Positions 1-36,694 of a stretch of DNA of 36,694 nt are shown here, piece after piece. The stretch's first letter is position 1, and each line of letters opens with the position of its first letter. Origin of the DNA: a virus. The DNA is taken from positions 1-36,694 of IMG/VR virus record IMGVR_UViG_3300037245_001014. One strand, 5' to 3'. The notes below the pieces were generated by a model that saw nothing but the letters and a program-made list of their open reading frames with translations, made no database searches and was not told the origin of the DNA. The translations under genes and the position numbers were made by a program.

Positions 1-127
1 CCTCCGTATTAAAGTTTCAGGCTAACAATGCGCTCCAGCCGACCGCAAACGCTCATTTTATTCGCTAATGCGGCTGCTGACCTTGGTCGTTAAACCCCTT
101 GATAATTCCCGATCTCTAATATGTCTC
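1..127. repeat. Terminal direct repeat, left copy (assembly overlap)
   Basis: These 127 bases are repeated without a mismatch at 36568-36694. Exactly 127 is a common largest assembler k-mer, so this is best read as the overlap left when a circular or circularly permuted genome is opened, not as a biological terminal repeat. It contains one attC site and the 3' end of the ASCH gene. Confidence 0.9.
20..95 (+). other. attC recombination site (between DUF7352-like and ASCH cassettes)
   Basis: Outer cores are GCTAAC (21-26) and GTTAAAC (89-95). The inner arm CAGCCGACCGC (36-46) pairs with GCGGCTGCTG (70-79), and the extra unpaired base lies in the left arm. That sets canonical attC polarity on the plus strand. 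The 23-nt centre is a variable loop. The ASCH gene stop codon (TAA, minus strand) lies in the right core. The same site recurs at 36587-36662 because of the terminal repeat. Confidence 0.85.
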
Positions 128-446
128 CAAGCTCAATGGCATAAATATCAGGTGCCTTTAATCCATCAATCTCCCATCCAAGATATTGAACTCTCATAAA
201 TGGGCGATGTGCGCCATAGCCATTAACAAAGCGTATTTCATCATATACTCTGTTTTCTATTCTCTTGGCCCAGTAAGGGGTTCTATCTCTATATTCAAAC
301 TTCTTTATCCCTTTGGCTATTTGTTCAAACCATTCAAGATATAAAGTCAAATGAAGAACACGGGGTTTAACAATTTTATGCAACCGACCGCTACCCGTTA
401 TCTCTTTTTGATGTGCGTTGCTTTCTGTTTCCGTTTTCTCACTCAT
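90..446 (-). CDS. ASCH-domain (PUA-like) cassette protein
   Basis: 118 aa. Residues ~29-115 read as an ASCH/PUA-like fold: HLTLYLEWFEQIAKG, then KFEYRDRTPYW, then RFVNGYG and MRVQYLGW. This family is linked to RNA or nucleotide binding; the substrate here is unknown. The start (446) and its ribosome-binding site lie inside the attC at 365-487, so residues 1-27 are written in the attC loop and left arm and precede the conserved domain. The stop TAA sits in the attC core at 89-95. It is a cassette gene, antiparallel to attC polarity. The domain call is from motif memory and fairly secure; the role of the N-terminal tail is unknown. Confidence 0.8.
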   Translation of the reverse strand: MSEKTETESNAHQKEITGSGRLHKIVKPRVLHLTLYLEWFEQIAKGIKKFEYRDRTPYWAKRIENRVYDEIRFVNGYGAHRPFMRVQYLGWEIDGLKAPDIYAIELGDILEIGNYQGV

Positions 447-487
447 AAGTCTCCTTCTAAATGCGGCCGCTGATAATGTCGTTAGAG
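365..487 (+). other. attC site containing the start of the ASCH gene
   Basis: Left core GTTTAAC (365-371), left arm ATGCAACCGACCGC (378-391), right arm GCGGCCGCTGAT (463-474), right core GTTAGAG (481-487). Left and right arms pair with extra bases (G, A) on the left. The loop between arms holds the Shine-Dalgarno and ATG of the ASCH gene, and the left arm is coding sequence of that gene. The stop of the upstream HTH gene lies in the right core. Confidence 0.8.
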
Positions 488-682
488 GGGCTTCTTGCCC
501 TTCGGTAAGTTCTCGTAAAATGACAAGGCCGCAACCAAAAGCCCCGGCACTCTCCTGGCATTTTGCCCCGTCTCAGTCTCCCACGCTCTCCAAGTGCGTT
601 CCGGTGTTTTGAATATTCGGGCGGCATCCTTGATGGAGAGGCCCAGCTTTTGCCGGGCCTCTTTTAGTTGTCCGGCTGTCAT
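482..682 (-). CDS. Small HTH (XRE-like) DNA-binding protein
   Basis: 66 aa. Residues ~1-40 (LKEARQKLGLSIKDAARIF, then TPERTWRAWETETG) form a helix-turn-helix typical of XRE/Cro-type or antitoxin-like regulators. It overlaps the preceding gene by 4 nt (ATGA), so the two are translationally coupled in one cassette with its own promoter at 933-961. The stop TAA is in the attC core GTTAGAG. The obvious guess is autoregulation through the palindrome at 970-982. Order (unknown gene first, HTH second) resembles HigBA-type toxin-antitoxin loci, but the partner is not a recognised toxin. Confidence 0.8.
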   Translation of the reverse strand: MTAGQLKEARQKLGLSIKDAARIFKTPERTWRAWETETGQNARRVPGLLVAALSFYENLPKGKKPL

Positions 683-891
683 TTTGGCTTCCTTTCTGTC
701 AAAAGAGCTATTCTGACAAAATCTCTTGGGGTGCTTCTAAGGAAGCTTGGGTAGTTCACAAACTCATACCCCTCATCTTGAAGCTCTACATGAATATCAA
801 AAACCGCAGTGTGAATGAAATGATCGGAGAGTAATTTCTTTTCATTTTCAGTTAATTTACCCAACGCTTTTTCCAGTCTCTTGTTTGCCAT
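679..891 (-). CDS. Unknown 70-aa protein, first gene of the HTH cassette
   Basis: 70 aa, not recognised. The first ~25 residues are Lys/Glu-rich and probably helical (LEKALGKLTENEKKLLSDH); the rest is mixed. It has a good ribosome-binding site (AAGGAGA) 8-9 nt before the ATG and lies 42 nt below the -10 box of a strong promoter. It is coupled to the downstream HTH gene by ATGA overlap. It could be a toxin, a regulator or a host-takeover protein; nothing in the sequence decides. Confidence 0.75.
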   Translation of the reverse strand: MANKRLEKALGKLTENEKKLLSDHFIHTAVFDIHVELQDEGYEFVNYPSFLRSTPRDFVRIALLTERKPK

Positions 892-932
892 TTTCTTTCT
901 CCTTGATTTAAGTTTTCCTCACTGTTAAATTA

Positions 933-961
933 AGAATACCAAATCAAACACAACGTGTCAA
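933..961 (-). promoter_or_regulatory. Sigma70-type promoter of the HTH cassette
   Basis: On the minus strand TTGACA (956-961), a 17-nt spacer, then TATTCT (933-938). It is the only obvious consensus promoter I found inside the cassette array and drives the gene pair at 891-482. A second inverted pattern (ACAC/GTGT) overlaps the -35 region. Confidence 0.75.
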
Positions 962-969
962 TATAATAA

Positions 970-982
970 TGCACAATGTGCA
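970..982. promoter_or_regulatory. Palindromic operator-like site TGCACAATGTGCA
   Basis: Perfect 6-bp inverted repeat with a 1-nt centre, 9 nt upstream of the -35 box of the HTH cassette promoter. Position and symmetry fit an operator for the HTH protein encoded in the same cassette. This is inference. Confidence 0.5.
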
Positions 983-998
983 AAATAATTTAAACGCC

Positions 999-1091
999 CT
1001 CTAACCATGCGCTCAAGTGGGAGCGGCATTAGCGTTTATGTTTTCTAAGTGGGGCTTGGTTGCGCCGCCCCCTTAGCTGAAAACGTTATGC
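999..1091 (+). other. attC recombination site (textbook architecture)
   Basis: 93 bp. Left core CTCTAAC (999-1005), left arm GCTCAAGTGGGAGCGGC (1011-1027), right arm GCCGCCCCCTTAGC (1064-1077), right core GTTATGC (1085-1091). Folding leaves C, T and A unpaired in the left arm only. This is the same three-bulge pattern as Vibrio VCR attC sites, so canonical polarity is the plus strand. It contains no gene start. Confidence 0.9.
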
Positions 1092-1373
1092 CCCTGTCAA
1101 AATCCAATGCTTTATCTCACCAACATCGTTTTTTGTCATTATTTCTAATTTACCATCATGGGTGTGTTCAATTTCAAAGTAATAGCCATATGCCCACCAT
1201 TCTGCCACTGTCTCTCCATTTGGCCCTTCAACAACCCGATCTGGCTCTACAAGAGGAAAGGCTTTTAATATCTCCGCAAGTAATGGGGGCATAACACAGC
1301 GTTCAACCGTATCACTACCCTCTGTTTCGTTTTTAACTTCCTTCTCTCTTGGGTCTTTAAATTCATCTGCCAT
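1086..1373 (-). CDS. Unknown cassette protein, 95 aa
   Basis: Not recognised. Residues 1-28 are encoded inside the attC at 1289-1415 and are charged and low in complexity. Residues ~29-95 (MPPLLAEILKAFP, then EWWAYGYYFEIEHTHDGKLEI) look like a compact alpha/beta domain. Several aromatic residues suggest a folded core. The start ATG has a purine-rich GGGAAAT upstream, within the attC loop. The stop TAA is in the attC core GTTATGC at 1085-1091. Confidence 0.75.
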   Translation of the reverse strand: MADEFKDPREKEVKNETEGSDTVERCVMPPLLAEILKAFPLVEPDRVVEGPNGETVAEWWAYGYYFEIEHTHDGKLEIMTKNDVGEIKHWILTGA

Positions 1374-1415
1374 ATTTCCCCCCTTTATCCGTTCACGGTT
1401 AACTCAAAGTTATCT
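1289..1415 (+). other. attC site containing the start of the 95-aa gene
   Basis: Left core GCATAAC (1289-1295), left arm GTTCAACCGT (1301-1310), right arm ACGGTTAAC (1395-1403), right core GTTATCT (1409-1415). The left arm has one extra C against the right arm. The start codon at 1373 lies in the loop, and the left arm is translated. Confidence 0.75.
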
Positions 1416-1721
1416 GGCCTCTCGCAATTCACGCAGCGCACCCATTAACTCACCCTGTCTCACTGATAATGTCCATTGGCCGTGGTCATTACCAATCTTT
1501 GCGGCCTCGGCAATCCTTGTTTCATAATCAGCAATTCTAGCTTCCCACTTAGCGGCAAGGTCAGATAACACGGCGCTGCAAGGTACTTCGGCCACGGGTG
1601 CTTTCTGGGCTTTAAGGGGTTTATGATCGGGGCACATCGTTGGCTTTATAAATTTTCGGCAACTAGGTTCTTTGCTATAATCCACATGCCACTTGCATTT
1701 TTCATATCCACACTGTTCCAT
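1410..1721 (-). CDS. Cys-rich N-terminus plus coiled-coil cassette protein, 103 aa
   Basis: Residues 1-30 hold five Cys and two His (CGYEKCKWH, then CRKF, then MCPDH), a possible small zinc site. Residues ~42-50 (PVAEVPCSA) are the translated left arm of the attC. Residues ~55-103 are a charged coiled coil (WEARIADYETRIAEAA). The first 53 codons lie inside the 207-bp attC. The peptide PVAEVPCSA also occurs in the protein at 3807-4112 because both carry the same attC arm in the same frame. Function unknown. The stop TAA is in core GTTATCT. Confidence 0.75.
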   Translation of the reverse strand: MEQCGYEKCKWHVDYSKEPSCRKFIKPTMCPDHKPLKAQKAPVAEVPCSAVLSDLAAKWEARIADYETRIAEAAKIGNDHGQWTLSVRQGELMGALRELREAR

Positions 1722-1769
1722 TTTTCCATCCTCCCCAGCGTCCGAAGACCCTGAGCTTAATCGTTAGGT
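1563..1769 (+). other. Long attC site (207 bp) with a coding loop
   Basis: Left core AGATAAC (1563-1569), left arm CTGCAAGGTACTTCGG (1576-1591), right arm CCGAAGACCCTGAG (1742-1755), right core GTTAGGT (1763-1769). G and A bulge from the left arm. The right side (1735-1765) is identical over 31 nt to 4125-4155. The loop contains the ribosome-binding site, start codon and about 50 codons of the gene at 1410-1721. Confidence 0.8.
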
Positions 1770-1771
1770 CT

Positions 1772-2539
1772 TTAAACCCGCGCAAGGTCAAAGGCTATTA
1801 TTGCCCTGCCTATTTGCTCCGGTATTATAGGCAGTATGGCATTCCCCAACGCTTTTATTCTGTCCATCCTATCGGGTAATCCATCATCCACTCTAATCTC
1901 TGGGGGTTCAGCTCCCCAGGACCTTGTCGGATTGCTTCCCCTTTCCACTCCAGGCCGTACACCGCTGCATCTTTCATCGTTGCTATTTTCTTGCGCCCCT
2001 TTCGGGCATTTGTCATCTGTCGGTGCATCGCCTCTGGTGATCGTGCTTTCATTGCGTCCATCGCTTGTGGAGTGGGCCACAATAAAAACTCGCTCCCTGT
2101 TATGGTCTGCACCTGCGGCAAGAGCTGGCACAACAAACGGCCTTGCGGAGTAGCCTTCACTTTCCAAGTCAAAAAGCACTTTGTCCAATCCCAGCGCGAT
2201 GTGGCCATAAACATTTTCGCAAATAACCCAAGTGGGTCTTGCTTGTGAAACAACTCTGAGCATTTCCGGCCAGAGGTGGCGGTCATCTTGCTCCGCTTTT
2301 TGGCCTCCTGCAACACTGAAGGGCTGGCAGGGATACCCACCGCATACAACATCGACTCCATTAAAATCACCTCCGTTTAATTCTCTTACATCTTCATAAA
2401 TTGGCACGTCCGGCCAATGCTTCCGCAACCTTTCTCGACACCAAGGATCTATTTCACAGAAGGCAATTGTTTCCATCCCTGCCCTCTCAAGCCCCAAGCT
2501 GAAGCCTCCTATTCCACTGAATAAATCTAAAACTTTCAA
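1772..2539 (-). CDS. DNA (cytosine-5-) methyltransferase
   Basis: 255 aa from a TTG start at 2539, chosen because GGAGG lies 7 nt upstream and the protein then begins MKVLDLFSGIGG; an ATG at 2581 would add 14 residues. C5-MTase motifs are in order: I DLFSGIGGF (5-13), IV PCQPF with catalytic Cys (~70-74), VI ENV (~108-110), VIII NRERVF (~147-152), X KALGNAILP near the C-terminus. The target-recognition region is short, and no restriction enzyme is adjacent. It is an orphan methylase carried in a cassette, likely to protect phage DNA from host restriction. It stops 2 nt before the attC core at 1763-1769. Confidence 0.92.
   Translation of the reverse strand: MKVLDLFSGIGGFSLGLERAGMETIAFCEIDPWCRERLRKHWPDVPIYEDVRELNGGDFNGVDVVCGGYPCQPFSVAGGQKAEQDDRHLWPEMLRVVSQARPTWVICENVYGHIALGLDKVLFDLESEGYSARPFVVPALAAGADHNRERVFIVAHSTSDGRNESTITRGDAPTDDKCPKGAQENSNDERCSGVRPGVERGSNPTRSWGAEPPEIRVDDGLPDRMDRIKALGNAILPIIPEQIGRAIIAFDLARV
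1855..2286 (-). CDS. Alternate-frame gene nested in the C5-methyltransferase gene
   Basis: 143 aa if it starts at the ATG at 2286, which has GGAG 4-5 nt upstream; the open frame reaches 2370. It lies wholly within the methyltransferase gene in another frame. Its product, with elements such as MTATSGRKCSELF, CFLTWKVKATPQGRL, LLWPTPQAMD and a C-terminal EWMMDYPIGWTE, matches a pattern I recall from many phage proteins annotated near or as Dcm-type methylases. Two frames carrying recognisable family motifs suggests real dual coding. Expression is not shown by sequence alone. Confidence 0.55.
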   Translation of the reverse strand: MTATSGRKCSELFHKQDPLGLFAKMFMATSRWDWTKCFLTWKVKATPQGRLLCQLLPQVQTITGSEFLLWPTPQAMDAMKARSPEAMHRQMTNARKGRKKIATMKDAAVYGLEWKGEAIRQGPGELNPQRLEWMMDYPIGWTE

Positions 2540-2583
2540 GTCAAAACCTCCATGTCTGCTGCGCAGCCAGCGCAGGGTCAAAA

Positions 2584-2640
2584 CCTAACCAAACAATGCA
2601 GCCGGACAGGTGCCCTGCCGCTGATTTCGGATGTTATGTG
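2584..2640 (+). other. Short attC site (57 bp)
   Basis: Left core ACCTAAC (2584-2590), left arm ATGCAGCCGGACAGG (2597-2611), right arm CCTGCCGCTGAT (2615-2626), right core GTTATGT (2634-2640). Left-arm bulges are G, C and A. The loop is only a few nucleotides. A separate small hairpin (CTGCGC/GCGCAG, about 2559-2575) lies just beyond it, before the methyltransferase start. Confidence 0.85.
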
Positions 2641-2837
2641 CTTTCCTTAAAAATAGCTCTTGCCTTGTCAATATGCTCTGGCTGCAACTCAAATTTTCCA
2701 TATCCGAAATCAATCCCAATATGTGCCAATGCCTTAATAATTTCTTCCATCTCAGCAGCCCTCTCACTATATCCCTCAAGCGCCTTGCCAAAGTCACCAC
2801 ATTCATGGTCTTGTTTTAATTGCTCACTTAGTGTCAT
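2634..2837 (-). CDS. Unknown helical cassette protein, 67 aa
   Basis: Not recognised. Acidic and predicted mostly helical (SEQLKQDHECGDFGKALEGY, then ERAAEMEEIIKALAHIG, then PEHIDKARAIFKE). Starts outside the neighbouring attC sites with AAAGGAGAA upstream of the ATG. The stop TAA lies in the attC core GTTATGT (2634-2640). Confidence 0.75.
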   Translation of the reverse strand: MTLSEQLKQDHECGDFGKALEGYSERAAEMEEIIKALAHIGIDFGYGKFELQPEHIDKARAIFKEST

Positions 2838-2864
2838 CTCGTATTCTCCTTTAAGTTAAAACGC

Positions 2865-2920
2865 ACATAACACGCCATTGCAGCGCATCGCTAACGCTCG
2901 CTCTGAATTCATAGTTAGGC
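2865..2920 (+). other. Short attC site (56 bp)
   Basis: Left core ACATAAC (2865-2871), left arm ATTGCAGCGCATCGC (2877-2891), right arm GCTCGCTCTGAATT (2896-2909), right core GTTAGGC (2914-2920). A G and an A are extra in the left arm. The loop is about 4 nt. Confidence 0.85.
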
Positions 2921-3235
2921 AACCGAGCCTTTTACTCTCTCACACATCAATTCGTGCATTTTCTCGGCAGCTTCCCATGTTTCGCATCTGTCCATTTCCT
3001 GGTCTAGTTTGCCTCCAAATACCATTGTTTCAAACAATAAAGGCTCTCCTCCGTCAAATGAATGGTCTATGCCAAGAAACACTGTTGAAATTCTCACCTG
3101 CCCAACCTTCTCCCCATCAAGAGAAACGTCAGCGGTTGTCTTATTTACTGTCCTGTTCCCCTTCTCAAACCATTTTGCCCATTTAATAACATCTGGCTCT
3201 TCTACAGCTTTATGCCCATCTAAAATATAATTCAT
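2915..3235 (-). CDS. Conserved phage/cassette protein of unknown function, 106 aa
   Basis: The block IKWAKWFEKGNRTVNKT, then VRISTVFLGIDHSFDGG, then PLLFETMVFGG, then a C-terminal TWEAAEKMHE segment is a pattern I know from many phage hypothetical proteins (STVFLGxDHxF...LFETMVFGG). No activity is established that I can name. The ATG has an AGAGG ribosome-binding site. The stop TAA is in attC core GTTAGGC. Confidence 0.85.
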   Translation of the reverse strand: MNYILDGHKAVEEPDVIKWAKWFEKGNRTVNKTTADVSLDGEKVGQVRISTVFLGIDHSFDGGEPLLFETMVFGGKLDQEMDRCETWEAAEKMHELMCERVKGSVA

Positions 3236-3266
3236 GATATTTTCCTCTTTTATTAAGTTTGTTTTT

Positions 3267-3335
3267 GCCTAACCAAACACTGCAACCGACCGCTTTCACT
3301 TCGTTTCAATCGGCTGCTGAGCTTGGCTGTTATCT
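3267..3335 (+). other. attC recombination site (69 bp)
   Basis: Left core GCCTAAC (3267-3273), left arm CTGCAACCGACCG (3280-3292), right arm CGGCTGCTGAG (3311-3321), right core GTTATCT (3329-3335). Extra bases are in the left arm. Sequence is close to the site at 20-95, so the two probably share an origin. Confidence 0.8.
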
Positions 3336-3337
3336 TG

Positions 3338-3544
3338 CTACCTTCTGAAACTCATGTCTCTGTCAAAGGCTCTTTTATCAGCCTCTTTTGTTTTTTCAGC
3401 ACAAGGGAAGCAAACTCTATCACCTTGGCTATAAGTTATTTCGCTGTATGTACCTTGCCTTTCTCCACATCTTGTGCAAGATAACCCATCGCTCAATTTC
3501 GACTGGCTAGGGGTGGTTTCGTTTTTTTTAGCATCGTTTTTCAT
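3338..3544 (-). CDS. Zinc-ribbon cassette protein, 68 aa
   Basis: Residues ~23-49 carry CTRC and CFPC pairs about 20 residues apart, a single zinc ribbon; the C-terminus is basic (KRAFDRDMSFRR). The first 22 residues (charged, Ser/Thr-rich) are encoded inside the attC at 3479-3601. Strong AAGGAG ribosome-binding site, also inside the attC loop. The stop TAG lies 2 nt outside core 3329-3335. Possibly nucleic-acid or protein binding; unknown. Confidence 0.75.
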   Translation of the reverse strand: MKNDAKKNETTPSQSKLSDGLSCTRCGERQGTYSEITYSQGDRVCFPCAEKTKEADKRAFDRDMSFRR

Positions 3545-3601
3545 GTCACTATCTCCTTGTTTTGTGTTTGGTCAGCCAGCGCATTAGCTTAATCGTTCTA
3601 A
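3479..3601 (+). other. attC site containing the start of the zinc-ribbon gene
   Basis: Left core AGATAAC (3479-3485), left arm GCTCAATTTCGACTGGC (3491-3507), right arm GCCAGCGCATTAGC (3575-3588), right core GTTCTAA (3595-3601). Left-arm extras are C, T and A, as in the textbook site at 999-1091. The right core departs from GTTRRRY at one position. Confidence 0.8.
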
Positions 3602-3729
3602 GGCTTAATTATGTCATACCAAATCGCATAAACAGTCAATCCACATGTGAATAAAATCTGGATCCAGTCCATTTCCAAACCAACGTGCTGCAATGTCCAT
3701 ATTCCTAATGTTAAAATAATTAATCTCAT
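3598..3729 (-). CDS. Small single-pass membrane protein, 43 aa
   Basis: Begins MRLIILTLGIWTLQHVG, then WIQILFTCGLTVYAIWY, so one or two hydrophobic helices with a short Lys-Pro end. Excellent ribosome-binding site AAAGGAG 6 nt from the ATG. The stop TAG overlaps the attC core GTTCTAA (3595-3601), the pattern seen for other cassette genes here, which supports its reality despite its size. Function unknown; small cassette membrane proteins can be toxins or envelope modifiers. Confidence 0.65.
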   Translation of the reverse strand: MRLIILTLGIWTLQHVGLEMDWIQILFTCGLTVYAIWYDIIKP

Positions 3730-3752
3730 AAATCTCCTTTAACAAACGCGCC

Positions 3753-3812
3753 TTAGAACCAAGCACTCAAATCGGACTTCGCTTCGCTCGCGCGTTTAGT
3801 TTTATGTTAGGC
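3753..3812 (+). other. attC recombination site (60 bp)
   Basis: Left core TTAGAAC (3753-3759), left arm CTCAAATCGGACTTCGC (3766-3782), right arm about CGCTCGCGCGTTTAG (3785-3799), right core GTTAGGC (3806-3812). The left arm carries the C and further extra bases. Pairing is weaker than in its neighbours. Confidence 0.65.
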
Positions 3813-4112
3813 GTTCTGTGTTTTCATTGCGTCCCAGCCCTTACAAGCGTCTTCCCATGTGTCACAAGCTGGCCCATCCTTGTCACACTCTACGCAGGTG
3901 GCAAAATACCTATAGCCTTCATGTTCTATGATGACTTCTCCGCCACAAACACACACGCCTAGCCCCGCGCTACAAGGTACTTCGGCCACGGGTTCTTTGT
4001 TGGCTTTAATAAGCTTATCGTGTTGAAGTTTGGTAATCCCACATTTTTTACAAGGTGTTTGCCAATATGAATTGCTCGCCCCACATTGCACGCATTCCCA
4101 TCTAGGTTTCAT
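3807..4112 (-). CDS. Double zinc-ribbon protein with Lar-like C-terminal domain
   Basis: 101 aa. N-terminal zinc ribbon CVQC (7-10) and CKKC (21-24); residues 41-49 (PVAEVPCSA) are a translated attC arm; C-terminal half has CVCGG (54-58), CVEC (73-76), a GP pair and DTWEDACKGWDAM. The last block matches the Lar restriction-alleviation family, where CPFCG-type ribbons are followed by T..EA...WN. Lar proteins modulate type I restriction, so an anti-restriction role is plausible but unproven. The first ~52 codons lie inside the attC at 3957-4159. The stop TAA is in core GTTAGGC. Confidence 0.75.
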   Translation of the reverse strand: MKPRWECVQCGASNSYWQTPCKKCGITKLQHDKLIKANKEPVAEVPCSAGLGVCVCGGEVIIEHEGYRYFATCVECDKDGPACDTWEDACKGWDAMKTQNA

Positions 4113-4159
4113 TTATCATCTCCTCCAGCGTCCGAAGACCCTGAGCTTAATCGTTTTAT
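3957..4159 (+). other. Long attC site (203 bp) with a coding loop, right end of array
   Basis: Left core GCCTAGC (3957-3963; the usual AAC is AGC), left arm CTACAAGGTACTTCGG (3970-3985), right arm CCGAAGACCCTGAG (4132-4145), right core GTTTTAT (4153-4159). Arms are nearly identical to those at 1563-1769. Both outer cores deviate, so this terminal site may be a poor substrate. It contains the start and N-terminal domain of the gene at 3807-4112. Confidence 0.7.
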
Positions 4160-4210
4160 CCTTCTCTTTAATGTATCCACTATTGCTAATGGACTCACTG
4201 AAACTAAGGA

Positions 4211-4282
4211 TTGACGAGGGCGCTTAGTCTCTACAACATGATCGCAAGGCACCATGCCTCAAAGGTTTCCCTTACCTCGTCA
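4211..4282 (-). ncRNA. Candidate branched structured RNA between SSB and the array
   Basis: The stretch 4160-4292 has no convincing gene. A perfect 9-bp inverted repeat (4211-4219 with 4274-4282) closes a 72-nt element. Within it, read on the minus strand, are AAGG-GAAA-CCTT (4272-4261, GNRA tetraloop) and a 5-bp hairpin AGGCA/TGCCT (4259-4247). It could be a 3' UTR structure, a regulatory RNA or a replication-associated hairpin. It has no T-tract, so it is not a classic terminator. Confidence 0.5.
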
Positions 4283-4292
4283 AAATTAAATA

Positions 4293-4676
4293 CTAATCGT
4301 TTCTTTCTCCCTGTGATGAAGTTGGCGCTTCATGTCCACTTCCTGCTTGACCTAGCATAGTCATAATATGAGCAATCACCTCAGTAGTTTGTCTCTTAAC
4401 TCCATCATTATCGTCCCATTCTCTTGTTTCAAGCCTACCTTCTATATAGACTTGCTTCCCCTTGGAAAGATATTCTCCGCAAATTTCCCCCAACTTACCC
4501 CATGCCGTTATTTTATGCCACTCTGTTTTCTCTTCCTTATTGCCAGTATCTTTGTTAGTCCACTTTTCAGATGTAGCGATACTGAAAGATGCCACTGCCT
4601 GACCAGATTTAGTATATCTTACCTCCGGATCTCTTCCAAGATTACCAACTAATATAACCTTATTTACTCCAGCCAT
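4293..4676 (-). CDS. ssb: Single-stranded DNA-binding protein
   Basis: 127 aa. Classic OB-fold opening [20 protein letters not shown], then SIATSEKW, then [23 protein letters not shown] and [17 protein letters not shown]. The acidic tail is short and lacks the usual DDDIPF tip, ending SSQGERND, so interaction with host SSB partners may be altered. It overlaps the ERF stop codon (TAATG). It protects ssDNA during phage replication and annealing. ssDNA is also the form in which attC sites fold. Confidence 0.95.
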
Positions 4677-5305
4677 TATTTTAACTCCTTTACTTTATTA
4701 AGATATTCAGTCATCACTTTCCCTTTATCCGCACCAAGCGAATCAATAGCAGACTGATTTTCTTTTTTCCATTTATGTGCTGATTCTTTCGTTGTTAGTG
4801 CTCGTATTGCTATAGAAAATACTTCTATTGAAGCGTCTACTTTTACCCCCTCTTTTTTATAACCAGCTTCCCATGTATGATCTTTTTTCTTATCAAGATC
4901 TTCTTTCTCTGGCTTCATTGTGTCAGCATCTTTAGTGTCATCAATAGCAAATAGGCCATTTAAAGCATACTTCCTGGCATAGCTTGATGTTGCCCCTGTT
5001 ATCTGTGAATCATCCATGCCTTTACGATTCTCGGCCTCTCTAGCCCATCCTGTTACAGAAACCATAGAATCATCTTCAATGCAAGTTAATGTTGCTAATG
5101 CCTGAACATATACTCTAGCACCTACTTCTTTTACCGTATCAGATACAAGCAAAACAGTTCCATGTTTTTTACAGATAGGCTTAGAGGCTTCTACTATATC
5201 CTCACAAGATCTATAATTGTATTTACCGAAACTGTTAAATTGATTTTTTGGAGCTTTCAGTTCTTCTTGTATATCTGATAATTTTTTATAAATCAATGAA
5301 CTCAT
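4676..5305 (-). CDS. erf: ERF-family single-strand annealing protein
   Basis: 209 aa. ERF superfamily signatures: [22 protein letters not shown] near residues 28-49, then VYVQALATL, and [21 protein letters not shown] with a following DDTKDADT. These annealases promote recombination and concatemer formation, usually with SSB, which follows directly. Strong AAAGGAGG ribosome-binding site. Confidence 0.92.
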
Positions 5306-5339
5306 TCATCCTCCTTTGATATAGTTGTCTTATAAGGGG

Positions 5340-5519
5340 TTAAACTTCCATCCCGTCAAGGAGTGTCCCTATAAAACAACCTCCCTTGTTCCCTTTTTTA
5401 ATCTGCCACCCAGATGCGCACTTATCAGCATCTTCTCCATTGCCACCCCTGTTACATTCTGAACAGTCAACATATAAAACCCCGCGAGTGTCTTTTTCAC
5501 TATACTTTACCTTACTCAT
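5340..5519 (-). CDS. 59-aa Cys-rich protein, paralogue of the cassette gene at 35650-35829
   Basis: Begins MSKVKYSEKDTRG and contains DCSECNRGG, DKCASGW and KGNKGGCF: four Cys that could bind one zinc. It shares roughly two thirds of its residues and the same length with the protein at 35650-35829. Its stop TAA also sits in a GTTAAAC (5339-5345), which looks like an attC core, although I find no matching left arm. It may be a former cassette gene now fixed beside ERF. Function unknown. Confidence 0.8.
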   Translation of the reverse strand: MSKVKYSEKDTRGVLYVDCSECNRGGNGEDADKCASGWQIKKGNKGGCFIGTLLDGMEV

Positions 5520-5550
5520 CTTACTCTCCTTTATTTAGTGTTTATCTTAA

Positions 5551-5802
5551 TCAATCTGATTTTAATTCTGTTATTAGTCCTTCCCTGATAGCAAGAAGTT
5601 TTTTTAAATCTTCAATATGCTGCTTTTGCGTTTCTATTATTCTATTTTTAATCTCACCTATTTCTTCCCATGCTCTGGCATTTTCAATAGCTATTTCTCC
5701 CTCTTGCACTCTTGCAGCGGCCCATTCTGGCTCTTCTTTAATCATCTGCCATATAGTTCGCTCATTCCCATCAATGTCATGATATATTTTCGCTGTATCC
5801 AT
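5551..5802 (-). CDS. Unknown acidic coiled-coil protein, 83 aa
   Basis: Start placed at the ATG at 5802 because GGAGG lies 5 nt upstream; an in-frame ATG at 5814 overlaps that ribosome-binding site. Begins MDTAKIYHDIDGNERTIWQM and continues as a long Glu/Lys-rich helix with heptad-like spacing (WEEIGEIKNRIIETQKQHIE). First gene after the structured leader, and probably in the operon with ERF and SSB. Confidence 0.75.
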   Translation of the reverse strand: MDTAKIYHDIDGNERTIWQMIKEEPEWAAARVQEGEIAIENARAWEEIGEIKNRIIETQKQHIEDLKKLLAIREGLITELKSD

Positions 5803-5821
5803 CTTACCCTCCATTATCTTA

Positions 5822-6205
5822 TTTTAGACGCAATTACCCTTTTCTCCATGACCTATAGTCACCGCCCATGTAAAGCGTTAAGATACTCATTTGTCTCATT
5901 CCAACAATCAAAGCGTTTGGAATACCTAAGTTGCTCACATGATGCAAAAAAGGCCATGACCCGCTATATTTTACCATTGTCATGGTGCAAGTTGTCAGGG
6001 GAGACAGTGCCTGCTTTTGTTGTTCCATTCTCTTATCTACCCGAAGGCGGTACAGAAAAGACCTGTTGAAACTGTACCCTTTAAACGCGAAAAAGCCTCG
6101 CAAGATATTCAGGGTATCTTTTGAGGCTTTAAAGTTTAAGCCTTTACGGCAAAAACCTTTTTGCTTATCGCCAGTCCCTGAAACTGTTATGTGTCTTGCT
6201 ATGAA
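5822..6205 (-). ncRNA. Hairpin-rich leader with terminator/antiterminator geometry
   Basis: About 380 nt between a strong promoter and the gene at 5802, with no convincing coding sequence. Hairpins: 5898-5904/5917-5923, 5954-5960/5979-5985, 6049-6055/6072-6078 (7 bp each, perfect); 6092-6099/6123-6130 (8 bp, plus 6-bp inner stem 6102-6107/6115-6120) followed on the minus strand by TTTTT; and 6149-6164. The 3' partner is contested: 6124-6129 can pair instead with 6138-6143. This is an attenuator-like switch. A 133-aa open frame crosses the region but lacks a ribosome-binding site. Confidence 0.6.
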
Positions 6206-6211
6206 GTATAC

Positions 6212-6240
6212 ATTATTACTTATATCAAAGAGCATGTCAA
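6212..6240 (-). promoter_or_regulatory. Strong sigma70-type promoter for leader, ERF and SSB
   Basis: Minus-strand TTGACA (6235-6240), 17-nt spacer, AATAAT (6212-6217); a 16-nt spacing gives TAATAA. It sits immediately after the ATPase stop codon. It probably drives the leader RNA, ERF and SSB, and by read-through the cassette array. Confidence 0.75.
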
Positions 6241-6243
6241 GAT

Positions 6244-7485
6244 TTATTTGATCTCACCATTATCGACAACAAATACGCCTATCTCTTCAGGTATGTCGGC
6301 TGGTTTCTCCCCGACAATCGTAGCAAGGATAGTCTTGTTTTCTTCCTGTGCTTTCTTGACAAATAGAAATATATCCTTACCTATAGACTCCCCTCTATCA
6401 ATCAACTCAAGGCCGAATCCTTCAGGGTAAAGCTTGCCAAGTTCGCTCGATAATCTCATTAACTGTGATGTGGACAACATGCCAGCAGTTGTACCCTCAT
6501 ATTCAAAGTTCCCAGATTCATCAAATGCCAGCCCCTTGATAGTGCATTTATCGTTTATGCCTGCCAGTAAAGCGGCCTTATCTGATCTTAGATCCCTGAT
6601 TTGCTCATCTTTTTCAGTTAGGTCATCTTGCGCCTCGGCCTTTAATGATATCGCGCCCTGATCTTTAAGATATTGGTCATATCTCACATTCTGCTCTCTG
6701 CCTTCCCCTATTTTAGAATCAATATCAGAAGTATCAGGGAAAAGAGGCGTTTCATCTATTGTTTGTTCCGGGTTCTTTTCTAGCCATGCCTTAGTAGCTG
6801 CAATCTGTTTCTCAGCCTCTTCTATCACACCAAGGCCTCTTTTCCTTTCATCGTTGGTATGACGGGACTTTTCATTGCTTGTAAAAATCTTATTGTAATT
6901 TTCCTCATGAGTAGCAACAATCTTTTTCTTGTCTGCTTCCAGGGCTCCTATATTGACAGGCTCAACTTTATCGCTAGAAATCTCCCCATAAGCCTTTATG
7001 CTAATTCTCAAGTCCTTAGTGCCATCCTCAAGCCCCTTCAATTCCTTGTCTATTGCCACGGTATCCACGCCAAACAAATCAATAAAATATCTCTTCCTTG
7101 ACGGCTCATTCATATCAATGAGATGATTTTGATTGAGTAAAAAAGGATTTAAGAATTTCTGAATAGCATCAACTGGCTTATCAGCAACTTCCCCCTCTGC
7201 ATCAACAAATTCTATCTTCTCGGCCTTAGTGATCCCGTGCTTGTCTTTTCTGAATTTTCTTATGATGAATGTTTTATCAAAGTGCAATTCAACTGAAGCC
7301 TTTTTTTCTCCATGCTTGATTATATCATCAGGGAAACTGCCACCGAAACACAGTTTTATTGCATTGAGTATTGTTGTCTTGCCTTGCCTTACATCGCCAT
7401 AGAACAGATTTAAAGGCTTGTTGAACTCGATTGTTTCATTCCCGATTATACCGATATTGTTTATTACTAACTTTTGAATCTTCAT
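6244..7485 (-). CDS. SMC/RecF-like AAA ATPase
   Basis: 413 aa. Begins MKIQKLVINNIGIIGNETIEF, then Walker A GDVRQGKT (30-37) and KASVELHF, the N-terminal ATPase lobe of the RecF/SbcC/AAA_23 group. A middle region (~150-310) is charged and coiled-coil-like. The C-terminal ~100 residues (STSQLMRLSSELGKLYPEGFGLELIDRGE) hold a short signature/Walker B-like segment ending EENKTILATIV. It is much shorter than SbcC, so probably a stand-alone phage recombination or DNA-end factor. No SbcD-like nuclease is adjacent. Ribosome-binding site GGGGAG. Confidence 0.8.
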   Translation of the reverse strand: MKIQKLVINNIGIIGNETIEFNKPLNLFYGDVRQGKTTILNAIKLCFGGSFPDDIIKHGEKKASVELHFDKTFIIRKFRKDKHGITKAEKIEFVDAEGEVADKPVDAIQKFLNPFLLNQNHLIDMNEPSRKRYFIDLFGVDTVAIDKELKGLEDGTKDLRISIKAYGEISSDKVEPVNIGALEADKKKIVATHEENYNKIFTSNEKSRHTNDERKRGLGVIEEAEKQIAATKAWLEKNPEQTIDETPLFPDTSDIDSKIGEGREQNVRYDQYLKDQGAISLKAEAQDDLTEKDEQIRDLRSDKAALLAGINDKCTIKGLAFDESGNFEYEGTTAGMLSTSQLMRLSSELGKLYPEGFGLELIDRGESIGKDIFLFVKKAQEENKTILATIVGEKPADIPEEIGVFVVDNGEIK

Positions 7486-7543
7486 CTTTATTCTCCCCTA
7501 TATTAAATTAATACATACTTTCTGATATATGGAAATCCTTATG

Positions 7544-7723
7544 TCATATCTCCCCCATATCCTGTTTAAAGTGTAATTCAGTGCAACCCTTAGCTGCCTC
7601 ACAATCAGGACAACCGCAATTTGACGGGTGAACAGTAGGTTCATATTTGTCACAGTCGTCGCATTCCTCGAATCCCATTGCGTAAAGACACTCAACATCG
7701 TTCAACCATTTGCAGTCATCCAT
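7544..7723 (-). CDS. Cys-rich small protein, 59 aa
   Basis: Start chosen at the third in-frame ATG (7723), which lies 8 nt after GAGG; earlier ATGs at 7732 and 7729 abut that site. Contains ten or so Cys in C..C pairs (FEECDDCDKYE, then CGCPDCEAAKGC), suggesting one or two metal sites. Third of three consecutive Cys-rich small genes. Unknown function. Confidence 0.65.
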   Translation of the reverse strand: MDDCKWLNDVECLYAMGFEECDDCDKYEPTVHPSNCGCPDCEAAKGCTELHFKQDMGEI

Positions 7724-7862
7724 TTTCATCATCCTCTATTTTCCTTTCTTCATCTATATCATAAGGATATTCAGCATTTGTATCTATATATGATTTACAA
7801 TCTTCATTGCATAAGTCTGTAGGTAATCTGCACCCATTATATTTCTTGCAATCAGTTATCAT
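7716..7862 (-). CDS. Cys-rich small protein, 48 aa
   Basis: Sequence MITDCKKYNGCRLPTD then CNEDCKSYIDTN, with an acidic tail. Four Cys in a C-x5-C...C-x3-C arrangement. It overlaps both neighbours by a few codons in a compact operon, and no independent ribosome-binding site is obvious. Unknown function. Confidence 0.55.
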   Translation of the reverse strand: MITDCKKYNGCRLPTDLCNEDCKSYIDTNAEYPYDIDEERKIEDDENG

Positions 7863-8007
7863 CATCACGTTTCTTCTTAGGTTTTTGTCGCGCTTCTTGT
7901 TTTTCCTCTTCGCGGCTGTCAGTCTTATGGTCTAGTCCTAATATCTGATTAACTATCCCTGTGACTGAATATGGAGTTGTGAAGCTATAATTTAACGGCT
8001 TTTCCAT
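7852..8007 (-). CDS. Unknown small protein with charged tail, 51 aa
   Basis: Start at the ATG at 8007 is fixed by AGGAGG 6 nt upstream (inside the preceding gene). Begins MEKPLNYSFTTPYSVTGIVN and ends in a Lys/Arg/Asp-rich, disordered tail (KKKRDDDN). Unknown function. Confidence 0.65.
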   Translation of the reverse strand: MEKPLNYSFTTPYSVTGIVNQILGLDHKTDSREEEKQEARQKPKKKRDDDN

Positions 8008-8140
8008 CTTGTTCCTCCTGGATCTCTTTGCAAGTGTCAAAATGTGGACATGACAGACACACATTATCTTGCTGGTAATATTCAGCGGCTACCGCTATCT
8101 CTACCGGCCCACCATATTTCTTGCAGCCTATCTTTTCCAT
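7985..8140 (-). CDS. Cys-rich small protein, 51 aa
   Basis: Begins MEKIGCKKYGGPVE and carries CLSC then C (NVCLSCPHFDTCKE), a four-Cys pattern seen in small phage zinc proteins. Overlaps the next gene by 23 nt and provides its ribosome-binding site. Unknown function. Confidence 0.65.
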   Translation of the reverse strand: MEKIGCKKYGGPVEIAVAAEYYQQDNVCLSCPHFDTCKEIQEEQDGKAVKL

Positions 8141-8143
8141 ATA

Positions 8144-8383
8144 TCACCTCATACATTGATTAAGATATAAATCCCTGTCAATATCACCCCTGCTTTCTAC
8201 ATCAAGAGTCATTGACCCACCAAGGAAACGCTTTCTACCCACAACCTCCATAAAGAAGCCTGCTGAAACAATATTGTCGAGGCCTAGCGCATCAGCTATC
8301 TCTTTATGTTGTGGTTGGCTTGAATCGCCTGGGAATGTAATCATATATTCTTCCCCGTTATTTCTATAGACTATGTATTTCAT
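8144..8383 (-). CDS. Unknown protein, 79 aa
   Basis: Begins MKYIVYRNNGEEYMITFPGD, with a GFFMEVVGRKRFLGGS segment: beta-rich, compact, soluble. Ribosome-binding site GGGGGTGG just upstream. In the early operon between small unknown genes. Confidence 0.7.
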   Translation of the reverse strand: MKYIVYRNNGEEYMITFPGDSSQPQHKEIADALGLDNIVSAGFFMEVVGRKRFLGGSMTLDVESRGDIDRDLYLNQCMR

Positions 8384-8398
8384 TCTGCCACCCCCCTA

Positions 8399-8581
8399 TT
8401 ATAAAACATTTCTTGTTTTCACCATCAAATCATTAATCTTGTCTCTATCCTCTGGTGTCATAGTCCTGTCATACGTTTTATTAATTAAATCCTGAACGCC
8501 ATCACATAATTTTACTATAATGTTGTCTCGGTCATGAATATCTTCCCATGTTGGGTATGGTATCCTGCTAGTTTTTCTCAT
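8399..8581 (-). CDS. Unknown protein, 60 aa
   Basis: Helical and charged (WEDIHDRDNIIVKLCDGVQD, then TPEDRDKINDLMVKTRNVL). Starts ten bases after the preceding stop with a GGGGGG run as a probable ribosome-binding site. Unknown function. Confidence 0.65.
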   Translation of the reverse strand: MRKTSRIPYPTWEDIHDRDNIIVKLCDGVQDLINKTYDRTMTPEDRDKINDLMVKTRNVL

Positions 8582-8590
8582 GCCGCCCCC

Positions 8591-8806
8591 CTATAATTTA
8601 ACCGGCCAGCTTAACAATTCATATTGCCAAACATGCGCTCCGCTTTCAGCCGTCCACAAGAATCTGCTTCTTATATCACAACCTCGCTTCCTTAGATCAC
8701 TTACCATGCTGCCAACAGCTATTGTTTGCGCTTCATATCCGATTTGTATCGATGTTGCAACTCTTACTTTTTTAAGATATTCAAATGCGTTTCTTATTTT
8801 GCTCAT
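8591..8806 (-). CDS. Winged-helix-like small DNA-binding protein
   Basis: 71 aa from the ATG at 8806 (GGAG upstream; ten further codons to 8836 are open). Residues ~5-45 (IRNAFEYLKKVRVATSIQIG, then IAVGSMVSDLRKRGCDIRSR) resemble a helix-turn-helix with a following wing, a pattern seen in phage HTH proteins that select nucleic acid or promoters. It overlaps the end of the ribbon-helix-helix gene, so the two may be co-translated regulators. Assignment is moderate. Confidence 0.6.
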   Translation of the reverse strand: MSKIRNAFEYLKKVRVATSIQIGYEAQTIAVGSMVSDLRKRGCDIRSRFLWTAESGAHVWQYELLSWPVKL

Positions 8807-8957
8807 TGTTTGTTCTCCATAATTTAAAAGATTCAATAAATCCTTTCGTCATAGAAACTCTTTCTCGCGCACATTCTGTTTTGAAATCTGCCCATATATC
8901 TAATGGTACTCTTGATATTGTTTGATTCTGTTCTTCTTTTGTTTCTTCAAATGACAT
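8781..8957 (-). CDS. Ribbon-helix-helix (Arc/MetJ-type) regulator, first early gene
   Basis: 58 aa. Residues 12-47 (QTISRVPLDIWADFKTECAR, then ERVSMTKGFIESFKLW) show the beta-strand, helix A, turn, helix B layout of Arc-type repressors. First gene after the early promoter at 9118-9145 and its leader, so a role in controlling early transcription is likely. Ribosome-binding site AAGGGG. Confidence 0.7.
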   Translation of the reverse strand: MSFEETKEEQNQTISRVPLDIWADFKTECARERVSMTKGFIESFKLWRTNNEQNKKRI

Positions 8958-8983
8958 AAATGCCCCTTATTATTTAATTAAGA

Positions 8984-9011
8984 TTGCGCCCCGACCGAAG
9001 CAAGGGCGCAA
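8984..9011 (-). promoter_or_regulatory. Perfect 8-bp hairpin in the early leader
   Basis: TTGCGCCC (8984-8991) pairs with GGGCGCAA (9004-9011) around a 12-nt loop. It lies between the early promoter and the first early gene. The rest of 8958-9279 (about 320 nt) is AT-rich and holds the promoter, this hairpin, the late terminator and no other gene that I can support. Confidence 0.6.
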
Positions 9012-9117
9012 CATTTACATCTAACCCGTTAATTTAATCGTTAGTTTCGATTGTCTACTTCTTAATTAATTATGCATAAGCGCCTCCTTTGTTTGCGTTT
9101 TCCTTACTATAAAGTTA

Positions 9118-9145
9118 ATCTTAACATATCATAAAATTAAGTCAA
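9118..9145 (-). promoter_or_regulatory. Early promoter
   Basis: Minus-strand TTGACT (9140-9145), 16-nt spacer, TAAGAT (9118-9123). Downstream is a perfect AAAGGAGG ribosome-binding site leading to a three-codon ATG CAT AAT TAA (9077-9066), a possible leader mini-ORF, about 110 nt before the first real gene. Confidence 0.65.
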
Positions 9146-9183
9146 TAAAAAAATGATTAAAATTAAATAAATATTGATTCAAT

Positions 9184-9214
9184 AAAAAAACCCCCTAAGA
9201 ATTAACTTAGAAGG
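9184..9214 (-). terminator. Rho-independent terminator of the structural/lysis operon
   Basis: On the minus strand, CCTTCTAAG (9214-9206), a 6-nt loop, CTTAGGGGG (9199-9191), then seven T (9190-9184). The nine-base stem includes two G-U pairs. It is the only strong terminator after the lysis genes and separates late from early transcription. Confidence 0.85.
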
Positions 9215-9279
9215 CAGGGAGAACAGGGAGGATAAACTTTAAATACTAATTTAATACTAATCTATACAGAATTAGTAGT

Positions 9280-9450
9280 TCATTTCTTTTCTAGCGCTTT
9301 TACAATCATATCATCTATTTCAGTTTCAGTTTTAGCAGCGGCCTTTTTAGCTATGGCAACCAATAAATCCACTATCATTTCCGGCTTCATAACTCTTATG
9401 GCTAATTCGCCCAGTATTCCCATACCTAATTTTACAAAAAATGCTGTCAT
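9280..9450 (-). CDS. Small hydrophobic protein, holin-like or lysis-associated
   Basis: 56 aa from the ATG at 9450, which has a near-perfect AAGGAGG upstream. Residues ~1-20 (MTAFFVKLGMGILGELAIRV) are hydrophobic, followed by a hydrophobic amphipathic region and a charged tail (KALEKK). Last gene before the late terminator and directly after the M15 endopeptidase. A holin or regulator of lysis is plausible; unproven. Confidence 0.6.
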   Translation of the reverse strand: MTAFFVKLGMGILGELAIRVMKPEMIVDLLVAIAKKAAAKTETEIDDMIVKALEKK

Positions 9451-9451
9451 T

Positions 9452-9880
9452 TTATTCCTCCTTATAGTTAGTATATATTCCATCTTTAAATAATAAAGCT
9501 TGTTGATTAGGTTTATCTAGTCGCGGCAAGCTTATATGGATCCATTTTGTTGTATTCTTCTGTTCATAAATACATTGTCCGAAAGATAAGTTAGCAAATA
9601 TCCACAAATAAACTTCCCATAAATCAGCGTTAGGCGTTCTGATATCAGCGGCCTCACCCTTGCAATGCTGTGATGTTTCGCTGCCTCCTATGGCTAGATT
9701 CACGCCCTTAGAGCGATATCCTGAGTTTACATCTATCCTGCCGAATCTATCCCGTATAGGCTGCAATATATATTGGCACAAATAAAGTAATTTATCTTCA
9801 TGAATATCAATCGGATCATTCGATGCGCTTGTACTTGTTACCGTCAATTCATTTAAAGAAAAGTTTTTAGATAGTTTCAT
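9452..9880 (-). CDS. M15-family peptidase endolysin
   Basis: 142 aa. Peptidase M15 zinc-site motifs: SQHCKGEAAD (~70-79, the SxHxxGxAxD pattern) and WIHIS (~113-117), with NSGYRS (~53-58) before them, as in D-Ala-D-Ala carboxypeptidase-like and L-Ala-D-Glu endolysins. It would cleave host peptidoglycan peptides. No signal peptide, so release needs the neighbouring holin-like proteins. It is a single catalytic domain without a wall-binding module. Confidence 0.9.
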   Translation of the reverse strand: MKLSKNFSLNELTVTSTSASNDPIDIHEDKLLYLCQYILQPIRDRFGRIDVNSGYRSKGVNLAIGGSETSQHCKGEAADIRTPNADLWEVYLWIFANLSFGQCIYEQKNTTKWIHISLPRLDKPNQQALLFKDGIYTNYKEE

Positions 9881-9884
9881 TTTC

Positions 9885-10100
9885 TCAATTCCATTTTAAT
9901 GTTTTTGTAAAAAAAGTAATCACAAGAGTTACAATGATGGCTATGGTGGCAGACGACCCCGCCGCTTTAACTTTTATATGTGTCACAGATTTTTCTATAT
10001 TATCAAGCTTATCAAATATAGCCTGCTGTGTTGTTTCTATTTGCTTGAGCCTGCCTTTTAATTCTCCCAACACAAAAGAGGCCTCATCTATGCCAGCCAT
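9885..10100 (-). CDS. XhlA/holin-like membrane protein
   Basis: 71 aa from the second of two adjacent ATGs (10100), correctly spaced from AGGAGG. An N-terminal coiled coil (ELKGRLKQIETTQQAIFDKL, then NIEKSVTHIKVK) precedes one C-terminal membrane helix (ATIAIIVTLVITFF) and KTLKWN. This topology is that of XhlA-type lysis proteins. Adjacent to the endolysin. Confidence 0.65.
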   Translation of the reverse strand: MAGIDEASFVLGELKGRLKQIETTQQAIFDKLDNIEKSVTHIKVKAAGSSATIAIIVTLVITFFTKTLKWN

Positions 10101-10109
10101 CATTACCTC

Positions 10110-11999
10110 CTATAGTCTTGGATGTGTTTCTATTCTTGCCCCACCTGCCATCGTCAAAACCGTAATCACACTAGATCCATCCACCGCCCATATCTCATAT
10201 CTGCCCTTGAATATTGTTGTTGGCAATACATCAAAATAGAATCGACCGTTAGGCGCATCGGATATTGTACCAGTTATTTCTGCAATGGCTGGGCTTGATT
10301 CGCTTGCATTTTTTACAGCTTTGAATTTAAAGGTTGATCCGTTTATATTTACGGGGTCGCCATCTATATCCAACCATTGATATTGAAGCCTGGTTGTAGC
10401 AGTTTTAGATAAATCGAGAGGCTTATTAATATCAAGCAAAGTCTCTACCTTTTCAGCAAGTATAACGCTCGCTATTGACCCTGAACCCGTTACCCATGCT
10501 TCATCACCTCTATCTCGTATCTTTTCAAGCGAATCAGTATTAGTATCAAACGTTGGCCCTTGTATAGCAATGACACTTGTAGTAATATCATCAGGTGTTA
10601 TAGTTATGCCACTTCCATTATTTATTACTGTAAAATGCCCATCCCAGTTTACTGTTCCACCTACGCAACTGGCATCAAAAATAAGCCTACCATGCCCCCG
10701 CACATTTAAAATATCTGTTCCACTTGCTCCTAAATTGCTTACTGTTATGACTCCAGAAAAATCCGACATATTCACAGTTGTGTTTGCTATTGCTGCTCCA
10801 AAATCTATAGCAAAGCTATCATCTCCTGAACAATGGCGAAAATGCATTTCTCCTACTGGAAGTGTTATTAATCCTCTAAGATCGCATCCGACAAAAATAG
10901 CCGGGGGAATAGTCATTATACCTGTATGGCAATCATGAAATTCAGGTTCATTTGCTCCACTACATATACCAGAAACATTTGCGCCCTGTATATGTGTTCC
11001 GCTGATTGATTGTCCACCTAGTGCCAGAGTCCAATTATTACCGCAAAAAGTTTCCCCTTCTTGTGATGCTGCAAATGTAATAGAACTTAATGGTGCTAAA
11101 TGTCTACCTGTAAGATGTAAACTTGCTCCAATAGTATTAGCATCAGCAATAGAATCTACGGCATTAAATATAGTCCCACTTTCATGATCGGTTGTCCCTG
11201 CGTTTCCATTAATTGTATCTATATAGACATTCCCATTTTCATAACTTCCGAATTCTTGCAGATTACGCAAACGTCTTGCGGCAGAATCTACTATATTATG
11301 TGTTCCACCAGTCAATATCTCATCCCATATTTCAAATGCGATCTGTGAAACTGGATGAATATGTTCAGCCCTAAGATCAAAATCATCACCATCTGCAATA
11401 GTATCAGGCCATGCCTCATCGAAAGTGATCTCTTTAGTCGTTCCATTGTAAGCTATAATAATCCTAGTCGCATCCGTATTGTCTCCCGATGTTCCATGCG
11501 CTACCGTATCATTATAGAAATTATCTACTGAGCTTGTTAAGGTAGATATAAAAGAAAGATTTGTAGGCGTAGCATCATTAACAGCAAAAGGTGTTGCCCC
11601 ACCAAGTGCTCGCAATCTCCGGCCTGCACTCGTGGGGATATTATGAGTAGCACCCGTAAGCTGCCTATCCCATATACCTTCATTCATATAAGGATATTGG
11701 GCATTTGCATGTCCATATGTTTCTATAGTAAATTCACGCCCTAACCATACTGGCGTTCCTTGATCTTCGATATATCCTTGTATTCTGGCGGCTTCCATTT
11801 CGGTTGAAGATATTACCATTGAATAACCTAGTCCTTCATCGACAAATCCCGCAGTTATATTAGTATCTGCCCCCTCATCCTTGCTTATTTTAACATCACC
11901 AGCGGCATAAACAGCATCACTTTTTAATAGCACTCCATCTGTATCGCGTAGCCCGAAAGTTATAGTTGTTGCTTCTCCATATTTTCTTAGAAATTTCAT
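10110..11999 (-). CDS. Large tail/receptor-binding protein
   Basis: 629 aa. The N-terminal part (MKFLRKYGEATTITFGLRDT) has tail-attachment character. Repeated blocks of the type WDxxLTGGTHNI...AARRLRxL occur three times in the first ~260 residues. The middle is Gly/Asn/Thr-rich beta-helix-like, and the C-terminal ~100 residues form an all-beta domain. Size, position at the end of the tail module and repeats fit a tail fibre or tip protein that contacts the host. It overlaps the next-upstream gene by one base. Confidence 0.75.
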   Translation of the reverse strand: MKFLRKYGEATTITFGLRDTDGVLLKSDAVYAAGDVKISKDEGADTNITAGFVDEGLGYSMVISSTEMEAARIQGYIEDQGTPVWLGREFTIETYGHANAQYPYMNEGIWDRQLTGATHNIPTSAGRRLRALGGATPFAVNDATPTNLSFISTLTSSVDNFYNDTVAHGTSGDNTDATRIIIAYNGTTKEITFDEAWPDTIADGDDFDLRAEHIHPVSQIAFEIWDEILTGGTHNIVDSAARRLRNLQEFGSYENGNVYIDTINGNAGTTDHESGTIFNAVDSIADANTIGASLHLTGRHLAPLSSITFAASQEGETFCGNNWTLALGGQSISGTHIQGANVSGICSGANEPEFHDCHTGIMTIPPAIFVGCDLRGLITLPVGEMHFRHCSGDDSFAIDFGAAIANTTVNMSDFSGVITVSNLGASGTDILNVRGHGRLIFDASCVGGTVNWDGHFTVINNGSGITITPDDITTSVIAIQGPTFDTNTDSLEKIRDRGDEAWVTGSGSIASVILAEKVETLLDINKPLDLSKTATTRLQYQWLDIDGDPVNINGSTFKFKAVKNASESSPAIAEITGTISDAPNGRFYFDVLPTTIFKGRYEIWAVDGSSVITVLTMAGGARIETHPRL

Positions 12000-12700
12000 T
12001 AATATTCCTCCATTCTACGTCTGAAAATTTGAACTCCTGCTGTTATCGGATACTGAACTCCCGCACCACCGTTCCAATCTGCGGCAACTTCGCCTCCTGC
12101 CGGATTGCCTATTATCGTCACTCCACCATCTGTCAATACTCCATCCCAAAAAGCAGGAGCATCTAAATTTCCAATATATCTTGCTGTAGGACTGTCTCCA
12201 TCTTGTCCAAAGGCAATGGCTCCACCAGAATATTTTACAGTTGTAGTACTGGACATATTAAATATGCCTCTTAAAATATTATCAATAAACATCTTGAAGA
12301 CATCGCCATCAAAAGTGCAAATTACCCGATGCCATGATCCATCATTGTATGTTGGTACAGATGTAGTTAGAGCCAAATCACTATTTACCCCAAATATAAA
12401 ACCTAATATTTCCCCACCCGTAAGAATTTGAATGCCGTAACCATTTCCCCTTTTCCTTAATAGTACTTTTGTTGAACCAGATGTTGACGTATTAAACCAT
12501 GTTGCAAAAGTAATTAAATTAGGTTGCAAGTTTACAGGGTCACCCAAAGATATAAAATCATCACCATCAAAAGCCGCTGAATGACTGCCTAAGTGTTTCG
12601 TAGTCGCGTCATATATAACGCCCGTATCAGATCCATCGTTGCCATCGACCTTGTCTATACTATCACCGTCAAAGTGATATGCTGAAATTAAATTAGCCAT
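11999..12700 (-). CDS. LamG/concanavalin-like tail protein
   Basis: 233 aa. Begins MANLISAYHFDGDSIDKVDG, then SAAFDGDDFISLGD, TFATWFNT, and SWHRVICTFDGDVFKMFIDN: the strand pattern of laminin-G/concanavalin-like carbohydrate-binding domains (~residues 5-200). A Gly/Ala-rich C-terminus follows. Probably a glycan-binding part of the adhesion device. Gene order places it with the fibre proteins. Confidence 0.8.
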   Translation of the reverse strand: MANLISAYHFDGDSIDKVDGNDGSDTGVIYDATTKHLGSHSAAFDGDDFISLGDPVNLQPNLITFATWFNTSTSGSTKVLLRKRGNGYGIQILTGGEILGFIFGVNSDLALTTSVPTYNDGSWHRVICTFDGDVFKMFIDNILRGIFNMSSTTTVKYSGGAIAFGQDGDSPTARYIGNLDAPAFWDGVLTDGGVTIIGNPAGGEVAADWNGGAGVQYPITAGVQIFRRRMEEY

Positions 12701-13035
12701 TATACTTTTTCAAGCTCCACAACAATACTTTTACATTCTTTTTTATGATCAGGATTCTCTTTGTTCCATTTATGATAGCATTCATGGGTTTTAATTATCG
12801 AGCCAGTATTGCATTGATGAATGACTCCTTGTAGGCCTTTGAGGCTATTTAAAAATCCTGCTCGCTCCGCAATGTCATAAAATTTTATTTCACCTGAGAT
12901 TGAATTATCAGTTTCAATAATGGTATATTCATCTGGCCATATTTTACCTTGTTCTTTTAATGGCAATATATTTTTTATAGCATTTAATATCCCTTGATTA
13001 TCTGTTGAAATATTTATATATATGTCAAAAATCAT
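12700..13035 (-). CDS. Unknown protein in the tail module, 111 aa
   Basis: Begins MIFDIYINISTDNQGILNAI and ends in a charged stretch with two Cys and HECYHKWNKENPDHKKEC. Mixed alpha/beta, soluble. It overlaps the LamG gene by one base. Possibly a chaperone or accessory of the tail fibre; unrecognised. Confidence 0.7.
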   Translation of the reverse strand: MIFDIYINISTDNQGILNAIKNILPLKEQGKIWPDEYTIIETDNSISGEIKFYDIAERAGFLNSLKGLQGVIHQCNTGSIIKTHECYHKWNKENPDHKKECKSIVVELEKV

Positions 13036-13080
13036 ATTGCCACCTTTAAACCTTCAAAAACTATTTTATCCCTAAGAACA

Positions 13081-13911
13081 TCAAGCTTTTCTTATCTTTA
13101 CTCTATCCGTAAACCCCTGAATATTTCCTATGCCAACTTCTTGAGGCGTGATTATTCTGCCACCCTTATTAATATTGCCTAAATCTTCAAGAATACTCTT
13201 ACCCTGCTTTGCATTATCAGCTTTCCATTTTTCAGTATCATATTCCCTTAAGTCAACAAGCACAATCTCAAGTCCATCCGCTGCCGGATCTTTGTCAAAA
13301 TAATCAGCAAAAGGGTGAGGAACAGCTTGTATCCTTTCTATAGAGTCTTTTGCATTTTGCGATGGGCCATTATAGGCATAAGGAGGATTTTCAGCTTCAT
13401 AGGATGACATAACATCACCTTGAGAATTAACCAGCATATAAAGAAAATGCCCCCATTTTTTATTTCCTATTCTATAGGGAGGACAAGCTGTAACATAACG
13501 CTGTTGTGCATAAATAGTCCCTGAAGTTGCCCCTAATACAATTAAAGAAGTATAAGAAGCTTTGCCTGTTATTATATAACTTCCCCCCAAAGTATTTTCA
13601 TGAGAATGCATGGCTGCCAGCCAATTTGTACCAGTAGTAGGGTCCATTTTTAATTGTGGATAAAAACCATATTCTCCACCCGGCAAAATCAATTGGGCTG
13701 CTCCTGTAGCTGTACTCACAAAACCTGTTGTTGTTTTTAATCCATCCTGTGGAATAGTTGCACCATCCCCTCCATTATGGTCATGAGCATTACCATTAGT
13801 AATAGCTCTATTATCTAAATCATCAAGATTAGTTCTATAAGTATCCATAAGAGCAACATCTACAGGAGAATTTGCATTCGTTTGCCCTGGAGTTATAGTT
13901 ATAAAGGCCAT
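13081..13911 (-). CDS. Tail-associated structural protein, 276 aa
   Basis: Begins MAFITITPGQTNANSPVDVA with NGNAHDHNGGDGATI near residues 40-54; N-terminal modules of this kind are common in phage tail/fibre proteins. The rest is mixed beta with several Tyr/Pro segments. Ribosome-binding site GAGGG. It probably belongs to the adhesion apparatus. Confidence 0.65.
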   Translation of the reverse strand: MAFITITPGQTNANSPVDVALMDTYRTNLDDLDNRAITNGNAHDHNGGDGATIPQDGLKTTTGFVSTATGAAQLILPGGEYGFYPQLKMDPTTGTNWLAAMHSHENTLGGSYIITGKASYTSLIVLGATSGTIYAQQRYVTACPPYRIGNKKWGHFLYMLVNSQGDVMSSYEAENPPYAYNGPSQNAKDSIERIQAVPHPFADYFDKDPAADGLEIVLVDLREYDTEKWKADNAKQGKSILEDLGNINKGGRIITPQEVGIGNIQGFTDRVKIRKA

Positions 13912-13914
13912 CTT

Positions 13915-14151
13915 CTATCCCTCCAGATCATATATTTTATGTATTTTTTCAAGTTTAGGATATCTGCAAAGAATATATTCATTTAGTCCTATGACTTTCT
14001 CTTCATTCCCTTCTCTTCTTTTAATGGGTTCTTTTCTTATTCCTCCAAAATGATCACATTTCTCACAATGACCTCTTTTTAGATTCCCTTGAATCCCAGC
14101 ACAATAAATAAATTCATCTGCTATTTTTTCTTGTTTATCTTCTAGACTCAT
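13915..14151 (-). CDS. Small Cys-rich protein in the tail module, 78 aa
   Basis: Contains C...C..C around CAGIQGNLKRGHCEKCDHFGG and a late C (ILCRYP), suggesting a zinc knuckle. Similar small metal-binding proteins sit among tail genes of many phages; function unknown. Confidence 0.65.
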   Translation of the reverse strand: MSLEDKQEKIADEFIYCAGIQGNLKRGHCEKCDHFGGIRKEPIKRREGNEEKVIGLNEYILCRYPKLEKIHKIYDLEG

Positions 14152-14160
14152 AATTTCTCC

Positions 14161-15816
14161 TCAAATAATATAATAACCATCAACATATCCTGAACCATCA
14201 TAAACCTTATTATCACTTGTTCTTCCAATATAGCAGTGCTGTCTTTGGAATTCTGTAGCTGTTGCATAATCAGGATATCCATTTGGACAGATGAAACCAT
14301 ATCTTTTATCTAATCTAGTTTGAGCCGCCGTGAATGATGCAGTCATAGTTTTAAAATTAGGTTTCACTGATAAGAAAAAACAAGGTTCATCTGTCAATCC
14401 ATTCTTACCGAATAATGATACTTTTGCAGTAGTTAAATTTACGATTTGCATTGGATATGCGAGTTCCCCGTTTCTGTGCATATCTTTTATATCAATTTCT
14501 CCTGATATAGTGGGCAATGGATTTGCAAATCGTTTTAATAATCTATCTGCTATAATTTGAGCATATAAACCACCCGACAAGGCTGTAATGGTAATATCAT
14601 CAGTTTGATTCGATCCAGGCAATGAACCTATAGTCACTATTACTCGTATAAATTTATTTGGATCTGCATCATAAAGAGTATATTTTCCATCTTCTTCAAC
14701 TATTACTGTATCACCTGTAGTCCCATCAGGCGCACTCCATGTTAACGTATTATTTGTATCATTATAACTAATTGTATGGCCAGTTTTACCGGCAGATGTA
14801 CCATTTGATGCACTTATATGGTATAATATCAATCCTGTTATATTTGATGGCTGTGTGAATGTATGTGTTTTTATCCATTTTGATTTGATAACTTTAATCG
14901 ATATTTCATCCCAATTTGTTTGACTGTTTGTATCTTCGACAACATATCTATTTTCATAATTAATTTCTTTATTATTATCGCCAGATTCATCATAATCATA
15001 ATAAAATTCAATACGATTAAAAAAGGCTGTTTTATATCCGCTGCTTATTTTAGTTTTATTTTTTATTAAATTATCACCATCGGATAAATTCTTAGCTATA
15101 GCACCTGGAAGTAATGGTGCAAATGCCTTAAAAAATATATTCTCACCATTATGAAATATCGCTCCAGTTAAATCTTCCTGCAATTCTTCTAAATACTTTG
15201 TTATGTCCTGTGATTCTGTAATTAACCGTTGGAATTTCCAATTATTATACCAATCATCACGCTCTGTTGTAAATTGTGTAGAATCATATTTAATTACGCC
15301 AGCTTGTGTTGCTATTAAATTAATCATAATATCAACAGGATTAGTGTTTGAATAATCGTGATATTGTGTTCCTGTGCTATTTGTAGCAGGATATTTTTTT
15401 CTTAAAAGTTCTAATTCATCAGCTACATTAAGAGTTAAAACTTCGCCATTAATATTAAAATCAGATATAACCCCAGTATATATTGTCACATACTTATTAC
15501 GAGCAATACCCAAATAACCTTCCTCGACATCTACTCTTGCATTTTTAATTCTATATCCTGATATGATGGGATTAAAATTTGTACTACCTTTTATATCAAA
15601 TGACATATTGCCTTTTGTAGCAAGTGACTTTGCTGGATCAATTTTGGTTTGGAATGAAACAGAAGACTCTAGACAAGCATTAACATCAGCATGCTTATGA
15701 ACACCCCATTTAACCGTTTTTGCAGATGGTGATGTAAGCGTTATTGTAATCATAGTATCAGGCTGCTTATTCGGATTCTTTGATTCCGCTATAAATTCAC
15801 TGGAAAATATTATCAT
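14161..15816 (-). CDS. Minor tail / tail tip protein, 551 aa
   Basis: Follows the tape-measure and discoidin-like tail genes, where siphophages encode the hub or tail-tip proteins. N-terminal beta-rich part, a DYSNTNPVDIMINLIATQAG stretch (~150-170) like hub proteins that organise the tail tip, and a C-terminal extension with several aromatic residues (YGFICPNGYPDYATATEFQ). Overlaps the upstream gene by four bases. Exact type is inferred from synteny. Confidence 0.7.
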   Translation of the reverse strand: MIIFSSEFIAESKNPNKQPDTMITITLTSPSAKTVKWGVHKHADVNACLESSVSFQTKIDPAKSLATKGNMSFDIKGSTNFNPIISGYRIKNARVDVEEGYLGIARNKYVTIYTGVISDFNINGEVLTLNVADELELLRKKYPATNSTGTQYHDYSNTNPVDIMINLIATQAGVIKYDSTQFTTERDDWYNNWKFQRLITESQDITKYLEELQEDLTGAIFHNGENIFFKAFAPLLPGAIAKNLSDGDNLIKNKTKISSGYKTAFFNRIEFYYDYDESGDNNKEINYENRYVVEDTNSQTNWDEISIKVIKSKWIKTHTFTQPSNITGLILYHISASNGTSAGKTGHTISYNDTNNTLTWSAPDGTTGDTVIVEEDGKYTLYDADPNKFIRVIVTIGSLPGSNQTDDITITALSGGLYAQIIADRLLKRFANPLPTISGEIDIKDMHRNGELAYPMQIVNLTTAKVSLFGKNGLTDEPCFFLSVKPNFKTMTASFTAAQTRLDKRYGFICPNGYPDYATATEFQRQHCYIGRTSDNKVYDGSGYVDGYYII

Positions 15817-16556
15817 TCAGCAAGCCCCCGCAAACCAATAGATATATCTCTAAGTTCTCCCGATACTACATATGGTGCATTAAAATCACTATCTATGCTA
15901 ATTACTGGCCAAACATCAGCACTGTGAGAAGTCGGCTCCCATAGCATAAAAAATACTTTAAGCCCATGACCCGTAAACCATGTATCAACTTTTGCATATA
16001 AGGCATTTATACAGTTTTTAAATTTCAGATTAACTAATCTTTCTGTAAAATTAATAACCGCACCGGCTACCCTGCCGCCTTCAGTATATGTTATTTCTTG
16101 GCTTCTCTTTCGTCTATAGGGATCATATAGATTAGCTTTTTTAAGTTCTACCTTCTCACCTATATATAGAGTAGTAACATAAGATGCTACACTTGCACCT
16201 GATATAATAACTTTAAAAGCTCTATTTGTTGTTGAAGTAAAAAACTTTGCAAGACTTTTATTATCTGATACAACAAAGCCAGCTACTACATCACTATATG
16301 ATATCGCATCCGAAGATTCTTTTAATGTTACTGTGCATCCAGATAGATTATGTCCACCTAGCGCCATAAAATCAGCCGTTACCGTATTCCCTAAGCCTGC
16401 ATCATGTATAAGCTCTTGTGTTGCTGTACTTGTTGCCGTCCAATGTGTGGACTCAAGGCCATCTGTCAGATTATCATCTTCAAAGCCTGATTCTTCGCTT
16501 GTCGCAGTATATACTCCGATATTGTCATACAAAAATGTTACGTTTCCCCAACTCAT
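15813..16556 (-). CDS. Distal-tail-like/discoidin-like tail protein, 247 aa
   Basis: Residues ~1-130 have a discoidin (F5/8 C)-like feel: DDNLTDGLESTHWTATS and FMALGGHNLSGCTVTLKES. The C-terminal part (DVWPVISIDSDFNAPYVVSG then LRDISIGLRGL) resembles distal tail subunits. Positioned directly after the tape measure, ATGA-coupled. Confidence 0.7.
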   Translation of the reverse strand: MSWGNVTFLYDNIGVYTATSEESGFEDDNLTDGLESTHWTATSTATQELIHDAGLGNTVTADFMALGGHNLSGCTVTLKESSDAISYSDVVAGFVVSDNKSLAKFFTSTTNRAFKVIISGASVASYVTTLYIGEKVELKKANLYDPYRRKRSQEITYTEGGRVAGAVINFTERLVNLKFKNCINALYAKVDTWFTGHGLKVFFMLWEPTSHSADVWPVISIDSDFNAPYVVSGELRDISIGLRGLAE

Positions 16557-18538
16557 GCGAAGGCTGCCTCCCCGAATAGATGCCCATCTCTATAGGCATC
16601 ATTTAATTCTGGTATAATTGTTTCCCTTACATATGTTTTTGCATTTTCTGCTGTTAAAGTAGTATTTAAAATTATATCGCCAATAGTAATATTTCCCCGC
16701 CCGCCTGCTGCTAATGCTGGAGCTGCTTCCCTTACTGCCTGAGAAGTGCCAGAATCAAGCACCATTTCATTACGTTTAAGAAGAAAAGTTCCTTCGGATG
16801 GATTACGATCAAGACCATCATGTGCCTGTGAATATTGCTGTCCTTTTATTGTACTTATTCTCAAAGCTCCGGCTCCTATTGCTGCCGTTGCTGCTGCTAT
16901 ACCTAATGCAGGCCCGACAATTGGAATGCCTGCTAATGATGTATAAGCTTTTTGTGCTCCAGCATATGAATCTATTCCGGCTTGAATTATTGCCAATTTT
17001 TTACCTGATTCAAATTGACTTTTATTACCTGCCATCAATACATTCGTTATATCGCTTAAAGCTTTTTTACTAGCAGTCGATCTTTCTATTTGAGCAGCAT
17101 TTTCAATAACTTCTAAATTTTGTTGATGTATAGTTTCTGAATCTTCTCTCGCCTGTTGCTGCATAGCTACAACTTCATTAACTGCCGCCCCATTTTCTAC
17201 AAGTTTTTCAAGGTCAAGATTAAGCTGTTCATTCTCACGCTCAAAACGTGCCTGCTCCCTTTCTGATTCATTTAATTGGAAAGCCTCTGCCATCTCCCTT
17301 AGCTTGATATACTTTGTGGCCTGTGCGTCAATCTCGGCCTGTATGGCGGGATCTTCGATAATTTCTGCGGCTGTCTCTACTGGTCCAGTAATTGCCAACT
17401 TAGTTGCGGCTATCTCTTCTGCTGCTGATTGAGCCTCATCTTTTACAGTAGCAAAGAATTGCTTTATATTTGTTCCTGGCATTGGTTCATCAATAAGCTT
17501 GCCAAGTTCCTCATTAGTCATTATGAGAGCTTGTCTTGACTCTTCAGCCCATTCACTTAATGCTGCTGATGGTGCAATGTCAACCCCGGGGATCCAAGAT
17601 AAAGCCCCTGCTGCTGCTTTTTGCAATTCATCAAGGCCGGTGAGGGTTAAGGATATAAAACCCATTGCTGCAACTTCTGCCAATTTCCATACTACTTGCA
17701 AGCCTCTTATAGTGTCAGCAAAGAATGCCACCGCCTCGATAGCTAGATTTATTCCAGAAACTATTTGATCCGTGAACCCTCCCGATTCCCTCGCTGCATT
17801 AACGAATTGATCTGCAATTACCTTCATTACAGGGGCAAGCTTGACTGTTAATTGAATAGCAACACCCTTTAATGCCTCCTGTACTCTCTCAAAAGAATCA
17901 TTAGCCTCTTCAACCTTTGCAGCGTCCACTCTCGATATTGCAGTACCAAAAGCTAAAACATCCTTTTCTGCCGCTGCAAACCCTGCTGCCCCAGCTTCCA
18001 TAGTATTGAGCAAAGCGAGTCCTTCACGGCCAAATATAGCCGCTGTAGCTGCCGCCTTCTCTGACTGTGTAGATAATCCTTTTACTGCTTCTGCAATCTT
18101 TTGATATTGTTCATCAGGTGCAAGTTTGACAAGCTCGGACGCTGAAAGATTAAGCCTTTCAAGTTGTGGCCTTGCTGCCCCCATGCCCTGCGCTGCCTCT
18201 CCCAGCCTTTTACTCATTCTTTCAAGGGAAGAGTTCATTGACTCCGTAGAAACGCCAGTGAGTTCGCCCAAGTGTTGAAAGGCTGCAAGTTTCTCTGTGG
18301 CAATACCTAATTGGTCGGATTTCTTAGCAAGAACGTCAATAGACTTTCTGGAAGAGTTCACAATCCCTGCAATAATAGCGGCTCCGGCAATTGTTCCGGC
18401 TGCTCCCCATTTTGCAAAACTATTTATTGATTCTCTGGATTTTGCAGATAATTTTGTGAGACTTAAAGATCCATCATCAATAGCTGCCCTTAATGACTTT
18501 GAATCCCCTGTGAGTACTAATTTAATTACGCTTGCCAC
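16553..18538 (-). CDS. Tail tape measure protein
   Basis: 661 aa, the longest gene of the window. Long helical protein with an N-terminal hydrophobic stretch (WGAAGTIAGAAIIAGIVNSS), ten or more coiled-coil segments, Ala/Gly-rich membrane-like patches (IPIVGPALGIAAATAAIGAG near 570) and a polar C-terminus. It sets tail length and is ejected during infection. The length would correspond to a fairly short tail (about 100 nm by the usual ~0.15 nm per residue rule). It overlaps the chaperone frameshift product by 17 nt. Confidence 0.9.
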   Translation of the reverse strand: MASVIKLVLTGDSKSLRAAIDDGSLSLTKLSAKSRESINSFAKWGAAGTIAGAAIIAGIVNSSRKSIDVLAKKSDQLGIATEKLAAFQHLGELTGVSTESMNSSLERMSKRLGEAAQGMGAARPQLERLNLSASELVKLAPDEQYQKIAEAVKGLSTQSEKAAATAAIFGREGLALLNTMEAGAAGFAAAEKDVLAFGTAISRVDAAKVEEANDSFERVQEALKGVAIQLTVKLAPVMKVIADQFVNAARESGGFTDQIVSGINLAIEAVAFFADTIRGLQVVWKLAEVAAMGFISLTLTGLDELQKAAAGALSWIPGVDIAPSAALSEWAEESRQALIMTNEELGKLIDEPMPGTNIKQFFATVKDEAQSAAEEIAATKLAITGPVETAAEIIEDPAIQAEIDAQATKYIKLREMAEAFQLNESEREQARFERENEQLNLDLEKLVENGAAVNEVVAMQQQAREDSETIHQQNLEVIENAAQIERSTASKKALSDITNVLMAGNKSQFESGKKLAIIQAGIDSYAGAQKAYTSLAGIPIVGPALGIAAATAAIGAGALRISTIKGQQYSQAHDGLDRNPSEGTFLLKRNEMVLDSGTSQAVREAAPALAAGGRGNITIGDIILNTTLTAENAKTYVRETIIPELNDAYRDGHLFGEAAFA

Positions 18539-18824
18539 CGACTACGCTCCTGATAAGGGTGAGGTATTCCATGATTAAATATGGCTGTTCTAATCTCCCT
18601 CCGCCATATGGGAGGGTTCTATCATGCACAAACCACTCGTAAGCATCAAAGACTTGATGATATTCATGGAGATAAACAACGGGGCAAGCATAATCAATTA
18701 TCCCCTCTATTTTCTCCCAGGGCTCCGATTCTATGCACCCGCCCGAAGGCATGCCCCCCTTATCAGAGCGGGGACATCTTTTACAGCTTACGCCTTCTTT
18801 GTACGCGATTGACGCGAAGATGAT
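18522..18824 (-). CDS. C-terminal extension of tail assembly chaperone (-1 frameshift product, T-like)
   Basis: Open in the -1 frame relative to the gene at 18788-19168, entered at the nine-A run. It would add about 100 residues, giving a G-T fusion near 215 aa. The extension contains CKRC then GGMPSGGCIESEPWEKI, with four Cys, and ends two residues after VVGGKRN-like sequence. An internal ATG (18752) exists but has no Shine-Dalgarno. This arrangement is the norm for siphophage G/GT chaperones. Confidence 0.8.
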   Translation of the reverse strand: MIFASIAYKEGVSCKRCPRSDKGGMPSGGCIESEPWEKIEGIIDYACPVVYLHEYHQVFDAYEWFVHDRTLPYGGGRLEQPYLIMEYLTLIRSVVGGKRN

Positions 18825-19168
18825 TTTTTTTTAGTCTCACCTTCAACAAGTAAACCGACTACCATATCAAATATAATATTGAGCGTTTCAATAGTTTCCA
18901 TATCAGAAATATCAGCACAATCAGCAACCATAGCAGGATCAAATATCTCCTCTGCTACTTCAAGTCTATTTATCATATCTCGAAGTGTATAAAAGACACA
19001 TTCCATCTTGATTTTAACGAGCCTAGCGGTATCATCAGCCTTTACAGCGTGCTGCATATCTACTTGATACCCAAGCAAGGCCGCTTGGTTTAAAGGCGTG
19101 ACAGGCTTAAATGTCACCTTTACGCTGCCCTTCTCTACTGATATTTCCTTACTTTCTAAAAACTTCAT
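18788..19168 (-). CDS. Tail assembly chaperone (G-like)
   Basis: 126 aa, acidic and helical, between the tail tube and the tape measure as expected for lambda G-type chaperones. Begins MKFLESKEISVEKGSVKVTF. It ends after a Lys-rich KKKSSSRQSRTKKA, and the codons AAA AAA AAA at 18832-18824 form the slip site. It coats the tape measure during tail assembly. Confidence 0.85.
   Translation of the reverse strand: MKFLESKEISVEKGSVKVTFKPVTPLNQAALLGYQVDMQHAVKADDTARLVKIKMECVFYTLRDMINRLEVAEEIFDPAMVADCADISDMETIETLNIIFDMVVGLLVEGETKKKSSSRQSRTKKA
18824..18832 (-). promoter_or_regulatory. Programmed -1 frameshift slippery site (A9)
   Basis: Nine consecutive A on the minus strand, read as three Lys codons (residues 113-115). 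After a -1 shift the frame stays open for 100 codons to 18522. A stable downstream hairpin is not obvious; the site relies on the homopolymer. Confidence 0.8.
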
Positions 19169-19193
19169 CTGTAACCTTTCTGCCTTTCGGCTA

Positions 19194-20108
19194 TTATGAT
19201 GCTATATTAAATAAGAATTGATCGTCACCGCTTGACTCATAGAGGGTGTAGGCAAGATCCTTTGTGTCCCTTGTGCCTCTCTCGGCATCACCTATGCTTG
19301 TCCTTCTTGCTACAGGTGCGGTGAGGGTGAGCTTATTGCCAGTTCCACCATCAAGAGTCGCTGAAAAAGAAACATCTGTACCCGCTGATAAGGCTGCAAG
19401 CTCTGCCGCTGTGTTTATACTGTCTTTAGTAAAGGTCATAGTAGGGGCGCGATCTGATACCTCAAAACTATGATCTCCTGTTACATAATGCTCTTCAATG
19501 TTATTACCAAAGTCTAGTTCAAATGCGCCTACCTTAATCACTGCCCCGTCATTAAATATATCGGCTGTTTCAAATACAATCGGGCTTCCTGCATCTGAGT
19601 AAGTCAAGGCAGGGCAGGCAACTACTGTCGGCTCCAGGTAAGGGGCTGATATTGTCGCAGTGCCTATAACATATTCACCTATCGTTGCCGACATTGTGAG
19701 ATTGCCAACTGCGCCTATGAAGTTATATCTAAGTCCATCTTTAAAGGCATAAAATGACGCAGTCTTTGCACTTGCTGGTATTGTAGCTGGAGCATATTCA
19801 ACATCAACACCAGCATCAAGAGTTTCCGTAGCAGCGCAACATTGTAATATCGGTGAAAGTTCTGGGGAAGTACCAAGCCCACCAGAAAAACGCCATTTAA
19901 ATTCAACTTCAAGAGTCATCATCTTCTTTCCGATATCATGTGCAAGGTTTCCAGCCGTTTTCTTAACAACCTTGTTATCAAGGACAGTCATATCCGTAGC
20001 GATGGAAAAGCTATTGACTCTTATGACCTCCGTACCTGTCGGCACAATATCCGTGCCTTTGACGGCCTCAACTTTACCCAGTAATGCTCTATCATAAATA
20101 TCAGCCAT
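19194..20108 (-). CDS. Major tail tube protein
   Basis: 304 aa. Begins MADIYDRALLGKVEAVKGTD and contains TLEVEFKWRFSGGLGTSPEL, SPILQCCAAT and a C-terminal Ig-like beta half (GTDVSFSATLDGG). Matches the phage tail-tube family of siphophages (Phage_tube_2-like) rather than contractile tube proteins. Followed by the chaperone pair and tape measure, the standard order. High expression expected. Confidence 0.8.
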   Translation of the reverse strand: MADIYDRALLGKVEAVKGTDIVPTGTEVIRVNSFSIATDMTVLDNKVVKKTAGNLAHDIGKKMMTLEVEFKWRFSGGLGTSPELSPILQCCAATETLDAGVDVEYAPATIPASAKTASFYAFKDGLRYNFIGAVGNLTMSATIGEYVIGTATISAPYLEPTVVACPALTYSDAGSPIVFETADIFNDGAVIKVGAFELDFGNNIEEHYVTGDHSFEVSDRAPTMTFTKDSINTAAELAALSAGTDVSFSATLDGGTGNKLTLTAPVARRTSIGDAERGTRDTKDLAYTLYESSGDDQFLFNIAS

Positions 20109-20316
20109 TTTTCTTAGCCTCCCTGTCTACTCTTCGTGTGAAGTTTATGCGTTTAATCACCCTTCCCCTCTTAGGCTTAGGCTGTTCTTTTTTCTCTTCA
20201 GGTTTTGTTTTTCTCAATGCTATCTTAGCCTCCAGATCAGCTATAGTCTCGTTTGCATCAAGCTCTATGCCTAACTTTTCAGCTTGCTTTGTTAGTTTCT
20301 CAAGTTTAGAGTCCAT
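20101..20316 (-). CDS. Small basic helical protein, 71 aa
   Basis: Residues 1-35 (LEKLTKQAEKLGIELDAN then ETIADLEAKIAL) resemble a HeH/LEM-like two-helix motif common in phage head-tail genes; the rest is a Lys/Pro/Glu/Arg-rich disordered tail. Overlaps both neighbours. Unknown role, perhaps a structural accessory. Confidence 0.65.
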   Translation of the reverse strand: MDSKLEKLTKQAEKLGIELDANETIADLEAKIALRKTKPEEKKEQPKPKRGRVIKRINFTRRVDREAKKNG

Positions 20317-20725
20317 CTGTAACTACCCCCTCATATTGTATTCTTATAGGTCTGGTAAATAACCCCCCATTCCCTCTTGTTTCTTTATCAGATAATGGTA
20401 GTATTTGTGAACTAAACGCCTTTCCGTTTAACTTCCTATTGCTCCCCAAGAGCGCTTTAATCTTCTTATCAAATTCATTCATTTCACTTGATAGGTTTTT
20501 TTCTGATTCAACATAGCAAATCAATCCTACTGTAAAATCCACATCTCCAACATTCCCCGATCTATATATAATGTCATTTTCCGGCTCTTCATCAAGAACC
20601 ATAATTGCCTTCTTAACATGGGCAGGTAAATCTTTTGCAGTTAGAAATCGTCTGCTCACTAAATCAGCAAGGCCAGATGCTTCAATAATAGAATAAAGTT
20701 CTGTTATGACTGTTTCCTTATCCAT
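20306..20725 (-). CDS. Tail completion/terminator-like protein
   Basis: 139 aa from the ATG at 20725, which overlaps the previous stop as TAATG; an ATG at 20740 would add five residues. Contains ELYSIIEASGLADLVSRR, FTVGLICYVESEKN and TRPIRIQYEGVVTDG: the beta-rich pattern of head-tail joining or tail terminator proteins of siphophages. Placed between connector and tail tube genes. Confidence 0.65.
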   Translation of the reverse strand: MDKETVITELYSIIEASGLADLVSRRFLTAKDLPAHVKKAIMVLDEEPENDIIYRSGNVGDVDFTVGLICYVESEKNLSSEMNEFDKKIKALLGSNRKLNGKAFSSQILPLSDKETRGNGGLFTRPIRIQYEGVVTDGL

Positions 20726-21141
20726 TATCCTCTGGCCCATGTTTTAGCAATAAGCCCTTGTCTTTCAGTATCCTCAAAAACGCTATCTTCATTAAAGTCA
20801 TATATAGGAAGTTGCTGAATAATTAACCATTCTTCCTCAAACATCATTCTAAAATGAGCGGCATGCCTACTCCATGCACCCTCTTCCCCATCGTCAAACT
20901 TCTCTAATGACGGGCATATATACCACCCTAGAGCACGATAAACTGTTATTTTAAGCAGCGCATCAGTATCAAGATTAGCCTCATCAAAATTAGATATATT
21001 TCTAGGAGGCCAAAAGTCAGATTTAATCTTGGCTAGTACGTCCCTCGTCGCAGTCGTAAGCTCATCTACCAAAGCATTGCTTGGCAAAGGATCTATAGTT
21101 ATAACATCATAAATATCTGAGTCTAGGGCATAATTAGCCAT
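20725..21141 (-). CDS. Head-tail connector-like protein, 138 aa
   Basis: Mostly helical: ATRDVLAKIKSDFWPPRNI then ITVYRALGWYICPSLEKFDD and HAAHFRMMFEEEWLIIQQL. Size, fold pattern and position after the coat gene fit a gp6/HK97-type adaptor. Overlaps both neighbours by TAATG. Assignment by synteny. Confidence 0.65.
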   Translation of the reverse strand: MANYALDSDIYDVITIDPLPSNALVDELTTATRDVLAKIKSDFWPPRNISNFDEANLDTDALLKITVYRALGWYICPSLEKFDDGEEGAWSRHAAHFRMMFEEEWLIIQQLPIYDFNEDSVFEDTERQGLIAKTWARG

Positions 21142-21275
21142 TACTTATCCTTCTTCGGCCTACCTTTAGGAGCAGCTTCCTTGTAAAGCTCTTGTTTCTT
21201 TTCGTCAAAATCTGATTTATTAATCAAGACAGGCTTACCATCCTCGCCTTTAATGTGCATTGTTTCAAGTTTCAT
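21141..21275 (-). CDS. Small basic head protein, 44 aa
   Basis: Begins MKLETMHIKGEDGKPVLINK and ends KGRPKKDK. A short strand-loop segment with a Lys-rich tail, comparable in style to the small proteins next to coat genes (for example those starting MKI.....GKPV.I). Its stop overlaps the next ATG. Ribosome-binding site AGAGGATATC. Unknown function. Confidence 0.65.
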   Translation of the reverse strand: MKLETMHIKGEDGKPVLINKSDFDEKKQELYKEAAPKGRPKKDK

Positions 21276-21291
21276 AAGATATCCTCTGTGA

Positions 21292-21320
21292 GATTAAAAG
21301 AAAGGGGGCATGAAGCCCCC
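21292..21320 (-). terminator. Terminator after the coat protein gene
   Basis: GGGGGC (minus, 21320-21315), 5-nt loop, GCCCCC (21309-21304), then TTTCTTTT. It lies between the coat stop and the next gene, a usual place for a partial terminator that reduces downstream expression. Confidence 0.75.
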
Positions 21321-21328
21321 ATTAAGGT

Positions 21329-22477
21329 TTAGTAGTAAAGTCTTGCTATGTGCCTTGGCGCTATTGCTTTTACACCCCATGCCAAGCCTATTTCAAGCTT
21401 AGTCTGCCTATACTGCCTATAGAGGGCAGCTTGGAAAGTCAGGCCACTGAAAGGGTCGGTAATAGAAACAACATCATCCGCAGAGTCGCCGCCTTCTGGC
21501 ATTTCTGGTGCTCTTGCAAGCAGGGCAATAGCGTTTCTATCGAAGGCCAAGTTAGCGTTATGAGTTGCAACAAGAGTGATAGCAGTTGCTCCAACTATTG
21601 CCTGGAGTAAACCTTCCTTCAACACAACAGTACCGCCGTCAGAGGTATCGGTATCGCCCGATACAAGCGTATATTTATTGCTATCGCCAGCGAAACTGAT
21701 TATGTCCTCGGCAATGAATGTACCTGTTCCAGCACTCGCCAGGGTAATAGTTGTTGCGCCTATAGCGTACCCTGCGGCATCCGTAGTGGCACTTGCAGCC
21801 GTTCCAGCGGTGTGAATCTGAATCTTTGCAGACTCCCTGATCTTCATACCGTAAACATCAAGCAATCCACTTGTTTCCCTCATGGAAGTAGTACCAGCCT
21901 CATTAGCCTTGGTAAGTTGCCCCAAAGCTCTGAGTTCAGCACCAGAAAGGGTGTCAATAACAAGCTGTAAGTCAGTATCAGGGCAACCCCTATCTACAAG
22001 AGTCTTTCTGATATATGAAGCTTCGGTGAGGTCAGTTGTGAATGGAACAGTTGCAACCGTACCAAAAGCGCCTGTACTATTCTCATAGCCCTCTGTAGTA
22101 AGATCAAGCTCTACCTCATTTGTAAGAACTCTCATTGCCTGTGCGATACGGTCAACATGCACTTGGCTGTATATACCAGTATGCGCCACTGCCTTTTGCT
22201 CTTCGCCATTCCATCTAACAGGAGAATAACGAGACTTAGTGATAGTCATTGTGGTATTGCCTGGAGTAACATCACCATTATCCGCAGGGCTTGTGCCTGG
22301 AGTGATGTCGTAAGCTGTAGCAGCACCAACTATAGGGACATTGATAACTTGATCTTTTGCCACTTGCTCGCTCTTAGCATCAAGCATGACAGATGGAATC
22401 ATTCCGGTTAGTTCGCGGGATACTTTGTCTGCCGCAGCATAAAGTATGGGGATTAGGTTTGTTAGTGTATTAGCCAT
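21329..22477 (-). CDS. Major capsid protein (P22 coat-like)
   Basis: 382 aa. Begins MANTLTNLIPILYAAADKVS and contains SRELTGMIPSVMLDAKSEQV, SRYSPVRWNGEEQKA and TNEVELDLTTEGY; this N-terminal layout is typical of P22 gp5-type coat proteins (HK97 fold with an inserted domain). Preceded by a scaffold gene. Excellent AAGGAGG ribosome-binding site 8 nt before the ATG. Confidence 0.88.
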   Translation of the reverse strand: MANTLTNLIPILYAAADKVSRELTGMIPSVMLDAKSEQVAKDQVINVPIVGAATAYDITPGTSPADNGDVTPGNTTMTITKSRYSPVRWNGEEQKAVAHTGIYSQVHVDRIAQAMRVLTNEVELDLTTEGYENSTGAFGTVATVPFTTDLTEASYIRKTLVDRGCPDTDLQLVIDTLSGAELRALGQLTKANEAGTTSMRETSGLLDVYGMKIRESAKIQIHTAGTAASATTDAAGYAIGATTITLASAGTGTFIAEDIISFAGDSNKYTLVSGDTDTSDGGTVVLKEGLLQAIVGATAITLVATHNANLAFDRNAIALLARAPEMPEGGDSADDVVSITDPFSGLTFQAALYRQYRQTKLEIGLAWGVKAIAPRHIARLYY

Positions 22478-22671
22478 TAGAAAAGCCTCCTTAAATTGTT
22501 AGTAATGTAGATACCGCCGCGTATTCGGCACATGGTATCAGGCATCACGCCCAACCTAAGAAGGCTTATTTTTTACTTTGGCCGACTAAACAAAGAGTGG
22601 AGACTTCCACTAATTCGATGAGATTACTATCTCAAATAACATTGGAACATATTATTAAAATTATGTCAAGC
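22478..22671 (-). promoter_or_regulatory. Coat-gene leader with promoter-like box and hairpins
   Basis: A 194-nt gap without a gene. Minus strand: a perfect TTGACA at 22669-22664 with a poor -10 (TCCAAT at 17 nt); a 5-bp hairpin GTGGA/TCCAC around 22591-22604; and a stem GATACC/GGTATC with an inner GCCG/CGGC around 22510-22539. It may add transcription or stabilise the coat mRNA. Confidence 0.5.
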
Positions 22672-23352
22672 TTAATCTGTTACAACTCCCCCATCTTTAC
22701 AATGAGCCGCTTGCGCTATTGAAGTCATCCCATCAAAGACCGCCCTTGTAACTGATTTGCCTCCTTGATTATTATTGCCATTATTCCCTTGGCTACCACT
22801 ACCGCCCCCGCTTGCTACAGCTTCTTTTGGGTTCTCGGCTAAGAATATCGGGCCGTATTCCTCGATGCTCATCTTATCGCCTTTTTCATTCAGCCTGATT
22901 TTACTGTCTTTATAAATGACAACTTCGCCATCTTCCATCTTTATATTGCGCTTGGCAAGAAAGAGCGCATCTTCTGGATTAACTGCCTTGTTGCTTAAAC
23001 TCATTATAAATTTATTGTCAATGAGATATTCAGATTTCATCTTCACGTTTTCGCCTTTGATATCCTCATTCATTTTCTGCAATGTAAGTATCTGTTCATC
23101 ACTATTAGCCATTCGTTTGGCTAATGCTTCCTCGAACTTTCCCTCGCCTTTTAGCCTTTCTTGTTCGGCCTTTTCTGCCGTTGCAAGACTTGTATTATAT
23201 TTATCTACATCAATGCCATCAAACGCGGCAAGTTGAGCCTTTAAGTCATTTGCAGTCTTGCGCCTATCTGCTGACTCACCATTTGCCTTTGTTAGTGCAG
23301 TTTGCATATCAACAATCTTTGTTTGTAGTTCGTCTACCGTTACGTCTGCCAT
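22672..23352 (-). CDS. Capsid scaffolding protein
   Basis: 226 aa, acidic and coiled-coil-rich: VDELQTKIVDMQTALTKANG, then ANDLKAQLAAFDGID, and a Gly/Asn-rich region (GGGSGSQGNNGNNNQGG, ~191-207). Order scaffold-coat is conserved, and the composition is that of Gp20-like scaffolds with a disordered C-terminal linker. Confidence 0.82.
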   Translation of the reverse strand: MADVTVDELQTKIVDMQTALTKANGESADRRKTANDLKAQLAAFDGIDVDKYNTSLATAEKAEQERLKGEGKFEEALAKRMANSDEQILTLQKMNEDIKGENVKMKSEYLIDNKFIMSLSNKAVNPEDALFLAKRNIKMEDGEVVIYKDSKIRLNEKGDKMSIEEYGPIFLAENPKEAVASGGGSGSQGNNGNNNQGGKSVTRAVFDGMTSIAQAAHCKDGGVVTD

Positions 23353-23523
23353 TTATTCCCCTCCATCATGCGTTAAATTCTCCATAACATTGCCACAATC
23401 GGCACATTCAATTGACCCATCACCTATCAATAAAAACGTATCACTCCCGCAGTTATCACAAGTATATTTATACTCATATGGCTTTGGCCGGTTATATTGC
23501 GCTAAATAGGTGACTTTAGCCAT
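23353..23523 (-). CDS. Zinc-ribbon small protein, 56 aa
   Basis: Begins MAKVTYLAQYNRPKPYEYK, then CDNC and CADC separated by a 14-residue loop, a rubredoxin-like zinc ribbon. Its start overlaps the minor head gene's stop, and its stop abuts the scaffold start codon. Unknown role in the head module. Confidence 0.75.
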   Translation of the reverse strand: MAKVTYLAQYNRPKPYEYKYTCDNCGSDTFLLIGDGSIECADCGNVMENLTHDGGE

Positions 23524-24277
23524 CTACTATCACCGGCACAAAGTAATGTCTACAATTCCAGCCTCCGCGTGTTATAAATGGATCTCCTTCCTTCTTACCG
23601 GCCCAGGATCTATCACGCCATTCCTCTATCTCCTTTCTTGTATACAGTTTATCAACGTGGTCTTTACACCAGGGCCTTGAATCTTTAATTAAACTTCCTG
23701 AATATCTGAATTTATCAGCGCCTATATTATCAGCGGCCTGTAATGTAATGGCTGCATCTGCCTCCATATACCGTGTTTGAGTAATTGTTTTGGCATGTTG
23801 AGCCATAGATCGCCCTGCTTTATCCGTTCCTCCTATGAGCAATTGAGTAACTTCTTCTTGTATCTCTGATATAGGTGCGCCTGTCATACTACCTTTCAAG
23901 ATAGCCATATTAACACTTTCAATAGTTTGATCTGCTGCTGCGCCTAGTTCCCTGTATGCTGAATCAGATAATAATTTGATTATGCTAGCATCCGATTGTG
24001 TAAAACTCACACTTATAGGCTTTAATCGCTCTTTGACTGCCTTAGTAGCTCCGGCAAAGTTAGTTGAGGCCATTGCCACTGAATCAAAAGCGGCAAACTC
24101 TTTGACAATAGCCCGCCTGGTTGCCCTTGCCCTTGCTAGCTCCATCTTATCAAGCAAGCCACTATCACCTGATTCTAACTTAGCCACAAGACGGGATATC
24201 TTGACGTTTATAGCTGCAAGAACAACCTCAATATCTTTTTCTAGTCTATCTATTGCCTTATCAGATAAATCAGCCAT
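23516..24277 (-). CDS. Minor head protein (SPP1 gp7/Mu F-like)
   Basis: 253 aa. The C-terminal part (~160-250) carries the family pattern: AKTITQTRYMEADAAI, then DSRPWCKDHVDKLYTRKEIE and RGGWNCRHYFVPV, including the two conserved Cys. The N-terminal ~150 residues are helical. Members sit inside or under the portal and aid DNA packaging or ejection. Follows the portal module in the usual order. Confidence 0.87.
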   Translation of the reverse strand: MADLSDKAIDRLEKDIEVVLAAINVKISRLVAKLESGDSGLLDKMELARARATRRAIVKEFAAFDSVAMASTNFAGATKAVKERLKPISVSFTQSDASIIKLLSDSAYRELGAAADQTIESVNMAILKGSMTGAPISEIQEEVTQLLIGGTDKAGRSMAQHAKTITQTRYMEADAAITLQAADNIGADKFRYSGSLIKDSRPWCKDHVDKLYTRKEIEEWRDRSWAGKKEGDPFITRGGWNCRHYFVPVIVDG

Positions 24278-24480
24278 TATTTAAACCATAGAAAGCAAGG
24301 CGTTATAGTTTGCGTTTGATGATATTTACTGACTCTCATTGTTCTCCAGCCTAATACGGCAAGAACTTCAGCTATCTCCATTTGTCCTTCATAGCGTTCA
24401 TATCTTAACCACCGTGAATATATTTTACTCCATAACCAAATTAATATTTTATTCTTTTGTATTTTTCTATGAAAAATCAT
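24277..24480 (-). CDS. Unknown basic protein, 67 aa
   Basis: Begins MIFHRKIQKNKILIWLWSKI and contains many Tyr/Arg/Trp; a hydrophobic patch near residues 10-20. Start and stop each overlap a neighbour by one base (TAATG pattern), which supports translation in the head operon. Unknown. Confidence 0.6.
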   Translation of the reverse strand: MIFHRKIQKNKILIWLWSKIYSRWLRYERYEGQMEIAEVLAVLGWRTMRVSKYHQTQTITPCFLWFK

Positions 24481-24920
24481 TAAATTATCTTCTTCAATTC
24501 TTTACGCATTAAATCCATAAGATCATCTTGCTCTCTACTGGATAGATTGAAAAACTCTCTTTTCGGCATCTTGCCTAATCCCTTATGATGTATCATTGCC
24601 TTTTTAGCCTCTAATGGCTTACTAAAGAACAGCGTTGTATTCCTATTTGTTGACTTAGCCTTGAGTGATGCAAACATATTGCCTGAATTATGGAGGTTGA
24701 CACCACCAAAGAACTCACCGCCCCTTTTCTGCTTAAATAATTTGTAGCCTTTACTATATGCCGCAAACAATCCACCTTGATAATCTTTCCCCTTTAATGT
24801 CCTCTGGGAGATGATATCAATAGCCTGGAATCCAATTCGCCCCCAAAGCTTTTTACTCTCGGATACTTTACCAATAGCATCAAGCTTGCGTTCAAATTGT
24901 TTTTGTCCTGTGAGTGACAT
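24480..24920 (-). CDS. Phage virion morphogenesis (Mu gpG-like) protein
   Basis: 146 aa. QFERKLDAIGKVSESKKLWGRI, QRTLKGKDYQGGLFAAYSKGY, HNSGNMFASLKAK and GKMPKREFFNLSSREQDDLMDL are hallmarks of the Mu gpG/tail-completion type family (DYQG...PYS.GY, L..SG.M..S, G.G.MP.R.F...). Acts in head-tail joining. Basic. Confidence 0.88.
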   Translation of the reverse strand: MSLTGQKQFERKLDAIGKVSESKKLWGRIGFQAIDIISQRTLKGKDYQGGLFAAYSKGYKLFKQKRGGEFFGGVNLHNSGNMFASLKAKSTNRNTTLFFSKPLEAKKAMIHHKGLGKMPKREFFNLSSREQDDLMDLMRKELKKII

Positions 24921-24944
24921 TGTTATCTATCTACTTCTTCTTTA

Positions 24945-26339
24945 TTATTCATCACCTTCTCCATCATTGATATCGTCTACATCAGTCAATTCAGGCTCAA
25001 CCGCTGCCGCATCTATTTCCTCAAGTATAATCTTCATTGTTGCCTCTTCAGCTTCCGGCAATGTCTTAGTTGCTATAATCTTCTCAACTTCTGCCTTGAA
25101 TGTTCTTGAATGTACTGCGGTCTTAGCATTGATAGCTATGTCAATCTCCTGCATTAAGTCCATGACTGCAAACTCTCTAGGGTATTCAATCTTGCCCGTA
25201 AATGTTTGAGTGAGATACAAACCAAGCAGTTTAAGTATCCTAGTTTCCGCAAGCTCCATATTCTCAGCTTTCTCAGTGAGCATAGCATTTAATGGTCTGA
25301 ATTGTATCTCCAAAGCTATACCGCTTTCTGCTTGCTGCGTCTCCTGCCCAGCCTGAAGCTTAGACATATCCTTGATATCTTGAATACCCTCTTTCCTCCA
25401 TGCCATTATTTGAGGCAGGGAAGTATGCACCGGTTCCGTCCATTTTAATTCCGGCTTAGATTCTCCATCTGAATCATCAATAGGAACCGCAACTGTAGTG
25501 GCTAACTTATCAATCGCTTTAATGCTTGATGCCGGGCCTTGCAAGAAAGGAAAGGCGCATTGATCTATAATATGTGCTGCATCAGAATCAAATATGTAAA
25601 CCCGCCTGTTAATATCAGCAATGTCAGCAATGTCAGACTTGCCTATAATCGGATGAAAGTCTTTATCTCTATTTATTATGACTACAAAAGGAATGAAGTT
25701 GATTTTATTTAATCCATCATCAGTCTTTCCCCATTTCTCTTCTTTGTCTTTTTCCCATAACTCCCAGTGGTCTTGATACCATACTTTATAAGTAAGAATA
25801 TCAGCCTTGCCCGTATCTTCCTGCAATACAAGTTTAGTTAATACTCTTGCCCCGCCTATGTATTCCATCTCATAGTCAATAATACTAGATGCAACATAAA
25901 CAGACATATACGGCCTTATGCCCTTATCAAGCTCATCCTGCTTGCTTACACCTTCCCCTTGTGGCTTGTCTATAATAACACCAATAAAACCACTAGCCCC
26001 CGCTTGCTTGCTTAACTCACGAATCATCTTTTTATAACTGCGTCCCATCATATCAGCATCCGCCATAAACGCATCAAATTCTGTCCCTGATAAGCCGCTG
26101 AAATCTCTATTTATATCGCCGCTGAATAAATAGTTATTGTATATTTCGACAATAGGGCCGCAATGATTAGTGAATGTTGCTTGTTCTAAGCGCCTTTCAT
26201 ATCCTTTTGTTTCTTCATTCCCATATTCAGGAAGGTAAGCAGGCTTCTTATAATCAATGCCGCCTAAATATGAATCACGCAAAAAAGCCAATCTATTCTG
26301 TATACCTTCAAGATCTGAGTGTCTTAAAAATTCAGCCAT
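24945..26339 (-). CDS. Portal protein
   Basis: 464 aa, preceding the minor head gene and following TerL, as in most siphophages. N-terminal helical region (MAEFLRHSDLEGIQNRLAFL), central wing with WYQDHWELWEKDKEEKW, and a late helix-rich stretch LQAGQETQQAESGIALEIQF (~338-357), which resembles the SPP1/DUF-type portals. Acidic C-terminal tail (DDINDGEGDE). Confidence 0.88.
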   Translation of the reverse strand: MAEFLRHSDLEGIQNRLAFLRDSYLGGIDYKKPAYLPEYGNEETKGYERRLEQATFTNHCGPIVEIYNNYLFSGDINRDFSGLSGTEFDAFMADADMMGRSYKKMIRELSKQAGASGFIGVIIDKPQGEGVSKQDELDKGIRPYMSVYVASSIIDYEMEYIGGARVLTKLVLQEDTGKADILTYKVWYQDHWELWEKDKEEKWGKTDDGLNKINFIPFVVIINRDKDFHPIIGKSDIADIADINRRVYIFDSDAAHIIDQCAFPFLQGPASSIKAIDKLATTVAVPIDDSDGESKPELKWTEPVHTSLPQIMAWRKEGIQDIKDMSKLQAGQETQQAESGIALEIQFRPLNAMLTEKAENMELAETRILKLLGLYLTQTFTGKIEYPREFAVMDLMQEIDIAINAKTAVHSRTFKAEVEKIIATKTLPEAEEATMKIILEEIDAAAVEPELTDVDDINDGEGDE

Positions 26340-26341
26340 TG

Positions 26342-27607
26342 TTATTTCCTCGCGGTTAGTGCTTTTAGTTGTGGTTTATGTAGTGGATAAATAAAGGCTA
26401 CTGGATAAGTAGCGCCATCAAGTAGATGTGTCATTGAATCATCTGTATCATCATGGGCAGATGATTTAAAGTATCTAATTAGATTCTTACATTTCGGGGA
26501 GACTGTCAAGGTTAAATCCTCAAGTTTCTTATTTACTGAATTATGCCGATCTCTCACGCCTTGCTGCTTTCTGGCTTTAACTTCTACCCCTGTGTTCTGA
26601 ATAATGCTAAAGTCTGTTCTTCCTACCTGTGCGCTCGTTTGTCTCTTCTTGCCTGTCGGATCTGGATATGCTGTTTTTATTCTACCTGAATATCTTTCAT
26701 GTGCTATCTGCATCCATGTTTCTGTATCACTATTTGGTTGTTCGATCTCATCGATATAATGCATTCTATTACCATGTTTCCAGAATACAACGCCAGCCAT
26801 AGGATTGACGTTAAAATCAAGGCCAATACAGAGTTCACCTCCGGGATCAGGTAGATCAACAATGTTACTGTCGCTAAAGTTGTAATATATGAGCAAATTG
26901 GATATAGTAACAAATTCACCATCAAAGTATGCCTCCAGCATTTTCTTATCATAAGTATTGCGAAGATTGTCAAGGTAGTGCTGAGGGAGCGCCAAGTTCT
27001 CGCTTGTCTTAGCCCTGAATACCCCTATATCATAATTGCTCTTTAATTCCCCCTCGCATATATCATATCCCCATCCACCTATACCCTCTGGCGTTCCGGC
27101 TGCACATATTTCTGAATGAGTTGCTTGTGGTTCTCTTACCCTTGCTGATAGTTGTGTTAATACTTCATATTTCTGTAGGAATGGCTCATCAATTCCCCCT
27201 GCCGCAAGATTCGAACCCTTGAGACTATCAGGGTCATTACCAGAACCAATCCACAAAGTCCCGACATGACCGCGATAATAAATAGTAAAATAATGATCTG
27301 AACTATGATATTTATATTTAATCTTTTTGCCATCAAGCAAATCCTTTATTGTCGGTATGATAGTTCTCTTTGCCATCTTGTATGTAGGTGAAATCACCAT
27401 ACATGGATGAGGTGCATTGAGAATGGTTAAGGCCGTCATTCTCTTCCCTAACCATCTTGTCTTGCCTGATCCATATCCACCTATCAGGAACTTATAAAAA
27501 TTCTCTGACTCCCAGCAAGCCCTATGCGTTGGAAACATCCCCCCTTGTGTTACAAGAGGAAACTTGCCAGGTATTATTATAGGATCTTCTTTACGCCAGA
27601 AACTCAA
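26342..27607 (-). CDS. terL: Terminase large subunit
   Basis: 421 aa. Walker A GGYGSGKT (43-50), Walker B with catalytic Glu AAGGIDEP (~128-135), and RNase H-like nuclease acids in GLDFNVNPMAGV (~246-257), AYPDPTGK and DDTDDSMTHLLDGATY. Packages DNA into the procapsid. Overlaps TerS by four bases. The protein size is normal. Headful (pac) packaging is consistent with the circular assembly but unproven. Confidence 0.93.
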   Translation of the reverse strand: MSFWRKEDPIIIPGKFPLVTQGGMFPTHRACWESENFYKFLIGGYGSGKTRWLGKRMTALTILNAPHPCMVISPTYKMAKRTIIPTIKDLLDGKKIKYKYHSSDHYFTIYYRGHVGTLWIGSGNDPDSLKGSNLAAGGIDEPFLQKYEVLTQLSARVREPQATHSEICAAGTPEGIGGWGYDICEGELKSNYDIGVFRAKTSENLALPQHYLDNLRNTYDKKMLEAYFDGEFVTISNLLIYYNFSDSNIVDLPDPGGELCIGLDFNVNPMAGVVFWKHGNRMHYIDEIEQPNSDTETWMQIAHERYSGRIKTAYPDPTGKKRQTSAQVGRTDFSIIQNTGVEVKARKQQGVRDRHNSVNKKLEDLTLTVSPKCKNLIRYFKSSAHDDTDDSMTHLLDGATYPVAFIYPLHKPQLKALTARK

Positions 27608-27981
27608 AGGAATGCAGGATCTAATTTTTCTGGTTTGGTATCCTTATCAATTATCTCAATCTGCTTGAAATTGCCATAACCCCTATGTCTACCCTTGCAA
27701 TTCATAAAGTAGATAAGTGAAGTTTCTTTTCCAGCTTCAATATTCTTTTTTAGTATGGATTCCGCAAAGTCAATTAGTGATTCCTTTGCTTGAGTTATTG
27801 CTTCTTGAAGTGAAGAGCTTGCATTGATGTAATTGTAAAGAGTGGCTCGACTTATATTTAAACCTTTTGCCGCTTGTGTCATAAAACCATTATTAGCCTC
27901 AATAGCTTCTATGATTTGCTCAGGCTGAACAAGCCATTCTTTTGTATCAGGTTCTTTTAACTTGTCAATTTTGTCTACCAT
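27604..27981 (-). CDS. terS: Terminase small subunit
   Basis: 125 aa from the ATG at 27981 (AAGGGG just before). An upstream in-frame ATG (28014) lies in the -10 box of a good promoter and is unlikely. HTH domain PEQIIEAIEANNGFMTQAAK then GLNISRATLYNYINASSSLQ, followed by a helical oligomerisation region. Recognises the packaging site; couples to TerL. Confidence 0.82.
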   Translation of the reverse strand: MVDKIDKLKEPDTKEWLVQPEQIIEAIEANNGFMTQAAKGLNISRATLYNYINASSSLQEAITQAKESLIDFAESILKKNIEAGKETSLIYFMNCKGRHRGYGNFKQIEIIDKDTKPEKLDPAFL

Positions 27982-28009
27982 AAGCCCCTTGATATAATAA
28001 TCAACTAAG

Positions 28010-28039
28010 ACCATACAATATATTGGTACTATTTGTCAA
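28010..28039 (-). promoter_or_regulatory. Late promoter in front of the terminase operon
   Basis: Minus-strand TTGACA (28034-28039), 18-nt spacer, TATGGT (28010-28015). It overlaps the 3' end of the FmdB-like gene and sits before the packaging genes. Confidence 0.65.
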
Positions 28040-28218
28040 GTCTTTTTCTGATATCCATCTTTCTCCCACCCATCCCCTTTGAGCCTGAATGATGATTTAC
28101 TTATTAGCCGCCTTACTTCTCCTCTACATTCTGGACATTCAGGATTATTTTCTTTCATTGATTGTATCTTCTCAAATTCATTGCCACATTGAATGCAACC
28201 AAAAATATATATCGGCAT
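28036..28218 (-). CDS. FmdB-like zinc-ribbon protein
   Basis: 60 aa from the ATG at 28218 (AAAGGAGAGG upstream). MPIYIFGCIQCGNEFEKIQS, then CPECRGEVRRLISK: the FmdB-family ribbon with two C..C pairs. Common in phages near packaging genes, function undetermined. Eleven additional codons upstream are open but lack a good start. Confidence 0.8.
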   Translation of the reverse strand: MPIYIFGCIQCGNEFEKIQSMKENNPECPECRGEVRRLISKSSFRLKGDGWEKDGYQKKT

Positions 28219-28278
28219 ATCCTCTCCTTTTATCGCGCATATAACGAACATGATCCTTTCAGGATATTTGTACTATGT

Positions 28279-28449
28279 TCAATCTGTCATTATACTCCAA
28301 AAACTTTTATTCTTAACATGATCTATGTTGAATCCATTATGTTCGAGTCTCGCTTCGTAATAAGTTATTTTATAGATTGATTTCAGCCCCTTCAAATATT
28401 GATAAATAATGACAATGAGAAGAAATCCTAATGTCAAATATTGATACAT
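28279..28449 (-). CDS. Single-pass membrane protein, 56 aa, first gene of the second cassette locus
   Basis: Begins MYQYLTLGFLLIVIIYQYLK (a membrane helix) and continues with a basic segment (KGLKSIYKITYYEARLEHNG). Strong AAGGAG 8 nt from the ATG. Its stop TGA overlaps GTTCAAT (28277-28283), the same core-embedded stop seen in the main array. No recognised function. Confidence 0.7.
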   Translation of the reverse strand: MYQYLTLGFLLIVIIYQYLKGLKSIYKITYYEARLEHNGFNIDHVKNKSFWSIMTD

Positions 28450-28473
28450 TTTATTTCTCCTTAATTAAGTTTA

Positions 28474-28552
28474 GCATAACCAAGCGCTATCAAAGATAGC
28501 TCGTTGCTTTTTACATCAGCGATTTCACGGCCCGCTGATTTCATCGTTCTAC
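28474..28552 (+). other. Degenerate attC-like site
   Basis: Outer cores GCATAAC (28474-28480) and GTTCTAC (28546-28552) are in the right arrangement, but the inner arms do not pair. Instead two self-contained hairpins are present, GCTATC/GATAGC (28485-28499) and ATCAGCG/CGCTGAT (28515-28540). The stop TAG of the next gene sits in the right core. Probably a divergent or rearranged attC. Confidence 0.45.
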
Positions 28553-28842
28553 ATCTCTCCGCATGGGGGTTTTAATGGCCCATGCCATTGAGATCCTTTC
28601 AAATCTTTATATTCGGATACCATATGATTACCAGGGAATACAAATTGTGGAGGCTCCCCTTTGAAAGAAGTATAAACTTCACATATCATTGTCTCGCCAT
28701 CTTTAAATTTTATCCAATAATAACCCTCATGACGTGGCTTCCCGTAAAACCAGCCCGATGTAGAACAATCCGCTGCAAGGGACTTGCTGCCATTCTTTTT
28801 GTTTTCAGTTGTTTCTTGGTCTCCTGCCATTCCGTCACTCAT
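28549..28842 (-). CDS. Unknown cassette protein, 97 aa
   Basis: The N-terminal 27 residues (Ser/Asp/Lys-rich) come from the attC at 28760-28886. The remainder, WFYGKPRHEGYYWIKFKDGE then MICEVYTSFKGEPPQFVFPG, is a compact beta domain of a type met in phage DUF551-like proteins. AAGGAGG ribosome-binding site inside the attC loop. The stop TAG is in core GTTCTAC. Unknown function. Confidence 0.75.
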   Translation of the reverse strand: MSDGMAGDQETTENKKNGSKSLAADCSTSGWFYGKPRHEGYYWIKFKDGETMICEVYTSFKGEPPQFVFPGNHMVSEYKDLKGSQWHGPLKPPCGEM

Positions 28843-28886
28843 CGGTTTCCTCCTTGGCCCGCAAGCCCCTGATCTTTTCGTTATAT
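28760..28886 (+). other. attC site containing the start of the 97-aa gene
   Basis: Left core GTAGAAC (28760-28766), left arm CTGCAAGGGACTTGC (28773-28787), right arm GCAAGCCCCTGA (28861-28872), right core GTTATAT (28880-28886). The left arm has an extra G and A. The arms resemble the sites at 35555-35655 and 35856-35985. About 6.7 kb from the nearest site of the main array. Confidence 0.82.
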
Positions 28887-28893
28887 GCTTTCT

Positions 28894-29244
28894 TCATAAA
28901 TGAGTTTTCTTGATACCCATAGCCTCATACCTTTGAGATTCTTTATTAGGCCACTCAACGACTACCCCATGCTTTTCACCCATAAACCTGTTCAATATCT
29001 CATAAACCATTGACGGATCTTTAGTATCCATATCTATGGTTGAGTCTTTGCCGGTTAAAGATTTGAGTATAGGTTTATATAAGTGATTCTTTACGCTCTC
29101 GCAAGTCCAAGGAATATCTATTTCAGGCTTGAGGGTTTTTTTCATATCAAGGCCAGCATCGTTCAAGGCACTTGCTAGTAAAGTGCAATATAAATGTAGC
29201 GACTTGTTTTGTGGAGGTGTTCTTTGTTTTTCATCTGTTATCAT
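28894..29244 (-). CDS. Conserved phage protein (NinB-type context), 116 aa
   Basis: RTPPQNKSLHLYCTLLASALN, then DAGLDMKKTLKPEIDIPWT, VKNHLYKPILK and VYEILNRFMGEKHGVVV form a pattern I recognise from many phage hypothetical proteins in recombination regions. The name is uncertain; NinB-like recombination function is possible. It follows the cassette locus directly, and overlaps the next gene by 4 nt. Confidence 0.8.
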   Translation of the reverse strand: MITDEKQRTPPQNKSLHLYCTLLASALNDAGLDMKKTLKPEIDIPWTCESVKNHLYKPILKSLTGKDSTIDMDTKDPSMVYEILNRFMGEKHGVVVEWPNKESQRYEAMGIKKTHL

Positions 29245-29948
29245 GGTTTGTCCTTTGGTATTTCAAGAATCATTTTCATAGGTGGTTTATCTTCTAATTT
29301 TTCACACATACCATTTGGTAACCATACACTGTATTTAGTCTTATTTCCTGTCGAAAAGCCTGATACCTTCCAATCTTCCACCCCTTCAATCTCTATCCTC
29401 TCAATGCTATCATATTCTGGACTCAATATCCGTCTTATGTCGGCCTTCATTAATTCTTCTATTTTGGCATCTCTATCAACCAAGCCCTGCTCTAATCTGT
29501 CTATATATTCTTCAACTTCCTCACATATACTAAAATCTTTATCCCCTATCCTTACCTTCTCACTTTCTACAGGAGGATAGAGGCGCTTCCAGCCCTTTTT
29601 GTTGTGAGCTATATCTTTCCCTATTGCAGCCCTTGCGTTACAAGAACCATAAGCTGTAATTAATTGCAATTTGTTATCTTCGATAAATGTAAGATAATTA
29701 TTATTTCCTAATCCACCATCATCTGTCCACAATTCCCCCGCCTTCTCCGGCCTTATCTCTTTCACTTCGTGGTAGGGTTGCCAAGCTGCATCGGTTATAT
29801 CCCAAAGTAGAGTAATACTTCTTTGTTCATCATTCTCTTTAAAATACCAATTTAAAAGACCTGTTGGATCTGTTTTAACATATGAATCAAAACATCTATT
29901 TTTTTGATGTGCCTTCCCTGTTTCCTTCAAAGCATCTTGTATATTCAT
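29241..29948 (-). CDS. Unknown protein, 235 aa
   Basis: Soluble, mixed composition: MNIQDALKETGKAHQKNRCF, then WYFKENDEQRSITLLWDITD with WQPYHEVKEIRPEKAG. Residues ~145-185 are helical (YIDRLEQGLVDRDAKIEEL). No family recognised. AAAGGAGAAAG ribosome-binding site. Part of the replication-region operon. Confidence 0.75.
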   Translation of the reverse strand: MNIQDALKETGKAHQKNRCFDSYVKTDPTGLLNWYFKENDEQRSITLLWDITDAAWQPYHEVKEIRPEKAGELWTDDGGLGNNNYLTFIEDNKLQLITAYGSCNARAAIGKDIAHNKKGWKRLYPPVESEKVRIGDKDFSICEEVEEYIDRLEQGLVDRDAKIEELMKADIRRILSPEYDSIERIEIEGVEDWKVSGFSTGNKTKYSVWLPNGMCEKLEDKPPMKMILEIPKDKP

Positions 29949-29967
29949 AATCTTTCTCCTTTATATT

Positions 29968-30405
29968 TCAGATTGCATAAAGTCCTTCTTCCTCCGCCAT
30001 TGCCCCACTATTCCCAAATGAACCCGTATAATTCAATTCTCTATCTTCTTTAGGTGTGGTGCTAGGGCTTGCTTGTATGTTCTGTAATTGCTTATTAGGG
30101 CATGGGGTGCAGATATGAGGAGTGCATCCTACAAGACATTCACTTATCTTTATCATCTTCCCCCCGTCACGTCCACAATGTATTTCTTTTTTTGCTTTTA
30201 TCGGGCTTCTATTGCTACTAGTAGCTAATTTAGCCCCTATGATCTCCTTCATGCCATTATACGATAATCCTAAATCACGTCTAATGAAATGAGTTGAATA
30301 ACCTTCTTTACAGTTCCGTCTATATTCATCACCATTCAATGCCTCTTTTTTTAATAGCTTCTCTATCCTGAAATATTCCTTCTTTACTTCTTTAATCGTT
30401 AGCAT
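29968..30405 (-). CDS. Unknown Cys-containing protein, 145 aa
   Basis: The N-terminal half (VKKEYFRIEKLLKKEAL, then YSTHFIRRDLGLSYNGMKEI) has an HTH-like stretch. The C-terminal half has CGRD, CLVGC and CTPC (ICTPCPNK), a likely metal knot. AAGGAGGGG ribosome-binding site. Possible regulatory or replication accessory; unknown. Confidence 0.7.
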   Translation of the reverse strand: MLTIKEVKKEYFRIEKLLKKEALNGDEYRRNCKEGYSTHFIRRDLGLSYNGMKEIIGAKLATSSNRSPIKAKKEIHCGRDGGKMIKISECLVGCTPHICTPCPNKQLQNIQASPSTTPKEDRELNYTGSFGNSGAMAEEEGLYAI

Positions 30406-30406
30406 T

Positions 30407-30559
30407 TTAACCCCTCCTTGTTTCCTGCTTCAATTCCATTTTGTATTGTTTTTCAGCTATTGCCACGGCAAAATCACCAGCTAATTTTGTGTCAATATAT
30501 TTATGGTATTCATTTTTATATCTTCTCTTTAAATAGTCCCTTGCCTGATCTATTGTCAT
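30407..30559 (-). CDS. Small helical protein, 50 aa
   Basis: MTIDQARDYLKRRYKNEYHK then DTKLAGDFAVAIAEKQ; basic and helical. ATGA overlap with the HNH gene supports coupled translation. It also carries the ribosome-binding site of the following gene at its end. Unknown. Confidence 0.65.
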   Translation of the reverse strand: MTIDQARDYLKRRYKNEYHKYIDTKLAGDFAVAIAEKQYKMELKQETRRG

Positions 30560-30876
30560 TTCAACATCTCCTTTACTTCATCATAAAATTGTTTTTTAAT
30601 AATTAAAGACTTCTCTCTCAATAAAGCATATTTCCATGATCCTATTTCTCTGATAATCATATTTTCATATTCCATTGGATGAGTATCAGCCCATAAATGA
30701 TGTTCTCTGCATAATCTCCTGCCGTTTTTAATATCCCACCTAGTATTGAGATATCGGCGCTTCATTATGTGATGTCCTTCATTGCCTATTCTATTACATC
30801 CAGGGAAAGAGCATATGCCGCCTGTTATCTTTTCTTGCCATAACCTGTCACAGACTTTCTTTTCATGTTTAGTCAT
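30556..30876 (-). CDS. HNH endonuclease-like protein
   Basis: 106 aa from the ATG at 30876. A zinc/HNH core: CSFPGC, then GHHIMKRRYLNTRWDIKNGR and RLCREHHLW. This is the HHx(~14)N...H order of HNH nucleases with one Cys pair. In replication regions such proteins act as nicking or junction enzymes or as homing remnants. Overlaps the previous gene. Confidence 0.75.
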   Translation of the reverse strand: MTKHEKKVCDRLWQEKITGGICSFPGCNRIGNEGHHIMKRRYLNTRWDIKNGRRLCREHHLWADTHPMEYENMIIREIGSWKYALLREKSLIIKKQFYDEVKEMLK

Positions 30877-30991
30877 TATCAAATAAGTCCAGATTCTTAT
30901 TTTCCATTTTATCCAATTCCTGATAAAACTCTTCCTTTGTTATTTGATTATTCATATAAGCCCAAAATAATTTAAAACATTTATCTTTCAT
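30869..30991 (-). CDS. Very small acidic/helical protein, 40 aa
   Basis: MKDKCFKLFWAYMNNQITKE then EFYQELDKMENKN. ATGA-coupled to the gene upstream and overlapping the HNH start. GGAGGGAATC ribosome-binding site. Coding status rests on context. Confidence 0.55.
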   Translation of the reverse strand: MKDKCFKLFWAYMNNQITKEEFYQELDKMENKNLDLFDND

Positions 30992-31164
30992 GATTCCCTC
31001 CACCACTTTATTATTTCAGACCTTAACTGTTTTGCTTCTTTTGCCAACTTCCTATATTCTTCTATAGGCCTACTTTGTATATCACATACTCCACATTCAA
31101 AGTGCTTATTCCCATATTCAGCCAATAGTTTTTCAAGTTCTCTTTCTTCACTCTTTAACTTCAT
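30988..31164 (-). CDS. Small coiled-coil protein with a CxxC pair, 58 aa
   Basis: MKLKSEERELEKLLAEYGNK, then ECGVCDIQ, then EEYRKLAKEAKQLRSEI: two helices around a CxxC. AAGGGAG ribosome-binding site. Next gene after the DnaB-like helicase; possibly a small replication partner. Unknown. Confidence 0.6.
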   Translation of the reverse strand: MKLKSEERELEKLLAEYGNKHFECGVCDIQSRPIEEYRKLAKEAKQLRSEIIKWWRES

Positions 31165-31174
31165 TTTATCTCCC

Positions 31175-32452
31175 TTAATTATAAGTATCCATTATATCGC
31201 TAAATTTAGTGTATTCCGGTGTCCAGTTCAGTTTAACTATTCCTTTCGGTCCTCCTCTATGTTTTGCAAATATAGCCTCTATGACATCTTCAGGTTCTTT
31301 AGTATCTAATGAATGCGGATGATGAGTAAATATGACTACATCAGCATCTTGCTCTATCCCTCCTGACTCCCTAAGGTCAGATAGTCTTGGTTTCCTTTTC
31401 TCTTGCTCGCACGCCCTTGATAATTGAGCAAGACATAAAACAGGAACGTTTAAATCTTTACTCATCTTTTTAAAGTTCCGGCTAATCTCTTCTACTTCTT
31501 CCCGTCTATTTAATTTCTTAGAACTTCTAACAAGTTGCAAATAGTCAATAATTACTATATCAAGGCCATGTTTTACCTTATGACGTTTTGCCTTAGTCCA
31601 TATATCCATATCTGTCTGATCTGCTGCATCATCAATGTAAATATCAACTTCTGATAACATGCTACAAGCCTTTTGCATTTTAGGCCAATCAGTATCTTTA
31701 ACATGACCATTCTCTAATAGTTGATTGTTTATCTTTGCTTCACCCGATATCAATCTTATTCCAACTTCTTCATCAGGCATTTCAAGAGAGAAAATAAGAG
31801 CTTTACTTCCTTTCATTCCCCCGCCTATTGCAATGTTGGTAGCCATCGCAGTTTTTCCGGTCCCAGGTCTACCAGCCAAAATATACAATTTCGGCTTAAA
31901 GCCACATACGATTCTATCTATATCTATCAATCCAGATTCAATGCCATTTATGCCTTTATTGCTATAGGCACTTTCTATTTGATTCACAGTCTTATGTAGT
32001 ACTGCTTTGATATGCTTTATATTATCAGTCTTTGAGTAGTTTAAATTCAAAGCTTTATCAATCATTCCAGAACACAATTCTTCAGCATCTACTCCTGAAT
32101 TTATCTGATCTACTAATTCATTTCCGTAAGCTAATATCTGCCTTTTGATATAAAGGTCTTTTATTATACCGGCATACTTAGCCACGAATTTATCAGTAAA
32201 GATTCCATCAGCTAATTCAAAAACATGTATTGGCGATACATTCTTTCCTTTCAGTTCTTCATTAAGAGTCATTAAGTCAATAGGCTGTTGCTCGATATAC
32301 ATATCCTTCATTGCAGTATAGACAATCCCATAAGTTTGAATAGAGAAATATTCCGGCAAAATCTTGTCTACAATATCCAGCATAACAGCATTATTTAAAA
32401 GTATAATACCAAGTAGATCTTTCTCTATCTGTCTGTTAGTAAGTTCAATCAT
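31175..32452 (-). CDS. DnaB-like replicative helicase
   Basis: 425 aa. N-terminal DnaB domain (IEKDLLGIILLNNAVMLDIV), RecA-like core with Walker A GRPGTGKT (194-201), Walker B VIIDYLQLV (~301-309), QLSRACEQEKRKPRLSDLRE with the conserved arginine finger, then SGGIEQDADVVIF. Unwinds DNA at the phage fork. Overlaps the initiator-like gene by 4 nt (ATGA). Confidence 0.93.
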   Translation of the reverse strand: MIELTNRQIEKDLLGIILLNNAVMLDIVDKILPEYFSIQTYGIVYTAMKDMYIEQQPIDLMTLNEELKGKNVSPIHVFELADGIFTDKFVAKYAGIIKDLYIKRQILAYGNELVDQINSGVDAEELCSGMIDKALNLNYSKTDNIKHIKAVLHKTVNQIESAYSNKGINGIESGLIDIDRIVCGFKPKLYILAGRPGTGKTAMATNIAIGGGMKGSKALIFSLEMPDEEVGIRLISGEAKINNQLLENGHVKDTDWPKMQKACSMLSEVDIYIDDAADQTDMDIWTKAKRHKVKHGLDIVIIDYLQLVRSSKKLNRREEVEEISRNFKKMSKDLNVPVLCLAQLSRACEQEKRKPRLSDLRESGGIEQDADVVIFTHHPHSLDTKEPEDVIEAIFAKHRGGPKGIVKLNWTPEYTKFSDIMDTYN

Positions 32453-33087
32453 AATGTTTTGTACTCCGGTTCGTTAGATTGATTTGGCGCCAACCAGTCT
32501 TGATTTTTTAATATAGCTGCATAATGATCTGTATAAGGCTTCCCTTTTTTATTAGGAAGATATGCGCTAAATTTTTCTATAATAGTATTTACATTCGTCT
32601 TAAATTTATCTTTAAGTTTTTCATATTCTTCTTTTTTAAGATAAACATTTTTAAATTCACCATGTATTGTTTTGTCTTTGTCTTTAACCTTATCTTTATC
32701 CTTGTCTTTATCTTTAGCACCTAATAAGGGGCTAATAAGGGGCTTAATTTTATTCTTTTTTAAGATATTAAGAATAGATAAATGAACTCTATTTGAAGGA
32801 TTTAAAGTACCATATTGAAATTCAATAAATGGCCTTATAAACCATTTTTCACCATTAGTCAAAATTTCAATTCTGTTCTCCCCGTTGTTGAAAAATCCAA
32901 GGGCTTCACCTTCATTTATTACGGCATCATTCCCTATATAAAGTTGAGCTACATCAAAATCAACATGCCATATTCCAGCATGATCGCAGTCGTGGCAAAT
33001 AAACTCCCATAGTAATTTATAAGCCGCTGGCATTTGCCGGTAAAATTTCTTTTTATATTTTTCGGTATCTGTAAATCTTTTAGCCAT
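32449..33087 (-). CDS. Replication initiator/helicase-loader-like protein
   Basis: 212 aa from the ATG at 33087, which overlaps the preceding stop as TAATG; further upstream codons are open but not needed. MAKRFTDTEKYKKKFYRQMP, then LLWEFICHDCDHAGIWHVDF resembles N-terminal winged-helix domains of phage replisome organisers. A middle run of KD repeats (KDKDKDKDKVKDKDK) is a flexible linker encoded by 6-nt repeats. The C-terminal part (EKFSAYLPNKKGKPYTDHYA) fits a helicase-binding domain. Directly before DnaB, as expected. Confidence 0.75.
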   Translation of the reverse strand: MAKRFTDTEKYKKKFYRQMPAAYKLLWEFICHDCDHAGIWHVDFDVAQLYIGNDAVINEGEALGFFNNGENRIEILTNGEKWFIRPFIEFQYGTLNPSNRVHLSILNILKKNKIKPLISPLLGAKDKDKDKDKVKDKDKTIHGEFKNVYLKKEEYEKLKDKFKTNVNTIIEKFSAYLPNKKGKPYTDHYAAILKNQDWLAPNQSNEPEYKTL

Positions 33088-34013
33088 TAGAATAAAACCT
33101 CCTGCTTGCCTCTTAATACCCAACTTAAAACTTCTTTATAATTTAATTTATCCATACAGTGATTATATTTTTTAGTATGATGTATCTTCATTCTATCAAA
33201 TCTAGTTTTACCTGTTTCAAATTGGATCCCAAAAAGGCAGTCCATACAACCAGTATGCTTTTCATTATAAGGAGGATCATATATCTCACAATAAGAGATA
33301 TTATTTCCCTCAAGATATCCCCATATATTTTCGCGTGTCCAGAATGATAAAGGATTGCTTTTAGGTGATTTAGAATTAAAGGCATTACACCCTCCATTTC
33401 TTACATAAGCTTCTTTTCTATTCTTACTATCTTCAGCCATAGTGCCTATCAATGGATGCTTACCTGTTTTCCTTTCATATCTTTTAAATGGTTCTTTTTT
33501 TAATATATCACAACATTTTTCAGATATTTTAAAAGGTGCATCTAATAAATATTTCCATTTGTCAGGGATACTTTTTTGTTGTTTTTTGCCAGAGGTAGGA
33601 TTAATACCACCATGAAGCCTTAATTCTTTCTGTAATTCACTCTTAGTATTCCTATAACGTGATATACCCATAGCTACTTGTTTACTCACTACAGGGTAAC
33701 CATATTGTTCTATTACTTGTTCAAATGTTTTTGTTGGTCTAATAGTAACTATATTTTTCTTGGTCTTGACATGCTTTCTAACTTGAGAATATTCTCTACC
33801 AGTATCTACAAAAACCCCTACAGTATTAGGATATATAGACCTAGTTAAATCTAGCAGGACTTCTGAATCAGCCCCACCAGAATAGGCTACATAGATTTCA
33901 CCATCAATATCAGGGTGTTCATAATATTGCTTGATCCTCATTAAGCTTATTTCCATTTTCATTCGTAGAGGATATGGCTGTCTAAGCATTAATTTATATA
34001 ATTGCTCATTCAT
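33087..34013 (-). CDS. PAPS reductase-like (PP-loop) phage protein
   Basis: 308 aa. PP-loop SGGADS (45-50) within IYVAYSGGADSEVLLDL, then VFVDTGREYSQVR and a C-terminal region with CCDILKKEP, GCNAF and GCMDCLFGI. Family members of this kind occur in phages and resemble PAPS/adenylylsulfate reductases and the DndC group, so sulfur or nucleotide activation chemistry is possible. No dnd partner is nearby. Preceded by a promoter and a kissing-loop/terminator leader. Confidence 0.82.
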   Translation of the reverse strand: MNEQLYKLMLRQPYPLRMKMEISLMRIKQYYEHPDIDGEIYVAYSGGADSEVLLDLTRSIYPNTVGVFVDTGREYSQVRKHVKTKKNIVTIRPTKTFEQVIEQYGYPVVSKQVAMGISRYRNTKSELQKELRLHGGINPTSGKKQQKSIPDKWKYLLDAPFKISEKCCDILKKEPFKRYERKTGKHPLIGTMAEDSKNRKEAYVRNGGCNAFNSKSPKSNPLSFWTRENIWGYLEGNNISYCEIYDPPYNEKHTGCMDCLFGIQFETGKTRFDRMKIHHTKKYNHCMDKLNYKEVLSWVLRGKQEVLF

Positions 34014-34136
34014 AATGGCCTTAAAAAACGAAACCCCTAGTCAGAAGATGTCGGCTTCCGAAAAGGGGTTTCAATGCTTGCACTTGGCAAACTTGTATTC
34101 TTATTCAGTCCCGACATGACTGTTGAATTATTATGA
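34014..34136 (-). ncRNA. Structured leader with a kissing loop and terminator hairpin
   Basis: Minus-strand transcript from about 34136. Hairpin 1 (34122-34106) has stem CAGTC/GACTG and a 7-nt loop ATGTCGG. Hairpin 2 (34072-34030) has a 9-bp stem GAAACCCCT/AGGGGTTTC with a 25-nt loop containing CCGACAT (34054-34048), then GTTTTTT. The two loops are perfectly complementary over 7 nt. The T-run and a ribosome-binding site follow directly, so the element could regulate transcription or translation of the PAPS-reductase-like gene. Ligand unknown. Confidence 0.65.
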
Positions 34137-34143
34137 TTCCTAT

Positions 34144-34172
34144 ACTTTACTAAACATCTTTCTTATTGTCAA
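34144..34172 (-). promoter_or_regulatory. Sigma70-type promoter of the PAPS-reductase-like gene
   Basis: Minus-strand TTGACA (34167-34172), 17-nt spacer, TAAAGT (34144-34149). It overlaps the last codons of the upstream gene, giving an internal start point with a ~120-nt leader. Confidence 0.65.
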
Positions 34173-34458
34173 CTTTATTATCATCCAACCATAGCAAAAA
34201 TAATATACAGCATCCGGCATGGGCTAAATGATGTTTCTTGCTTTCAGAATCAAACTTCTCACCACCCCACCATGCCATTAAGTGCCTCATTAACGCCGCA
34301 AAATATCTTTCCCTCGGATTCTCTATACTTTGCCATGTGTTAGATCCGTACTTCTCAGCACCGAATGTCATTATATCAACAATTTGTTTGACCGGCTCCC
34401 ACGGCAATAAGTCCCACATAGGCTTGCCATGATCTTTCTTCTTATCATCTCCCCTCAT
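34150..34458 (-). CDS. dATP/dGTP diphosphohydrolase-like protein (DUF5664 family)
   Basis: 102 aa. The family pattern is clear: KPMWDLLPWEPVKQIVDIM, FGAEKYGSNTW, AALMRHLMAWWGGEKFDSES and HHLAHAGCCILFLL (GA.KYG, RH...GE..D.ES...HLAHA). Related phage proteins lower dATP/dGTP pools. No PurZ or adenine-analogue pathway gene accompanies it here, so the role is probably generic nucleotide control. Confidence 0.78.
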   Translation of the reverse strand: MRGDDKKKDHGKPMWDLLPWEPVKQIVDIMTFGAEKYGSNTWQSIENPRERYFAALMRHLMAWWGGEKFDSESKKHHLAHAGCCILFLLWLDDNKVDNKKDV

Positions 34459-34699
34459 TACCCACCCCTTTTAGCTCTTCATACATTTTTATAATCTTTA
34501 AAGCATTCCTATATTCTTCTTTCATGCCGTCTTTAATCTGCAACCAAGGCAGCGCTATTCCTATTCCACCAGATAGCCTCTCAAGGCATTTGCGACCCTC
34601 CCTGATACTATTCTTTAGGGCCCATGTGCCAGAAATTTTAATTATCATTTTGCCATCAATTAAACTTTGCGCTTTTGTGGTAATTTGTTCATCTGTCAT
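34445..34699 (-). CDS. Unknown protein, 84 aa
   Basis: MTDEQITTKAQSLIDGKMII, then KNSIREGRKCLERLSGGIGI, then a C-terminal helix (EEYRNALKIIKMYEELKG). ATGA overlap with the RusA-like gene and overlap with the next gene. Unknown function in the replication operon. Confidence 0.7.
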   Translation of the reverse strand: MTDEQITTKAQSLIDGKMIIKISGTWALKNSIREGRKCLERLSGGIGIALPWLQIKDGMKEEYRNALKIIKMYEELKGVGNEGR

Positions 34700-35046
34700 T
34701 TCAATTCCTCTATTTTGATGCCACCTTTAATTCCCCATATTTTAGTCATACGGCAATCCCAGATATGAGAATCTTCTTCAAAGACAGCATCAAATAATCC
34801 TTTTATAAAATTATCCACGTCAGGCCTTTGTTGATGAGGCTTACCATAGTGAGCTTTTTGCTTCTTCTTGCTCCATGAGTCTGGCATAGGAACTATAAAG
34901 GTGACATGATGTTGTTCTGGGAGATTAACTTTCTTCAATCTCACCTCATCCTTAAAGGAAAAGTATTTTAAAACACATTTGCGCTTTTTCCATTTATCTG
35001 ATCTTGTCATTCTGGGTTTAGCAACTGGTATTATATTGTATATCAA
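34696..35046 (-). CDS. RusA-like Holliday junction resolvase
   Basis: 116 aa. Family signs: VAKPRMTRSDKWKKRK near the start and QRPDVDNFIKGLFDAVFEED (72-91), with acidic residues in the RPD.DN pattern that define RusA-type nucleases, then DCRMTKIWG. Resolves recombination intermediates made with ERF/SSB. Overlaps the previous gene by 4 nt. Confidence 0.87.
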   Translation of the reverse strand: MIYNIIPVAKPRMTRSDKWKKRKCVLKYFSFKDEVRLKKVNLPEQHHVTFIVPMPDSWSKKKQKAHYGKPHQQRPDVDNFIKGLFDAVFEEDSHIWDCRMTKIWGIKGGIKIEELK

Positions 35047-35363
35047 TCAAACCTCCCTCTCCTTCCTAATAGTTTACCAATTAGCTCGCCTACCTTATAT
35101 GATCCCATCCTGACCGGGCGTTTATTTAATAACCTCATATACCCATCTCGGGACACGTAATGAGAATCGATTTTATCTGGACACATAAATAAGGTAATTA
35201 TAGTTTCTCTTGTTCCTTCCGGTGAATGCCGCCTCAAGATGATCTCATCATAATAATCCCTATAGTCTATTATGTCTGGATAATCAGGTGGAGGGCGCTC
35301 AAGTATTAGCCTTTTGCGCTTTTTTGTTTGGTTTTTACGCCATTTTGACCTTTTTTCGCTCAT
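35043..35363 (-). CDS. Unknown protein with basic N-terminus, 106 aa
   Basis: Residues 1-22 are very basic (MSEKRSKWRKNQTKKRKRLI), a possible nucleic-acid-binding tail; then PPPDYPDIIDYRDYYDEIIL and a mixed remainder ending in GKLLGRRGRFD. First gene of the replication operon after the array; its start is about 30 nt from the first array core. Unknown. Confidence 0.7.
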   Translation of the reverse strand: MSEKRSKWRKNQTKKRKRLILERPPPDYPDIIDYRDYYDEIILRRHSPEGTRETIITLFMCPDKIDSHYVSRDGYMRLLNKRPVRMGSYKVGELIGKLLGRRGRFD

Positions 35364-35393
35364 TGCATCACCGGCATTCCAAATATTACAGTG

Positions 35394-35606
35394 TTATGCG
35401 TTCCGTCCTTTTTTAATTGCTCTTTCTATTCTCCATATCAGGTATTTCATTTTAATATTAAGCATTTTTGATTCAATGATGTATTTTTTATCTCTCCATA
35501 AGCGCCACAATTTCCATGCCCATAAATATCTGTCAGTTAATCTTGATACAACACGCATAACAAGACGCTGCAAAGGACTTGTTGCCACTTCTTTCGTTTC
35601 CTCCAT
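35394..35606 (-). CDS. Basic unknown cassette protein, 70 aa
   Basis: Residues 1-17 (MEETKEVATSPLQRLVM) are encoded in the attC left arm and loop; the rest is Arg/Trp/Lys-rich and helical (RLTDRYLWAWKLWRLWRDKK), compatible with membrane or nucleic-acid contact. AAGGAG ribosome-binding site inside the attC loop. The stop TAA lies in core GTTATGC. Unknown function. Confidence 0.7.
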   Translation of the reverse strand: MEETKEVATSPLQRLVMRVVSRLTDRYLWAWKLWRLWRDKKYIIESKMLNIKMKYLIWRIERAIKKGRNA

Positions 35607-35655
35607 TTGTCACTCCTTGCCAATGGCATCAAGCCGTTGAGCTATTTCGTTATAA
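35555..35655 (+). other. attC site containing the start of the 70-aa gene
   Basis: Left core GCATAAC (35555-35561), left arm CTGCAAAGGACTTG (35568-35581), right arm CAAGCCGTTGAGCT (35630-35643), right core GTTATAA (35649-35655). G and A bulge from the left arm. The loop contains the Shine-Dalgarno and ATG of the gene at 35394-35606. Confidence 0.82.
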
Positions 35656-35829
35656 AACTATCCCCTCTGTCAGCGTTCCCAGAAAACAGCCGCCTTTATT
35701 CCCTTTCTTGTGCTTGTATCCGGCTGCACATTTATCTGGGTCACTGCCTTTCGCACCCCTGTTACACTCTATGCAATCAACATAAAGTTGGCCTCTTGAA
35801 TCTTTTTCGCTATATTTTACTTTTTGCAT
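35650..35829 (-). CDS. 59-aa Cys-rich cassette protein, paralogue of the gene at 5340-5519
   Basis: Begins MQKVKYSEKDSRGQLYVDC and has IECNRGA, DKCAAGY and KGNKGGCFLG, four Cys in a likely zinc site. The copy at 5340-5519 has the same length and about two-thirds identity. AAGGAGA ribosome-binding site. The stop TAA is in core GTTATAA (35649-35655). Unknown function. Confidence 0.8.
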   Translation of the reverse strand: MQKVKYSEKDSRGQLYVDCIECNRGAKGSDPDKCAAGYKHKKGNKGGCFLGTLTEGIVL

Positions 35830-35855
35830 TTGATCTCTCCTTGTAGTTAAAAGTT

Positions 35856-35985
35856 TTATAACAAGTCACTGCAAAAGGACTTGCTGTTACTGGTTTCGTT
35901 TTAATCTCTCAAGGTTTTACCTTCTTGTTGAAGTCAACAAAATGGTTGCTCACAATCCGCAAGCCCTTGAGTTCGGGCGTTATAT
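35856..35985 (+). other. attC recombination site (130 bp)
   Basis: Left core TTATAAC (35856-35862), left arm CTGCAAAAGGACTTGC (35869-35884), right arm GCAAGCCCTTGAG (35959-35971), right core GTTATAT (35979-35985). Extra G and A in the left arm. The long central loop (~75 nt) has no gene start. Confidence 0.87.
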
Positions 35986-36186
35986 TTCTCCATCTTCAAT
36001 AAGTAAAGGATGTTTCCTTTCAGTTGAGGCAGAAATAACTTGCGCTTCTGCAAGTGCTACAGTTGCAAGGGCAAAGAAACAAATGCAAGCAGGATAATCC
36101 ATTCCTTGGGCTTTCAACATTAACTCCATTGCTTTTTCATGTTTCGACTTAATTGATTCAGCTTTTCTCTTTTCAAAATCATTCAC
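35980..36186 (-). CDS. Unknown helical cassette protein, 68 aa
   Basis: Probably starts at the GTG at 36186 (AGAGG 8-9 nt upstream); three upstream codons are open from another GTG. NDFEKRKAESIKSKHEKAME, then a hydrophobic segment with two Cys (ACICFFALATVALAEAQVI). Stop TAA in core GTTATAT. Unknown function; may associate with membrane. Confidence 0.7.
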   Translation of the reverse strand: MNDFEKRKAESIKSKHEKAMELMLKAQGMDYPACICFFALATVALAEAQVISASTERKHPLLIEDGEI

Positions 36187-36201
36187 AATAATCACCTCTC
36201 A

Positions 36202-36292
36202 ATATAACAATGCGCTTAAAAAGGACTGGCAATAGCGCATTCTGTTTTTAGTCAACTTGGTTGCGCCAGCCCTTTAGCTTAAACTGTTAGCC
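36202..36292 (+). other. attC recombination site (91 bp)
   Basis: Left core ATATAAC (36202-36208), left arm GCTTAAAAAGGACTGGC (36214-36230), right arm GCCAGCCCTTTAGC (36265-36278), right core GTTAGCC (36286-36292). The left arm is longer by two to three bases. A clean site; no gene start inside. Confidence 0.87.
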
Positions 36293-36559
36293 TTCCGCCA
36301 GCTCAAAAACATGCCATATTAAACTGCCATTCCATTCCTGATAAGTCCCGATGTATTTCTTTTCCTCGGCTTGTTGCACGGGATGTCCCGTTCCGTGAAC
36401 AACTATTATCCTATTTTCCTTTTCTTGCCCCGGATCAACCATTGCCCAAATGCAAGGAACGCCATCTTGAACTTGCACAGTTAATATTTCAGCGCCTACT
36501 GGCATATCAATCCCCAACATACCCATATTTTCAAATGGAAATTCCCAAATTACTTTCAT
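36287..36559 (-). CDS. DUF7352-like cassette protein, 90 aa
   Basis: MKVIWEFPFENMGMLGIDMP, then GAEILTVQVQDGVPCIWAMV and VVHGTGHPV with YIGTYQ...LIWHVFE at the end: a conserved small beta-rich protein frequent in phages and bacteria (pattern GAxILxVQxQxGxPCxWAxVDP), family DUF7352 as I recall it. Function unknown. GGAGG ribosome-binding site just outside the next attC. The stop TAA lies in core GTTAGCC. Confidence 0.85.
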   Translation of the reverse strand: MKVIWEFPFENMGMLGIDMPVGAEILTVQVQDGVPCIWAMVDPGQEKENRIIVVHGTGHPVQQAEEKKYIGTYQEWNGSLIWHVFELAEG

Positions 36560-36567
36560 CTTATTGT

Positions 36568-36694
36568 CCTCCGTATTAAAGTTTCAGGCTAACAATGCGC
36601 TCCAGCCGACCGCAAACGCTCATTTTATTCGCTAATGCGGCTGCTGACCTTGGTCGTTAAACCCCTTGATAATTCCCGATCTCTAATATGTCTC
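36568..36694. repeat. Terminal direct repeat, right copy
   Basis: Exact copy of 1-127. Collapse it before counting genes or attC sites. Confidence 0.9.
36587..36662 (+). other. attC site, second display of 20-95
   Basis: Same site as 20-95, shown again because the circle was opened here. It follows the start of the DUF7352-like gene and precedes the ASCH gene on the circle. Confidence 0.85.

Follow-up and report, generated by a model that had tools for sequence, protein, structure and literature searches.

Four related phages carry a leader RNA of ~120 nt in which the loop of a first hairpin (H1) is exactly complementary to the apical loop of a downstream terminator-type hairpin (H3). In all eight copies of this module, the loop pair comprises 6-7 bp and is fully Watson-Crick (8/8), and every pair is different. 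The order promoter - H1 - H2 - H3 - U tract, including a middle hairpin H2, is common to the 8 copies; their sequence is hardly conserved and the alignment holds in architecture only. Such leaders suggest that early phage genes are held back by an RNA device of a type not described before. We lean slightly towards a cis-acting promoter-proximal transcription attenuator, used at the head of early operons, in which the kissing contact would act on the terminator.

The window, i.e. the whole stretch of DNA analysed, comprises the 36,694 bases of a phage genome record (IMG/VR IMGVR_UViG_3300037245_001014). It is bordered by a 127-bp direct terminal repeat (1-127 and 36568-36694), which makes a complete genome likely. 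The leader W1 spans 34172-34014 on the minus strand, where the surrounding genes also lie, and is organized as follows:

34144-34172, minus strand: predicted promoter TTGACA-17-TAAAGT, 10/12 consensus matches
34138-34123, minus strand: unpaired 5' segment, beginning near GGAAUCAUAAUAAUUCAA and containing CAUA
34106-34122, minus strand: hairpin H1, CAGTC-ATGTCGG-GACTG, loop at 34117-34111
34076-34092, minus strand: middle hairpin H2, GTTTGC-CAAGT-GCAAGC, with a counterpart in every copy
34030-34072, minus strand: terminator-type hairpin H3, with a 9-bp base, a 7-bp inner stem and a loop complementary to the H1 loop
34014-34029, minus strand: a G, then the U tract (U6, 34028-34023) and an AAGG ribosome-binding site (34022-34019)
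33087-34013, minus strand: PAPS-reductase-domain gene (Pfam PF01507, 308 aa), directly downstream of W1

The linker between H1 and H2 is A+U-rich, and three bases separate H2 from H3. The base of H3 reads GAAACCCCT/AGGGGTTTC in DNA letters (GAAACCCCU/AGGGGUUUC in RNA letters) and carries the inner stem UCGGAAG/CUUCUGA with the 7-nt loop CCGACAT at 34054-34048. The downstream start codon is the ATG at 34013. An earlier note on this DNA had listed a promoter, the H1 loop ATGTCGG, its complement CCGACAT in H3, T6 and a ribosome-binding site, and all of these are present, on the minus strand; its two-hairpin description was correct for H1 and H3 and overlooked H2 (34092-34076). In the minimum-energy fold of W1, the three hairpins are formed and both complementary loops remain unpaired, the free-energy z-score of the leader being -2.9. 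The promoter-like sequence overlaps the end of the upstream gene, which encodes a dATP/dGTP diphosphohydrolase-like protein of 102 aa with the N-terminal domain only (34150-34458). Behind the PAPS gene come a 224-aa gene, probably encoding a replication protein judging by its position, and the DnaB helicase gene (31175-32452).

The closest leader to W1 was found in G001 (IMGVR 3300022542_000228), where an 87% DNA match is confined to the leader and stands before a different gene; conservation between W1 and this copy, G001c1, drops beyond the U tract and the Shine-Dalgarno sequence (SD). The G001c1 loops, AUGUGG(G) and CCCACAU, have retained complementarity despite changes on both sides relative to W1. 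Relatives of the window phage were picked via the large terminase subunit (74-94% identity); they were not found with DnaB as query. A first covariance model, made from W1 and G001c1 only and encoding nested pairs only, led to additional copies in G001, G002 and G003. A loop-aware scan of 1.09 Mb of DNA returned the model-found copies minus G002c, plus a further copy in the window genome (W2), with one likely false match only. G002c has a bulged inner stem, which the loop-aware scan misses and the covariance model detects. In total, the window genome carries two copies, G001 two, G002 three and G003 one, with the following loop pairs:

W1: AUGUCGG/CCGACAU
W2: UUCAGGG/CCCUGAA
G001c1: AUGUGG/CCACAU
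G001c2: GGUGCAA/UUGCACC
G002a: GUAACGG/CCGUUAC
G002b: GGGUCG/CGACCC
G002c: GGUGAG/CUCACC
G003: GUUACGG/CCGUAAC

The 8-copy alignment was laid by hand, with spacers padded with N, a few variable-region bases omitted and the register of the 6-nt loops set manually. In this alignment, 95% of the whole structure is paired and 31/37 pairs have changed on both sides. The kissing helix itself displays 53 Watson-Crick cells out of 53, without any G-U, and both-sided changes at 7/7 positions; its covariation score is 1.000, vs 0.245 +/- 0.075 when shuffled and <=0.13 when slid. G003 H1 and W2 came via a loop criterion and were both left out of a repeat test. In the six copies found without that criterion, 39/39 cells are paired, a value that the true assignment alone reaches among 720 permutations. 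Cross-pairing between loops of different copies does not exceed 4 bp. These are thus loops of stable hairpins that pair with covariation support, as expected of kissing loops. Moreover, in 7 copies the complementary stretch runs up to both loop edges and no further; in G003 it could be prolonged by a single G-U. As the complementarity ends there, stems and kiss can coexist, and the loop-edge limits argue for intact hairpins docked to each other rather than strand exchange.

Chance had been considered unlikely in the earlier note from the single copy. Taken alone, the W1 loop match is only moderately unlikely by chance: in shuffled sequence, pairs of hairpins (stem >=5, loops 6-9) with a 7-base loop match within 200 nt turn up 0.2 times per window on average. 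The homologues are decisive: the loop pairing is certain because they keep it. Once a two-part hairpin with a U tail is required, the shuffled expectation per 129 kb is 0.04 for a 7-base match and 0.24 for a 6-base match, whereas 7 were observed. The loops change compensatorily in the 8 copies, and homologous leaders without such changes, the outcome named in the earlier note as a refutation, were not seen.

W2 occupies 6240-6092 on the minus strand and scores 69 bits with a covariance model:

6212-6240, minus strand: predicted promoter-like sequence TTGACA-17-AATAAT
6172-6186, minus strand: hairpin H1, CAGT-TTCAGGG-ACTG
6134-6156, minus strand: middle hairpin H2, GTTTTTGCCGTAAAGGCTTAAAC
6092-6130, minus strand: terminator-type hairpin H3, loop CCCTGAA, the exact complement of TTCAGGG in H1

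This second copy is located upstream of an Erf-like annealing gene (4676-5305) and SSB. It sits within a mechanical 133-codon ORF (5834-6235), which is probably not a gene. The open frames downstream of W2 (window 6080-5834) and of G001c2 (G001 12425-12650) have in common the pattern SFxRxFLxxLRVDK; the W2 frame gave no Pfam match, and there was no match among named phages.

In all copies, a sigma-70-like promoter is predicted 13-35 nt upstream of H1, with a mean of 10.0/12 consensus matches vs 6.7 for the background. H2 directly precedes H3 everywhere and is mostly of the form GUUU...AAAC/AGAC. The gap between H1 and H3 is 33-41 nt in seven copies and 76 in G003; the two loops, on one strand, are 63-70 nt apart in the copies listed by the scan and 107 in G003. 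An outer H3 stem of 7-10 bp followed by a U-rich tail is found in 8/8 copies, as in intrinsic terminators, so that termination is predicted, with poor U tracts in W2 (TTTTTCGCG) and G002b (TATTTTAATTT). An SD and a start codon lie within 20 nt of the module in 5/8 copies. W2 and G001c2 show no clear gene start over ~250 nt and could be free-standing RNAs.

Three copies (W1, G001c1 and G002a) head replication modules, and four others (W2, G001c2, G002c and G003) are placed ahead of Erf-type annealing proteins. With modules ahead of replication or recombination genes, the element tracks early operons, not a single gene. G001c1 is followed by DnaD-like and DnaC-like genes, and G002a by a PHP-like gene and then another gene, its replication assignment being by position only; downstream of G002b is a 187-aa gene. 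Downstream neighbours among the copies other than W1 and G001c1 include HNH-like, PHP-like and tRNA-Tyr genes, the latter directly behind the G003 module (G003 1352-1438). The gene behind G002a (G002 18814-18880) begins ATG AAA TAA AAA ATT AAT TTA CAC GCT CAT, with an in-frame TAA as third codon, and reads like the start of a PHP domain (HAHTIFSDG); sequencing error, decay or recoding are candidates for this stop.

How could these leaders work? RNA started at the sigma-70-type promoter would fold H1, then H2, then H3, whose apical loop would pair completely (6-7 bp) with the H1 loop, so that the terminator becomes docked on its own leader. By default, docked H3 would form at the U tract and most transcripts, whether from the leader's own promoter or from upstream, would end before the SD and start codon. 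Expression would then require readthrough, a step that transcription rate or a factor of host or phage origin may control. A rough length estimate of our own suggests that the linker, H2 included, would allow H3 to close in the docked state. The kissing partners would drift freely provided that both loops drift together; if so, shape and not sequence is used, and each copy answers to itself only. Promoter activity, termination and the direction of the kissing effect are what we infer from this arrangement, and we judge it somewhat more probable that kissing supports termination than that it opposes it. Two other devices were considered and set aside. A conserved alternative helix, in which the 5' arm of H1 would pair with the 3' portion of H3 (AGUC/GACU for W1), was not retained: some copies show similar extensions, but G002a, G002c and G003 do not. 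A leader peptide, suggested by a 26-codon frame starting at the loop AUG of W1, was rejected because the corresponding G001c1 frame stops after three codons.

The opposite direction, in which H1, H2 and the kissing contact would bind the nascent polymerase so that H3 and later terminators are read through, is unlikely in our estimation, though it has a precedent. The put RNAs of phage HK022 (~70 nt, two stem-loops) suppress terminators without protein, putL lying just downstream of PL; in lambdoid phages, terminators lie ahead of the genes of two early operons, whose expression depends on nut or put control (PMC9378689). Like putL and putR, our leaders are cis RNA hairpins behind early promoters and upstream of recombination and replication genes; their distribution between replication and recombination copies parallels the lambdoid division of labour between two early operons, and the gene sets are those under put/nut control in lambdoid phages. 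Two stem-loops, H1 and H2, stand behind a promoter-like sequence in all copies. Moreover, in predicted folds of truncated transcripts, the two loop strands can form one long-range helix that competes with H3. Such a helix would form while the 3' arm of H3 is still to be transcribed, so that the kiss could also delay H3, and this modelled behaviour would favour an antiterminator-type reading. On the other hand, put RNAs are similar in sequence and target distant terminators, whereas the leader copies, compared among themselves only, drift and are barely conserved; put also has no terminator, while in the leaders one of the two kissing loops is that of the terminator.

Alternatively, each copy could be a free-standing small RNA gene with its own promoter, an RNA of ~120 nt and its own terminator, acting in trans or as a decoy, the proximity of the next gene reflecting only a compact phage genome. 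The conserved part is indeed tightly bounded by promoter and U tract, conservation between W1 and G001c1 falling beyond the U tract and SD, and W2 and G001c2 have no immediate gene. This view, quite unlikely to our mind, has to contend with the 5/8 copies in which an SD and a start codon follow the U tract immediately, and with loops that differ from copy to copy and pair only within their own copy, so that no conserved seed for action in trans is left. In a count of possible trans targets, loop 7-mers occur elsewhere on the coding strand only slightly above uniform expectation. A protective or insulating 5' structure, in which the docked hairpins would make the transcript more stable or shield the operon from transcription arriving from upstream, without regulated readthrough, seems very improbable: between same-strand genes, a terminator would end upstream transcription and the module's own promoter restart it, but the terminator comes after, not before, the new promoter and would stop the new transcript too.

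The earlier note had proposed a riboswitch or an RNA-sensed attenuator controlling a sulfur/nucleotide-activation enzyme. The attenuator layout fits; a riboswitch or protein-binding leader sensing a metabolite of that kind has hardly any probability left. A terminator platform behind a pseudoknotted structure would suit it, and some riboswitch aptamers use loop-loop pairing. The gene contexts already disfavour it, the downstream genes being unrelated between copies. Ligand binding is unlikely since no sequence stretch is conserved across copies, only architecture, and thus no conserved pocket is present. As for the enzyme, the link of the leader to the PAPS gene was rejected: the closest leader precedes a DnaD-like gene in G001, which is without a PAPS gene, and the PAPS-gene relatives inspected (27-50% identity) have no such leader. 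That the element belongs to no known class was borne out, Rfam 15 giving no family at the gathering threshold and, on a short stretch, no match to E 1.

Returning to attenuation, the leaders resemble terminator-type riboswitches and attenuators in having a structured leader, an intrinsic terminator and an SD and gene behind it; they differ by the lack of a conserved ligand pocket, by unrelated downstream genes and by a sequence-free architecture. In phages P4 and P1, operon leaders are subject to RNA-RNA pairing that leads to termination, by an antisense-type RNA in trans, whereas the pairing described here is intramolecular, within the leader. Complete pairing of 6-7-nt hairpin loops also occurs in ColE1 RNA I/RNA II; there, two RNAs from opposite strands meet in trans, whereas the leaders are one transcript with one loop in a terminator. 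The protein Rop recognises kissing complexes of hairpin loops, among them one that has no relation to ColE1 (PMC3127992). Its recognition is thus not tied to a single sequence, and a protein that reads the shape of the leaders can be imagined. More speculatively, and rather doubtfully, they may form a new class of sequence-independent 'barcoded' terminators, each tethered to the leader of its operon through a loop pair of its own, with docking alone setting early-gene transcription. A Rop-like protein or the polymerase might then sense the docking, and the loops might diverge so that several switches within a single genome avoid cross-talk.

A loop contact between a leader hairpin and a terminator hairpin, conserved by covariation while sequences drift, is absent from Rfam and from the literature searched, most subscription papers being outside its scope. 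If the contact controls termination, it would amount to a compact RNA switch that can be programmed and whose specificity can be exchanged, and would explain replication and recombination timing without a recognised antiterminator. The eight natural loop variants make loop-swap tests straightforward. The known distribution is narrow. Exact-pattern scans of viral contigs gave matches in G001 only, and no DNA similarity at the W1 leader to named phages was found. With a second covariance model, R2, no convincing member appeared in three more record sets (50, 50 and 16; mostly phage, including ten named phages) or in 299 bacterial genomes of one phylum. The best non-family match, a plain terminator of an Acinetobacter phage, reached 26 bits, while true members score 38-96 bits.

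By eye, the motif CAUA, often CAUAG, is present in the unpaired 5' segment of every copy except G002b (7/8); it could be a second conserved feature.
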